Of a stretch of 64,000 bases of DNA, positions 1 through 64,000 are shown one piece after another (the first letter of the stretch is position 1; the number at the start of each line of letters is the position of its first letter). The stretch covers positions 5,267,000-5,330,999 of the forward strand of contig OZ005691.1 in the NCBI GenBank assembly GCA_963930775.1. Direction: 5' to 3'. A program made the position numbers and the translations under genes. The notes below the pieces were generated by a model. It searched no databases, was not told the origin of the DNA, and saw nothing but the letters and a program-made list of their open reading frames with translations. Source of the DNA: Cliona cf. orientalis. Lineage: Eukaryota > Porifera > Demospongiae > Clionaida > Clionaidae.

Positions 1-284
1 ATACAGCTTACCTATATTCAGCGGTTAAAATCTTTCTACCAGAGCCTTGAATTTCAGATTTCTCTCTACTTCCCCCTAGTCTTTATACTTTTCTATCTAT
101 TTTATCGGCGGTAGATCCAATGGGTTGCCTAGCTCAAGCTAGACAACGGCGTCACGCAGATGCACTACTTCTAGTAGCTTCTTGGGTTAAAAGGTCAGAA
201 CTTGCATAGGTACTATGCAGTAATTAATAATTATTGCGTCATTTGCATGCGCAATAATTTTTTACTTACCCACCACTTAAAGGC

Positions 285-432
285 AAAAAAATTTGACCCC
301 CACAAATTCAACTTGAATACACTAGTTAGTTATCAAGGTTTATCCCTGGCCTACACTAACAGATTTTGTGTTGGCAGATTAGCAGCTTTTGATACTGGCA
401 ATCCCAGTTGAGGCTGCCTTAACAGTCCTGAG
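285..432 (+). repeat. Partial copy (right end) of the MITE at 3452-4164
   Basis: From the ttgaccccc stretch to the end cagtcctgag followed by TA, this matches the right-hand 200 bases of the element at 3452-4164 closely (for example tttatccctggcctacacta). The left terminus is not found, so the copy is 5'-truncated or diverged. Confidence 0.7.
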
Positions 433-447
433 TAAATAATCACTTAC

Positions 448-827
448 TTTCTCATATCTGTAGAATATATGTGCTTGATAGCATCTACATCTTCATCAAT
501 TAATAATCTTTGACTTTCTGGAATATTATGCTGTTTACAGTAGATGACATAGATGTAACTTAGCTTCAAAGAGCATGAGCAAACCCAATGAAGCTCACTA
601 GAGAGGCGAAGTTTAGAACAAAAGCTGGCCACAACACTCCAGCAAAATTTGTGTTTAGCTGATCTATTATTAATGTCTCCACAAATAGTCTTTGAAACTT
701 CATCAAGTACCTTGGAAGAGTTGGACCTATCAAGACTCTTGATAACTTTAACATCTGAAACAAGTTCTTCTTTTAGTACACTAAGAACAAGCTGCTGAAA
801 GTCATTATCATGAACTCTTATTGAATC
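448..827 (-). CDS. Host gene exon 13, last exon in window
   Basis: A 380-nt exon, acceptor tttctctcgccag, donor AGAAA|gtaagtg, residues about 994-1119. It follows a 59-nt intron, the shortest in the gene. It encodes DFQQLVLSVLKEELVSDVK and a Cys-containing helical part (WVCSCSLKLSYIYVIYC). It leaves two bases for the next exon beyond the left edge. Confidence 0.85.
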
Positions 828-2200
828 CTGGCGAGAGAAAAAAAGCAATTTATATTCTAATACAAAGAGAGGACAGCTAAATTTACCAATATTCGTGACA
901 TCTGAGTAACAACTGTGTTCTTAAGGGCATTGCTAGTTATGTAATCACTAAGGAATTTCCTAAATCTGTCCCTTATTGCAATGTCTTCCTTTTTTATTCC
1001 TTCATCACATTCTTCATCATCCAGTGCAAAAAGTTTTGGCACTCTCAACTCTAGTAAATGAAATACAAATTCTTGACTTCTCTTATCATTTAGATATGCA
1101 ACTGATACAGTGTTCAAAAAGTCAAACAAAAATCCATGATGTTGAGCTCCAACAAATCTTGAAACAACATCTCCAAAGAAAGACCTCCAAGTTGGCTCGG
1201 TGATGGCAATGTCACTTAAAGGAATGTATCTGCCTAAAAAGTTTTCAACTGATGAGTTTGGGTATATTTTGAAAGCTTTATAAAGTGAACCAAACTGCTG
1301 AATTGACAAAGCCGGAAATGATTCTTCTGTTTTCTTCAGAACCTTTAATCATAATAAAATGCAGCATTTATAGAATAAAAGGTGATATCAGGAACATGAT
1401 TTGATAGAAGCTATCTGATATGTTTTTTGATGGAAGAAAACTCAACACCAAAATTTCTATGTAACTTCAGCAAGATGGGGCACATCGTTCCCACTCCCCA
1501 TGGTCAGGAAATTGCCATGCACAACTCTATCAAAATTCCTATCTGACTACTGAAGGTGGTAACATAGCCCATGGCAGTGGATCTTTATAGTCAGCAGTAT
1601 ACAGCAGTCTAAACAATCAAAAGTCAGATGGGGTGGACAGTGCTAAAACACTTAGTTGACCGAGTCGAACTGCTCACGATGTGTGTGCTAAGGCAACTGT
1701 GCGTCAAAGCCACCCCATCACCCTCCTCCATGCACTATGTACCGCACTACACCATCCTAGCACCACAGCGCGCATATGCAACAGTACACTGGTGCCATAC
1801 CATCCCAAAATTAGTGATTTCAGACATCAAAGGGCCTCCAGTAAATCGATATCTTGGCTCTGGCTATAGGAGTATACGTATTGAACAAATTTCACTAGAT
1901 AAATAGTTCAATCAATGTGCTGACTGTTAACTCATGGGTGTAGACATTGGGGGGAGGGGTTTGGGGGCTGAAGCCTCCCCCCCCAAGTATTTTCAGGCTT
2001 TATATTATGCACAATATACATGCATAGAAATTATTGTTGACTTTAAACCAAATTCTGGTTGTCATCAATCTTAAAAGTTTGAAATTCTCCTAAAATACAC
2101 TAAAATTGAAACAGTATACTATCATGAAGTGCATATTTTATGGTATTTTTAACGACAGTGTAAAAAATTTTCGCATGCTTCACATGCAATGGTCATCAAG

Positions 2201-2236
<36 letters not shown>

Positions 2237-5200
2237 ACATTACAGATTGTGTCTATGCCCATGTAACTCCTTAACTGTGCAAGTGGGTAGTGCGGAATCG
2301 CCGCTAACTTCATCAAGTTTATAATTATGAAAAACTTTTAGGTGGACATATCTTCCTGGAGGATATACTCCATGGAGAAATTGGTGAAACTTGGAGTTCT
2401 GAAGTTACTACCAGAATAATGAGTATGCACAGTGTAACATTAACCGTGGGTGGGCATGGCTAAGAGGCTAAATAGTTGACATTGCTATCATTGTTTGCAC
2501 CCGCTCATGCTCAAGTTTATAGGTTCAGTAGCATTTCAGCACAGTCCACCCCCATCCAACTTTTGATCGTTTCGATCACTATATGCAGCCGACTACAAAG
2601 GTCACAGATATTTGCTGCCATGGACTATGAATCTAGACTGTAGTTCACTGACTGTAGAAGGCCGTCTCTGTGGCATAACACTTGCCCCAAGCCATGACTG
2701 GAGATGCATGAAAACACATCTGGCCTTTCATCATGACCAACAACTGGTAGTTAATTCTACTTGTCATAACTCTAATTGTCCATCCATTTGTCACAGGATG
2801 TCAGCGGAACCCATCTGACTTTGAGACATAAGATGTTATATCTCTGGCTGTTAGTGTTAGAAGGCTTACGCAGGCTCTCTCTGAGAGTGTCAGTCATGAC
2901 ACTAGCTGTAGGGCATAAAATTTAGTAGAATCTGCTTGGATAGACTGTGCAAATATCAGAATACTTATAACTGGCCTACAGGTAGCTAAGCAGCTAGGTT
3001 CATGAAAAGCTGTCTTGGAAGTAGTAGCTAAATTCTGTATTTGGCTTCTTGCTTTCACATGTTTTGTAAGATACACGGCTAATAAATGAGTTTCTTTGGC
3101 CATTGCTAGTTGGGCCACATGCTCCAATGGGATGTTATAAGTGAGCATGCACATATTATGTACAACTAGCTATTTTTATAAGCATGTGATGTTTACGTAA
3201 TCCATACCCTTTACCTATGAACTCTGTCCATAAATATGCAAGATCTGGCTGTTTTCATCTCATCAAGTACCAATGAAATTAGTCACCTGTAAACACTTAC
3301 ATGTACAAGTATAGTCTTACATGGCCTGCTATGAGTGTTTCAACTGCTAAAAGTCTGTTCACTGGTAACTGAGAAATGATTAACTTAACATTTTCCCCCT
3401 TCCTTGATTCTTAATTAGATGCAAGGATATTCACTTTGCTTACTAACTATACTCAGGACTGTTAAAGAAGCCTCAGCTGGTGATTGTGCAGAGGCTTGTA
3501 AAAAGCTTACATTTAGCTCTTATCACTAATTACTGCCAATTACACGATCGCGAATATCATTAAATGTCAAGTGCACGTGATCATGTCCCCATAGTCAGTG
3601 TACAAAAGACTTGAGTTTCAAAATCTGCTCAAGAAACGGCCAAGGCAGGTACAAAAAAAACCTTCAGCACCGAGGCTTTTCAAGGATACGCAAGCTCATT
3701 GATGATTGTTCGAGGTCGAGGGAGGTGGAAAGGCTGTCCAAATTTTACCAGTTGCTGGCGGTAAGGTCATCAATATTTAATGAGATTGATCTTGGCCCGA
3801 TAACGGGTACATATCCTTCGATAGCATTTGAATGCTTAGGTTTGTGCAACCATTCCACCTATTTTCGACATCTCTACGGTCTGTTCTTTTGTTTAAATCC
3901 TGAATCTTATACATCTGTGACTGTTTTGGTAGCCACCTAGTCGAAAATAGTCGGTTAAGGAAAAAAAACTTTGACCCCCCAAATTTAAGTTAATTAACAA
4001 TGTTGCCATGGTAACTCATGTTTTTACTTTCTTTCCTCTTCAAGACAAATATGTTAGTTAGCCATTACAGTTTATCCCTGGCCTATACTAACAGGTTTTG
4101 TGTTGGAATGTTAGCAGTTTTTGATACTGGCAATCCAAGTTAAGGCTGCCTTAACAGTCCTGAGTACTGGCACCCAATTTAGATATCATCACAAACACCT
4201 GCATACAAACAAGGCTGTGGCCTAATTTATCAGCTAAACAAGAAATAGTTATAATAATAATATTATTATTATAGCTTGTTTGCTATTTCATTTGCAAGAC
4301 TGGTGAAGGCAAAAAGCCAAATACAGAAACTACTACTTCTGTGACAATGACTTGAACAGCTATAGTATCTTCTCATAAATCATGTTGTTTAACTATAGGC
4401 TACTACATGATTGTGTAAGTGTCCATTGTTTCGTGCTTTTCTATAGAGTTAATCCAACAAGCCGGTATTTTTTTAGCCTCGTCCCCAGGCCACTCCCACG
4501 TTTTCAATATTACACGCAGAAAAGGGGGAGGGCCTGGTGCGCAAGCGCACGTGAGTGAGACTAGCTGCATATGATAAAACGCAAGCACATGACGTCGCTC
4601 GTTCGCCCATGCGATCAAGCGAACCATCGCTTGGGCAAGCACGAGGTTTCCCAGGAAGATGGCACTCAGAGATTGACTAAACCCTAAAGGCTACCGACAC
4701 CAGTCTGCCAAGAAAGAAACACCAAGATCGAAAAGAAAACGGCCTTCAGTTGTAGATATATCGCGTCGTATTAGGTCACAGAGATCATCGGAAAAACTTT
4801 GTTCACGGTAGCAAGGTAAACGGTAGAGAAATAATTATAACTGCATGTCTGGTTCATGATAATGTATATACGTGGTGTCAAATTTGAAGGTATTATAATA
4901 CACCCAAGTCCTCCAGTTAGCCTTCTGTTGTCGCGTTCATGCTAGGCTTTGACACTAAAAAACACTTGTGGTTGAAAATAAAATTCAAGTTTTTAAATTT
5001 TGGCGGTGTTATCATTGCATGCTTCAGCGTGTATCATGGCAGTGCAGTTGCTATGTCGTAGTGATTGTCCCGTGTGGCTAAGTGGCAGTGCATCATCAGG
5101 CAGTGGAGTCTGCATGGCTCGGTCAAAGTTGGAAGGGGCCCTTCGTTCAACGTTCCAGCACACAAGCATTTGACCTGGTCAGCTGGAGGCTCTCCTCTCA

Positions 5201-8200
5201 GTCTCCCATGGCAAGGATGTATTTGTGCATGTTTTTGGTCCCAACATCCCTTGGTTGTGGTGCAGTAGGGATTGTTATCAGTCCGCTGGTGGGTCTAATT
5301 GAACAGCAGGTTAGTACTTGCATGATGCATGTGATTAGTGTATATTATGTTGTAAGGCTTGTTATTTAAGGTGTATCTCTTCGAGTGCCTGCTATTCATG
5401 CGTATTGTTCTGAACACATGGCCGGCATAAAGGCTGGAAAGTTCACATTTGGTTGGTTTGTCTTATCTCATACAAATTGAAATAATTATTGAGCAATATT
5501 TTAGTCTTTATGTCACCCGAGACAGTTGCATCACCTGAGTGGAGACGGTTGCTGGCTGAACCTGCCTTACAGCGCAGGGTGTGCATGGTGGCAATTGACG
5601 AGGCACACTGCATACACGAGTGGTTAGTATAGGTGCCATATACCTATACACCATGTGAAATATGATTACCATGTATTGAGTAGGGGTGAAAGTTTCAGGA
5701 AGTCATTCCAGCAAGTAGGAGGGCTGAGAGCGATAATAGAGGCACCATTCATGGCTCTGACAGCTTCAGCTTCACCTGCTGTTGAATCTAAAATAATCTT
5801 CTCCCTGTACTTGTCTTCGCCTGTGACCATATCCTGTGATCTCGATAAGCCCAACATCTTTTTTTTCAGTCAGCCACATAAAGAGTTTGAACGTGAGTTT
5901 AATTGTAATTGTCATGACATAAAAAAATTAATAATAACAGAGTGATTTGGATGGATTAGCCAGGCTTTTGAGGTCACCTACCCATACGGATATCCCCAAG
6001 ACCATAGTCTATGTTCAAACTAAGGACATGGCGTGGAAGGTGTACCACTTTTTACAGCAGGCAGCTCTCAAGCGGTGTTACGTGGGGATGTACCATGCCA
6101 ATCTCATAAGTCACACAAAATCAGTAGTTCATCGAGATTTTGTAGGTCCCAGCTCTTCATTGAGATGTCTGGTGGCTACTGTGGCTTTTGGGATGGTGGG
6201 TAACACAGTTGATAAGAGTTTCTATAGTCATTTCTCAATTATTTAGGGCATGGACATCCCTGATGTTGAAATAGTAGTAGTGTATGGGAATCCATCAACA
6301 ATCTCCTTAATTTATCAGGTACTGGCTAATATAGGTTGCTAGTTTGAAGTGTACCATGTATGCACACTTTTATTGTAGCTATTAAACGTGCAGGACGTAA
6401 TGGAAGCTTTTCACGTGCACACTTTTTTTAGAGTGCCAAGAAAAAATTTGTAGATAAAGAGCTGGAGAGTCTCACAAGAAATTCAGAAAACTGTCGTCGC
6501 AAGATGTTATTAGATAGCATAGGTGGATCTCTTAAGAGTAGGAACAACTATGGATGTTGTGATGTTTGTTCTCCTGATTTATTCTTTGATGAGCGGTTCG
6601 ATATTTTTCAAGTACAGTCAGTTAAACGTAAACGTAGAAGAGTAGTCCGAAATGTTGAAGATGATTTGAAGCAGAAGCTAATTGCTGTTAGAGAAGAAGT
6701 TTACAGAGAGAGACCTAGTTTTAGTATCCTTGGTATTCGTTTCTTGTGTCCAGACTCAACAATTAACAATATATGTAAAGAAGCTAAGTAGATAGAAAGT
6801 GCTGAAGATGCAGTACTATTAAAAGTCCGACAGGAGCTAAGAGAGAAATTTTTTAATGTCATAGCAGATACATCTTCTTGTATACACAGATCACGTAAAC
6901 GTCAAATTGAGTAGATTTATTTATTATGTTTGTGAAATCATCATTAATGAAACTGTGCAATAAACAAATGATCGTTTCAGAAGGCAAATAAAGGAGGCTA
7001 AGTGACATCAAATAGTTCATAATCTTGATAACATTCTGTAAGCTCATATATTGTGTCTTCTTCCAGGTTGTCGTCACACCCTGTTCTGGATAAGGTGTCC
7101 TTGATCCAGTTAGTGTTGCACATCTTATCAAGGCCATCATCAGTGGGATCCTTGAAGCCTATTGAGGTACGTTCTGGTATCTTGTGTGCTTTCGAGAAAG
7201 TAGTTGACCACATTGGTGATATCCTTGTTGGCATCCATTGTTGAGTGTGACTGAGAACGGCATGCACCGAACTCATGAGCAACCCTCTTAGATGCCTCTA
7301 TGAGAAAAAGTGCACACGATAGGTCTTCCGCATGTTGCTGGGTCAAATTGGATCCACCGCTTTTCATTGCTTCCTTTAGGGTCCTACAAGTGCACGTACA
7401 CATGTTGAGTATAGAACATACCAGTTTTGTGCACGTGTTTAAACTTACAGGTTGTAATGCTCATTCATTTGGTCAAGCGGTTTCCCTCTGCCTGCCTTTC
7501 CTTCCATATTTACAGTGCGGTTATGAATTGCTATGAAGGAGAGATGCTTTGGTAGCTCCGCACATAAGTTGGCAATCTGGTGAACACACTCCACAGCATA
7601 ATTCTTCCTCCCAGTTCCAATTAGTCTTGGCAACCATAGCTTCCATAGTCTCACAATATGTGGTCCATGCTCATATCTGATGGCGCATCTTAGATCCACA
7701 TACAGAAAAGCTAGATGAAGAAATGTTCTGTGCATGATGTATAGTGTGTCACTGGATGGTGCGTGCATAGGCATCACAGTCTCGGTGACTAGTTTCTCTG
7801 CCGTTGACTGAAGCCATGTGAGGGACTTTTCATGTAGTATGATGTCAGATGTTGACTGTAATCCAAATATGGTACATATCCTTGCTGTCAGGTGCGCTTT
7901 GAATGAGTGGATGACAAATTCATCGCGAACACTGAACACTTTGACATCTTTATCCACCTGATTCCGTCTGATCTGTTCCCTCACATTGCAGAGTGATCCG
8001 TGTTCAGCCGGAGTGCCCCAGAAGATGAGAAAGATGACTCGGAGACATTCCCAGAGAAAATGGAAGTAATCTGTTGCATAAATAGCATTTAGTCATCAGT
8101 ATTCTTGATGCTGTTCTAAATAGAGCCTACCTGGAGTTTCATGTGCCCATGTGAGCCTGTCAGTGACATTCATCTCGGACGCTCTCCACAGCTTGGATCC

Positions 8201-11200
8201 TCGGATATTCTTGCATATGAGTTGGTCCCCAATTACTAACTGCATACATGTAAACATGTGCATGTACACGTACATTGTAAATAACATGATACATGTTTAG
8301 GAATGGAAATTTGTGCTTAATCATTTATAGCCCATATTATTATTCAATAATAATGTACCTGATGCTGGCCTGACAGGTTAGTGTCACTCATTAGTTGTGT
8401 GAGAATGTCAATAGTTTGACTTTTGTACTTTTCATCTTTGTACAGGATCTTCATGGGGTCAACTTGTGATTTTGTTACAGGATGGATCGACTCGGGTTCA
8501 GGAACAAATTCTGCAAGATGCTTGAGATTTGAGAACGTCTCCATAAGGAATCCCATCATGTAGTGCACAGTCTGTTGATGCAACACAGTGGCATCAGCCT
8601 CGCTTGGGAGAAAGTCGTCAACATTGAGGGAGGTCCGAAGTCGTTGTGGGGTGGTGTCAGCCCAATCAAACTCAAAGGAAGGGAGGTTCTTGATCTTTAT
8701 AGCCAACCTTGACGTCAGATTCAACATTGAGGAATGGTGATCTGGAGAGGTGTGTTGTATACATACACTATAGTAATGCATAATTGCCCGGTACACGTAC
8801 ATACATGTAATACATAGTACATGTACTAATGAGTGCACATTGTTGATTGCATGTACCTAGCCTCTCATGACGAATTTTCTGATGCAGGTTTAGATTGTCA
8901 TAGATCCACAACCAGCATCCTTCTCTTATGATCTCCAAGTACATAGACTCCTGGGTGAGTTGTTTCAAATACTTCCATGCAGTCGCATAATAAGTACAGA
9001 GGCCAGCATGATTAAGCACTGTCATGATCTACATAAATAGCAATAGTTATTATTGAGGGATGCTTGATTTTTTTATTTCTCACTTGTTTACTTGCAGCCT
9101 GTGCAATAAGCATGAATGAGAAGAGAAGTTGGAGTCCAAGCACCTTCACAGACCGACCCTTGAGCAGGGTACATAGCGCTGTCGTCGACCTCATGTGGAC
9201 TATTCGTGATAAATCATCGTCATCTTCGAACCTAGCACCCTTTGCCAACTGTTGGAATAATTCGACAACATGTGGAGCAGCAGTACGTAATTCTGCTATC
9301 ACTGCATCCAGGGAGAAACTGCGGAAGTGGTCAACTGTGTCGGGGCCATGAAAGGAACACATATTAGATTGAAGCAGTGTCTGCATCTGATCATCCAACT
9401 TCTGTATCGAGAGTGACGACTGCTGCTGGCATTTCAGGTCTTCAAATTGCTGCTGAAGCTACTGAAGTTGTTGCCAGAGACACTCTTTTATCTTTCGTTC
9501 ATGCTGCAACGACTGTTCTAGAGCCACCACCTGGGACGCTAAGCTATCTATGGTGCTACCACCAGCTTGTGGGTTGATTTCGATTCCATAGATGTACTTG
9601 TGCTTCTTCTCCCCTCCTTTTTTTGCCAACTGATGCAGGAAATCCCTTGCTGATAGCGTTAGACACAACGTACGTACTGATGTTGTCTGTTGGAAAAGCA
9701 CGTTGAACTTCAAACTTGATCCTTGATGCTCCTTGTCCTCTTGCTGGAGATGCTCGATATCGACGTTTGATCCACTGGTTTACTTCAGGGTTAAAATCCA
9801 TGCTGACATCCAACTGTTTGATTCTCTTCCAAGAGCTCTCCTTCTTAAATATCCTATCTAGATCTATTTTTAGCCTTGTGGTTTTGTCTAGTCTGTGCCT
9901 GTTATCTATTTTTAGTCATTGATTGTGTCATTTGTAATGATGTCAAAAAAAATAAACCTGTTGAATCCAGATCTTATATTATGAGCTCGAGCTTGCCATT
10001 TCACTCGCACACGTGTCAGTACCAGTTATTTACAGTTTAGGCAAGTACTACTAGCTAGCTAGTGACCCTACATGAGATTATCACTGGTACTGCCATGGGG
10101 CTGTATCGGTGGCTTGCTGTTACATCTGACAGTACTGTGATAAGCATCAAGTGAACCTGTTTCTTGCAGAAATATCCACCATGGACACGCACAGGAAAGG
10201 AGTGACCAAGGTAAGTATCTTGTGGCTGGGTAGATCATTCTACACAGTTGGCCTGCTATTAAACGAGTAGCTGCATGCGCGTGGGCGCACGCAACATGCT
10301 AATATGTGTCGCCTACACGCAATTAAGTCGATTCCAGGTTGGTTCCAGGTGCAACGTTACTCACGTGCGCTCGCGCATCAGGCCCCCCCCCTTTTCTGCG
10401 TGTAATATTGAAAACGTGGGAGTGGCCTGGGGACGAGGCTAGTATTTTTAGTGCCTTGATTGGTGCACACAGAGACTTTCTATTGCTAGCTTCCATCATA
10501 TAATAGCCAGAGCTACAGCATTTTGTATCTCAAGGTCGAGTTGTTTCCACTGATCTTCCATATTGGATAGATAGATGGACAACAATAATTCGATAGCATG
10601 CTATACAAATTGAATTTATCAATACTTACATAGTTCACAATATTTTGACGACAGCTCTTTACCCTTAGTACAGCCTTGGATTTGCTTTTTAAAAACTGTT
10701 CAAGATGAGCTGTGGCTCTATGATCAGTGAAGTCAATTAGTTCAAGAAAAAGCAATAACCACTCCGTACACTCAGTCTCAATAAGACTTTGTTGTAGATT
10801 GTGATGATTACAAATATCCATCATGAACTGAATAAAAGATATTCCCTGCAATGTATGGAATGTAAATAATCACGCTGATAAATTATATTGTTTTATTAAA
10901 CATTACAAGATCAAAGTACTGCAGTGTCGATAACAGTGTACATGTGGCATTGTAGTATGCATGGCAGTGAGATAATATTAATTGGATATTGCATGGACTA
11001 CTCTCATACCATACTTAGATTATTGGTACTTGATCCCCCAATAATAAACATATAGCTACATCCTTATATTTGACAAACCTCAGTAATAGTTCCAGAGAGT
11101 GTCTGTTCTGTGCTTATGCGAACAACTCTTCCAATTCCACATTCTAGCCATCCTTTAAAAATCTTTCTGACATCACCCAAAACCCCTAGAATATCTTTCT

Positions 11201-14200
11201 TAAGGATAGATCTTCCACTGAAATGCATGAAGAAGTTCCTAAATTAAAAAAAAACTCAAACAGTTTATCTCATCTGCATGCTCGAGCTTAATGTAGGTAA
11301 GGATCATCAAGTAACAATTTGACTACAAAAGCACTTGCTGTACCTTAAGGTGATGATTACACTTTCTATGATTTTGGCTTAAAACAGTTTTTGTGAATAC
11401 TAAATTCTGTCATTTGTAAGCGGAAATATAGTACAGGGTCGACAAATTCTAATGTTGTGCACTAAAAATAATAGCTTATACTTTTAGGTACAAAATTCTG
11501 CGTTTTGGGGCCACATCTGCACAAACATCAAACGTTTGTACCAGCAAAGGTAGATATGGCAAATTGTGAGAATGTCATATAGCATGCATAGGGTATGTGC
11601 TCTGGAGAATTTTTACTCCTGCTGCAATTTGCATTCTTACTGAAGCACATCGTGTGCAGATCATATACAAGTATAAAAAAAACAATTGAATATAATTGAT
11701 GGCTGAAGTAGGAATGGAAGTACAAAAAAAGCACAAACAAGGAAGTACATGTAGTTATAATAGGGATACTGTAGACTCTGGTTAATAAGCGCATGCGCTT
11801 ATAGCGGTGGACGGAATGACAGTATGCACTTAATAAAGGATATGCGCTTATATGGCACATAACCGCTAGCTTGTGTGTCACTGACGTAGATATAGTATAC
11901 GTGTCACAAATAAAGTGATCATGGGCAGGGCTAAGTATATGCAGCGCGCACCACTGTGAGTACGCACACATAGTATGACAAAATGGCTTTGTGCAATGAA
12001 CCTTGCAACTAAAGGCACCGAAAAATTATCGTTACAACAGGAGAAGCTATGATAAAATGATTACAGCACAGAAATGTATGGTATAAATGGAGCTAGTTTA
12101 TGACAAACTAAGATGAGAAGTTGAGACGGTGTCGAGATACATCGAGAATACTAATGTCTGAAGATTACCAAAAGGTCATTTTTAACACCCCCTGTTGCAA
12201 ACTTCTACGATAGATTTTCAAGTCGTTCTCGGTGTTTATGGATAGGAAATCACGTGAAATCACAATGATTTTATGCAACTTAGAAAGCATGAAACAGCTA
12301 GTACATATGCTGAGATTTTGGCCTTTTGTAATATACTATATATATGGGAGTGTCCGGGCCATCCCTACTTATGGAGTCTGCATGCTGACTCTATGATGTA
12401 GCATGTATAAGCCATGGCAGTGGGTTGCAAGGCTACAGTTTTGAGCTCAATACCTCAAGCTAATGCCATTCAGGGTTACCGCAGTAAGCATTTCACAGGT
12501 CTACAAAATGTAAATATGAACACTGGGATGACGTTTGGGGCTTTATCAGGGAGATAATGAATAACCATATTCATTTCCTATTTTCACTAGTTTAATGACT
12601 TAGCGTAAACGACCGATTATCGGCATGTATCAATTATCGGCACCCGCGTTTACGGCAAATTTTACGGGAAATTACAGACCCGTTTACGGTCCTGGAAGAA
12701 AAACTCGCGCTATCTCTCGAAGGGAAGTAAACAGGACGTTTTAAGGCCAACAGCCGCTATGTAGGCGTGGCAACGGACCCATAGAGCCCAAGAAAGTGAC
12801 CTTCGACCCCCAGTTTGCTAGCCGAATTTTGGGATCGAGTTTTTTTGCTATTTTGTTGTCTGGTAGTCTCCACTGAGTCTTGAAGTTACTATTTATGAGT
12901 TCTATAGCTTCAGGCTATTGCCAGAAGCTAGAGTTTAGCCTACAAAGTGTCAGACTAACGCCGATCATATCTAAGAGAAAATTTTGTGTATTTTTGGATG
13001 TAATTTTAGCTATTACGTAGCGAATGGAAAGATTCACTCTCTTTAAACGCTACTGTTAGTGGAGCACATTGAAAGGAACCTGTGGAATTTTTTTCAGAAT
13101 TTTCCAAGTAAGTGGTAAGTGTCAAGATACACGAAAGCTTGCTGGTACCGATAATTGAGTATAGGCAGTACTATGGGGTGCCGATAATACGTACGGGGTG
13201 CCGATATCTGATTTTTTGATACCTTGGCTGTGCTGCCCATAGTTTCGCGAAGAACTGTATCTATAGCCTTGGATTTGCGGTATAGTATATTGAGTTAAAA
13301 ACCTACCTTTTGGTGCAAGAACCATCATCATAGGTTGTTCTGCTGGTAAGTTATGCGCGGGGCAAATTTAGGTGCCGATAATTGGTACTTTACGCTAAAT
13401 AGGAAAGATGCTCAACCAATATTGGCGGATTACAGTGAGTGTACTCCAGGTTAACCTCACGCGATCTATCATTATGCATTATGTAAGTGGGAATAGAGTC
13501 ACATGATAGGCATAACTTAACCAACCACCACGTGGTCAGTTCAAAGGTCAAGTAGCTCACTCACTGTGCCATTGGCAAGTCATTGTCCATAAGCAGTTGT
13601 TCTTTATTGTTTGTCTATTACTAAACTAGTCGAGTTACCTTACTGAGTCAAGATCTGAAAACCGTGATGTCTCACGCAGCGACCATTCTGGAACTACAAA
13701 ACACGACGCTGTCTTCCTTGACACGTCCACAGTTACAACGCTATTACACCAGGCTAGGTCTCCAATCTACTGGTCGAAAGTCCGTTCTCGTCACGAGATT
13801 ACAACAAGCAATATCAGTGGCAAGTGGAGCTGCCACGTCAAGTACTATCACGCAAACCACCGCCGTACCGTCGGTCTCTCCCACTACCGCATCTGTGGTA
13901 ACCACCACCCAATCTTCAACATCTCTACCCGCTCTTCTCGGCAACCTTGGTCCACCAGGCGCCACCGCGTGGCTAAATAGCATTGCTCAACAAGCGGCTC
14001 AAGCTGCCGTTAATCAAGCCCTGTTTATAACGCCATCCTTGCCAGGACTAACCCCCGGGGGCATGAACACCTGCCCTACCTACACACCACAATTCGGTTT
14101 ACCAACACCCGCAACTTCATCCGTGAATACAACCACCAGCCACTCCTTGATGGCTGGACAGATAACATCTGCTATAACCAATAACCAAACACAACTATAC

Positions 14201-17200
14201 ATGGCATCATCTTTCTCTCTCACTCCATACATGCAGCAAATGCAGCAGTCTGCCTTAGCCACACCTCCCTCTACCGCCGCCGTCACCCTTCTACCACCCA
14301 CAATGGTCAACCAGCAACCCCCCCTCCCACCTGGAGCGTCAGCAGCACTCACAGGTTTCCACTTATCTGGTGAACTGTCGGGTATGTTACCTCATAATAC
14401 CATACAAAAAATTCTCACATTAAATTTTTTTGATTTAACCAACTTGCTACCAAGCAATACTGCATCACTGCATGACCCCCAACCAATCCATTTACAAGTG
14501 GGGGGTGATACTGGCCAGCAGCTTGTCCTCTCCAGGAGACCTACCCAAAAGAAACAAATCAACTCGATTCAAGATTGGGTTTTAGCATTCACTGCGTACG
14601 CAGCGGTCCTAACCACAGCTAATCCCACAAGAGCCGCAGACCTCTTCGAATACACACGCCTAATAGTGCAAGCTCAACAGCAATATAGAGGGGAGGCATG
14701 GCAAATGTACAACATAGCCTTCCGAAAGAAAGCCGCAAATCGCCACCTCACCAAATGGGCAGATATAGACAGCGCTCTATGAAATAGAGCCTTTTCTGGC
14801 AAAAGCAACGACTCCGCATTCTGTAGGCTCTGCTTAGATGCAACCCATGCAACAGTTGAGTGCCCTTTATATACAGCGGAACTAGCCCAACGCCGCCGAA
14901 CTAGTCCCGAAACGGACGGCGGCAAATCTATCTGTCTCAACTGGAACAGGGGACATTGCACCCACAATCCCTGTCGCAGAGCGCATGTCTGCGCAACAGT
15001 TGGTTGTGGCGGTAACCACCGCTACTCAAACTGCCCTAAGCGAAGACAATCACCCCGTAAATCCCATCCCCCCACCACCCAAACGTAGCTGCACCACATC
15101 ACCACCGGATAAAAGAGCACAAAGTAAAGAAGCCACTTCATCTTGGCTTTCAAAATCAATAACCACAAAACGCGATCTTCTCCCATTAATAGGTCTCCTT
15201 TCATTTGCCGCGAAAGTCGTGCCCCCCGGTCGGACTTTTCTGCGAAGAATGATCGACCTGTCCTCCTCCATGGTCTCTAGTTAATAATTATAATTAATCT
15301 TATCAGGATTTCTTAGATATTGTATGCATATGATTATTAGTTTAATGTATCACAATATTTGTTCTTTTAATTTTTTTTTAATTTATTTTCTCTCTCAATT
15401 TTCTCCCCTGGTGCATTGCTGCTTATCACACTAATGTAATCTTGCAATCACATCACCCACAATAAGTTTTGTACCAACATTATTCATTTGGCCCAGAGTT
15501 ACACTACAAAAAAAAAAAAAGAGCGTATTATAATCATACAGGCACAATACTTTACCGCTTAAGTATCGTAAACTTACTCTTTTGGCGGTAGCACAAGGGT
15601 GACCAACCATATCACTTTGCCTCAGTGCCTTGGCTGCGACACCAATCTCCCAGTGCCTTGGTTGCGGCATATTATACGCTAACCTAGCTTACGTGGTCTC
15701 AGTACCTGCTCTGCCTTTGGCACCAGGTTGCGACCAGGTCAATTAACCCTGACTGGCTGCCCCCTATCACGGCTCTGGGCCAAATTATAATTGTGATATC
15801 CACTAACAATCGCGGCGGTTAACCCACATTGATGATACTCTTGATGCCATGGGAGAGACCTGCTTGGTTTAACACGGAATTTGGCTAATGGCTATTAGCA
15901 GGTTATTCTGTATCCGACTGACGACCAATTTCATGTTCTGCCCTTTTGACTTTGCAATGATCGATCCAGCAACTTTCCAATGCATTTACATTTATGTCAC
16001 TTTTACCTGAAGCTACATCATTTCACATAATCATGCATGTCCGGTTAATTACATAGTGTGCTGGGTGCACACTTCAATGACTGTTTAAGTGCTAGCTATA
16101 CATAAAGCTAGCTAGTTAGTTCCATTGCTACATGAGCTAGAGCTTTCTAGTGAACATGTCCCATGCATAGTCTCGTAAACCAGACCCCTATTCCGTAGTG
16201 CTGGGTGTATTTCATCACCAGCACGCAGAAAGAGGGTCTGGGGATTCTGGGCACCAATCCGTGGCTCCTACTGGAATGTCGGCGGAGCCAATGAGATCGC
16301 TCAGAATGGTCACATGACCATGCTGTGCCCGCAAATATGCCATTAATAAGCTGCTCGATTCACCCCTCAGTGTCCAAATTTTAGCAAATCCTTGCTAGAA
16401 GGCCGCTTTGAGGACGTCTATGCACTGATACGAGGGCTATTACTTAAACAGCGATGCATGGTTTGGCTACTTTTTCTGACTTTTCAGATATTTTTATAGT
16501 GAAAAAACACAGAAATAGACTCACGCACGCGCTTAGGAGCCGCGCTGACTAAGTATTCCAGATTTTGATACATTTAGCTACTTTATTGATAGCTTTTAAC
16601 CAGTATAGTTCAAACAAGTAGTTCAGGATCATAAACAGCACGTAGAACTCGAAGGAGTTGCAACAAAAAGTTTTGCGGTAAAATATTGCTTTCCGTTTAC
16701 GTGACGTAAAAATTCCACTGTGCCATGGATTAGTGCCCAGAATCCCCAGACCCTCTTTCCGTGTGCTGGTTATGAAGTATACACAGCGCTGCGGAGTAGG
16801 AGTCTGGTTTACGAGACTAATCCCATGCATACTGTAGCATAATGCGCTAGCCTCTAGCCCATAGACAAGGGATTATGTGGTTAGATAAGCCCATGTTATA
16901 AACCAATATTTCTAACTCAAAAGACCCCTACAGGGTTTTTTCTAGCATGAGCAGTGAATCTAATATTCATAATGGCTTTACTAGGTGTGGTCTATAGGTG
17001 CGGCATTTAAAGCATGATTTGTATCGTTTGTGGCCCTTGCAACACGTGTGGAAGCAAAGATTTCTCAGCACACTTAAGGCCAGGTACCAACTGGAATCTA
17101 CTGCTGAAATAGACATCTTTCAAAGGCTCATACTGCCACTAAATAGAAGGATAGAGGGCTCATCATGACTAATTCAAGTATCTGGATATTAATAGTTAAT

Positions 17201-20200
17201 TAACTGCAACCAATTAACTAATTAAGCACTATGCGCACCAATTTGCCACACCCTCTAGAACACTAAATTGTAAGTTCCAACCTTAAAGCAGCTACATTCA
17301 GTCAACCTTAACTATAAAATAAGAAGCCTAAGACTGATATAACTTTCATCTGAGGGATAGTGAAAACAGCGTTCTGGTCAAGTTTTATTCACAATAGACT
17401 CTGGTTTAGGTGTGCTGACGGCCCGATCTCCCGCATGTAAGTCAAAAATGAACTTATTTATTCATTTTTTCTCTGATAGATCATCAACAGCCATCCCAAC
17501 GTTCAGTGTCAGACCTGCGAAATGTTGGCTGCAATAACCCTGGATAGCTTTGCTCAAAATATTGAGCTCCAAACTGCAGCTATGCGGACACACCACTGTG
17601 GCTTGCATATGTTACATATGATATGACATCATGGTACATGTATTAATTGACTGCAAATATGAGCGATAAGTGACAATTAGTCAAGCACGTGCTAAGAGGT
17701 CAGAGCCTGGCCTTAAGTACATTGAGTTGTTGCTTTGTTAACATCTTGACACCATTAATCACTCACTGAGAAGCCTATATCTTGAGATTTTGCAATTTTT
17801 GCACTCACAAAAATAAATTCAAATACTTTATCCCTTCACGTGAGGTAATGAATAGTGAGCAGGCTTGTTTTGAATGGGTGGAAAGTAGTAGGACAGTAAC
17901 AGGAAGCGCTATCAACATCAGTATTGATCTAAAATTACAACAATTATCAGCTATAATTGTTCATTAGCCCTGTTTACACATACAAGCTAAACCTCTTTGG
18001 AGAGCACTTTAATTGGGTTTACTCATGTGGATAATTCGTGTATAGCAGCATTTCCTAAACAGGTTTGTAAAGCAGTTTAGCAAATTTACACAAAGCAAGC
18101 TTAGTTTAAACTGTGTTCCAAGTGGGTCAAAAATCAAACATGGATGGTTCGAATTATTGCTCCTGAGCTTTTTATGCCCAACGGCATTATCAGGGCAACG
18201 TAGCCTATGGTACAAGTCCTTAATATTACATCACTTGGTTCAGTTTTATTGCGATTTACAAAGCCTCAGGCATCCAGCCTTCACTCAGTAGGTAAATCTC
18301 AAAGAGACCTACATCTCATGATACAACCTATATATTATATTATCAACTTACTTGATATGTGTTATAGGCCTTGGTTCATTACATGAAATCAGATCTAGCA
18401 TATGAGAATAACTGAAAGCAACGTCTGCATGAAGCTTGAGAAGTTGTCCAAATGTGATGCCCTTGTCTAGTTCATCAAATGTAGCATCAAAGAGTTTGAT
18501 ATTAGATTTATGATACAGCAGGTTGGTCTTCCAAGGATCACTAATATTCCTAGTACTGCTTCTTTTCTTACGAAACTTGAGCACCAAAGAAACTATTAAT
18601 GCAAGAATAAAACTAAATGATAATCAAAATTTGTACAAGCAAAACTTATGTAGAAAACTGTTGGCAAGAAAGGGAGAGGAAGAGTGGAGGAGAGCTTGGC
18701 ACATTTTGATAATACAATGAACATGGGTAGATGAGCATAGTAATTAGCAGCCAACTTCGCCTGCTCATCAAAACCTCTGGTTGGCTATGACTCAGCAGTT
18801 TTGGCAACCTGTAAGGAGCCATTAGCGATAAATGATATGAGAGCACCAATAATTACTCTGCTGACTAAATTGCCCGAGGTTACATCTTTCACTGAACACA
18901 TGGCAAACGTTTATATTATGATTCTTTTCAAATGCCTGGAGTGATCTCATCTATCAAAGTAACTACCCGGGTGAAAAGGACCGCATTATTTTGTGAATTT
19001 CCGCAGATTAATACGTTATTTCATTGAAATACCGAGCAAATTTCACACAGTTTACCTACCGGAAATCGTCCCTTATCCATTGAAAACCGCCGGTGACCGT
19101 AATTATTCACCAATTTCTCGGTGCAAACCGTGGTGGCATGCGGCCGTCCAAGTATCATGATTGCTGATCGTAAAAAGGTGAGAATAACAAACATTGACGG
19201 CCACCGGCGGGTAAAAATGTAGCTACATGGCTGAAGTCAAGGGCGGTGTCCATTTTCTCGACGTTGTCGTACTTAATCTCGCACAGCCAGCCCCCTATAT
19301 TAGTCATACTCGATAGACGAGCCTCCAATCGATTGATACTGGATCGACAGAGTAGTGGTTGTCCAGCATGGAGGTGCAAATACATTGATAGTGGGCACGT
19401 ACAAACAGTCGTTGACGATCATCGATCGTGACCGACGAAAAACGATCGCTCGCAGATCTGCGATCGATGAGCGCCGTCTATAAATCGCTGAAGCTAACTC
19501 ATGAGCAAACGTGCTTACTGCTGGTAGGTAGGTTTAGCAAAGTGTCAGTGAAGTTACCGTGGGAAACTCACTGATTCTCGTGCTTCTTGTTGCAGTCGAC
19601 GTCCAGTCAGCGGCGAGAAAGGGAGTGACTACCGCGGTTAACCATGAATTAACGCGATGACCGTGAAAACGTGTGGTCCTTTTTACCCGGGTAAGCTAGT
19701 TGTACATTTACAATAAAACAGGCTTAGGAAATCTAATTAGCAGATTGCATACTTGATGGTCAATTGTATGATTCATAACTTCTTCAGGTAATCGGCTATG
19801 TGTGAGTGAACATCCTACCATATCCACCATAATAATCAAAATATACCAGGCTCTCCACCTTTTCTCAATTTGTGTGAGGGAAGAGCCTTGTGCAAACCCA
19901 TAAAGGGTTTAAGACTACCACAAAGCCAGAAAACCCAAATTAATTTGAATTTTGGGATACATCCAAATTGATGATCGTACAATAATATTGTATTCATGAG
20001 ATTTATGCATGCATAAACTATAGTTAATAGCATCAGGCCGACGTAAAGAGCACATTTGCCCATGACGTATGGCGCATGCGCATACGTCAAACTAGTATAC
20101 AATTATTCTAAATAAAGCACACTTTAACTGCGCAACAATTCCTGCAAGCAAGAAGAACATCGCAGTGGAAAAATCTTTGAATCGCCTTGCCACCGAACAG

Positions 20201-23200
20201 TTACGAACGGCCAACGCCATGACCAGAGCCTAATAAGACAAGCTACTGCCATTGTCAATGCAGGAGACGATCCTTCCTTCCAAAGTTATTTAAATTATAG
20301 TCCATGTTAGCTACACCGTGACTTCACGGATACCCTGTCACAGGAATGAGAAATTCTCCAATGGCTTGTCACGACCCGTTTCAGCGGAGATCCTGAAGGG
20401 CCCCTTTCACAGCACAGTGCACGACTTGAGGTGACCATGCAGTCACAGCCACCTTTGCTGAACCGGATTAAAACATGACAATGCGGTAGTGTTACACACA
20501 CTACAACATCACCAATTCAACCGGTACCTTTCTGTTCCTCAAATGGTCCGAAAGTTAATCATTAGAGTTCATTAACTTGTGATGTCCGCTGGCGGCATGC
20601 ATGGCCATGACAGATACTTTTAGATTGAAATTCAAAGCAGTGGCTAAACTGTAGACCTGAATACATGATTATTTTGTGCGCGTGGGATGATGCTGACGAG
20701 AAGCTATATAAGCAAATGTGTTAACAGCTAATACAACAGATCTAGACATGTCTTGAAGGCCGATTTAACATAAAATCAACTTCAGCATGTATGACCACAT
20801 TGCATTGGGGCACATTATTGCACATGTGCAATGATGTTGGATAGATTGAGTGTGATTACATTAATTGGAGCAGGTCGCTGCATATGAAAAGGAATATAAT
20901 TCTGCAGAGCAAATCATAATGTGACCATATTAAAATGGAGCAGGATGTTGTGCAAAATACTGTGGACTAGCTGCAGCCCATGTGACCATGGTAAATGGAA
21001 TAAATAACTGCATATGTGTGCAGTGATATTACATGTAAATATATAAGTCGAATCGAGGTAAAGTGGACAGCATTTGTCTAAATATGTCGTATTTAGCCCC
21101 CGAGCCCAGTGTGCATACTGTGATTTGCATGCTAGGAAGTGGGGGGATCATGGGTGACACAAGATTGTTTGGCTCGAAACAATACATATTAGGGAATACT
21201 CCATATTTCTACACAATTAAGAACCTTCGTGGTTGGAGGTCAAAGCCTCTGCTTGATTGGCTATTTCAACATGAGGTTGATGTACACCCGTGACCTCCTG
21301 ATGTCATAAAATACAAGGACATGATAGTCTAAAAGTCTTGCGGACTCAGAATAGTTGTCCCTTACAAAGTGGACATGTGGGCATTTGATATTACAGAGTA
21401 ATATGAACCCTCTGATTGAAGGTTTTGTATGTCCTATTGTGTAGTACTGCAATCGGGTCTGTTTGATCAGATGGTAATTGGTGACTGGGAATTCTGTAGG
21501 ACAACGGGCTACATGGCCATGAGGAGTATATAAACAGGCAGCGGAATTGGAATTACATTCCTTGTGGAACCGGGACTGTAGATGCTGTGAGTACTAAAAA
21601 TAGATGGCTTCCCGCATGTGAATCCGAGGCACTGAGTCTGAGTTGTGCATGCAGCCTAAAGATATGTATGTACCTGGTGCTGGCCAGGCTGTAAGTACAA
21701 AAAAAAAGTGGCATAAGAACCCTCATAAATATAAATGTCTGACATGGATTCAGAATTAAGCAGACATGCAGCATTACTCAAAAATTACACCAAGCAGTCC
21801 CACTCCTATAACAGTAAGATGACTCTATGACAGACCCTTTCCTACCTAGCTATGAAGCTACAACAGCACCAGATTACTTGTAAGCATCTCACTCTCACCA
21901 GCTAGCACTGGTTCATTATACACTCCCGTACCTCTAGGGAGCCCAAAAACGAATAGATCTGTCAACACAGACCAGACATGATTGTCCGATGATATACCCA
22001 TCAGTACTAACTGAGTTTTCATAGATCGTTGAAAATGTCAACAACATGTACACAGGTTTCAGCAAACAGTCTTTCATACTACCTGTCCCATGTAATCATG
22101 CATGGACCTATGTATTTCTGGTTAGAAGACGGTACATATACAACTAGGGAAAACAGCAGTACTGATAGGTAACAATACGTTTAACTCTGCTGCTAACATA
22201 TGATGTAAACCACAGTAAATCATGCATTGCTATAGCTCTTCTGCTGTCACAACCCCCAGCTGCTATAGTCCACTTATTGATACTGCTAGTGTAATTTAAC
22301 CTGCCACTAACATAAACTTTAGCAGTCATATTGCTCTGCGATGCTGCTACAGCGTATCTGCACTCTACCACTGGTATGGCTACCATGGCTCTCACTACTT
22401 CCTCTGCTATGCCACTACATTGTACATACAGCATACGTGCACTCCGCTACAGGCATTGACCTCGGCACAGCCAGATCCCACTAACTGGTTTGTCATGCAG
22501 CTACAATGTATGCGCACTCTGCCACTGGCATCAATTTCAGCAGTCATAGTTCACAAACCACTCTACTATGCTGCTATATGCATGTTAATTCTGCCACTGG
22601 CACAATCCCTGGAAGCCTTGACTCATAAATACAACAATTTATAAGCTGCCGCTGGCATAAACTGTTACAATCATAACTCATTAATAGCATTGCTAAATCA
22701 TTACAGTGTACACTTCCTCTAACTCTGATGCTAGCATAAACCTCATCAGCCTTAATTCACTAATTACACTGCTGCACAGCTTCATGCATGTATCCCTGCC
22801 GCTGGCATAGACCTCAGCAGTCATAGCTCTTTAAACACACTGCTGTCTTGCTCCAGTATACCCTTTTAATTCAGCTAAAAAGAAAGACGTTAGTAGCCAC
22901 AGTCCAACTAACTGCTCTATTACACTACTACAGTGTACAGGCGTGTACATGCACTCCGCCACTGGTAATAACCTCATAGCCCACTAATTGCTCCACTATG
23001 CTGCTACAGGGTACGTACACTCGCCTACTGACATTGACCTCAGCAGCCATAGCCCCCTAGATGTTCTGCTACAGTACACGTGCACCCTGCCTCTGGCATT
23101 GACCTTGGCAGCCATAGCCCACAAATTGCTCTGCTACGCTGCTACAGTGTATCTGCACTCTGCCACTGGCATTGACCTCAGCAGCCATAACCCACGATGA

Positions 23201-26200
23201 GCTCTTCTACACTGCTACACGGTATGCACACTCTGTCACTGGCATTGACCTCACTTACAATCCATTTCAGTGCACTTTACCTCAGTTAGGTCAATCTGAG
23301 CATTCACTATACCGACACAATACACTACGTAAATTTTACAGTCTGTATAAACCTCAGCAGCCCAGTATCTATTACAACACTGTACTGCTACATTGTACTT
23401 AAATTCTGCCGCTGGCATCAACTTCAGACATTAGCAGCCACCTCTTACAAAGTATACTACTATAAATCATTACCACAATAGCCATAGGCTGTGGTCTTGC
23501 CTCACAGACTTGCCCATGTCAGGTGATTAAATGCAGCATATCTGGCATACATGTCAACATCACCTACCTCATTGCACCTAGCAGGCAAGGCAATATCACA
23601 TGGACAATATCTGGTATCTACCGGGCACTAATTTGGGGATAATTTGGGGGGAATTGATTGGTGGTTGAATGTCACACGTAACTTATCGGTCACGCCAGCA
23701 ATATCTTTGTTTTTTTAACGCTTGATGTCACTGTCCTAGTTCCAGTTGGTACTCAACTTCATGGTCGGGACTCCCACACTGGCCTTAGCTGCCAGTTGGC
23801 ACCTGACTCAGGTTGGGACTCCCACGCTGGTACTAGCCTACTCACCAGTTGGTACCTGGCCTCGAACGCAGGACTCCCACGCTGGTACTCAAACACAGTG
23901 ACCTTGACCTTACAGTCATACAGTCAAGTTACCCAGCTGCCATCAATGACCCAGGTTACGCCCAAATTAATCCTACCTCGCATTGCTTAATAACTAATAG
24001 ACATGTATTGTGCTTACTAGATCAAAATTAATGTTCCGATATTATGTACTTGGTACATGTACTTCACAAAGATCAATCACACACGTTTAATCGGTAAGTT
24101 CATTATACTCGTGGAGACGGCATGTAATGGCTATTAAAGTCTAGATTCATTTTTTCGGAAAATCCAGCAAAGCAACCTGCAGTGCATGCCTTATATCTGA
24201 GATACTGCTCCACAGAAATGTATGGAAAGGAGTGCTGGGTAGAGATAAAATGCACCTTGGGTGTAATGGTTGTGCATTCAATGCACGCTTTCACTCTATG
24301 CAAAAGGGTCTATTAAATTTGGCAGTTGGAGAGTCTGTCTTTAAAGGAGCATACATGCTACCAAGGATACACAATTTCATGTATACCTGGATGACATCAA
24401 GTATATAATTTGTCCCTGCAATAGTATCCATACTAGAAAAGTGGAAGTTTTTGAGGTTTCTATGCATGATCAATACAATAAAAACATAGCACAGCAATGG
24501 CCAAACTGACAATTCATGTTCGAGAACATAGACATAGCTACTTAGTCCAGAATGAAGTCAGATCAGTGTGGACAAAAACTTAAGTGTTTCTCAGAAGGTT
24601 AAGTGGCTTGCAAGGAAGTGTATGATATTTTAAAGCATTTCACTTCTCCTGAAGTAGTCACTTGTATCATGAAATCAATTAATGGTACAGTTCTCTGTAC
24701 TGAACTATACTAACTTAGTATATACATTACATGCATGCCATTTGCACATGCATTCATGAGCACTTAGTAAGCACACATGAGATAAGCAAATTTGTTTCAA
24801 ATGTGAATTACAGAAGTAGGCAATTTGTATCTGATCACACAGCAATTGCATATACACTCCTTTGCCACCCTTAGAAACCCATATGCTCCTGTTCTTCACA
24901 ACCATCAAAGTTAAATTAGCCAAAATCTAATAGTGATCATAGTTTGAATGCCACAAAATAATTGTATAGGTTATTTGGGATCTAATTGTCTCATTTTCCT
25001 CAAACATTTTCATTATAATTTCTCAAGGTCTTTGTTTTCTAATATTAAGTCTTTTTGAAGCACCCATGGACCATACCTACCGATAATGGTCATCAATAAT
25101 TATTGATAGCTATGAGCTAGATCTTGTTACACCAATCTGGCATTATTTCTCTCAATGAAAAATAATAATTCATCATAATACCAGAGAGAAATAATGCCAG
25201 ATTGGTGTAACAAGATCTAGCTCGTAGCTATCAATAATTATGACTACCCAATCAAGAAGTTCTCTGAAACGTCATCAATAATGGCTCAATTCATATTGAT
25301 ATTTGTTTGTGTATGAATAGCTTGCTATGTGTGTCAATTTAAGTGGTGCAAATGCGTATATTAATATGGGAGGATATAGGGATGGCTGGTAGAATTGCTG
25401 TGACTTTTTTTAATGTAAATAAGTGTATATATCAGCAAGGTCATAAGAAAATAGCAACATGCATAAAAAGATATAATATTAATCTTAGACCCTATACGAC
25501 GAAATTAAAACAAAGATACTCATAATACACACTATATAATTCGGGACGAGCCTGAGCGAGCCCCAAATACACGAGAAACCGGAAGCGGTGTATATATATA
25601 TTTATTTGTGCGTGATCTTGCATAGCAACAACCTAATGTGCATGCTCAATAACAACATGTTAGAACGTGGCCGGTAAAGGTCGACTACATTGTAGTCTGG
25701 GCTAGCTAACCTTGCAGTCATAGCGTGGCTCAGGGACAATAAAAGGTCTATCATGGAACTCTGTAGGTGCTTAATGGGCAACATTTGACCAGAGTCTCTG
25801 ATCATCACAAGTTGGAACAATGGTAGCTAGCGGCAGTCATCATGGCCGGCAAGGCTGAGAGTCAGCATATTCTGCCTGAGTATGATCACAGTAAGAGTAA
25901 CTCATTAGAAATTATCATGCCATGGCCAAACTGAGAGTCTGCTGTGAGCCTCACAACCTAACTGCCTCTGCCTTGGTTGTTTTGTGTACTTGGCAATTTT
26001 GTGAGTGAGGCTATTCAATCATGCTAGCCTGATGGCTATAGGTAGCTGCATCATGGGCAATACTACGCACCATGAGTGAAGGCTCGCCCCGCCTGATGAT
26101 AACATCTGCCTAGTAATAATTATTATGCACTGACAAAAACAACATAATGAGTTACAGTTATGTTACAAGCAGAATCACATCACCAGGGGAGTTCTTCGAT

Positions 26201-29200
26201 TAATGCATGCTTAAATGACGCCAGAGAATTAATGGAGTCAATGTCACAATTAAAATTTGAAAAAGTTCCACAGGGCAGTTGTCAAGGGAAAGAATAATTG
26301 TTTGATCTAGCAAAATTAGGGTACAGACAGCTGAATGGTGTTAACATGACAGCTGGGGTAGTGGGTAGTTATTCTTTCAAACAGTTTATTAGGGAAGATG
26401 TGTGTAAGTGGGGCACTCTCTACAAGCTAATGACCCCAGATGTGTAGAACTTGCCACGTGATATGCACACTTACGTGCATGATCTCAGGACTGGCATTCC
26501 AATAAACGTGCTCTTGTATGTATTTAAAGCTGTGTTTGTGCATTATGGTTCAGTTATTCATGCTGTTTGTCAGTCTATCTATCAATCTGCTGTTACACTG
26601 TGATTTTCTATCTATTCAATAAAATTCTGTTGTTACATGGATTAACTACATCTAAGAAACTCCGCCAACAGGTTATGGGCCCAGGATGGCAACAGAGTCG
26701 AAAACCGTTGCTATTGTCCCTCTAAAGGGAACGAACTATCCGACATGGAAGGTCCAATGCCAAATTGCTCTAGTACGTGATGGGCTATGGGGAATCGCTG
26801 CTGGAACAGAGACCGAACCTCCAGCAGAGGAAGCCAATCGCCGCTCTAAGTTTCTAATGAACAGAAATTGCACTTTGATCACAATCGTACTAGCAGTTGA
26901 CCCCGCTCTATTGTACCTCATTGGAGACCCCGAAGATCCCGTTGCTGTATGGAAGAAACTCCGGGATCAGTTCCAAAAGAAGACTTGGGCAAATAAGCTA
27001 GCTGTACGTTGCAGACTTCACTCTCTACAGCTGAGAGAAGGAGATCCTGCTCAAGATCACATAAAGGCCATGACTGAACTGTTCAACGAGATGGCTATTG
27101 TTGGTGATGCAATAGAAGAGGAAAACCGTGTAGTCTATTTGCTAGTGAGTCTGCCTAACTCATTTAACACACTTGTTAGCGTAAGTCATCAACTCTCGAT
27201 CACCTAAGACGTTCAGGACTGTAACTCGGGCTCTGTATATGCTATGAACCTCAAACAAACTCCATTCGTTAGATAATTCATTTGTCTATTAAACGACCAC
27301 TTACCATGTAATACTCTCGTTTCTGCAGGTCACTATAAGCAAGTATGCTAGACCCATGATTTTATGAATTGGCAACCGTTTCCACCTGTTGTCGACCGCC
27401 CAATAATTTATAACAGCGCTAATGTCGACCGATCGCCGATTTTTATAATAAATATGCATGCAAGTAGTAGATACTTAAAATAATACTTTCATCATAATTA
27501 TTACTTACTATTATCATAAATGTCAAGTTTTTATATCGAGTGAAACTTTTGTATACGCAGGATGCATTAAATCAATACCATCGCCATACGTTCGTAGTGC
27601 ATGGCAAAACGCAACCACACCCGAGACTACCGTATAGTAGATATCGGTCGACAATAAAAGGTGGTCGACTATTGATGACTTACACTATTACTCTCATGCA
27701 AAGCTAACGAAGACAGTCCAAAAATGGAAATTGTTACCGAACGGTTGCTGCATGTTGAGAGGAAGCAGAAGGAGAAAGCGAGTATTGACTTAAGTAGAGA
27801 GAAAGCTATGGTACTCAAGTTCAAAGGTCGAGGTCCAAGGTGTCACTATTGCAAGAAGATGGGATATATTCAAAAGAACTGTTTCAAGCGTATCGAGGCT
27901 GAGAAAAGGGCAGAACAGCATGGATCAGCGACCTCAAAAGGCAAGAAACAAGATTCGAAACATAAGACTGCGAAAAACGATGTTGTAGGACTAATAGCCA
28001 GACATAGTGTGTTTTGTCATCGATGAAGGTCACGAAGTACTCTGCACTGCCAAGTGAAGGTGAGTTGATCTTTCCACATACATCACTGTGGACAAGACTT
28101 AGTGGCTCTTCAGCTCTTTCTCGACCATCTCCTGGAAAAGGACTTCAACAAATATTTCCATTCACACAGGATTCACAAAAATCAATTCTTTTGAGGTATC
28201 ATAGTCGAGACCACTCACTAACTCATCTTTGGCTAACTTGTGCAGGCTTCTCTCACTCGGGTGACCAAATCTCCTATGGCAGAGACCTCTTTTCCTAGCT
28301 CCGTTACTTTCGGCATGCTTAATAGATTGTAGGCTAACTTGGGTACATAGAGAACGTCACTCAATCTTCCAATCTTGAATTCTTCTTCAGGCAGCTTCAG
28401 CTTCAGTGTAACGACACCTATGCCAACTGCTTCTAGCTTACGATCATCACCTAGTGTGACTTGCTGTGGTACTTGCAGAGGGTGAAAAACTTCAAACAGC
28501 TCCTTGGAGTTGCAGATATGACAAGTAGCTCCTTAGTCCACCATCCAGTGAGATGTATGCTCACATGCCCCATATACATGACTGTCAAGAGGAATCGAGA
28601 CTGAGCACGAGGAAAATCGCCTCATTCAAGTGGAACATTTCCGGAAGAGGAACTAGAGATAGAGGAGAATTCTAACCATGACAGAATGCCGAATGAGGAT
28701 GAAACGGAAGAACATCCTGATGGGAAAAACCCAAATGAAACTGACAATCACCCTGAAGGGGAAACCCCAGCAGTTGATCAAGCACCTCAAAGAAAATCTA
28801 CTTGAGTAGTGAGACGTCCCGACTACTATGGTGCACAAGTATTCACAGCTACTAGCTATAGCCTATAGAAAGAGCCAGAGAATGTTGAAGAAGCTCTAAA
28901 TTCTGCTGAAAAGGAGAAAATTAATGGAAAGCTGCAATGCAGAATGAGATGGATTTAATGTATTCCAATGATGTATGGAATCTCGTCGAGCTACCCACAG
29001 ATAGCAAAACCCTTGGAAGCAAAATTTAATGGGCATTCAAACGAAAACCAATGCTCATGGGTCTATTGACCGTTACAAGGCTTGGTTGGTTGCTCAAGGA
29101 TTCTCGCAACAAAGCAGTCATGACTATGAGATTTTCAGTCCAGTTATCAGGTTTGAATCCCTATGTACCCTGATTGCACTCGCTGTACAGAAAGATCTCA

Positions 29201-32200
29201 AGTTACACCAGCTGGACATCACTGGAACCACACACTGGATACTCATCTATAGAGTATGGGTTTCGTTCAATCCCCTAGTGATCCATGCATCTACACTTCC
29301 TCCACTTCCTCAGAAGGAGAAATGTCTCTCATAGGAGTTTGTGTTGATGACATTGTACTAGCTGGACAAAGCTTGAAGAGATTTGAAGAAGTGAAGAAAG
29401 CTCTGTCACAGAGACTTGACGTGAAAGATCTTGGTGAGCTAACAGTCTATGCTAAGACCTACAATTTAATGGCAAAACGGAAATGATGAGTACCTACGTA
29501 TAATTGCGCACGCAAGCGTATGTCTTACGCGAGTATATGCAATAATACTGTATACGTCCGTATAACTATCCGTGTACCGCGCCCTACCCGGGACAGAATG
29601 GATTTTTCTCGTTTTCGAAGGCTCGTTTCTTGAAGCGCCTCGAGTGGTTCTGTTCCATGCTACTGCTACACACTGCCATCATGGTAGAGACATCGAGGAT
29701 GCCTCGTTTTTCGTTCTGGAATGAGTGTTACAGGTTTGCCCCGAATTCAAAGTTCCATTCAGCCACAAAAGATCGAGAAATGAACCGGCGAGTTGAACTG
29801 TCATGAAGACTGTACTCAAGACGAAGAATTTGTAGCCAGAAGATAGCTAGTTTAGTGGCTAAAGTCTAGTCTACTCTTTGGTTGACAGCCTAGATAGCTA
29901 CTACTAAGATAATAAAACAGACTAAAGTGATAAATTATTTTGGATATTCAAAGTGTGCTGGTACTTGCTAAATGGTCTAGAAAGACTCGGGATTCAGATG
30001 GATCACTGCTCTGGTACTTACCTATTCGTGGATCAAGTGCCACAGTGCTGTTTTGAGCGTTACAGATTTGCCTTGAATTCAAAAATGGTATCAGCCACAC
30101 ACGGCTGAAAACTGGATAAAACCTGTGTCAGTTATCTCGGCACCTTAAGTCTTACTCTTGTTATCAATGTGAAGCTCAGCTCTTCCTCTTTTCAATGGTA
30201 CTTGAGATAGAACGAGTGCTAACTCACACTAGAGGATACAGTTATACATAGACATACACTATTTTTGCCCCCACGTGCACGGCATGCACACCATTAACCC
30301 ATAGGCGCCAGCCATGCAAACTGCGCGTTGACATTAAAATATATTGTGCATATATGGACTTCCGGTGGTCTTAGCATAGACTGCTAAACTACTTTCTTGG
30401 TGAACAAGTATCTCAAGATCACAAAACCAGCAATGTCTGGATAGGTCAACCTACATTCACTGAATCATTTCTCAAGAAGTATGATATGGAGGATGCAAAA
30501 CCTGTCAGAATTCCTGGCAGTGTCAACTCCAAGCCGCTGAAAGCAACAGAAGATAGTGAATTTGTCAATAAGGGTCTGTATCAGTCAGCTGTTGGTAGTT
30601 CATTCTATCTATCCACACGAACTCGTCCTGACATAGCATTTACCGTTAACAATGTTGCTCGCTTCTGCTCTAATCCTACAACACAGCACTGGACCGCAGT
30701 AAAACACATTTCCCGGTATCTCAGAGGAACTACTGAACTTGGTTTGCTCTACTCTAAAGGAGAATCAGATGCTCTAATCAGCTTCTCCGATGCGGACTGG
30801 GGTGGTGATTGCAATGACTACAAATTCGGCCACCTCTGGTTATGTGTTCCAGATAGGAGGCACTGCAGTGAGTTGGAGGTGTAAGAAACAATCTTGTATC
30901 GCTTTACCCACAGCTGAAGCGGAATATATGGCTTTGTCAAGCGCTGCACAAGAAGCAGTGTGGATTAGAGAACTCAACAAAATCGCCCCTCGGAACCCAC
31001 TCTGATATTCGAGGACAATCAGTCTGCCATCTGTATGGCTAGAAACCTGCAATTCCACAGGAGATCAAAACATATCAACATCAAGTTTCACTTTATTTGT
31101 GAGGAAGTCAGTATCAATAAGATTCAACTCAAGTATTGTCCATCAGGAGATATGTTGGCCAATTTACTAACCAAAGGAATCAGTCCTGAGAAATTTGCAA
31201 GATTAAGGAAAATATGTGGTATGAGCAGTTTTGTATCAAGTGAGAAGGAGTGTGTAAGTGGGGCACTCTCTACAAACTAATGACCCCAGATATGTAGAAC
31301 TTGCCACGTGACATGCACACTTATGTGCACGATCTCAGAAACATTCAATACACGTGCTCTTGTATGTATTTAAAGCTGAGTTTGTGCACTGTGGTTAAGT
31401 TATTCATGCTGTTTATCAGTCTATCTATCAATCTGCTGTTACGCTGTGATTTTCTATCTATTCAACAAACTTTTGTTGTTATACGGTTTAACTGTGTCTA
31501 TATAAGCGACTCCAAGGCCAAGGTAGCCAAGCGACAGGCTGAAAGTGAGAAGGTAACAGAAGAAAGAAGGCTCCAAACTGCTAAGGCCAAGGCAGCCAAG
31601 CGTCAGTCAGCCTCAGTACGATGAAAGAAAGATGAGGCCATGGCAGCCAAGCGACAGGCTAAAAGTGAAAAGAAGACTGAAGAAAGAAGGCTCCAGGATG
31701 ATAAGGCCAAGGCAGCCAAGTGTCAGTCAGCGTCAGTACGACAGAAGGAAGCTGAGGCCTAGGCAGCCAAGCGACAGGCTGAAAGTGAAAAGGAGACAGA
31801 AGAAAAAATGCTTCAAGACGCTCAGGCCAAGGCAGCCCAATGTCAATTGGCCTCAGTGCAACAAAAGGAAGCTGAAGCTAAGGCACCAAGCGACAATTAG
31901 AGACAGAGAAAGAGAAGAATGATAGGAGGAAAAAAGATGCTCAGTCAAGGAAAAGGTGAGAGTTTGTGTGCATTGATTACATAGGCTCCAACTGTCCCTG
32001 AATCTCCGGGACAGTCCCGGATTTTTAGCAATTGTCCCGCGTCCCGGAAGGCTCTTTTATAATTGTATTATTGGTCCCGGAAGAGGTCCAGACACTAGCA
32101 TAAACACTGTAGTAGCAGTGCAACTAATCACTAATTGGTGGTAAAATGAACAAGCTGCTTGTGGTAGTGCCTTACAAACATTGGTTTTTGCAGTAGCAAC

Positions 32201-35200
32201 AGTACAGGAGGTCTACTAGGCTTGCAAATTCATGCTCATTCTGGGTATTGTGCTCATTAAATTCAATCATATTGGGTGTGGTGTGGGTGGAGTTTTAATT
32301 AATGATAGCCAGATCTAGTGGGTGTGGTCTATGTCCCTGGAGCTGTTCAGAAAAAGTTGGAGCCTATGTGATTAGATATCAATAATATGCCATTAAATTT
32401 ACGTAGCTCTTTATGCTTCATTGAATTAGAAAACGCACTTCACTGGACAGCAATTCGGGGCAAAATCAGCTAAGTCTAATGGAAGCATCCCATGCTTTTA
32501 TTTCAGCTACAAAGGAAGGACCAGACTACATCTGTATGTGTTGGAATCGGCTTATGTACCGTAAGACATCACAGAAAATTTGCAGCTGAAAAGCAGTATG
32601 TATTGACGGATCTCAGATCAGACAGCATCACAGGCAACTGAGCCGTAGCCTTACACGGTGAAGCACTTGAAGCCAAGCTTGGCAATCTTACATACTTGAA
32701 AAGTTGCAGAGATCCTAGAAAGATTTCACAAAGTAGCATTAATTGGAATACAACAAGTGACTGTAGCGATCTTTTACCATGCTCTAGTCTCGTGCTCAGA
32801 GCCTGCAAGAGCTAGATCTAGAAAAGGAAGGGCTGGGCACGAGACCAATTGCGCACGGGGTCATGTGCTCTACAAAGCTCTACTTTTAAGAATGTTGAGT
32901 AATCAGAAAATTGATAAGCAGGGGTTGCTGTTGAGCATTATTAAACGTAGTTGGAAAGATCTGCGAAGCAGAACGTTTCGGACCGTGGTCCTTCATCAGC
33001 TGCAAATGCACACTGGTCTAGTGTGCATTTGCAGCTGATGAAGGACCACGGTCCGAAACGTTCTGCTTCGCAGATCTTTCCAACTACGTTTAATAATGCT
33101 CAACAGCAACCCCTGCTTATCAACAACAACGTAGTCACGAGCCTCTATTCTATAATCAGAAAATTGCTAAAAGTTCCTATACTGTAGCTAATCGTATCTG
33201 TTTTCATGTTTTCTTACATACTGCATTAATGTGGTGAGACCATGTAAGATCAGTGAAAAAGTTGACACCAAGGTATATGAAATGATCTCTTCACGTTCAC
33301 CATTCTTTACGATCATCATTCTTATTTCTTTACTTTTTAAGGACATGCCATCCCTATATCCTTAAATATGAAACTGAATGGACCAGCCCACTTGATAGCA
33401 TTCATACACTACTCACCAGATATATTTCCTAATTGCATTCATCCATTCATGCAGTGGAAGGGTTGATTATCCTTGAATCAAGTCACAAATAACTGATTTG
33501 GGCTGTCCAAATCAGGTACCAAGTTTGGGAGTTTCAGCCATTTCCTCCTGATATTTGATGTGCATTATTTAAGATTCATCCATGACCATGCAAGGTAATG
33601 ACTGTTGCAAACAGTACACAAGAACTAAGCTTGTACTTAGCTTGTGATTGTAAATGCTAATTGGAGCTAGTCTTAAAATATATAGGTGTCCTTGGCTAAA
33701 TGCACATTAATTTTCTGGACATGCCAGTAGAGCATTCACAGTCAACTCTTGTTCACACACTACAAAGCACAAAGCTTCTCTAGCCCATAAGTCGATCACT
33801 GTACAGTGCTTGTGCATTGGTTCACAATCATCAGTACCATAGTAGAAATAGCTAAGGAGACACATTATTGAGCTTGATGAAAATCATCTAATGGAGGGTA
33901 CACATGGTTTAGGTAATTCGCATCCTTAGTATCAATGTCTTAATTCAACAAGGCACTCTGTGACAGCTGCATTGACCACCTAAATGGAGAATGAAATGTG
34001 GCTTTACTCTTGACTGTAGTATTTGCATATACAACAGGGTGATGGAGGCCAGATTATACGTTAACTACAAAAAATAGCATAGTGCCACTACCCTGATGTT
34101 CAAGAAGAATCATATGCCACTATCCTGATATTCAAGAAGAATCTGATCTACTTCTATACAGTTGTTATGGACTGTAAAACAGATATAGGTACAAGGCCAT
34201 ATATACATACAAGTATAAAATGAAATGCAATACTAAATACCAGCATGCATTACTTACTCCAAAACATCCTGGTGTAAACAAATCCTTTATACGGCATACA
34301 AACAGATGTTTGTGTTTTACTCATCTTATATGACTCAGTCATAAGTCTATGACTAGCACTTTCAAGAAGTCGAAGTACACTTTGAGGAAGACTAGTCTCT
34401 AAACTCTGATCTGGAAAGTCTACTTTGAAATCCTCCCTAAATAATATAATAATAATAATTATAACAATGCAAAATATTATGTCATACTAAATATGAACTA
34501 AAATGTGTAATGTGCAGCACCAGTTTAAGCATGTGAGAATGGTTGACTGAGTGTTGTTTGACAGTAGTTCAATGGTCTGTAAAGATATAGAACGTTTCGG
34601 ATAGTGATCCTTCATTAGCTATAAATGCACGATCAGTTAATCATCCTCCTATTTCATCATAAACATACTTATGAGTAAGGATGGGCAATATTATATTGCT
34701 ATTAGTTATTCAAGTATGATAATTGGTGGATATATTGTCTGCATCTGTAGCATCATCGAATTATAGTCATTGGTAGTAAAGTACAAGGTCAACAGTATGA
34801 TGGGCAGCTACTCTCAAGCATTTTTGTGAGCAACCTGTCCAGTTTTTTACAAACGACCGTAGCTGTCAATGCATTGCTCCCCTTGTTAGTTTGAGCTACA
34901 CCATCAGTTGCGTATGTGGGTACTCTAAGGGGCTGACTGAGAATACTATAGAGTACCCATGACTCCACTTGGCTTATTAACCTGTGTGTATGCATGGGCA
35001 GGGGAAAAGTGATTGGTCTCTATGTCTGTCCTTGCCATTGTTGTCCACATGAAAATTGCCCGATTTCAAGATGTAAATGTGTATAGTGGCCAGAGGTGTC
35101 ATGAAAATTAATCATAAATGGAGAATAAGCGATGATTCTTTGCTTCTAAGCGCTTGACAAGGGCCACAAAGGCTACAAGTCATACTTTTTTCATGGTCAT

Positions 35201-38200
35201 GCCTACCAACCACACCTAATAATGCCATCATGAATACTAATAGTACACAGGCTTACCGCACATGCTCATACCAGCCATACTAGTAAGGGTCGTCGAGTCA
35301 GAATTATTGGTCAAAAACTGCTAGATTTGGAGATATATATTTTAGCATACAAATATTTCAATATTCAATATCAGTGACACTTATTTTGGTACCAATTCAG
35401 AATCCTATTCATTGGTCACCATTTTTAAAAGGGGGTGACCGTTTGGACTGGAAGCTAGTGCTCACGTGTGCATGGGGTATGTACTAGCTCTACGAGCTCT
35501 AGTTAAGCAAGTAACGACTAACAGTAAATCAGGTATCATCCAGCCTTAGCTATAAGCCTTTATTCCAAATTCATCTTTAGTAACTTACATTTCAACCAAA
35601 GAGCACACACTATCAGCAACAGATCCTGGATCCATATCTTCCAAATCAACAATAACACTTTTCATAAATGATTTAACTTCATTACATTTGTAAAGTTCAT
35701 TCATCATGTGAAGGCGATAGGTTAGTAGCAAAAAAAATGGCACTTCTTTAGAGAATTGTGCCTCCTTGTGCTCTTCAAGCTTTTTTATTACCTTAGGTAT
35801 ATCACCATGAGATCCTTGCTCGTAAGCCTAATAATAAGTATAAATGTTAGTGATACACATCTGTAATATGAACACAAACAACAAAAGTGAAAAATCATTC
35901 TTAGTTTATTATCACATGTTAGTTATGGTTTCCTAAGTAAAAAAATAAACTCTGGTTAAAACTCTATTTATACTTCCTTGCAGTAATAGCTTTAAAAGCA
36001 TTGTACCACAGTATCAGGGCTGTGTTACTATTCTTAGAAACCTTTGGAATCAACTGCAAAATGTGACAAATATAGACATCATGGGAGCACAAGAACAGGC
36101 ATGCACCCACAAGTATCAACCAATCAATAATCTTGTTGGATGCTTTCTTGGTGATGAGGGTCAAAGGGCTAAATAACTTTAATCTAATTACAATCTCAAT
36201 ACCTACATTATGCGACACGAGTGAACAAAATAAACAGTTTAGAAAAACGAATAAAAGAATTCATTTCAATTCCTAGGCGACTATTTATGCTGGTATTGCA
36301 ATTTTCACAGGCAAGGAGCTTATTAACATTAAAAGTACCCGTGCAAGATTTTGGAGATTAAAGTGGGCCTGGGAGGGACTCTCCAGAGCTTTCATAAATA
36401 TAATTATGGCATTACATAGGACTCATATATACAGCTGCATACCGTAGAAAGAGTTTTGATTGCGTGGTTTAATGATTACGTTTTAGGCTACTCAGGCCAA
36501 ATTGTGAATCAAACAATTGCGATAGTCGACCCTGTACTGTATACTATACAATACCCTCAAAGTTACTTTGTGAGTCTAATGATTGCAAGCCCTATGCAAT
36601 TCGCAGTCATTAGAATCTCGCAATACAAAACCCGACCTAAGGTATTATATCTTTAAAAACATGGCTTCCCAGTGTATTTGGCTTTTTTCCTTCACAAGTC
36701 TTACGTGAGGGAAGTCACAAGTTTCTTGGCCTGTTGATTACTTCAGACTAAACAGGATGCATAGATGGGGCTTAACAATACGCATGTGCCTCAATGTTAT
36801 CCTCCAGCATGTACTGTTTACATAATCAACGACCTTTACTCTCTACTTTACCATATTAATACTATGACCCCTTTATGCTATTAAACAAAGTGCCCTTCAC
36901 AACATTTTTATAGCATGACAGGTAATATCTATGTACATGCATTGACTTGTATGTGATAAATCCTTTGCAGCAGAGGGCAAGTGAAGCGAGCCCTCCTGCT
37001 CGTAATAATATACTAATGGTATTAATAACTGGTAAACGATGAAAAGACTTCTTTGCTGGTACCTACCCATGACCATGACAAATAATGATCATGCATATCG
37101 GCTATACCTAGTAGCTAGCCATAGTGCTATGTGATACTTCAACTATGCTCAATATACGTAAGGATCACTGATTCATAAAGTGATCAACACTGCACTCTGG
37201 CTAACAATGACAGTGTCGTGCAGTTTACATGCAATATAGAGAACTCAAGTTTATTAATGCTATCTTTAAGCACTATGTAACTTTCTTTGTCCTGATATCA
37301 ATAATGGTGGTTTACAATAACCAGTAGTTATTACTCAGGCTTGAGTGTCACAAAACAGATATTACCACACTAGGTAGTGATATAAACCAAAGAACATAAG
37401 CTTATAAACAACTACCAAGGAACTGTTTCTACATTGTGTATCCAAGAAAAACTGTAGCTTATCGCACAGAGAATCTAAATCATCGTTATGATATATATAT
37501 CCATGAATAGACATTTGGTAATTAAGGTGTAGCCAAGACAGACCTCACTAGGTAGCTTTCACCATCAATGAAAGTCCGTATGCTACACCAACTATGCCAG
37601 TTTGACTATGCCAATATCTTGACCTGTACCATTATCATACATGTTGGCAATTAATAGTGGTGCCTTTGATGTTCATGCAGCAAACCACAATAAATGCAAT
37701 ATCTGACACTTATATGCTAAAATAGTACATGTACGCTAGGCCAGGGTTAAGACAATCCAATCACAAGAAGAAGTCTAGAAAATAAAATTAATATCTTACC
37801 TTTCTTTCATAAATCGAAAAAGCATTCATAATCATTACAAAACTTCCAGTATCACTTGAAATAATCACAGATGTACTTTCATCAGCAGGTAGGTACTTCA
37901 CAACTTCATCATACAATGAACCTGGTATCTTTGTCTTTCTCGGCATCCGCCCTAATGCACCAACAATACAAACAGGTTATAAAAATCATATATTATATCC
38001 CACCCTATTCTACTTTTGTATTATGCCAGCTGGTGTATAATTAGGATAGTTTCCCTCCCAGAGGGGTACAAGGGAAAATATGATTTATATTTCCCCCCTT
38101 CTGGCTATAAATGATGCCACTACTGTAAAGGTTACTATAATTAATAATAATAATGCAGAAAATCATTACGTACACACATTAATTTTATGGTGTTACAATG

Positions 38201-41200
38201 GTTACACATCACTGATGAATAATGATTTAACAGTAAGTTGAAGAGCTAGATATTCCTACTGGTGCATGGTAACCGATTTCTCAAGTTCAGTTTCTGTATG
38301 CATCATGGTACATTTTACATTCTCCATTTGATTTTCATGTTTCCATGACTTACTTAGAGAGGTAGTTGTTGAGGGTCTGCAGGTCTGTAGAGAGGAGGAG
38401 GTCTTCAGGTACATGGTCACGGGGATATCAACTATTTTCTACTTGCGATCCACTGCTGAAAGTTGTTTAGCGCCCACTCAGTGTACTTAAGGCCAGGTAC
38501 CAACTGGAAACTACAGCTGAAATAAGCATACTTCAAAGGCTGGTGCTGCCTCTGAATAGAAGGATAGAGGCCTCATCATGGTGTTTGAATGAAAGACTAA
38601 CTCAAGTACTTTGATGTTAATAATTAATCAACCGCAACCAATTAACTAATTAAGCGCTATGCACGGCGTTTAGCCACGCCCTCTATATTGCTAAATCGCG
38701 AGTTCCAACCTTGAAGCAGCAAGTTTTAGCTGACCTTAACTATGAAGTAACAAGCCTAAGACAGTGATCTAAACTTTCATCGGAGGGATTGTGAAAATAG
38801 CATTCTGGTCAAGTTTTATTCCACCTAGACACTGTTTTTGGAGTGCTGACGGCCTAATGAACAAACTTATTCGTAATCCCTCCGACAGATCCTCGAAATC
38901 TATCCCAACGATCACCTTCTAACTGTCAGACCTGTGAAATGTTGGGCGGAATAACCCTGGACGGCTTTTGCTCGAGATATTGAGCTCTAATCTGCAGCTA
39001 TGTGGCCCCAACATCGTGGCTTGTACGTGCTCGATACGATATGATGTCACAGTACAAGCGTTAATTGACCGCAAATTTGAGCGATAAGAGGCCATTAGTC
39101 GGGCGCGCGCTAAGAGTTCAGAACCTGGCCTTAAGTACACTGAGCAAGCTATGGCTTTTAAAGTGTAACTCCTTTAGCTAGCTCGGCTAACTTTTCTTCA
39201 TTTGCAAACGCGAAGCAAAACGAAGTTGAGGGGAATGGCTTGTTAGCGCAAGATGATGGATGGGGTTCTGTTCCACACTACTGCTATACATTGCCACAGT
39301 GGTATGGACAACAATGATACCTCAGTTTTCGTTCTGGAATCGGAGTTACTGATTTTCCCCTAAGCTTCTAATTCTAAGTTCCAGTCAGCCACAAAAGATC
39401 ATGAAATGCACTAACGAGATGAACTCTCGCAAAGAAAGTACTGAAGACAAAGACTAGAGCTACAATCGACCAGAATCTTGAGCTCTTTAGGCTCACTCAG
39501 TCAGCATGGTAGCACTTTAAATATCTAAAATAATTTATCACTTTGGCCTGTTCCATCTTCTTAGTAGTACTTAGCTAGACTCTCAAACAAAGAACAAACT
39601 CTACTAAAATAGCTATGTCTTGGCTAAAAAGTACTTACCTATTGGTGGACCAAGTGTCACAGTGCAGCTCTGCTGTTTTAGGAGTTACTGACTTTCCCCC
39701 AATTCAAAAATGGCATCAGCCACACACAGCCAAAATCTGGATCATCTCTATATCAGCTATCTTGGTACCTATGGCCTTGCTCTTGGTATTAATGTGAAGC
39801 TCAGTTCTTCTTTCTTTCAATAGTACTAAAGATAGAACGACTGCTAAGTCATAGTTGAAGTTACATCCATATAATATAGACATGCACTATTTTTAGCACC
39901 ACATGCATGGCATGCATATCATTAACCCCCATAGGCGCCATACAAACCACGTGTTGATATTAAAATGTATATGGCACGTATATGGACTTCCGGACGTCTT
40001 AGCGTAGACTGACCACAGAAAAGAAATTGCTACCGAGGATGTAATTAAATTTCTTTTCTAAATATGCGAAAATTGCACCCCCAATGACCCCAAATGAGAA
40101 ATTTAGTTTTTGTGGGTACCATGATTAGTGAATTTTATGCTATTCACTAAATTAACTTAGTATCCACTAACAAAAGTGTCCTTAAGGTATGGGCTCGGTA
40201 GAAGCTGAGGTTCATAAAAAGGGGCAAATGACCAGATATATAAAGATCCCAGATGGGTGGTTCAGGAGATTATGTAAAGGTAGCCACAATTCCAGCAATG
40301 TCACAAGTGCAACCACTCTGTGCCCACTCAGTAACAGCACATTGAAAATTAGAAACTACTCCTTCTATGCTGGATGCACTGGTCTACGAGCTTGCTTGTT
40401 CAAGCACTATCTGAGTGCATAGTATTCACCACACCCAGAGAGGCATACTTTATATATGCTTGCACATGCACTTAACTGAATAATATCATGAACTTTAATT
40501 AATTTCGTGGTGCACTCTGCAAGTCAATAATTTTGCTGCAGGTTAAGGATATAGTATGGATTGTAAATCTACCCTTGTTTTCATTCTAGGATGTCCATTA
40601 CTGATTTACACAAACTTTAAAGTTCATTCCAGACAGCACTTTGTCCATAGTCAGCAGACAAGACGGCTCACTACGAAGAATCTATTTGCTACGAAGAGTT
40701 TTCGCTTGGACTGTAGCTAGTACTAGTACTAAAGTTTAGCCTAACTTAAAGTGTGCTTGGTGTTCACCAGGTAAGTCCAGTACTCTCCAGATTGCCTAGA
40801 GGTACAGCCTGCCCATTACTGATTTGCACAAAATTCAAAGTCTGTCCTAGCCAGGCGCGGGTTGACCACCGTGGCCGCCATTGTCACTAGTAAAGACTAC
40901 ACTTCTTGATGATCTTGATACTGTTAGGAAGCGCTTTTTGTGCTCTCTTCAATGGCACCTTAGACAAGGCCATAGCTTGTTCACAACAAAAGTTACAAGC
41001 TGAATAATGTAGCCATAATTTTTACCGCCACGTGCGCGGCTTGCATAATATCATTAACCCCCATATACGTAGTACAAAATAACATTTTCCGATAAAATGT
41101 ATGGACTTCCGGTCACCTTAGTGTAGACTGATGGTTTCTTTAGTCAAGCAGCTCATCCTCACATTGGCCGTTGAGTCTCCTTTTCAGTCAGAATTCAAGG

Positions 41201-44200
41201 TTGCAAGCATTTTGAAAGCTGTACATGTAAGGCTACTCGTCCTACAAGATCCAAATGTTTAAGAGCAGTGTTTTCAGATGAGGTTTGAAGAATACAATTT
41301 AATAGATTCAGAGCATCTGAGATTAATCACCTGGATAGTGTACCAGCTAATGGACACATGTTTATCCTTGTTCCAGACTCTTCTGTTAACGTGAGCAAAG
41401 ACAACCCTAATCTAGCTAATGTATTTTCTTTCATGCAGACATCATTTCACTTTTCTATGTCTGATATATTCTCTAACTATTTTTCTGCTGCTGCAATTGA
41501 TTCTACATTGACACCCCCATGACAATCACCCTTCATATGTCAACCACAGAGTTATAACTCCTCCTACCTTTGATTATACTGATGGTCACCCCTCATGTGT
41601 CAACCACAACCTAGCTGTAACTCTTCTCTACAGAGATAGGCACCAGTCATACGTAAACCACAGAGCCAGCCATAACTCCTACTCTTGAGTCTATACTGAG
41701 ACATTCAAGACAAATAACCATCTCTTCTGCCTCAACCACAGAATCAGCTAGATTTATAACTCTCTAGGCAACAGTTACGACAATTCCTCATATGTTAGCC
41801 AGATGGCTAGCTAAAACTTCTTACACTTTCCAATCAAATGTACACATCAAGACCCCGGCAACAATTCCTAGCTCTATATCTGCAGGAACAAACTCTGGTG
41901 AATCTGATCATACATAGGTACATACTGAACGATGTAGTGAAAGTGACTGCTGCTACTGCCAAGGGTAGCACTTTGGCAGGTAAGCACAATGGCGTAGCTA
42001 GCAAATTTGATGTGGTACGACTCACTCTGAGATGATTACATAATATATATACATACCAGAGATCTGGATGGATCCCACACAAATGAACACCAATAATAAT
42101 TTTCTAACCTCTTTAGTTCTGTACTATAGCCTATCATACTGAACTAAAAAGGTTAAAAAAAAATCAAAAGTTAACCCTATTATAAATGTATTCTGAATAT
42201 TTATTTTGCTAAAGTGAGCATAAGCGGTTGGGGTGAGTCAAGTTTGCAGTAAGTGAACAAATTCTAGTGAGGACTAGGCCCACAGTGTACGTGGTACGGC
42301 CATGGCCATACTGGCCATATAGGCAGCTACGCCTATGAAGCAGGTGTCAAGCTAGGATGCTTACCAGTGCTAAGTGTGCATGCAGCAACACTTCTTCAAT
42401 CCAGAGAAAACGCAAAACAATTTCAGTGAAATCTGGCAGGAGATCCAGGCATCTGGCTGTTAAGTCTGAGAAAACCCAGCACATGAAATTTTTACAAAAA
42501 ATCTGGTAACTTGCATTTTTAGCTCTAAATTTTGTCATAATTATCATTTCAAATGCCTCTCTTCTTTAAGTTAACCGTTAATGTTGTCTATAATGGTAAA
42601 ACATGCTACCAAGGCAAAAAAAAATAATCCCATTATTTACAGCCCCCACAATCTATCGAGCCTGGTAGCTGATGGTACACAGCTCATTGCTAAGGGCATT
42701 AATTAGAATTTGTGCACACTCGCTATCTATTGCAAAAATATGGGGGTGATATCACTGTGTATTTCACCCCATCAGCCGATCACTCCAGTGGAGTGAAGTA
42801 CCAAATAAGTGAATTCACCCCAAAAAGGAGTGCTGTCCACTCTTTCAGCAAATAACCCCTGTGAAGTGAAGCAAGTTCACTCCAAAAATGGGTGTGCTTC
42901 ACCCCCACACAGTAAACCAAGAGGAGTGACTTGTAAGAGCAATTTCACCCATGCAATTATTCGCCAATAATTTGTGTACCACAATAATAATTGCTGCATT
43001 TTGAAATTACATTTTATATCACTACTAGCTAGCTAGTTAACAGGTTCCTGCTCAGAGCATGATAGCCTAGTTGTACTTGACTTCTTATCTTAGACTGGGC
43101 CATGCCTGTAGCTACCTGAAAGAACAGCACCAACATGAGTTAGCTCTGACGCTTCAAAGATGGTTGAATGCTAAGAAACACTATCAACTGGATTTAACCA
43201 GCTGCCAAAAGATGGAGCATCTTGGCAGAATACTACCTAACGATGATACATCTTGGTAGAACAATATTATGATCTGAGAGAAAGATTAAGTCTAGTCGGC
43301 CCATCGGATGACCACCTGCCAAAAGATGGGATATCTCAGCAGAATACCACCCAAAGATGAGACACCTTGGTAGCATTGGTCACTATTACTATGCTACCCC
43401 TTCCCTCTAGGTTTGTTAGCAACATTTTCAACACTAACCTTCTGTTCTGTACCACTCTGTGCAGCTTTAGCTGGCAGTGCAGCATGACCACACACGCAAT
43501 TTCTCATTGTACACGTGATAATCACATGACTAAGAATGCCCATATATTATTGTAGTGTATGCTGCAGAGGAGGTTGGACACGCGTCATGATACGTTGTGC
43601 GCACAGGATTAAAATTAGCATTCCTGCATAAATTAGCGTGACATTGGAACGCCCGTTTCTATCCCAGAACGAGTCGCAAAGAGCTACTAGAGCTTGATAT
43701 GGACTTTTGAGAGGGAGTATAGACGAAGGAAGCTACGAGATACTTGAAACGTCCACTTTCATGTTTTCTTGCAGACAAACAAGGCCACCTAATTTGGCTA
43801 TTTGGCAGGGGTTGAACAAGGTTGGGAGGCTAGGTTAACTCAGCTTACTTGCTTTTGCCAGGTCCCGAGAGCGACCTTCCGATGGTGTGGGAGCGCTTAA
43901 TCATCGAAAACCAGCTACTTCCATATGTTTTATACAGTACACGTGAGGATATGTGACGTGTTGATGACGTACTGATGACGCATGTTCAACCTCCTCTGTG
44001 ACGTGTATGCTGTGTGCATGTATATGTACAGAGAGCATAGGGCTCAAAGGTCGTGTGTGGGTGGTGCAGGGAGCAGCTGCAGGCACTTTTCAAACTTAGA
44101 CAAAAGAATAAGCCATTTCTACCGTTTGTAAACACCAAAATAACTTAAAATGGGAGTTATTTTCGACGAAAATCAGTCGATGATGGTGGTACCCGGGTGA

Positions 44201-47200
44201 AAAGGACCGCGCAAATACACAGTTAGCACGAGCGTTGGTGGGTACAGCGCGTATATCCGCAGAAATACGTGAAATATTGATCGTTCAACGTCCGGTCACG
44301 CCCAAACGCGCGGGTGCAAGCGGTTTGAAAATTAACGACGATGGTGTTTCAACATTCAAGCAAGCTGGTAGCGGGCGATACTCAGGGTCCTTGAAGCTTA
44401 GTAGCCGAAGGTTCGAACGCGCACAGAATCAAAGCGCTCCTTTCTTAACTTTGTTTTCGATTGCACCAGAAGTGAACGGTTTGGGGCGGTACCGTGCGGT
44501 AATACGCACAAAATTTGCTGGAAAAACTGCGTATTTTCAACAATAAACCGCACGCGCACGCGTTCCTTTTCTCCCAGGTAAGGTCGAAGAGCAAGCTCGT
44601 GGAAGCTTATTCAGGTGAGCTGAAGATAGCTAGTCTATATTAATAATTTTTGCACCAATAGAATCTTAGTTTGATGTGAAACTTCCAGGAATTGTTGATA
44701 ATTTGAGTTGCTAGAAGGAATAGGACTTCAAATCAGAGGCTGGTCTTCATGACAAGAGAGAAAAGTAAGTTCACTTTAAGAGTAGGTAATAGCTACAGCT
44801 ACATAGTCATTGCGGCAGCGCAGTATAGGCTATTAGCCTCTGGTACAAGCCTGCTTTCTATAAGTTGTCAGCTGAAAGGGAGAGGGGATGAGAGAGTGAA
44901 GGTGATGTGTAAAGAAAGGCTACTTGCGCACAGAATACGTGAATGTGCTAGTTTACATAATGTTATATGCGTGGTTGCATATCGAGCTCAGTTAGACTCC
45001 ATGCACGTTTTCCTGTTTTATAGGAAGGCAAGAGAGCAAACTCGGCCTCTACAGAAAGTATATGCCCTGGTGACAGTAAGAATGGCTTTCTCAGCATCAC
45101 CACCATGCATTTGAACTTGTAGCAGGAAACTTACAGAAGTTGACAATGTCACTGTTCTTGTGTGAGTAATATCTGTACCATGTACCATTTGTTGTTTTTG
45201 CTTTAGTATTTGAATTGCTGTACTGCAATAATGATACTGTTACTCGAGAGTGAGGACCACCTTAATTTTAAGAGTGATATCACCCCCATTCCAACATGAG
45301 GAATGGGTGCCACTCCAGAAAAAGGAGTGCTATTTGCAATCATTTCACTCCAATTTGGAGTGAAGCTCACCCTTCCATTTTTGCAGTATAGCCATCACAA
45401 ACTTCAGCTACCATAATTGCTTAAAACCAGACATCTCAGCAACTATATAGTAGTTAGACACTGTTTAGGAGGGTTCTATGGGATTTAGAGCATTGATGGG
45501 CTCGATGTATAATTCTGAACAGAGCGAGGGTTCTGTAGAGCCTTGATGTCTCTTAAATCATGACTAAGCATGCAGTGTCTAATGTTTTTTGTATCCTAGC
45601 AACAGTGCCTAATATATCTATGTCTGAACAGTTTCTTGGGAGGCAGCATGACACTGACGTGTTTTTCTCACCATTTTGGCATTTGGATGGTGTCAAAAGC
45701 TGTACCATCATTTAGTTGAGTACAATAACAGCCTTATACAAACTGTTCCCTAGCAACAAACCTAAATAATAGTTATAGGCCGAGTCCAAGGTCTCTACGC
45801 GATTTTGAGATCCGAAGGCCCGAGGCTGTAGCATCCCGAGCGAAGCGAGGGTGCTACTAAGGGCCGGAGGATCTATAAGAGTGTAGAGACCATTGGACGA
45901 GGCCTCTAACTGATTCAGAATATAGATAACGTCACCTAACAACCAAGCATTGCATAGCTACCACTCAGTGAGGCGCCTTCTCACTATTATGGACAGCGAG
46001 AAAGAAGCAGCTCAACAAATGAGCCATCAAACTAACCTCGGCAAACCAGGCTGTAGTTCAAGCACACCTCAACTGCGTTTATGTGACAACCTTTTCTGTT
46101 TAGGAGACATTTGGCACGAGTGGGGCTGCTGCTCGAGTGGATTCGCAACACTATCAACCGCCATGGACTTCGACCATGTCGATAATGAGTTCCCAGATGG
46201 GTGTGGTTTCGTTAGCAACGCCCTCTTGCCTAATAACGAAGAAGTGGGCATAGCTCAAGAGTCCAGGAGTCGCTTTGCCCCCTGAGCACTTAGAGGACCT
46301 GCTTAGAAGACTTGTAGGTCTCTAAGTTGGTTAGAGACCTCAATGTGACCAATCAGATTGCAGTATTTGTTACAACTATACTCTAACTATAGACAAAATA
46401 TATACATGATTTTCTATAGAGTTCTACATGATTCTATACAGAGTGAAGGCTTAAAGGACCAACAAATAAAATGGATACTAGTGAGAATGGTGGATAAGTG
46501 GTTGTTCATAATTACAAACTATCTAATAAGGACCATCTGTACATGTAACCAAGTATTTTTTTGCATTATTCACAATCTACAAGAGCATGCTCCACTTAAG
46601 TTTATTTGCAATTTTGCATGCGTAAAATTTAATCACACTCTACTTACTTCGTTGATCTAATGGTATTTCTTGCTTGAGTGAAGGAACCTCGACAATATCA
46701 TACTCTTCTTCTTTTAAATTCGTAACCATGCTCTCAGCATCTATTTTGGCTTCAACTTGGTCCCCATGAGACTCAATAAGTTGTATTAATGCTGCTCCAT
46801 CATCCTTGGTTACAACTACAATTGGATACCACCCCCTTTCTAGTTCTTCTACAAACTCAGAATTCAGAGAAAAGTTATTCTGAGTATTGATAAGAATCAA
46901 TGCCTTGCTATGTGCTTTCTTGAATTGGTGAGAGAGTTCACGTATGTTGTCACCAGACTGGAGTTCATGGCAACGTATATGCTGGCTTTGAACATCTTCA
47001 TTTGAAATACATTTCCAGTCCATTTTGATAGCTTTATCCATAAAAGGAGAAAAGGAATATGTGAAACAAATGCGTGGCTTTTTTTCACCCTGTAGTTTCA
47101 CCTTCACACCTATACACATAAAGAAGCACATTCATATCAGTATAATTCACCTCTATTTATAGATGCATTACTTGTAGCACAAATGAAAATGGATCCATAT

Positions 47201-50200
47201 GGAAACATTACTATGGCAGTTGTCAGATCTTAGTTTAGCCTAATCTTGTAAAAATCTACAGGCGATAATTACCTGCATTTGGCTATGACATCACCTGCCC
47301 GTAGGATTTTTCATAGCAGACTGTACAAACATATGGCAGGCAAGTGTTTTCCAAAAATGCACCGGTTACTTCCAAATCAAATCACTTATGGTGGGCATCA
47401 AACTTAAGCTAAACTTCCCCTGATGTCACTGGCATGCGTAATGGAGGGGTATCCCCTTGTGCATAAAAGAAATTTTGATATTTCGAAGTGGTCTATCATA
47501 GGCCTAATAGGAGAAGAGTCCAGACCGCGCGCACTTCAGGGCGAATTAGCACTATGTTTTACTCTATAAGACCAGAGCTAATTATAACGTTGGGTCACCG
47601 GCCAAATGGCCGGTCAATTAGGGCTAGGGACCACCCATTCGTTATTGCAAGCGGACAAGTATGGCAGGTCATAAACGTGTTGGTGGAGATGAGCTTCTTT
47701 GCGAGTCCAGCAGCAGCACAAAGAAGGCTAAGCAGCAGATTACGAAGGCAACATTTTAATGGCAAAAAGAGCACGAAGCGGAGCATCAGACGCTATCATG
47801 GCTGCGATGTGACCTCAATGCAAAAGGAACCCATGTGGTCTCTCTCTACTGTGTTATCTGTAGGAAGTACGAAGATAACGTACGATCACGGAAAAAACTT
47901 CAGGAGAGACTGGATCGTTGGTTCGACAAACCAGAGAACAAGCAACTTGATCGATCACGCTACTAATGAAGTTCACAAAGCTTCGATGTCGAAATTGAAA
48001 GTCGAGCAATCAAGAGCGAGGGGCGAGTCAGCGGCTACATCGATCACAATCGGGCGTCTTTTGTCATCAATGGATGACGAAACGCGAGAGAGGATGGCGA
48101 AGAAGTTCGATGTGTGCTTCATGATGGCGAAGGAAAGCTTACCTTTCACAAAACACCTTGAATCTCGCCATGGAGTTGACTTGGGCCCAGCGTACCATAC
48201 GCCAGACTCAGCAAAGACCTTCACTAGCTACATCTCTAAGAGCCAGTGCCAGACCTTCATAAACACGCTATGAAGCTATGGATCACACTTTTTCAGCTTT
48301 TTGATGGATGGTGAAACTAACTGATGCTGGTAACCAAGAAGACGAGTTGATTGTGCTTTTGTATTGCTTTAAAGATGGCAACACTCAAGAGATCACTCCA
48401 TGTACTCGCGCTACTTGTCCATCCATAGCCCAGGTAAAGCAGATGCCAATGGTTTGCTCTCGTGTGTTAGTGAGGCTCTGAAGTTTATGGGTGTTGAAAA
48501 TGTCTTGGACAAGGATAGTGTACTAGGAGTTAAGAGAAGATCACTGCTTGTTGGGGGAGGCACAGACAGAGCTTCAGTTAACGATGCAACAGGCTTTGCC
48601 ATGGCTTTACTGGTCATGGTGCTATGCTCATCATATGGAATTAGCTTATAAGAATGCATTCACTAGCTCTCATTTTACCAACATAGTTGAGATGTTGCTC
48701 CGTCTCTTCTACATCTATGAGAAATCACCAAAAAAGTCGTCTGAGCTTGCCAACATAGTGGACAGTCTCCAATGTGTTTTTGAATTTCCAAAAGGAGGAT
48801 ACCTTCCTGTTCGATCACAGGGAACAAGATGGATCACTCACAAGAGAAAGGCTCTTCAGCGTGATCTGGACCGCTATGGCGCCTACATACATCATCTCTC
48901 CACTCTCACAGAGGACAGTACCCTCAAGCCAGATGACAGACAGCGCTTGAAAGGCTACCTCCTCAAGTGGAAACAACCCAGGATGTTAATTGGTTGTGCC
49001 ATGTATGTAGAAGCCTTAAAACCAGTTACTCTTCTTAGCTTATCTCTACAGAAAGAAGGAGCTGATGTTGTCACCAGTATTGAGAATACTCTGAAATCAG
49101 TAAAAGCTCTGAATTCCTTGTCAGAGCTGGCTCCAGTTGAATGGCCTATTGTTAAGTTGGTGAAGAGGACATTGAAGGATAAAATTGGTGATCAGAAGGA
49201 ATATCAAGGAGTAACTCTTCAGAACTTTGACACTACTGTACATTGGAGCAGTGCAAGAAGCATGTGATGGTAGACATTTGCAGATTTGAGCAAAAGATCA
49301 AGGAGCGGTAGAATGGTCAGATATCCAGCTGATGAGATCAATTCTGGTGTTTTTAGAAACTCAAAGTTGGCAAAAGAGTTTTAGTGAAGAGAGTGGTGGT
49401 GATCACGATGGAATGTTGGACCCTGATGCTGATGATTTTGCTGAAGTCAGAGCTGCTGTTGAGTATATCATCTACATCTTTCGCATTCCACTGGAAGCTA
49501 AAGGAATGTGTGCAGCATCAATTCAAGATGAAGTGGAAGATGTTGTATCCTATGCAAGAAAGTACCTCCCAATAGGCTCTGAGAACTATCGCAAAATTTG
49601 GTACAAGCTTCACACTAGTCCAGACTCTAGCAGATGGCCAAACATTCTCATACTCAGTGAACTTTTGTTCAGCTTACCTATCTCTACTAGCCGTGTTGAG
49701 CAACTGTTCTCACTGATGAAGATAATCAAGATCAAGCATCAGACAAGCATCAACAATAGCACACTACACGATCTTCTGGAAATCAATGTGGAGGGTCCCC
49801 CACTCACTTCCTTCAATGCCAATGCAGCAATTCAGTTGTGGTGGACAGACTGCTGCACTAGCCGTAGAGTGAACCAGAACCCAAGGAAAGAGTACCGACC
49901 ATGAACTACTAGTAGTGGCAGTCCTCTAGAAGAGAGCACGAGTGTGGAGGACACAGAGAGCAGTACCCTGACTCTCAGTGCTTGGGATGACTGGTTTGAC
50001 ACAGACTCTTCATCAGATGAGGATTAACTTACTATTATAATAGCATGTGTTTGAACAATTATGTCTTAGTACATGTGGCACCAAGCACTTATTATCAAAT
50101 TGACAGTGAAAAAATTATAATGTCCTGACACTTTCTCTCTATGTCCGACCAACCTGAATGTTGACCTGCCATTTAGCAGATCAAGTCAAATGAGTTATAA

Positions 50201-53200
50201 TTAGCTCTGTGAGACCCTACTTATGAGATACCAGAAGAAAGAGGAAGGATCAAAGAACGCGATTCCGGCCGTAATGGAAAGATTTCTGGGCAAAGTAAAG
50301 TTTTTGTACAAGAATTATAGAAAAATGAACCTCTTCTGCCATAGACGCTAATACAACCCATACTATAGTAGCGGTTTGTACTTATCAGTTGTATGGCAAA
50401 TCTGACAAGATGTTTTGATATGCAACATGACAACAGTTAGAATTTAACAATGAAGCACTATTGTGCAAAAGCCTCAGTGTATCGAACAATCAGTTGCCTA
50501 GGTGTAAGTACAATAGAGCTTATGCAGAATTATTATTGAAAAAAAAGACTTTCTTTGACTGTCTTGGGTTCTAGGCTAGGTAGCTTTTTACTGATTGAGC
50601 ATGACATCAGCATGTGGTTTGTCCAGCTGGCTGGCCAAATTGCAGGTGCAGCACAGTACACGTGCTGTAATCTCATACATGGTGCACATTCTGGTAGTTA
50701 CTTATACTAAAGTTCATGCTGCCTCGGCTTCAGACTCTGACTAATTAGACTGTGAATATCATCCTATAAGTCGCTCTAGTTTAGATAGTCATCACTTCTA
50801 GCTAGCAGTTCATATACCGTGCTACTTGTAATCATGTCAGAACTGTTGGTATGTTTTTCGTCAAAAGATAGCCGAGTTGCTAATCGTCGTTGTAGACAAA
50901 TAATGCCATATCTCCCGAACGAAGTTTTTTTAGCAAAGTCCACACAATACACATGAGCAAGTGCATCTGTTATTTGAAAATTACTGTTTATGTCTCACTT
51001 TGACAGTTCTCTGCTCGAGAAAAGAGGCTTGCTTTAGGTTTCAACATTACATCTATGAAGTAACTGGCCTAATGTGCCTATAAACATTAACCAAGTAAAA
51101 ATAGTGAAAAGCATTGTGCATAAAATTGATCCCTTCGTCAGGTTTATCAGATTATTTATTAGAGAGGGTCTAGTAGGTTTCTGATCTTCTTATCCTGCAT
51201 TATTGTTATAATACTAATTAAAGCAATGTCATGCGGCTCACTGACTGTCTTTTCCATTTATTCCCAGATTCATAGCAAAAAATCTGATAAATTTTTGGTA
51301 CAAATTTCTAGCAGATCTTCTGGAATTAAATTTGTGTTTCGTAATAGTCAAGATAGTTACTGTGCTATTCCTCATAATATTATTCACAACTTAAGCAAAC
51401 TAGTAAGATAGTTTCAAATCTCTACTTACACATAGCACCAAACAATGTTGTTTCTTTGTAATATCATTGTACTATTCTCTCAGTAGTTGTCTGCTTAGTA
51501 ATTTTTTTGCGTAGGTTACGTATTATTATTTCTTTAGGGCAAAATTGTGTCCTCTGTATTATGTCCGACCAATGTTCACCTTTGATGTAATTGTAGGATG
51601 GTTGCTAGGCAAAGCTACAAGAATGCATGCTATAGGTAGCCTTTATACTATGTTGCTATGGCAACTAACATAAGATAAATCACATATCACAGTGATACCT
51701 AGTTTACACAGTACAAATAATAATGCACATGCTGTGCATGTGTAAAAAAGCAATATTATATGGCAAATTACTATCACATTTGAATTCTGAGCAATATCAG
51801 GACAGGAGGTGAAGCTGGCAGTTTTTGGCGAACTTCTCACATTCAAATGTTTTTTGTTGTTGTATGCGCACTATTAAGCTACAGTGTGAGGTATTACAGT
51901 CTCACTGGTAAAATGCCCATAGGCATTTACGCATAACTAGCGATGTTGGCCCACTTTCGGGGATATAATTCGCATATACTGATATTATAGACCCCATGAA
52001 GTGTGATAAATGGGTGCTTACCTGGGATTGGTCAGTTGCCTAAGAGACATGTTCATGAACATATTTATATTTTTCAGACGGTCAATTTTTCTATATAGCT
52101 AGTCCATGTCCTAACCTGGAGGGTATACAAGATGCACTCTGCCACAGGTTCAGAAGGCTCAGGATTGGTCTGAACTGTAGGGCCGTGTGCACAAACGAGG
52201 GTGGCCATAGAGATGCATTCTCAAACAAGAAGTGTGAGGTGCAGCATGCATGTTAGAGAGGCCTGCTGAGCAGGTGGACTGTTCCTTGTTGTATCTGTCA
52301 ACAGTCCGGTAGATTTGACATTCGAGCAGAACGAGCAACATTTAGCATATCAAAGGATGTTTTTCTAGTTGGTTTCAGAATACACTTGAGCTATAAACAC
52401 CCATGCTTAAGATATACTTACTTAACAATATGTGACCGGATTTACGAAAAACCTCCATATGGGATCCGCGCACGTATTCGCGCAATGCACGTTTTTAGTA
52501 GCTCAGGTTGAAATTTGTCAAAGTCCAGATTTTGTCATATACACGTCGAACAACCCTTCTTCTAACTGTTGCCATCTTCTACGGAGGCTAGTCGTGGTAT
52601 ATGAAGGCGAAATAAGCCTTCATTTTGACCCACCTAGTCGGCACAGCCGCCGTACACGGAGCCCATTGCTATGGGCGCTAATTAGAGTTCTCTACCTAGA
52701 TACAGCTAGATTCATCGAACTACTGTATGTTCGCTCACCTTTTTAGCTTCTTGGGCATCTAAGAACAATCGGCTGTCGTTGTCAACGACGAAATTCAATT
52801 CTTGCTCGATCTTTACGTTCATTTCGAACGGCTCTACCCAGGTCCATTTAATTGATTTCCGGGTCACGCGTAGTATGCGGAAACGCCATACGCGTGCATA
52901 GCAACACCTTTAGACCGTAATTTCTCGATTATTGATGTTTTGTTAAAACTTGTAGCTCACCTCCTTCAATAATCTGTTCACCAGATTGATTAATCTTGTC
53001 ACTGGACTGGCCTTCAGCGTAAGACAACTGATCAGGAGATCCCTGGTCTTCAGTAGCCTGCAATGAAGGAAATTCAGAAGATTAATTATGCTACTCTTGC
53101 CATGGTTATTCTGCATATATAATACTTACCTTGACTAGCTGGTGAAATACTCGTCTATCAATTGTAATACAAACAATATCCTCACTCCTTAAAAATTCGT

Positions 53201-54815
53201 TGTCTATTTGTTCAACAGATGCAACTAAATCGGCAACATGAAGAGTAGACAAGGACCATAAAGCATTAAAGCATTTGGCTTCTAATAGAACTCCAGTGAA
53301 AGTTAAAACACCAACCATGTTCACTTCATGACAGTACCGATCTCGAAAGCTGTTTAGATGATCTAGCTTGTACTTTGAAGGGTCTCTAGCAATTTGTACT
53401 CTCATTTCAGAAAAACCTGTTGGCAGGTCAGTTTGAGGAGGACGAGTACTTGCTAGCTGCTGAACAGTGGAGCTGCTAAAGAAATCATTTGCACTACTGG
53501 CATAGGATATTAGTGTCTCCTTAAGCTCCATACTACCAAATTTCATGATAATTTGCTTAATACAAGTATAATCAAGAATTGATGAACGGGCTTTCAAACA
53601 TACAAGGAGAGTTCCAACTCCTTCTTCCTCTGGTGAATCATCATCAACAGTCACTAGAGAGTCACTTAAAATTCGAATTGCTATAACTTCCTTCAATTCC
53701 TTAATAGTGACTTGCTTCTGGATTTCAAGTAGCAGTTGGTCACACATACTAGAAAACCGTACGTGAAGCTGTGAGATGGTACTTTCAAAACTCTCAGAAT
53801 CCATTATCTGGTCCAATTCTAAATGACCTGCAAGCATATTGGGAACAATTACATACACAAGACCAATACTTGTCCAGTAGCAGCCAACAATAGGTTAATC
53901 GTTTCTACAATAATTGTTCTAGCATAGAACGCTTCTGTTTTCACACCGTTCTGCGTATACGTGCATAAACCTATCATCGTTGTTACATTCATGCAATCAC
54001 TTGAAGGGTAGGTGTGATCATATTGCTATAATTGATCATTTCTGTGCCGCTTGGAAGGAACAAGCTTTCAGGAAGTAGTGAGCTATGGACGAGGCACTGT
54101 TACGACGCAAAAGCGATCTATCAACATTTATAAAAATTCGGCAGGGAAAAAAAAAGAAAAAATGTCAAAGAGTACGGCAAGATTCGAACCGTCCCATACA
54201 TAAGAGCCCAAGCTCTCGGCCACCACCGTTGTTGCTGCTGGCACCCGTTATTTCAACTATTTTATAGACAAACCCTACACCCTCCCACACTAACCCTGCT
54301 AATCATTAATTCACAACCCAGCCCCAGACCTCCCAGCCCCTCCAGTCCATGTATACGCAAACCCTAGAGACTAACCCTGCTAACCATTCGCAACCCATCC
54401 CCAGACCCCCCAGCCCCTCCCACACTAACCCTGCTAATCATTCGCAACCCATCCCCTGACCTCCCAGCCCCTCCCATCCATATCGTCCAGCGATCGTGGC
54501 GGCGTACGTACTGGCGTATCGCGACCGGGTCGGGATCGCATTTGCGTCGTAACAGGCACAAAGAGCCCTCATACAGAATAGCAGAGGTAGCAGACGTCAA
54601 AGAACGCCCTTTCCATGTTTCGCCACTTGCAAGGTACGCTTCGCATGAGCAGATCAAGCAATCACCTTGAACAAATTATGATGTCGACTTGATTTCGAAA
54701 GAACGGCAAATATCTGGCAGTTAGAGCAGCCTAATAACTGTACAAGGCAATGCAGAAGGAACTAAGGCTATCCTAGAATGCATTGTGCTCATTAAGAACG
54801 TTTCTCACCTGCCAT
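448..54815 (-). CDS. Giant multi-exon host gene, unrecognised protein, 3' end outside window
   Basis: Thirteen exons were assembled by hand on the minus strand: 54815-54809, 53827-53130, 53057-52961, 47109-46648, 37951-37800, 36053-35982, 35827-35589, 34436-34258, 18592-18352, 11238-11079, 10845-10630, 1342-887 and 827-448. All twelve junctions preserve phase and the joined frame of 1119 codons plus 2 nt has no stop. Eleven introns are GT-AG and one appears to be GC-AG. Introns range from 59 nt to 15.7 kb and hold most of the transposons in the window. Residues 1-235 resemble a block I recall from many uncharacterised demosponge proteins. Residues about 300-375 look like a protease-associated (PA) fold. 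Residues 422 onward read as a long helical region. The last exon ends in a clean donor (AGAAA|gtaagt), so the gene continues to the left. I do not recognise the function. An RNF213-type giant protein was considered but cannot be supported. Confidence 0.85.
887..1342 (-). CDS. Host gene exon 12
   Basis: A 456-nt exon (152 codons, phase 0 at both ends), acceptor ttatgattaaag, donor ATATTG|gtaaat, residues about 842-993. It includes TWRSFFGDVVSRFVG, FVFHLLELRVPKLF and an acidic patch DDEECDEG. No catalytic motif is visible. Confidence 0.85.
1570..2660. repeat. Inverted-repeat pair, about 90 bp arms
   Basis: The left arm (about 1570-1645) and right arm (about 2535-2640) match as reverse complements, sharing CACTGTCCACCCC, ACTTTTGAT and GCCATGG, with scattered changes. 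The interior holds the C homopolymer and a G/C-rich repeat at 1948-1985. The exact termini are unclear, so the element type is undecided. Confidence 0.45.
2201..2236. repeat. 36-base C homopolymer
   Basis: An uninterrupted run of 36 C. The length may be unreliable as a sequencing read-out. A related G-rich and C-rich stretch lies at 1948-1985. Confidence 0.9.
3452..4164. mobile_element. TA-flanked MITE with CTCAGGACTGTTAA ends
   Basis: The left end ctcaggactgttaa and right end ttaacagtcctgag are inverted repeats, each followed outward by TA, giving a 713-bp element with a TA target duplication, as for Tc1/mariner-type elements. It contains a 109-codon open frame at 3611-3940 that I do not recognise. 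A second, partial copy ends at 432. Confidence 0.75.
4474..4556 (+). repeat. Left TIR of the RecQ/DUF6589 transposon
   Basis: This 83-bp sequence is the reverse complement of 10359-10441. The first 50 or so bases are identical, and the differences are few and lie near the inner end around the G run. Homology ends abruptly after CACGTGAGT. Confidence 0.85.
5114..6912 (+). pseudogene. RecQ-like DNA helicase pseudogene (transposon-borne)
   Basis: Superfamily 2 helicase motifs appear in order across short exons: a motif 0 remnant before a TGA (5171-5173), ISPLVGLIEQQ (to 5309), MSPETVASPEW and DEAH box IDEAHCIHEW (5512-5622), ALTASASP (near 5760), KTIVYVQT (near 6000), VATVAFGM split by an intron from GMDIPD (6195/6247), KRAGRNG (near 6390), then the RecQ zinc-binding part CRRKMLLD and CCDVC (6495-6571). 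Damage: the Walker A motif is deleted with a frame change between GKDVFV and CMFLVP near 5225, there is a TAG at 6429-6431 and a TAG at 6789-6791 with coding-like sequence to 6912, and some splice phases no longer fit. RecQ enzymes unwind DNA 3' to 5' using ATP; without Walker A this copy cannot. It converges on the DUF6589 gene. A basic stretch at 4693-4808 may be an N-terminal exon. Confidence 0.85.
6998..9801 (-). pseudogene. DUF6589-family protein, candidate transposase, three lesions
   Basis: Exons on minus: 9801-9084, 9028-8857, 8741-8359, 8239-8131, 8070-7449 and 7383-6998. All junction phases agree. Landmarks I associate with DUF6589: FSLDAVIAELRTAAPHVVEL, the ALCTLL segment, LWIYDNLNLHQKIRHER, HHSSMLNLTSRLA, YKDEKYKSQTIDIL, VIGDQLICKNIRGSKLWR, FHFLWECLRVIF, MHRTFLHLAFLYVDLR and GKAGRGKPLDQMNEHYNL. 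Lesions: a frameshift in an A7 run near 9625, a TAG near 9460 between two Gln-rich stretches, and a 1-nt frameshift near 7190. The stop is at 7000-6998. Conserved acidic residues in YDN, GDQ and WEC could form a DDE-like set on an RNase H fold (inference). The start ATG at 9801 may not be the true N-terminus, since coding-like sequence extends upstream. It lies inside the TIR element with RecQ. Confidence 0.85.
10359..10441 (-). repeat. Right TIR of the RecQ/DUF6589 transposon
   Basis: Reverse complement of the left TIR. A small plus-strand exon-like unit lies just inside it at 10172-10210: acceptor ttcttgcag, ACCATGG context, ten codons (MDTHRKGVTK) and donor gtaagtat. Its meaning is unknown. 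Confidence 0.85.
10630..10845 (-). CDS. Host gene exon 11
   Basis: A 216-nt exon (72 codons, phase 0 at both ends), acceptor catacattgcag, donor AACTAT|gtaagtatt. It encodes GISFIQFMMDICNHHNLQQS and then WLLLFLELIDF, further helices of the same kind. The RecQ/DUF6589 transposon lies in the intron that follows. Confidence 0.8.
11079..11238 (-). CDS. Host gene exon 10
   Basis: A 160-nt exon, acceptor ttttaatttag, donor ACTGAG|gtttgt, residues about 716-769, including DILGVLGDVRKIFKGWLECG. It ends in phase 0 and is separated from exon 11 by only 233 nt. Confidence 0.75.
12603..13395. mobile_element. TA-flanked MITE with GCGTAAA ends and GTGCCGATAAT motifs
   Basis: The left end gcgtaaac... and right end ...tttacgc are inverted, each flanked by TA. 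The subterminal motif (g)tgccgataat(t) or its complement recurs at about 12620, 12632, 13147, 13180, 13197 and 13372. Such repeated subterminal motifs are usual transposase binding sites. No transposase is encoded in the 793 bp. Confidence 0.75.
13664..15088 (+). pseudogene. DIRS-like retroelement ORF1: SAP, CCHC and CCCH domains
   Basis: A 474-codon frame with one internal TGA (14780-14782, Leu-stop-Asn-Arg where I expect Trp). Residues about 15-45 are a SAP-type DNA-binding motif (LTRPQLQRYYTRLGLQSTGR). A long Ser/Thr/Pro/Gln-rich stretch follows, then a helical block (QDWVLAFTAYAAVL, RLIVQAQQQYRG). Past the stop lie a zinc knuckle CRLCLDATHATVEC (C-X2-C-X4-H-X4-C), a CCCH finger CLNWNRGHCTHNPCRRAH and a third Cys cluster. 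This order resembles ORF1 of aquatic-animal DIRS-like retroelements, where the product binds element RNA or DNA. The RT remnant immediately 3' supports that. It lies in host intron 9, on the strand opposite to the host gene. Confidence 0.75.
14985..15284 (+). pseudogene. RT thumb-region remnant overlapping ORF1
   Basis: This overlaps the end of ORF1 in the +1 frame. From about 15145 it encodes TTKRDLLPLIGLLSFAAKVV followed by PPGRTFLRRMIDL, a segment conserved at the RT thumb/connection of DIRS-type and related retroelements. No palm motifs occur upstream. RT and most of pol appear to have been deleted, joining ORF1 directly to the thumb. A stop follows at 15282-15284. No RNase H or tyrosine recombinase is seen downstream. 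Confidence 0.7.
15290..16168. other. No gene seen; AT-rich retroelement tail and G/C-rich repeats
   Basis: The first 130 bases are AT-rich and may be the 3' part of the DIRS-like element. At 15600-15800, a short motif (cagtgccttggytgcg) occurs in near-tandem copies with other G/C-rich repeats. No coding signal is visible on either strand. Confidence 0.5.
16169..16820. mobile_element. MULE-like MITE with about 95-bp TIRs and 10-bp target repeat
   Basis: The ends AGTCTCGTAAACCAGAC... and ...GTCTGGTTTACGAGACT pair over about 95 bp with scattered mismatches (for example AGAGGGTCTGGGGATTCTGG on the left arm). Perfect 10-base copies of TCCCATGCAT lie at 16159-16168 and 16821-16830. Long TIRs with a 9-10 bp duplication suggest a Mutator-like, non-autonomous element. 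Confidence 0.75.
17066..17724. mobile_element. MITE family A, copy 1
   Basis: The inverted ends are CAGCACACTTAAGGCCAGGT and its partner finishing at CATTG. The 659-bp body matches the element at 38479-39142 along its length (shared segments include agaaggatagagg and ccaattaactaattaagc). No open frame of note. Confidence 0.75.
18352..18592 (-). CDS. Host gene exon 9: helical region
   Basis: A 241-nt exon, acceptor cttgcattaatag, donor ATCAA|gtaagttg, residues about 636-716. It encodes a basic stretch (KFRKKRSSTRNIS) and then FDELDKGITFGQLLKLHADV, which reads as amphipathic helices. The trailing AA joins G of exon 10 to give Lys. Confidence 0.8.
18966..19691. mobile_element. TA-flanked MITE with CCCGGGTGAAAAGGACC ends
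   Basis: The left end CCCGGGTGAAAAGGACC and right end GGTCCTTTTTACCCGGG are inverted and flanked by TA. Length 726 bp. The interior is G/C-rich with several GATCG palindromes. A shorter relative lies at 44192-44578. Confidence 0.75.
19692..22143. other. No gene seen; intron with weak repeats
   Basis: Part of host intron 9 (34257-18593). It holds a palindrome gacgtatggcgcatgcgcatacgtc's inner core near 20065-20090 and diffuse repeats around 20800-21060 sharing gtgaccatrttaaaatggag. No coding signal and no clear element ends. Confidence 0.5.
22144..23470. repeat. Diverged minisatellite, about 70-bp unit, some 16 copies
   Basis: Imperfect direct repeats share CTCTGCCACTGGCATTGACC, then TCAGCAGCCATAGCCCAC and TGCTCTGCTACRCTGCTAC. 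Units are recognisable near 22300, 22360, 22445, 22515, 22595, 22645, 22720, 22795, 22960, 23020, 23085, 23160, 23230, 23345 and 23405. The units in the middle (23020-23240) are the most alike. No frame is kept, so it is not a coding repeat. Confidence 0.8.
23735..23900. repeat. Short tandem repeat, about 3 units of 60-70 bp
   Basis: Units share GGGACTCCCACRCTGGTACT and CCAGTTGGTACCTG. The array lies just after the longer minisatellite but is unrelated in sequence. Confidence 0.65.
23910..25090. other. No gene seen
   Basis: AT-rich sequence of host intron 9. Both strands were read and no coding signal or element termini were found. Confidence 0.5.
25096..25241. repeat. Near-perfect hairpin, 58-bp arms, 30-base loop
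   Basis: The arms at 25096-25153 and 25184-25241 match as reverse complements with one difference in the part checked (gctatgagctag versus gctacgagctag). It is a likely foldback element or hairpin MITE. Confidence 0.85.
26180..26360 (-). pseudogene. LINE ORF2 C-terminal remnant
   Basis: On the minus strand, fragments ARSNNYSFPLTTALWNFF and, after a frameshift, DSINSLASFKHAL resemble the conserved end of LINE reverse-transcriptase ORFs (a FFPRT..WN.LP segment followed by a SLxSFKxxL helix). Only about 60 codons survive. Its 5' boundary is next to the copia LTR. Confidence 0.45.
26401..26667 (+). repeat. Copia 5' LTR
   Basis: It begins TGTGTAAGTGGGGCACTCTC and matches 31251-31514 throughout, with many substitutions and small indels. 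It ends near CCGCCA, just before the PBS. Confidence 0.85.
26671..26684 (+). promoter_or_regulatory. Primer binding site for half initiator tRNA-Met
   Basis: GGTTATGGGCCCAG is exactly complementary to the anticodon arm of animal initiator tRNA-Met (CTGGGCCCATAACC). It sits 3 bases after the LTR and 1 base before the gag ATG. Drosophila copia is known to use an initiator tRNA-Met half cleaved in the anticodon loop. The same priming mode is inferred here. Confidence 0.8.
26686..28023 (+). pseudogene. Copia gag, interrupted
   Basis: Part 1 (26686-27180) runs from ATG through a UBN2/copia-type capsid region with VWKKLRDQFQKKTWANKL and DHIKAMTELFNEM. A 503-bp MITE (27181-27683) then breaks the frame. 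Part 2 (about 27690-28023) resumes with MEIVTERLLHVERKQKEK and a zinc knuckle in which the His is replaced (CHYCKKMGYIQKNC), followed by a Lys-rich tail. Gag coats the element RNA in virus-like particles. The lost knuckle His and the insertion make this copy non-functional. Confidence 0.8.
27181..27683. mobile_element. MITE inserted in copia gag; TIR starts GTAAGTCATCAA
   Basis: The left end GTAAGTCATCAA(ct)CTCGATCACC and right end GGTGGTCGACTATTGATGACTTAC's complement are inverted over 24 bp with a few differences. The ends were placed by the break and resumption of gag. No target duplication is obvious. The first bases equal the splice-donor consensus. Confidence 0.65.
28024..28570 (-). pseudogene. 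Inverted copia block: protease, GAG-pre-integrase and integrase start
   Basis: This block reads on minus although the rest of the element is on plus. From 28560 downward it encodes CHICNSKELFEVFHPLQ and VTLGDDRKLEAVG (protease region), LYVPKLAYNLLS, then after lesions the start of the integrase core (LVHSDVCGKI, AEYFVTFIDD) near 28020-28100. The remainder of integrase is absent. This looks like an internal inversion of about 550 bp combined with a deletion. Confidence 0.75.
28571..29442 (+). pseudogene. Copia linker and first half of reverse transcriptase
   Basis: An acidic Glu/Asn-rich linker (28620-28800) leads into RT: AMQNEMDLMYSNDVWNLVEL, YKAWLVAQGFSQ, LHQLDITG. A gap or deletion follows, then MGFVQSPSDPC and the catalytic CVDDIVLAG (Tyr replaced by Cys), ending at KDLGEL. 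There is a stop near 29026 and frame changes near 29260. The 941-bp insertion interrupts the frame at 29443. Confidence 0.8.
29443..30383. mobile_element. 941-bp element in copia RT: CTAA duplication, CAGTCTATGCTAAG ends
   Basis: The ends CAGTCTATGCTAAGACC and GGTCTTAGCATAGACTG are perfect 17-bp inverted repeats. CTAA is duplicated at the ends, and removing one copy restores a continuous RT reading (Glu-Leu-Asn-Tyr-Phe). Related copies end at 40011 and 41130. It has no coding capacity. Confidence 0.85.
30384..31247 (+). pseudogene. Copia RT C-terminal part and RNase H
   Basis: It resumes RT with NYFLGEQVSQDHKTSNVW, continues through YQSAVGSSFYLSTRTRPDIA and HISRYLRGTTELGLLYS into RNase H (SFSDADWGGD, ALPTAEAEYMALSSAAQEA, KHINIKFHF). 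Frameshifts lie near 30830 and 31000. A short purine tract and the 3' LTR follow. Confidence 0.8.
31251..31514 (+). repeat. Copia 3' LTR
   Basis: It begins TGTGTAAGTGGGGCACTCTC after a short purine tract (gagaaggag) and ends near gactcca. It abuts a coding-like tandem repeat at 31514-31920. Confidence 0.85.
31514..31920 (+). repeat. Coding-like 120-bp tandem repeat (40-residue charged helix)
   Basis: About 3.3 units share the protein pattern AKAAKRQAESEKETEERRLQ followed by DAKAKAAKRQSASVRQKEA, read on plus, with occasional stops and a frameshift near 31890. Such Lys/Glu/Ala/Arg-rich repeats form long charged helices. Similar repeats occur in some Helitron-associated proteins (recollection, not a search). 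The copia 3' LTR lies directly against unit 1, so the array may have been the insertion target. Confidence 0.6.
31981..32367. mobile_element. hAT-like MITE with ATAGGCTCCAAC ends
   Basis: The ends ATAGGCTCCAACT and AGTTGGAGCCTAT are inverted. The flanks TTGATTAC and GTGATTAG agree at 6 of 8 positions, suggesting an old 8-bp duplication. Length 387 bp, with GTCCCGG repeats at 32000-32090. No transposase is encoded. Confidence 0.55.
32911..33123. repeat. Perfect 103-bp palindrome, 7-base centre
   Basis: The arms 32911-33013 and 33021-33123 are reverse complements with no difference seen. The centre is tggtcta. Each arm carries CTGATGAAGGACCACGGTCC followed by GAAACGTT, on plus at 33035-33059 and on minus at 32999-32975. 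Confidence 0.9.
33124..34257. other. No gene seen between palindrome and host exon 8
   Basis: AT-rich intron sequence without recognisable termini. A short direct repeat (atgccactatcctgatattc and a variant) lies near 34080-34130. Confidence 0.5.
34258..34436 (-). CDS. Host gene exon 8: helical region
   Basis: A 179-nt exon, acceptor attatttag, donor TTGGA|gtaagta, residues about 576-636. It includes SVLRLLESASHRLMTES and ends YKGFVYTRMFW. The single base left over joins TT of exon 9 to give Ile, across a 15.7-kb intron that contains the copia element. That preserved phase argues that no exon is missing in between. Confidence 0.8.
34594..34618 (-). ncRNA. Diverged hammerhead-like core related to the palindrome
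   Basis: On minus, CTAATGA-A-GGATCACTATCC-GAAAC aligns to CTGATGA-A-GGACCACGGTCC-GAAAC of the palindrome. The stem GGAC/GTCC becomes GGAT/ATCC, a paired change that keeps base pairing. One core position (G to A) departs from the hammerhead consensus and helices I and III are not convincing. It is called ncRNA-like only. Confidence 0.35.
35020..35525 (+). repeat. Repeat family with tail ...GAGCTCTAG, copy 1
   Basis: It shares taagggtcgtcgag and the tail (tctacgagctctagtt) with the copy near the right window edge (63584-63994), and the tail with 54838-55690. The 5' boundary is approximate. Confidence 0.45.
35589..35827 (-). CDS. Host gene exon 7: helical region
   Basis: A 239-nt exon, acceptor cttattattag, donor GAAAT|gtaagt, residues about 497-576. 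It encodes AYEQGSHGDIPKVIKKLEEH and then FFLLLTYRLHMMNELYK and further helices. Two trailing bases (AT) join G of exon 8 to give Met. Confidence 0.8.
35982..36053 (-). CDS. Host gene exon 6, with probable GC donor
   Basis: A 72-nt exon starting at acceptor tcacattttgcag. It encodes LIPKVSKNSNTALILWYNAF and ends KAIT, residues 473-496. No GT donor keeps frame with exon 7. A GC donor, ACT|gcaagg, keeps it exactly and matches the GC-AG consensus. The next GT (gtataa, 8 bases on) would break the frame. Confidence 0.65.
36380..36660. repeat. Dispersed repeat related to 57530-57760
   Basis: It shares a gattttggctastcaggc-like stretch, caattgcgatagtcgacc and an internal inverted pair (gtctaatgattgc / gcagtcattagaa) with the copy at 57530-57760. 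Element ends were not resolved. Confidence 0.55.
37800..37951 (-). CDS. Host gene exon 5
   Basis: A 152-nt exon, acceptor ttggtgcattag, donor GAAAG|gtaaga. The split codon A|GG with exon 4 gives Arg. It encodes MPRKTKIPGSLYDEVVKYL and then a short strand-rich piece, residues about 422-472. It lies 8.7 kb from exon 4, across MITE-filled intron sequence. Confidence 0.8.
38479..39142. mobile_element. MITE family A, copy 2
   Basis: The ends CAGTGTACTTAAGGCCAGGT and its inverse are cleaner than in copy 1 at 17066-17724. Both copies lie in the same orientation in different introns of the host gene. The target duplication is not clear. Confidence 0.75.
39236..40011 (+). repeat. 5'-truncated relative of the 29443-30383 element
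   Basis: It matches the inner and right parts of the 941-bp element (ggttctgttccayrctactgct, tcgttctggaat, tatggacttccgg) and ends at cttagcgtagactg. The left TIR is missing. Confidence 0.7.
40600..41130 (+). repeat. Further diverged relative of the 29443-30383 element
   Basis: It ends with tatggacttccggtcacctt and agtgtagactg, like the other two copies. Upstream similarity is patchy. Confidence 0.55.
41510..41830. repeat. Degenerate tandem repeat, about 70 bp
   Basis: About four units share a catatgtcaaccacagag-like core and ataactcct. Not coding. Confidence 0.55.
42735..42925. repeat. Repeat rich in GGAGTG and CACTCC, copy 1
   Basis: It starts gggggtgatatcac and continues with alternating ggagtg and cactcc blocks around 42785-42900. 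A related copy lies at 45255-45390. Such block symmetry allows several hairpins. Confidence 0.55.
43100..43380. repeat. Local direct duplication, about 120 bp
   Basis: The unit starting ctgccaaaagatgg and containing cagaataccaccyaa and acrccttggtag occurs twice (near 43200 and 43315). No gene is seen. Confidence 0.6.
43565..44002. mobile_element. MITE with CAGAGGAGGTTG ends and 10-bp direct repeats
   Basis: The arms CAGAGGAGGTTGGACACGCG and its partner (GTCACAGAGGAGGTTGAACA, read inward from the right) pair. Perfect 10-base copies of GTGTATGCTG flank the element at 43555-43564 and 44003-44012. A 9-10 bp duplication fits a Mutator-like origin. Confidence 0.7.
44192..44578. mobile_element. Shorter relative of the CCCGGGTGAAAAGGACC element
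   Basis: The left end CCCGGGTGAAAAGGACCGCG is intact and the right end (TTCCTTTTCTCCCAGG) is diverged. TA flanks both ends. Length 387 bp. It carries an unrecognised open frame (44235-44546) without a known motif. Confidence 0.6.
45255..45390. repeat. Repeat rich in GGAGTG and CACTCC, copy 2
   Basis: It shares gtgatatcaccccc, ccactcca, aaaaaggagtgct and ggagtgaagctcacc with the copy at 42735-42925. Confidence 0.55.
45776..45907. repeat. Small hairpin element, about 130 bp
   Basis: The ends ggccgagtccaaggtctcta and gtagagaccattggacgagg are inverted with small differences. Inside are cgagcgaagcgagg and similar G/C-rich words found elsewhere in the window. Confidence 0.6.
45989..46285 (+). CDS. 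Unrecognised 98-codon open frame
   Basis: ATG at 45989 (MDSEKEAAQQMSHQTNLGKP) to TGA at 46285, Cys-rich in the middle (CDNLFCLGDIWHEWGCC). It has no known motif and no clear splice partners. It could be a small host gene, a captured exon or chance. It lies between the hairpin at 45776-45907 and host exon 4, on the opposite strand to the host gene. Confidence 0.25.
   Translation: MDSEKEAAQQMSHQTNLGKPGCSSSTPQLRLCDNLFCLGDIWHEWGCCSSGFATLSTAMDFDHVDNEFPDGCGFVSNALLPNNEEVGIAQESRSRFAP
46648..47109 (-). CDS. Host gene exon 4: PA-like block
   Basis: A 462-nt exon (acceptor ttatgtgtatag, donor CGAA|gtaagt), residues about 268-421. The core, KALILINTQNNFSL followed by YPIVVVTKDDGAALIQLIES, has the alternating strands, small-residue turn and Asp-Gly segment seen in protease-associated (PA) domains. 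An acidic tail (NLKEEEYDIVEVPS) follows. The PA reading is inference. The preceding 5.85-kb intron contains the hAT pseudogene. Confidence 0.8.
47661..50027 (+). pseudogene. hAT transposase (C17orf113-like), frameshifted
   Basis: From ATG 47661 (MAGHKRVGGDELLCESSSS) through a TAA at 47757-47759, a BED-like zinc-finger part (SLYCVICRKY), DWIVGSTNQRTSNLIDHATN, FDVCFMMAKESLPFTKHLES, the first-Asp region GGGTDRASV, WCYAHHMELAYKNAF, YLPVRSQGTRWITHKRKALQ, and the C-terminal hAT dimerisation region (LLFSLPISTSRVEQLFSLMK, STLHDLLEI), ending WDDWFDTDSSSDED at 50027. About 789 codons, the usual size. There are frameshifts near 47880, 48270, 48600 and 49270, and a TGA at 49902-49904. hAT transposases cut and paste DNA with 8-bp duplications. 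TIRs were not identified. It lies in host intron 3, on the opposite strand. Confidence 0.85.
50028..52960. other. No gene seen between hAT and host exon 3
   Basis: AT-rich intron sequence. The phrase tgtccgaccaa occurs at 50140 and 51564 in the same orientation and may mark repeat fragments. Several open frames have no recognisable content. Confidence 0.5.
52961..53057 (-). CDS. Host gene exon 3: short polar linker
   Basis: A 97-nt exon (acceptor ccttcattgcag, donor GGAG|gtgagc) separated from exon 2 by a 72-nt intron. It encodes an acidic, Ser/Gln-rich linker starting ATEDQGSPDQLS. It ends with one base (G) that joins GT at the start of exon 4 to make a Gly codon. Confidence 0.8.
53130..53827 (-). 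CDS. Host gene exon 2: N-terminal sponge-type block
   Basis: A 698-nt exon between acceptor caatatgcttgcag and donor gtaagtatt. It encodes residues 3-235: a helical start, then KELKEVI, an LISYASSANDFFSSSTV segment and a C-terminal strand-rich stretch with SLSTLHVADLV and RSEDIVCITIDR. From memory this order matches a segment near the N-terminus of many uncharacterised demosponge proteins, often beside death-fold or NLR-like parts. That is a resemblance, not a family assignment. Confidence 0.85.
54160..54231 (-). repeat. tRNA-like segment, likely tRNA-derived SINE head
   Basis: On minus, an A-box-like TGGCCGAGAGCTTGG (54222-54208) and a good B-box GGTTCGAATC (54190-54181) are spaced 17 bases apart, with a class II tRNA (Ser/Leu) flavour. 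The acceptor stem is not convincing, so it is not a working tRNA gene. A SINE head or tRNA pseudogene is more likely. Confidence 0.5.
54270..54480. repeat. Minisatellite, C-rich, about 54-70 bp unit
   Basis: Three to four units share ACTAACCCTGCTAATCATTC, CAACCCATCCCC and CTCCCAGCCCCTCC. Confidence 0.8.
54809..54815 (-). CDS. Host gene exon 1: 7-nt coding part, ATGGCAG
   Basis: On the minus strand ATGGCAG is followed by a strong donor, gtgagaaac. It leaves one base, which completes the codon split at the next acceptor (G|GT), so the protein starts Met-Ala-Gly-His-Leu. This is the only start that explains why exon 2 opens in phase 1. An alternative start is the in-frame ATG at 53804 inside exon 2. 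A repeat begins about 20 bases upstream of the ATG, so the 5' UTR or promoter may lie in repeat-derived DNA. Confidence 0.6.
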
Positions 54816-54837
54816 AACAACTCTTATGTTATTAACC

Positions 54838-55690
54838 CTCGGCGCATGCGCGAGGGTTACGGTAGTTGGTTTGTCTGTCTGTCTGTCTGTCTGTTACCGC
54901 GCTAGCTGCTACATACCTCGTTTGCGAGTCCAATTTGTGGTGTTGCAAGGTCCCTTATGGCGTTCCCAATTCATGATTTGTGGGGATTTCTCCGAAAACG
55001 CTTTGTTCGCCAGTTTTGGCGTCATTTGCCGATTCTAAGCTTCTTGACTTTGCTCGAGCTAGCGATTGCATGACTTAACGTATAAATAGGTTGCGCACTA
55101 TATACGGTATGTACGTCTTAACCCTCAGCGCATGCGCATATGCCCGGTTGCATCAATCCCGCCCCTCAGTCCACCATGCAGCGAGCTTTTGACGATTGTG
55201 GCTTCTTTTCAATTCTAAGCGGCTTAGCTGCCTGTATTCTTATGGTACCCTTTGACTCTTTGGCTTGTATGCATGCATGGAATTACAGTGCTTGAAACCA
55301 AGCGAGTTCAATGTGCGATAATATTGGACATGCAATATTTCTCAGTGTACTTCAGTCTTGTGCCAAGGCTTTGTATCATAGGTGTTACAGTAGCTAGCTA
55401 AGTCCCAAGAATTGGAGATTAGACTACAGTGAGGAAGGTTGAATTGATGTAAACACCACAGTGTGGAGTTCGATACAACACGCTAGGGAATTGTTGCTGC
55501 TATATGAGCTGTTGAACCGTCTTGAATAACACAGCTGTGCAAGTAATATTAGCCTCATCCCTGTCTCGCCCTGGCCCCAGCCCTTTCTTTAGCTGCCCCC
55601 TTTTCTGCATGCAACTGTTGAAGCATGTAGCTAATGCCCATGCAGCGCGCCGAGGGTTTTGTGCTCGAGAGAGCTCTAGTTGTCTGTAGC
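54838..55690 (+). repeat. Repeat family with AACCCTCGGCGCATGCGC start and GAGAGAGCTCTAG tail
   Basis: It starts AACCCTCGGCGCATGCGCGA (a hairpin: CCCTCG/CGAGGG), then holds a (CTGT)5 tract at 54873-54894. A second start-like unit lies at 55121. The right part reads gcgcgccgagggttttgtgc and ends cgagagagctctagtt. The tail recurs at 63975-63994. It may contain two nested copies. It begins next to the host start codon. Confidence 0.6.
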
Positions 55691-55882
55691 GTTCAGTGTC
55701 TGTTTCACACCAACATCATGCCATAATTCTACAATTGTAGAAACAGAAACCATCCTCAGGTGCATAAAGGCATGGGACATGCAATTTTGTGTCAAAAATA
55801 TGGTGATACAAAACTAACTGTATCTGGATAAATCTTGGAGATACGTATATCAGACTTGGTTTTTTGATTGTTGGTACCTTAA

Positions 55883-56294
55883 AGGCATTGTGTCATGCTA
55901 TAAGCGCTGATTGCCTGCTAATTGAAGCCGCACGCGCCCACGCGGTAAATGAACACTAGGCGTGACGGATGGCTGATAAGTTCGCGTGTACATTCAAATC
56001 TGCCCGCTGAGGCTCGCTCTGCTGGGCGTTCGACTTTCTAGGCATCGTGTAGGCTCTCGATCCTATACTTATCAGTTTTCTTACTCTTTAGCCGTCCATA
56101 ACCGAAGATTGCAGGCTTCTCAACTCGACCGTCGCGAATGTCTTCTGCGCTGCACGTGTTCGATCTCCGCGTACTTCCGTGGACTATATCGTGATATTAG
56201 GCGTGCCCGTACTTCCTGTGCCCACTTTAATTGAATTTTTGAACTAATGAGCTCATTAAGAAGCAATTAGGCCTTATGTATGGACACAATGCCT
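55883..56294. mobile_element. TTAA-flanked MITE
   Basis: The inverted ends AGGCATTGTGTC and GACACAATGCCT are each flanked by TTAA (55879-55882, 56295-56298). A TTAA duplication points to piggyBac or Kolobok mobilisation. Length 412 bp, no transposase. Confidence 0.8.
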
Positions 56295-56392
56295 TTAATA
56301 TAATTTAGGACCAAATTGGTTACCATAGCAACCAGTCCTGTGGGCGTGGCAACCCAAAACGGCACACGGTATTTACAAACAAAAATCGCGAA

Positions 56393-56685
56393 TTCCGGAA
56401 CAGAAGATGATCTTAGTTCCTCTCCTAACTTCGTAAGGTAGTTAAATAGATGCTGGAGTATCTCAAGCTATCTAGGAGGAATGATAAAAGGCTTGTTCTC
56501 GAGCGAGGTGTTGACTTGTGTGCTCAATAAGCACCAAAATCCACTGCTAGTTCATGTATTTCTTGTTACCGCTCACCTACGAGCAATCAGATCCACTTCT
56601 CCCAGATGAATCTATGAAGCAGAGGTATCTAACGTTCTGATGAGTCGCTTTTTACAGCCAAAAACTATCGTCTTCTGTTCCGGAA
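56393..56685. mobile_element. Small TIR element with TTCCGGAACAGAAGA ends
   Basis: Inverted ends of about 20 bp (TTCCGGAACAGAAGATGAT on the left) bound 293 bp. The target duplication is unclear. Confidence 0.6.
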
Positions 56686-56701
56686 ATCGATCAGTAGCTT
56701 C

Positions 56702-58367
56702 TTGGCTGCTAGCTGCCTCACCACTCAATACAAAACATATGGAGAGCGAGCACGTGCACGCTCGTTAATGATATGCAAATTAGATGCAAATGATATTCAT
56801 GAGCGGAAACGGCCAATATACGCGAAATTGTACTCCCATGCCTTAGTGTACCTGAGTCGCAACGTTAACATTTCATTGACTGCTACTGTACGTTATAGAG
56901 ATATGAAGCAAGCAAGTATTCAACCAACCATAATAATATACGCATGTGCAAACACCTTAGGCGGAAAAAGAGGTGTGGACATGAGCAAAGGCCCATTCAC
57001 ATGGTCCGTAGCTATAGATCTAGTGCCTTGCTATTTCTGGGGAGTCTATCAAAGTTAGGCAGTCATGAAGCTTATGGTAGTCATTGAAGATCTCAGCAAT
57101 TTATTAAATCAGCAGGGTGTTATAGTAATTCTGAAGGATCACAAGTTGAGATCAGGCTCCTCTGCAAAGAAATCTAGACAGCTTGAGAATTTAAATCATA
57201 CACTTGATCAGAAGGGTATAGTGTGTGATTAACTGAATATACCATAGTGTCCTAGGTATAAGCACCCACTCCCAGGTAGGCACCTATGTATCACATTCAA
57301 GGGGTAAAGATAGCAGCTTCCATACACATAAGCGCCTATACAGGCTAAACTTGTGAGTCATGTTTAAGTGCCTATGGGAGCTTACCCAAGACACTACGGT
57401 ACATCCGATTTATCATTCACTTCGCATGCCTCCAGTACTCAACTGATAAGCATGTGCATCATAGTCGAATCAACATTCCAGGGACCTGAAGCTTGATGGA
57501 TACAGTTGTATATTATATATACAGTATAATATTATATATCATAGAATAGGTTTTGACTGTGTAATTTTTGGCTAGTCAGGCTAAATTACAAATCTCGCAA
57601 TAGTTGACCTTATACGGTACCGTATATACAGTCGAGGTCACTTTATGATTCTTTTGATTGTAAGCTCTAGAAATACTCGTAATTCGCAATCATTAGAATC
57701 TCACAATCGAAATCTGACCTCTGGTACACAAAAATTATATCTCAGCCCACTTTCATGATTATAGTTACCTTGTGCTAATGCACTCAGCAATAAAACCAGT
57801 CATTGCTTTATATGGTGCTACCTTAATTAATTTTAGGTGGTTTAAGACCTGTGTAACAAAGGAAAACTACAAGCTACAGACCACAGTGTGAGTAAACTAT
57901 TGATTAGGTGCTATCGACTAGGTCAGTATGTAGACTATGAATATTCATATAGGTCAATAATAAACCAAATATACATGTCCTATGTTAAATATTGACCTGG
58001 TTTAGCTATAACACACAAATACTTGATATACAGTTGTCTTTGATGTGCATAATTTTACTATGGCAAATTTAAACAGAATTATATCATTGTGTGCAGCACA
58101 GTTCATCAATGTTAAACCAGCTATCAGCCATGCTAGCTGTTTGATATCCATGGCCTTGGTATAATATGTTACTATGGTAACAACATCTAATATCACTACA
58201 ACCATTTTTGGGTAGAAAGGTCCATAGTATGTTCTGCAATCCCTACAAGCCACAACAATTTCAATTAAAGTCTGCCGCTCATATGACATTGTGGTGAATT
58301 ATGATGTCACTGATAATAGAATTTGAGCATGCGCACAATACAATGTGCCACAAGAATTTTAGTCATA
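56702..58367. other. No recognised gene; unassigned open frame and repeats
   Basis: An open frame at 56702-57058 (118 codons) has no recognisable motif. The remainder is AT-rich and contains the repeat copy at 57530-57760. Confidence 0.45.
57530..57760. repeat. Second copy of the 36380-36660 repeat
   Basis: About 230 bp with clear but diverged similarity, including aattcgcaatcattagaatctc near its end. Confidence 0.55.
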
Positions 58368-58539
58368 CAGGGATTTTGAAGTTCGTTGTCCAAGTCCGGA
58401 GTTCGAATGTCGCACATGCACGTTTCAAGGTACGTACTGGCCGACAATTTGAATTCTCTCTAACCCAACATGCCTAATCCATATTCACTGGATCCCTAAT
58501 GGAGGATAGTCTGGTCGTATCTGGCGCACTATGCCGAAA

Positions 58540-59428
58540 TTGCTGTGCTGTTTAGTGTCTCTGAACGTACGGTCAGGTGATACATCGCTCGTTTTCAAAT
58601 CACAGGAGACGTTGAGCCATGCAAACGTCGACATGGGCCACCAGCTTTTGCTTGGAGAATTTAAATAAATGATGTTGTTTAGATTGATTTTGGATAAGCC
58701 TGGCATTTATCTGAGTGAAATCCAAGATGAGATTATGCGTATTTTCGGAGTTTATGTGTATGTTTCCACTATTTGCAGGACGCTCAAGATCATGGGATGC
58801 ACTCGTCAAGCTATGCATCATGTGGCACTTCAAAGATCCGACAAACAATGAGCTAGATTCATGGAAGAAATTTCTTTATATGACTTGTCCATGCTCGTGT
58901 GGCTCGATGAAAGCGAGTGCGATGATCGCAACTACAGAAGAAAGTATGGGTACTGGCTTGCGAGGAATTCCTCCCTGTGACCATCGCCTGCTCATACGTG
59001 GCACTCGCTACTCTGCTATACCGATAGTATCAGTGGTAGGAGTACATGACGTCTACATAGCTGAGGGAAACATGAACGGAGAAAGGTTTACCAAGTTTGT
59101 ACAGGATTCACTCCTCACAATTCTCATGCCATTCAATGGTACCAACCCTTGTTCTATCGTGATAATGGATAACGCTAGTATCCACCATGTTGATGAAATA
59201 GCAGACCTGATTGAGACACAAACTGGTGCTAAACTATGCTACCTCCCTCCATACTCCCCTGACCTTAATCCCATTGAGGGGGTGTTCAGCCAAGCCAAAC
59301 GTATCATGAAATTGAATGATAAACTTATACAAGCTACTACTGCACCCAGAGCAATGCTTGCAATGATTTTTGGCATGATATCTACAACAGATTGTTGTGG
59401 TCACATCTCTCACTGTGGATACTTTTGA
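58540..59428 (+). pseudogene. Tc1/IS630-type DDE transposase, decayed
   Basis: Pieces in order: helix-turn-helix FSVSERTVR-stop-YIARFQ (TGA 58578-58580), the linker CKRRHGPPAFAWRI, LDKPGIYLSEIQDEIMRIFG, TGA at 58849-58851, then the catalytic core: first Asp in MLVWLDESECD, a frameshift near 58955, RGIPPCDHRLLIRGTRYSAI, GVHDVYIAEGNMNGERFTKF, second Asp in VIMDNASIHH and Glu in YSPDLNPIEGVFSQ, ending at HCGYF with a TGA. About 35 residues separate the second Asp and the Glu. It catalyses cut-and-paste transposition at TA in intact relatives. Confidence 0.85.
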
Positions 59429-59511
59429 ACTGTTATAATTTTTTTGCTTACCATTATTATTGAATAATCATGAGTACCTAGGTTGTTTAGAAACCATTGT
59501 GTCAAATCATG

Positions 59512-60297
59512 TTATTGCCCCAGTGACTTGAGAGTACCCATAATAGCCTCTCTTTCACGACTGTACTCCTCATCAGACAAAAGTCCAGCCTGCATCAAAT
59601 TTTTTAGCTCTCCAAGCTGTTTATAGCACTTTGATCAATTATCAATCACTTTTTTGGAGATGAGTGAGAAGTCAGTACAGCAACACTTGGAGAGAGTGTA
59701 GGAAATAGTTGATTGATGGCTTGAGATACAATATCTGCAGTTGTTCTTCTCTTTGTGGCGGCTCCACCAGCTCTAAAAAACATCGAATTGGAAGGTGCTT
59801 CATCAAGACTTGGTTAATAACCCCCAACATGCATCTCTGCCCATACCCCATACTGCATAGGGGTAAACTCTTTACCATGCTGATCTTGCAGTGTTTGTAT
59901 CGTTTCTTCAATCTTTTCCTCCTTTGATTCATCGTTCTTCTTTTTCTTTTATCCTTGTTCTTCTCAGCTTCCTTATCATCCTGTCCAGACCATTTTCGAT
60001 CAAGTGCTGTGCTCTGTGAAGCTTCACCATTCATTCCATCACACCACAGAGTGGTGTTTGCTCCCCTCCTCAGCCCTTCCCATAGCTCATCAAGATCAGC
60101 TTACTTCAAATGCTAATCACAGTATTACCTTGGAGATATCCAATGTCGAAGTCCTCCTCAGTAATATCTTGGCTCAACTGCGCTTTAATTAGACACTTGA
60201 CATCAGCACTTGATGTCAAAACTTCTGATCTTATGTCCCTCAGTGTAAACGTTTTCGGCTCTTTCCCTTTACTACCCCTGGTAACAGCTTTGAGCAT
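59512..60297 (-). pseudogene. Accessory ORF2 of the Tc1-like element, beta-grasp-like start
   Basis: ATG at 60297 (MLKAVTRGSKGKEPKTFTLR) with a strand-helix pattern (VLTSSADVKCLIKAQL, DFDIGYLQGNTVISI) that looks like a PB1 or ubiquitin-like fold. Next come a TGA at 60108-60106 where Arg is expected, a 1-nt frameshift, LWCDGMNGEA, a Lys/Arg-rich NLS-like stretch, another frameshift near 59900, GKEFTPMQYGVWAEM, and the C-terminal helices KCYKQLGELKNLMQAGLLSD and EEYSREREAIM, ending at TAA 59514-59512. I recall similar uncharacterised proteins in sponges and corals. The role is unknown. A helper for transposition or nuclear entry is a guess. Confidence 0.65.
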
Positions 60298-60793
60298 CAC
60301 CTTTTTGATAGGGTGTTTGGCCGACACCAGCTGATGGACCTGCTGAGATCTGGAGAGGGGGGTTGCCCTCAAGGAGCCGATTGACGAACTGAGGGAGATG
60401 CGGTGACGCTAGTAGACGGCGAACCAATGACAATGTAGTTGGACGCAGCCTGGTTGGCCATGTTTTTGGTATCTTTTTATACTTCTTTCCAGGCAGGCCT
60501 TTTACATGCACCATACATGCATCACCAACAGGCACCAAACAAAAGCGTGTGCGCAATCGTGTAAACTCTGAACTTTGACAACGAACTTCAAAATCCTTGT
60601 AGCAAGCCCGCGCAGTTAGGAAGCCCATGCGCTGGGCAGTTCAGGCTAGTGTAGTCCAGTATTGTCTAGTTTTGTCCAGTTTTGTCCAGTTTAGTTGGCT
60701 GATCCTGTTGCTCTCGAATAGCTGATCTTTTCTGCTCTCTCTACCCTGGCTGTACTTTTCTGCTCTATCTATATTTGCTACAAATAATTTGAA

Positions 60794-62881
60794 ATGCCGG
60801 AAGAAACAACCCAAGGCCATCACTTCCTAGGTCAAGGCCTCTCTTTCGACCCTGGGCTTCTACCAATTTCGCAGACCAATAAAACGTTCCTCAACGTGCA
60901 CCAATTTTCCCAAACTACAACATACAAATGGTAACTTGCCAGCAGGGGAACGTCGTCAACGCCCAACAAAACATACACTGCTCGAATGTGTAGTCAACAA
61001 GCTCCTCACAAGTGGTATCTGCACATCAGGAGAATGTGACAGATGCCTTGCAATTAGTTACAGCTGAGCAGCAAGGCGGCAGTAGCGTCCAGCAGCAAGT
61101 TTCTGCTATCCAAATAGATAGCGATGGTTCAGAACAGGTGAGAAAATCAAACAATTAATTAATTATTAATTTTACACACACATTCTTTCAGGTTATTGCC
61201 GTGTACAACAATTATTCTCCCCCTGATCCAGTTAGTGCCTCTCACTTTCGTTCTGCAAAGGTACCACCTTTCTCACCTGCCCACAATACAAATATTCCAA
61301 CTACTGCTTCGCCTGCTCGCAGATTTGGAAAGGTTTTGACAGCTGATGAGATCAAGCCAAGCTTTTGTGCCCCCCCAAAACCTGCCAGTGAAATCGGTGG
61401 GGTGCCAGTGTGTATATTCAGTGGGCTGAGGAAAGGAATGCCGACCCCGCAGCCGTGGAAAGGTGTCCCACTGATCTGTTGTCGTCACCTTATTCCACTC
61501 ATGTTGTTGACCATTGGTTGGCTGTGTTTGTGTTGGAGGGTCACCGCAAGGATGGGCACTACTACCCACCAAACACTATCAGGACTATCCTGGCTGCACT
61601 GTACCATACAATGAAATCTCATCTCGGTCCAGGCATACCAAGCTTTATAGATAGTCGGTGTCATGAGTTTACTACCATACCCTTAATAATGGACTAGACC
61701 AACAATTAAGGATGTTGCGACAGAAGGGTATTGGGCTGGAGAGAAAGAGAGCTACGCTCATAACACAAGAACATGAAGATGAACTGTGAAGACAGGGAAT
61801 TATAGGGAATCACTCTCCATCTGCCTTATTGAATGCTGTTTTTTTACAATGGAAAGTGTTTTCATCTTCGAGCAGTTCAGGAACATGAATAGCTCAAATT
61901 TGGACAAATAATTTGCAACACAAACCCAGGTCAATATTATGAACATCAAGGTTTATTTCAGGATTTTGCTCCAGGGGGGGCAAATGCTTAGTGCCCAAAT
62001 GTTAGTGGGGGGGGGGGCAAATGGAAAGAATCAGCTGTGACAGTGCGCGTAAGCACGCCTATCTAGGGGGTCTGGGGCATGCTCCCCCAGGAAATTTTTT
62101 AATTTTACAACCCCTGAGATTGCTTCTGGTAGCTTCTGAGAGCATAATAATATTATTATTATGATGATGCTGATGACAACAACCTTTTAGCTACCATTTC
62201 GTTATATTATGCAGCTACATCTCTTTCTCTCTCTCTCTCTCTTTAAGGACCAACAAATTTCTAGCGGGGGCAACCAAGTTTCCAGGGGGGGGGGCAAAAG
62301 CCCCCCCCCCCCTTGCCCCCTTGAAATAAACCCTGAACATGGTTAAAAAAACCATAGTGGTGGGGTTAGTAACGACAACGATGGCAAAATTGTCAGCATA
62401 CAGCATAATAGCTAGCAGTCATCCTCATTCTCGTCGCATTATTGGACCTGTACTTTTCTAGGATGCCATCAGGCCAGACGCCCCCTTTAACTTGAAACCG
62501 CTTCTATTTACACCAACTGGTACCAAACCATGGTTCTTGGACTACCCACTGCCAAAAATATGAGTACAGACCATGGTGAAGGATATGTTCAGAGATGCAC
62601 GAATAGAAGGCAGATTCACTAATCATAGTTTAAGGGCGACTGGCACTACTGCTCTATTCAATGCCGGTGTAAGAAGTGAAGCCGTCATTCAGAAGAGCAC
62701 AGGTCACAAATCTATCAGTGCTCTACGCCAGTATGAACGTGTCACCACAACGCAAAGTCAGCTCATGGCGAATGTTTCACAGCCAGTATCAGAGCCCACT
62801 GGTGACCCCTTTGACCTCAGCTACACTCAAGAAGACTTGGATTTGTTTGCGAAATTGGTTGATGATACCCCTGAACAGTGA
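60794..62881 (+). pseudogene. Crypton-type tyrosine recombinase (QRICH1/ZMYM-like), broken
   Basis: ATG at 60794 opens a Gln-rich N-terminal part with a stop near 60933. Further coding (QVVSAHQENVTDALQLV) leads to a clean donor at 61137. A 54-nt intron (61138-61191) ends in cattctttcag, and VIAVYNNYSPP continues in phase. Next are FGKVLTADEI, a frameshift near 61392, YIQWAEERNADPAAVERC, VVDHWLAVFVLEGHRKDGHY, then decay and a G-rich repeat (61948-62336). After it come PFNLKPLLFTPTGTKPWF, a stop at 62560, and the catalytic C-terminus: HSLR, TGHKS and the Tyr in RQYER (62620-62740), ending at 62881. This pattern is that of Crypton/DUF3504 tyrosine recombinases, which integrate circular DNA by site-specific recombination. 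The first catalytic Arg is not seen. Confidence 0.8.
61948..62336. mobile_element. G-rich repeat inserted in the tyrosine recombinase gene
   Basis: The ends aaggtttatttcaggat and ttgaaataaaccctgaa are inverted. Inside are several G or C runs joined to caaat or caaag, and a (TC)n tract at 62220-62243. It interrupts the recombinase between its N-terminal and catalytic parts. Confidence 0.6.
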
Positions 62882-63583
62882 AAAGTGACATGCTCCCTTG
62901 ACTCAGCAATGTAATGCATTTTTGACACTCATCAGTGTCAACTTGATCACTATGTAATCTGTTTTTGATGCATTTACAATGTATCTATCACCTGATCACT
63001 CATTTCATTTGATCTTGTTTTTTTTTATTTCTCACTCAACGAAACATGACACAAACGAAAAATAGCCCTCAACAAGACCGGTCCGTTAATATGTTATCCA
63101 TGCCTCCTATCAAATATAAACGTACAGTTTGAGCCGTCAAAGGAGTGATTTATAGCAATGTCCATTCGTATTACCCCCTTAGCTCAAGCTGCATGGTTAC
63201 AATCGTCAGCCGCGGTCCCTAAGAATCTTCTCTTCTGGTGGCGAGACACAAAGAGTTAGCAGCAGCTTGATCGTAATGTAGTGTGCTAGTACTGCTACAC
63301 ATTGTTGTGCTTATTTGAGCGTATGCACTTAACAGCAGGCAGCAAACCAGGAAGGAAATGCACGCTTATGAGAAAGGTGCGCTTCACAACCCAAGTCTAC
63401 GGTATTAGGGATATTGTACATAACATGCATTCTTTTGAAATGATTACATGCATTTTTCATGTAATAGCATTAAATTTTTATGAAAAATATTTAGGAATGC
63501 AAGTTGCATATGGCAACATTTCTTACTACTTCTTGTTCGTCCACTCTTTTACTACCACCTCTACTTTTCACTTTCTACTGTCA
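62882..63583. other. No gene seen
   Basis: AT-rich sequence between the recombinase gene and the last repeat. Open frames here carry no recognisable motif. Confidence 0.5.
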
Positions 63584-63994
63584 TTACCCCGCATGCATGC
63601 ACAAGGGGTAAAGTAATCAATCTGTCCATCTGTTGTCGTCATTATCCTCATTGTCGTCGTCCACAGAAATAAGCAAATCTCGAGATATAGGCTTGATAGC
63701 AAGTAGTAAGCATCGTCAAACTGTGAGAATTGTCCATCAAACAACTATTCTTTGCTTCAAAGGGCTAAGCAAGGGTCATAAACAACAGAAATCGTGCCTT
63801 TGGTCAGCCACACTTACTAGCTGCACCTAATATTGCATTATGCATACATTCAATTGTGCATGCTCAAGCATGTTAAATATGGGTAAGGGTCGTCACATCA
63901 CAAACTGCTTATCGCTATATTATATGGCTATGGCTTGGCACATTGGAAATGTAATGCAGTGCATGCGGGGCAGTGCTCAAGAGAGCTCTAGTCT
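63584..63994 (+). repeat. Repeat family with GAGAGCTCTAG tail, copy at right edge
   Basis: It starts accccgcatgcatgcacaag with gggt (a hairpin-type start like 54838) and ends gcatgcggggcagtgctcaa followed by gagagctctagt. The interior matches 35020-35525 (taagggtcgtc). It may be a full-length copy of about 410 bp. Confidence 0.6.
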
Positions 63995-64000
63995 TTTTTT

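Follow-up and report, generated by a model that had tools for sequence, protein, structure and literature searches.

A DNA transposon of the sponge Cliona cf. orientalis that pairs a DUF6589 gene with a RecQ-like helicase gene and probably belongs to the AcademH lineage

The element at positions 4474-10441 of the window (the whole stretch of 64,000 nucleotides that was analysed) is a 5,968-bp copy of a DNA transposon, and this copy and its kin are genuine DNA transposons with many relatives in the genome. With a probability of about 0.8, we read the window element as a decayed copy of the AcademH type, in which the DUF6589 protein would be the DDE transposase and the RecQ helicase a fixed accessory, with short derivatives moved in trans.

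Borders, target duplications and empty sites

The left terminal inverted repeat (TIR) of the window element (4474-4556, plus strand) starts with the tip TAGCCTCG, spans 83 nt and is 96% complementary to its right partner (10359-10441, minus strand), which shows the same tip when read from the right. The element is flanked by GTATTTTTT on the left (4465-4473) and GTATTTTTA on the right (10442-10450), two T-rich copies of a target duplication that are equal at 8 of 9 bases. The 83-bp TIRs and the near-perfect 9-bp duplication had been claimed in the earlier note, the coordinates of which proved correct to the base. Because its duplication is imperfect and T-rich, the window copy, taken alone, is the weaker evidence; that its borders exceed chance follows from the 40 scored TIR matches and the exact 9-bp duplications at all four other long TIR pairs.

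The search covered the genome to which the window belongs (216.8 Mb in 149 contigs), and the 40 TIR matches were scored out of 750 first-look candidates. Among them are four further long TIR pairs, L009 (6,081 bp), L010 (4,344 bp), L011 (8,683 bp) and L012 (6,568 bp). L009 and the window copy share 93.9% identity across the whole element, and L010 is a relative that lacks part of the inside. The ends of L011 and L012 are 91-95% alike to those of the window copy and their insides align with it over just 86 bp (73%) and 265 bp (67%), respectively, so that the ends are better conserved than the inside. The copies thus form two subfamilies with common ends, the window copy, L009 and L010 versus L011 and L012, a pattern that looks as if ends had been exchanged or had been kept alike by shared transposases.

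Altogether, 25 loci were read, namely the 20 best-scoring DUF6589 loci (L013-L032) and the five TIR-found copies, the window copy included. Exact duplications flank 19 of these, 17 of them 9 bp long, one of 10 bp (L026) and one of 11 bp, or 9 plus TA (L016); the window copy is near-exact, and the other five (L013, L018, L022, L027 and L032) are without an assigned duplication. The duplications differ in sequence between loci and are neither TTAA nor otherwise fixed; even L019 and L020, which are near copies of each other, have differing ones. We do not claim a target preference from the G found at duplication position 1 in 23 of 50 strands (p 0.003 without correction, and assuming 38% GC, the window having 41%). 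The tip of the elements is TAG[T/C]CTCG at most loci, the exceptions being L021 (TAGTTGGG), one end of L016 (TACCCTCG) and one end of L025 (TAGTCTTG). At the nested locus L031, the duplication is an exact 9 bp and the same 9-mer stands at two candidate left ends; beside these larger nested elements lies a 329-bp short element (L031:7420-7748) that has TAGTCTCG ends and is flanked by an 8-bp duplication, ACTTTGGA.

Empty sites match the borders of two copies. The joined flanks of L012 match at least 40 places at 92-96% across the junction, and in all four aligned places the 9-mer (AGTAATGCC or AATAATGCC) is present once; five joined flanks were searched jointly and all of the at least 40 listed matches are those of L012, so that the result says nothing on L009, L010 and L011. 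For L014, relatives match the junction of the joined flanks at up to 80%, and the site is present once, with two bases differing, in all three aligned places. For the window copy, no empty site was found: its joined flanks gave its own two flanks and three partial matches, with one weak spanning match at 66%. L014 (C1:25937149-25943186) sits in another repeat family, which is the source of its empty sites; this family reads LHADNCSGQNKNRYVMQYLAWRV in an open frame that is perhaps a gene of another transposon.

A non-autonomous family of about 420 bp carries the same ends as the long elements. Eight of ten further TIR matches that were fetched have both ends, 411-422 bp apart, and the remaining two (L041 and L042) have one end each. 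Exact 9-bp duplications flank seven of the eight two-ended copies; L036 fits only after a one-base shift. L033 and L038, on different contigs, are identical over 423 bp, from which it follows that the family has moved recently, and L033 and L035 are 99.1% identical over 430 bp. The earlier note, which described a single mobile unit with readable borders and proposed to look elsewhere in the genome for TIR pairs that enclose both genes and carry flanking duplications, and for empty sites in a sister allele, is thus borne out by the other copies, their duplications and the empty sites of L012 and L014; for the window copy itself, no empty site was found.

The window also contains a second short relative (16168-16819), a non-autonomous element of 652 bp with TAGTCTCG ends and 98-nt arms that are 88% complementary; read by eye, it is flanked left and right by the 9-mer TCCCATGCA, with an additional A at the right end. 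We dropped the notion that every TIR is itself a complete mini-element, bounded by an inner GAGACTA (near 4563 in the window), as this arrangement was seen in 1 of 36 ends scanned.

The two genes and their pairing

The RecQ-like helicase gene lies on the plus strand at 5111-6878, where tblastn with the helicases of L012 and L014 delineates exon blocks at about 5111-5315, 5655-5864, 5938-6228 and 6387-6878. In a Pfam scan, the exons of the window copy gave weak matches to Helicase_C (E 0.0024) and RecQ_Zn_bind (E 0.0077), both below the curated cut-offs, and two exons were without any family match. The L014 helicase, by comparison, is strongly matched by DEAD (E 1.8e-15) and Helicase_C (E 2.1e-14) and matches solved RecQ structures, from E 1.4e-30. 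Judged by Pfam and by these structures, the helicases of the elements are true relatives of RecQ. Compared with L009 and L010, the window helicase lacks 32 bp near 5225 that hold the ATP-binding loop PTGGGKS, and the loss also disrupts the reading frame. Together with the imperfect duplication, this loss suggests that the window copy is old and inactive; it had been described as complete-ended, which is true of its ends and not of its inside, which is decayed.

The DUF6589 gene, also of several exons, occupies 7445-9774 on the minus strand, as judged from matches to the PF20231 profile and from tblastn. In the order of transcription, its exon blocks are at about 9637-9774 and 9081-9398, followed by an exon with a YDN motif near 8890-9028, a block at about 8356-8742, a short frame with GDQLI near 8227 and the core exon (7445-8092; PF20231 E 5.2e-30), which contains EHYN near 7460; a second stretch, 8344-8793, matches the profile with E 0.0041. 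The two convergent genes thus lie inside the element, as claimed previously.

Three acidic motifs recur in fixed order in the DUF6589 proteins in a pattern scan of the 25 loci. The first, [G/Y]DN, was recovered by pattern at 22 loci; L011 reads IFDNVN, which is outside the range used in this count. The second, GDQLT or a close variant, was recovered by pattern at 23 loci, the match in L029 being judged a chance one (hence 22-23), and in L025 a stop falls inside the motif. The third, EH[L/Y/M/I]N, is present at 22 loci, and its E, H and N are invariant across 14 aligned core exons. We infer that DUF6589 is most likely a DDE transposase, with the acidic motifs supplying D, D and E; a sequence comparison of DUF6589 with solved structures yielded no credible relative (best E 0.36). 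A domain listed in Pfam as being of unknown function would thereby gain a likely transposase role and named candidate catalytic residues.

At each of the 25 loci read, a RecQ-like helicase gene lies 3' of DUF6589 and convergent with it. The PF20231 search of the genome gave 122 matches that correspond to 102 distinct places, scored among 338 first-look candidates, the other 20 matches representing additional fragments of genes already counted. A convergent RecQ-like helicase is found within 5 kb of DUF6589 at 101 of these 102 listed places, with about 0.003 per place expected by chance. For 75 of the places, the partner was found through 134 matches of the L014 helicase and 11 of 62 RecQ_Zn_bind places, and for 26 of the remaining 27, through 41 matches of an L012 helicase exon and 5 of 87 matches of another L012 exon; the sole listed place without a listed helicase is C1:22577135. 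In the reverse count, 87 of the 134 helicase places lie within 5 kb of a listed DUF6589, and the other 47, which include host-type RecQ genes, do not. The many RecQ-like and DUF6589 genes of this genome are largely explicable as parts of one class of transposons with exact borders.

Relationship to known transposons

Among the systems considered, AcademH alone fits on both comparable features, the helicase and the duplication length; hence we call the element AcademH-like, and it probably belongs to AcademH, this assignment being based on these two features and not on a comparison of transposases. The AcademH lineage of the Academ superfamily was reportedly described by Kojima in 2020 (Mob DNA 11:15). 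The 2020 AcademH paper appears in the reference lists of PMC12210899 and PMC8290104. According to the available text of PMC10045372, AcademH makes duplications of 9 or 10 bp and its sister lineage AcademX of 3 or 4 bp, a difference tied to the helicase of the former versus the nuclease of the latter; the available text of PMC10799480 gives DEAD with Helicase_C as domains of AcademH or KolobokH and places AcademH in three fungal phyla. The statement of the earlier note that no standard superfamily has this pair of genes is therefore probably wrong. No difference from AcademH emerged in a comparison with these descriptions that covered the helicase and the duplication length, whereas AcademX departs from the present elements both in its short duplications (3-4 versus 9 bp) and in having a nuclease instead of a helicase (PMC10045372, same text). 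Literature searches that combined Academ with sponges and a helicase, or with an XPG nuclease and a transposase, found nothing. The AcademX nuclease is XPG, and the XPG_I profile gave just four places in the genome and no AcademX candidate. Relatives were also sought in IMG/VR (23 pattern matches, none confirmed), in bacterial and archaeal genomes, for close relatives only (7 pattern matches, none confirmed), and in plasmid and phage searches, and none were found.

The elements could instead form a separate, undescribed superfamily, in which a DUF6589 transposase unrelated to Academ would have acquired its RecQ helicase independently. A full-text literature search for DUF6589 found nothing, the link to AcademH is one of described traits, and an accessory RecQ helicase is also present in KolobokH (available text of PMC9587614), which argues that such helicases were captured more than once; nevertheless, a helicase combined with 9-10 bp duplications is the set of traits given for AcademH in the text at hand of PMC10045372, and we consider a separate origin improbable. 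It appears very unlikely that the elements belong to a different established superfamily that has long TIRs or a helicase, be it KolobokH, KDZ (Zisupton and Kyakuja), MULE or Helitron. MULEs have long TIRs and duplications of about 9 bp, which would suit, but the Pfam scan of the exons of the window copy, L011, L012 and L014 detected no transposase family of MULE, KDZ or Helitron, just DUF6589 and helicases. KolobokH of fungi resembles the present elements in being a DNA transposon with a RecQ helicase, but Kolobok duplicates the 4-bp TTAA (PMC9587614), as opposed to 9 bp without a fixed sequence here, and the helicase of KolobokH lies downstream of the transposase, not convergent on the other strand. 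Helitrons likewise encode a helicase but use an HUH nuclease (PMC12730594), in contrast to the long TIRs and 9-bp duplications seen here, and within KDZ the duplications are 8 bp in Zisupton and 7 bp in Kyakuja (PMC12730594), against mostly 9 bp here. Finally, two unrelated genes might merely happen to lie between inverted ends, or both might belong to the host; the T-rich, imperfect duplication of the window copy would be compatible with this, but the other copies, the exact duplications, the empty sites and the pairing at 101 of 102 places leave it practically no room.

Inner repeats of the ends and the possible role of the helicase

Under the preferred reading, that of an AcademH-type element, the DUF6589 DDE transposase would recognise the long TIRs with the tip TAG[T/C]CTCG, cut there and join the freed ends to the target with a stagger of 9 bp (rarely 10 bp). 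The convergent RecQ-family helicase would be a fixed accessory that, we infer, most likely unwinds the ends or the strand-transfer intermediate, and the short derivatives of about 420 bp, having the same ends, would be mobilised in trans.

The ends contain an inner inverted repeat, about CCAGNCC / GGNCTGG, that starts at position 12-14 in all 15 representative 5' ends; there, the 9-mer pairs at 7-9 of 9 bases with a partner further in, across loops of 12-64 nt. As several representatives are closely related, they amount to fewer than 15 independent cases. Best pairing averages 7.1-7.3 at positions 12-14 versus 5.1-6.3 elsewhere in the first 40 positions (10-16 excluded). In the left end of the window element, the repeat spans 4485-4537 (plus strand), with the arms CCAGGCC (from 4485) and GGCCTGG (to 4537), as read from the sequence in the frame of a position scan made with the other end of the element. 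The arms vary on both sides, with CCAGGCC / GGCCTGG in the family of the window copy, CCAGACC / GGTCTGG in L017 and L030, and CCCAACCTT / AAGGTTGGG in L021, and the repeat contains a mismatch in the L014, L019, L023, L025, L026 and L028 types. Folding energies of whole ends relative to shuffled sequences are mixed (z from -7.2 to +1.4 for 28 ends of 100 nt; mean z -0.25 and minimum -3.5 for 84 internal control stretches), so it is the position scan on which the claim of an inner repeat is based.

The inner repeat may be a hairpin or a pair of protein-binding sites in inverted orientation, and is a possible reason for the presence of the helicase. That the helicase is kept because transposition passes via unwound, hairpin-folded ends, in a helicase-dependent DDE pathway unlike ordinary cut-and-paste, is a tentative idea that we put forward with considerable doubt. 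The defined ends, the empty sites and the recently moved short copies provide material for asking why a DDE transposon keeps a RecQ helicase. The inner arms of the L029 and L030 ends are rich in G-runs (for example, GGGGAGGGAGGGTCTGGG in L030), a feature of some ends and not of all, and contain a possible G-quadruplex motif. Elsewhere in the window, a palindrome-like stretch of 63 bp (32785-32847, from TAGTCTCGTGC to GCACGAGACCA) stands without a flanking duplication, and positions 32911-33123 form a perfect inverted repeat, with two 104-nt arms that are 100% complementary and 5 nt between them.
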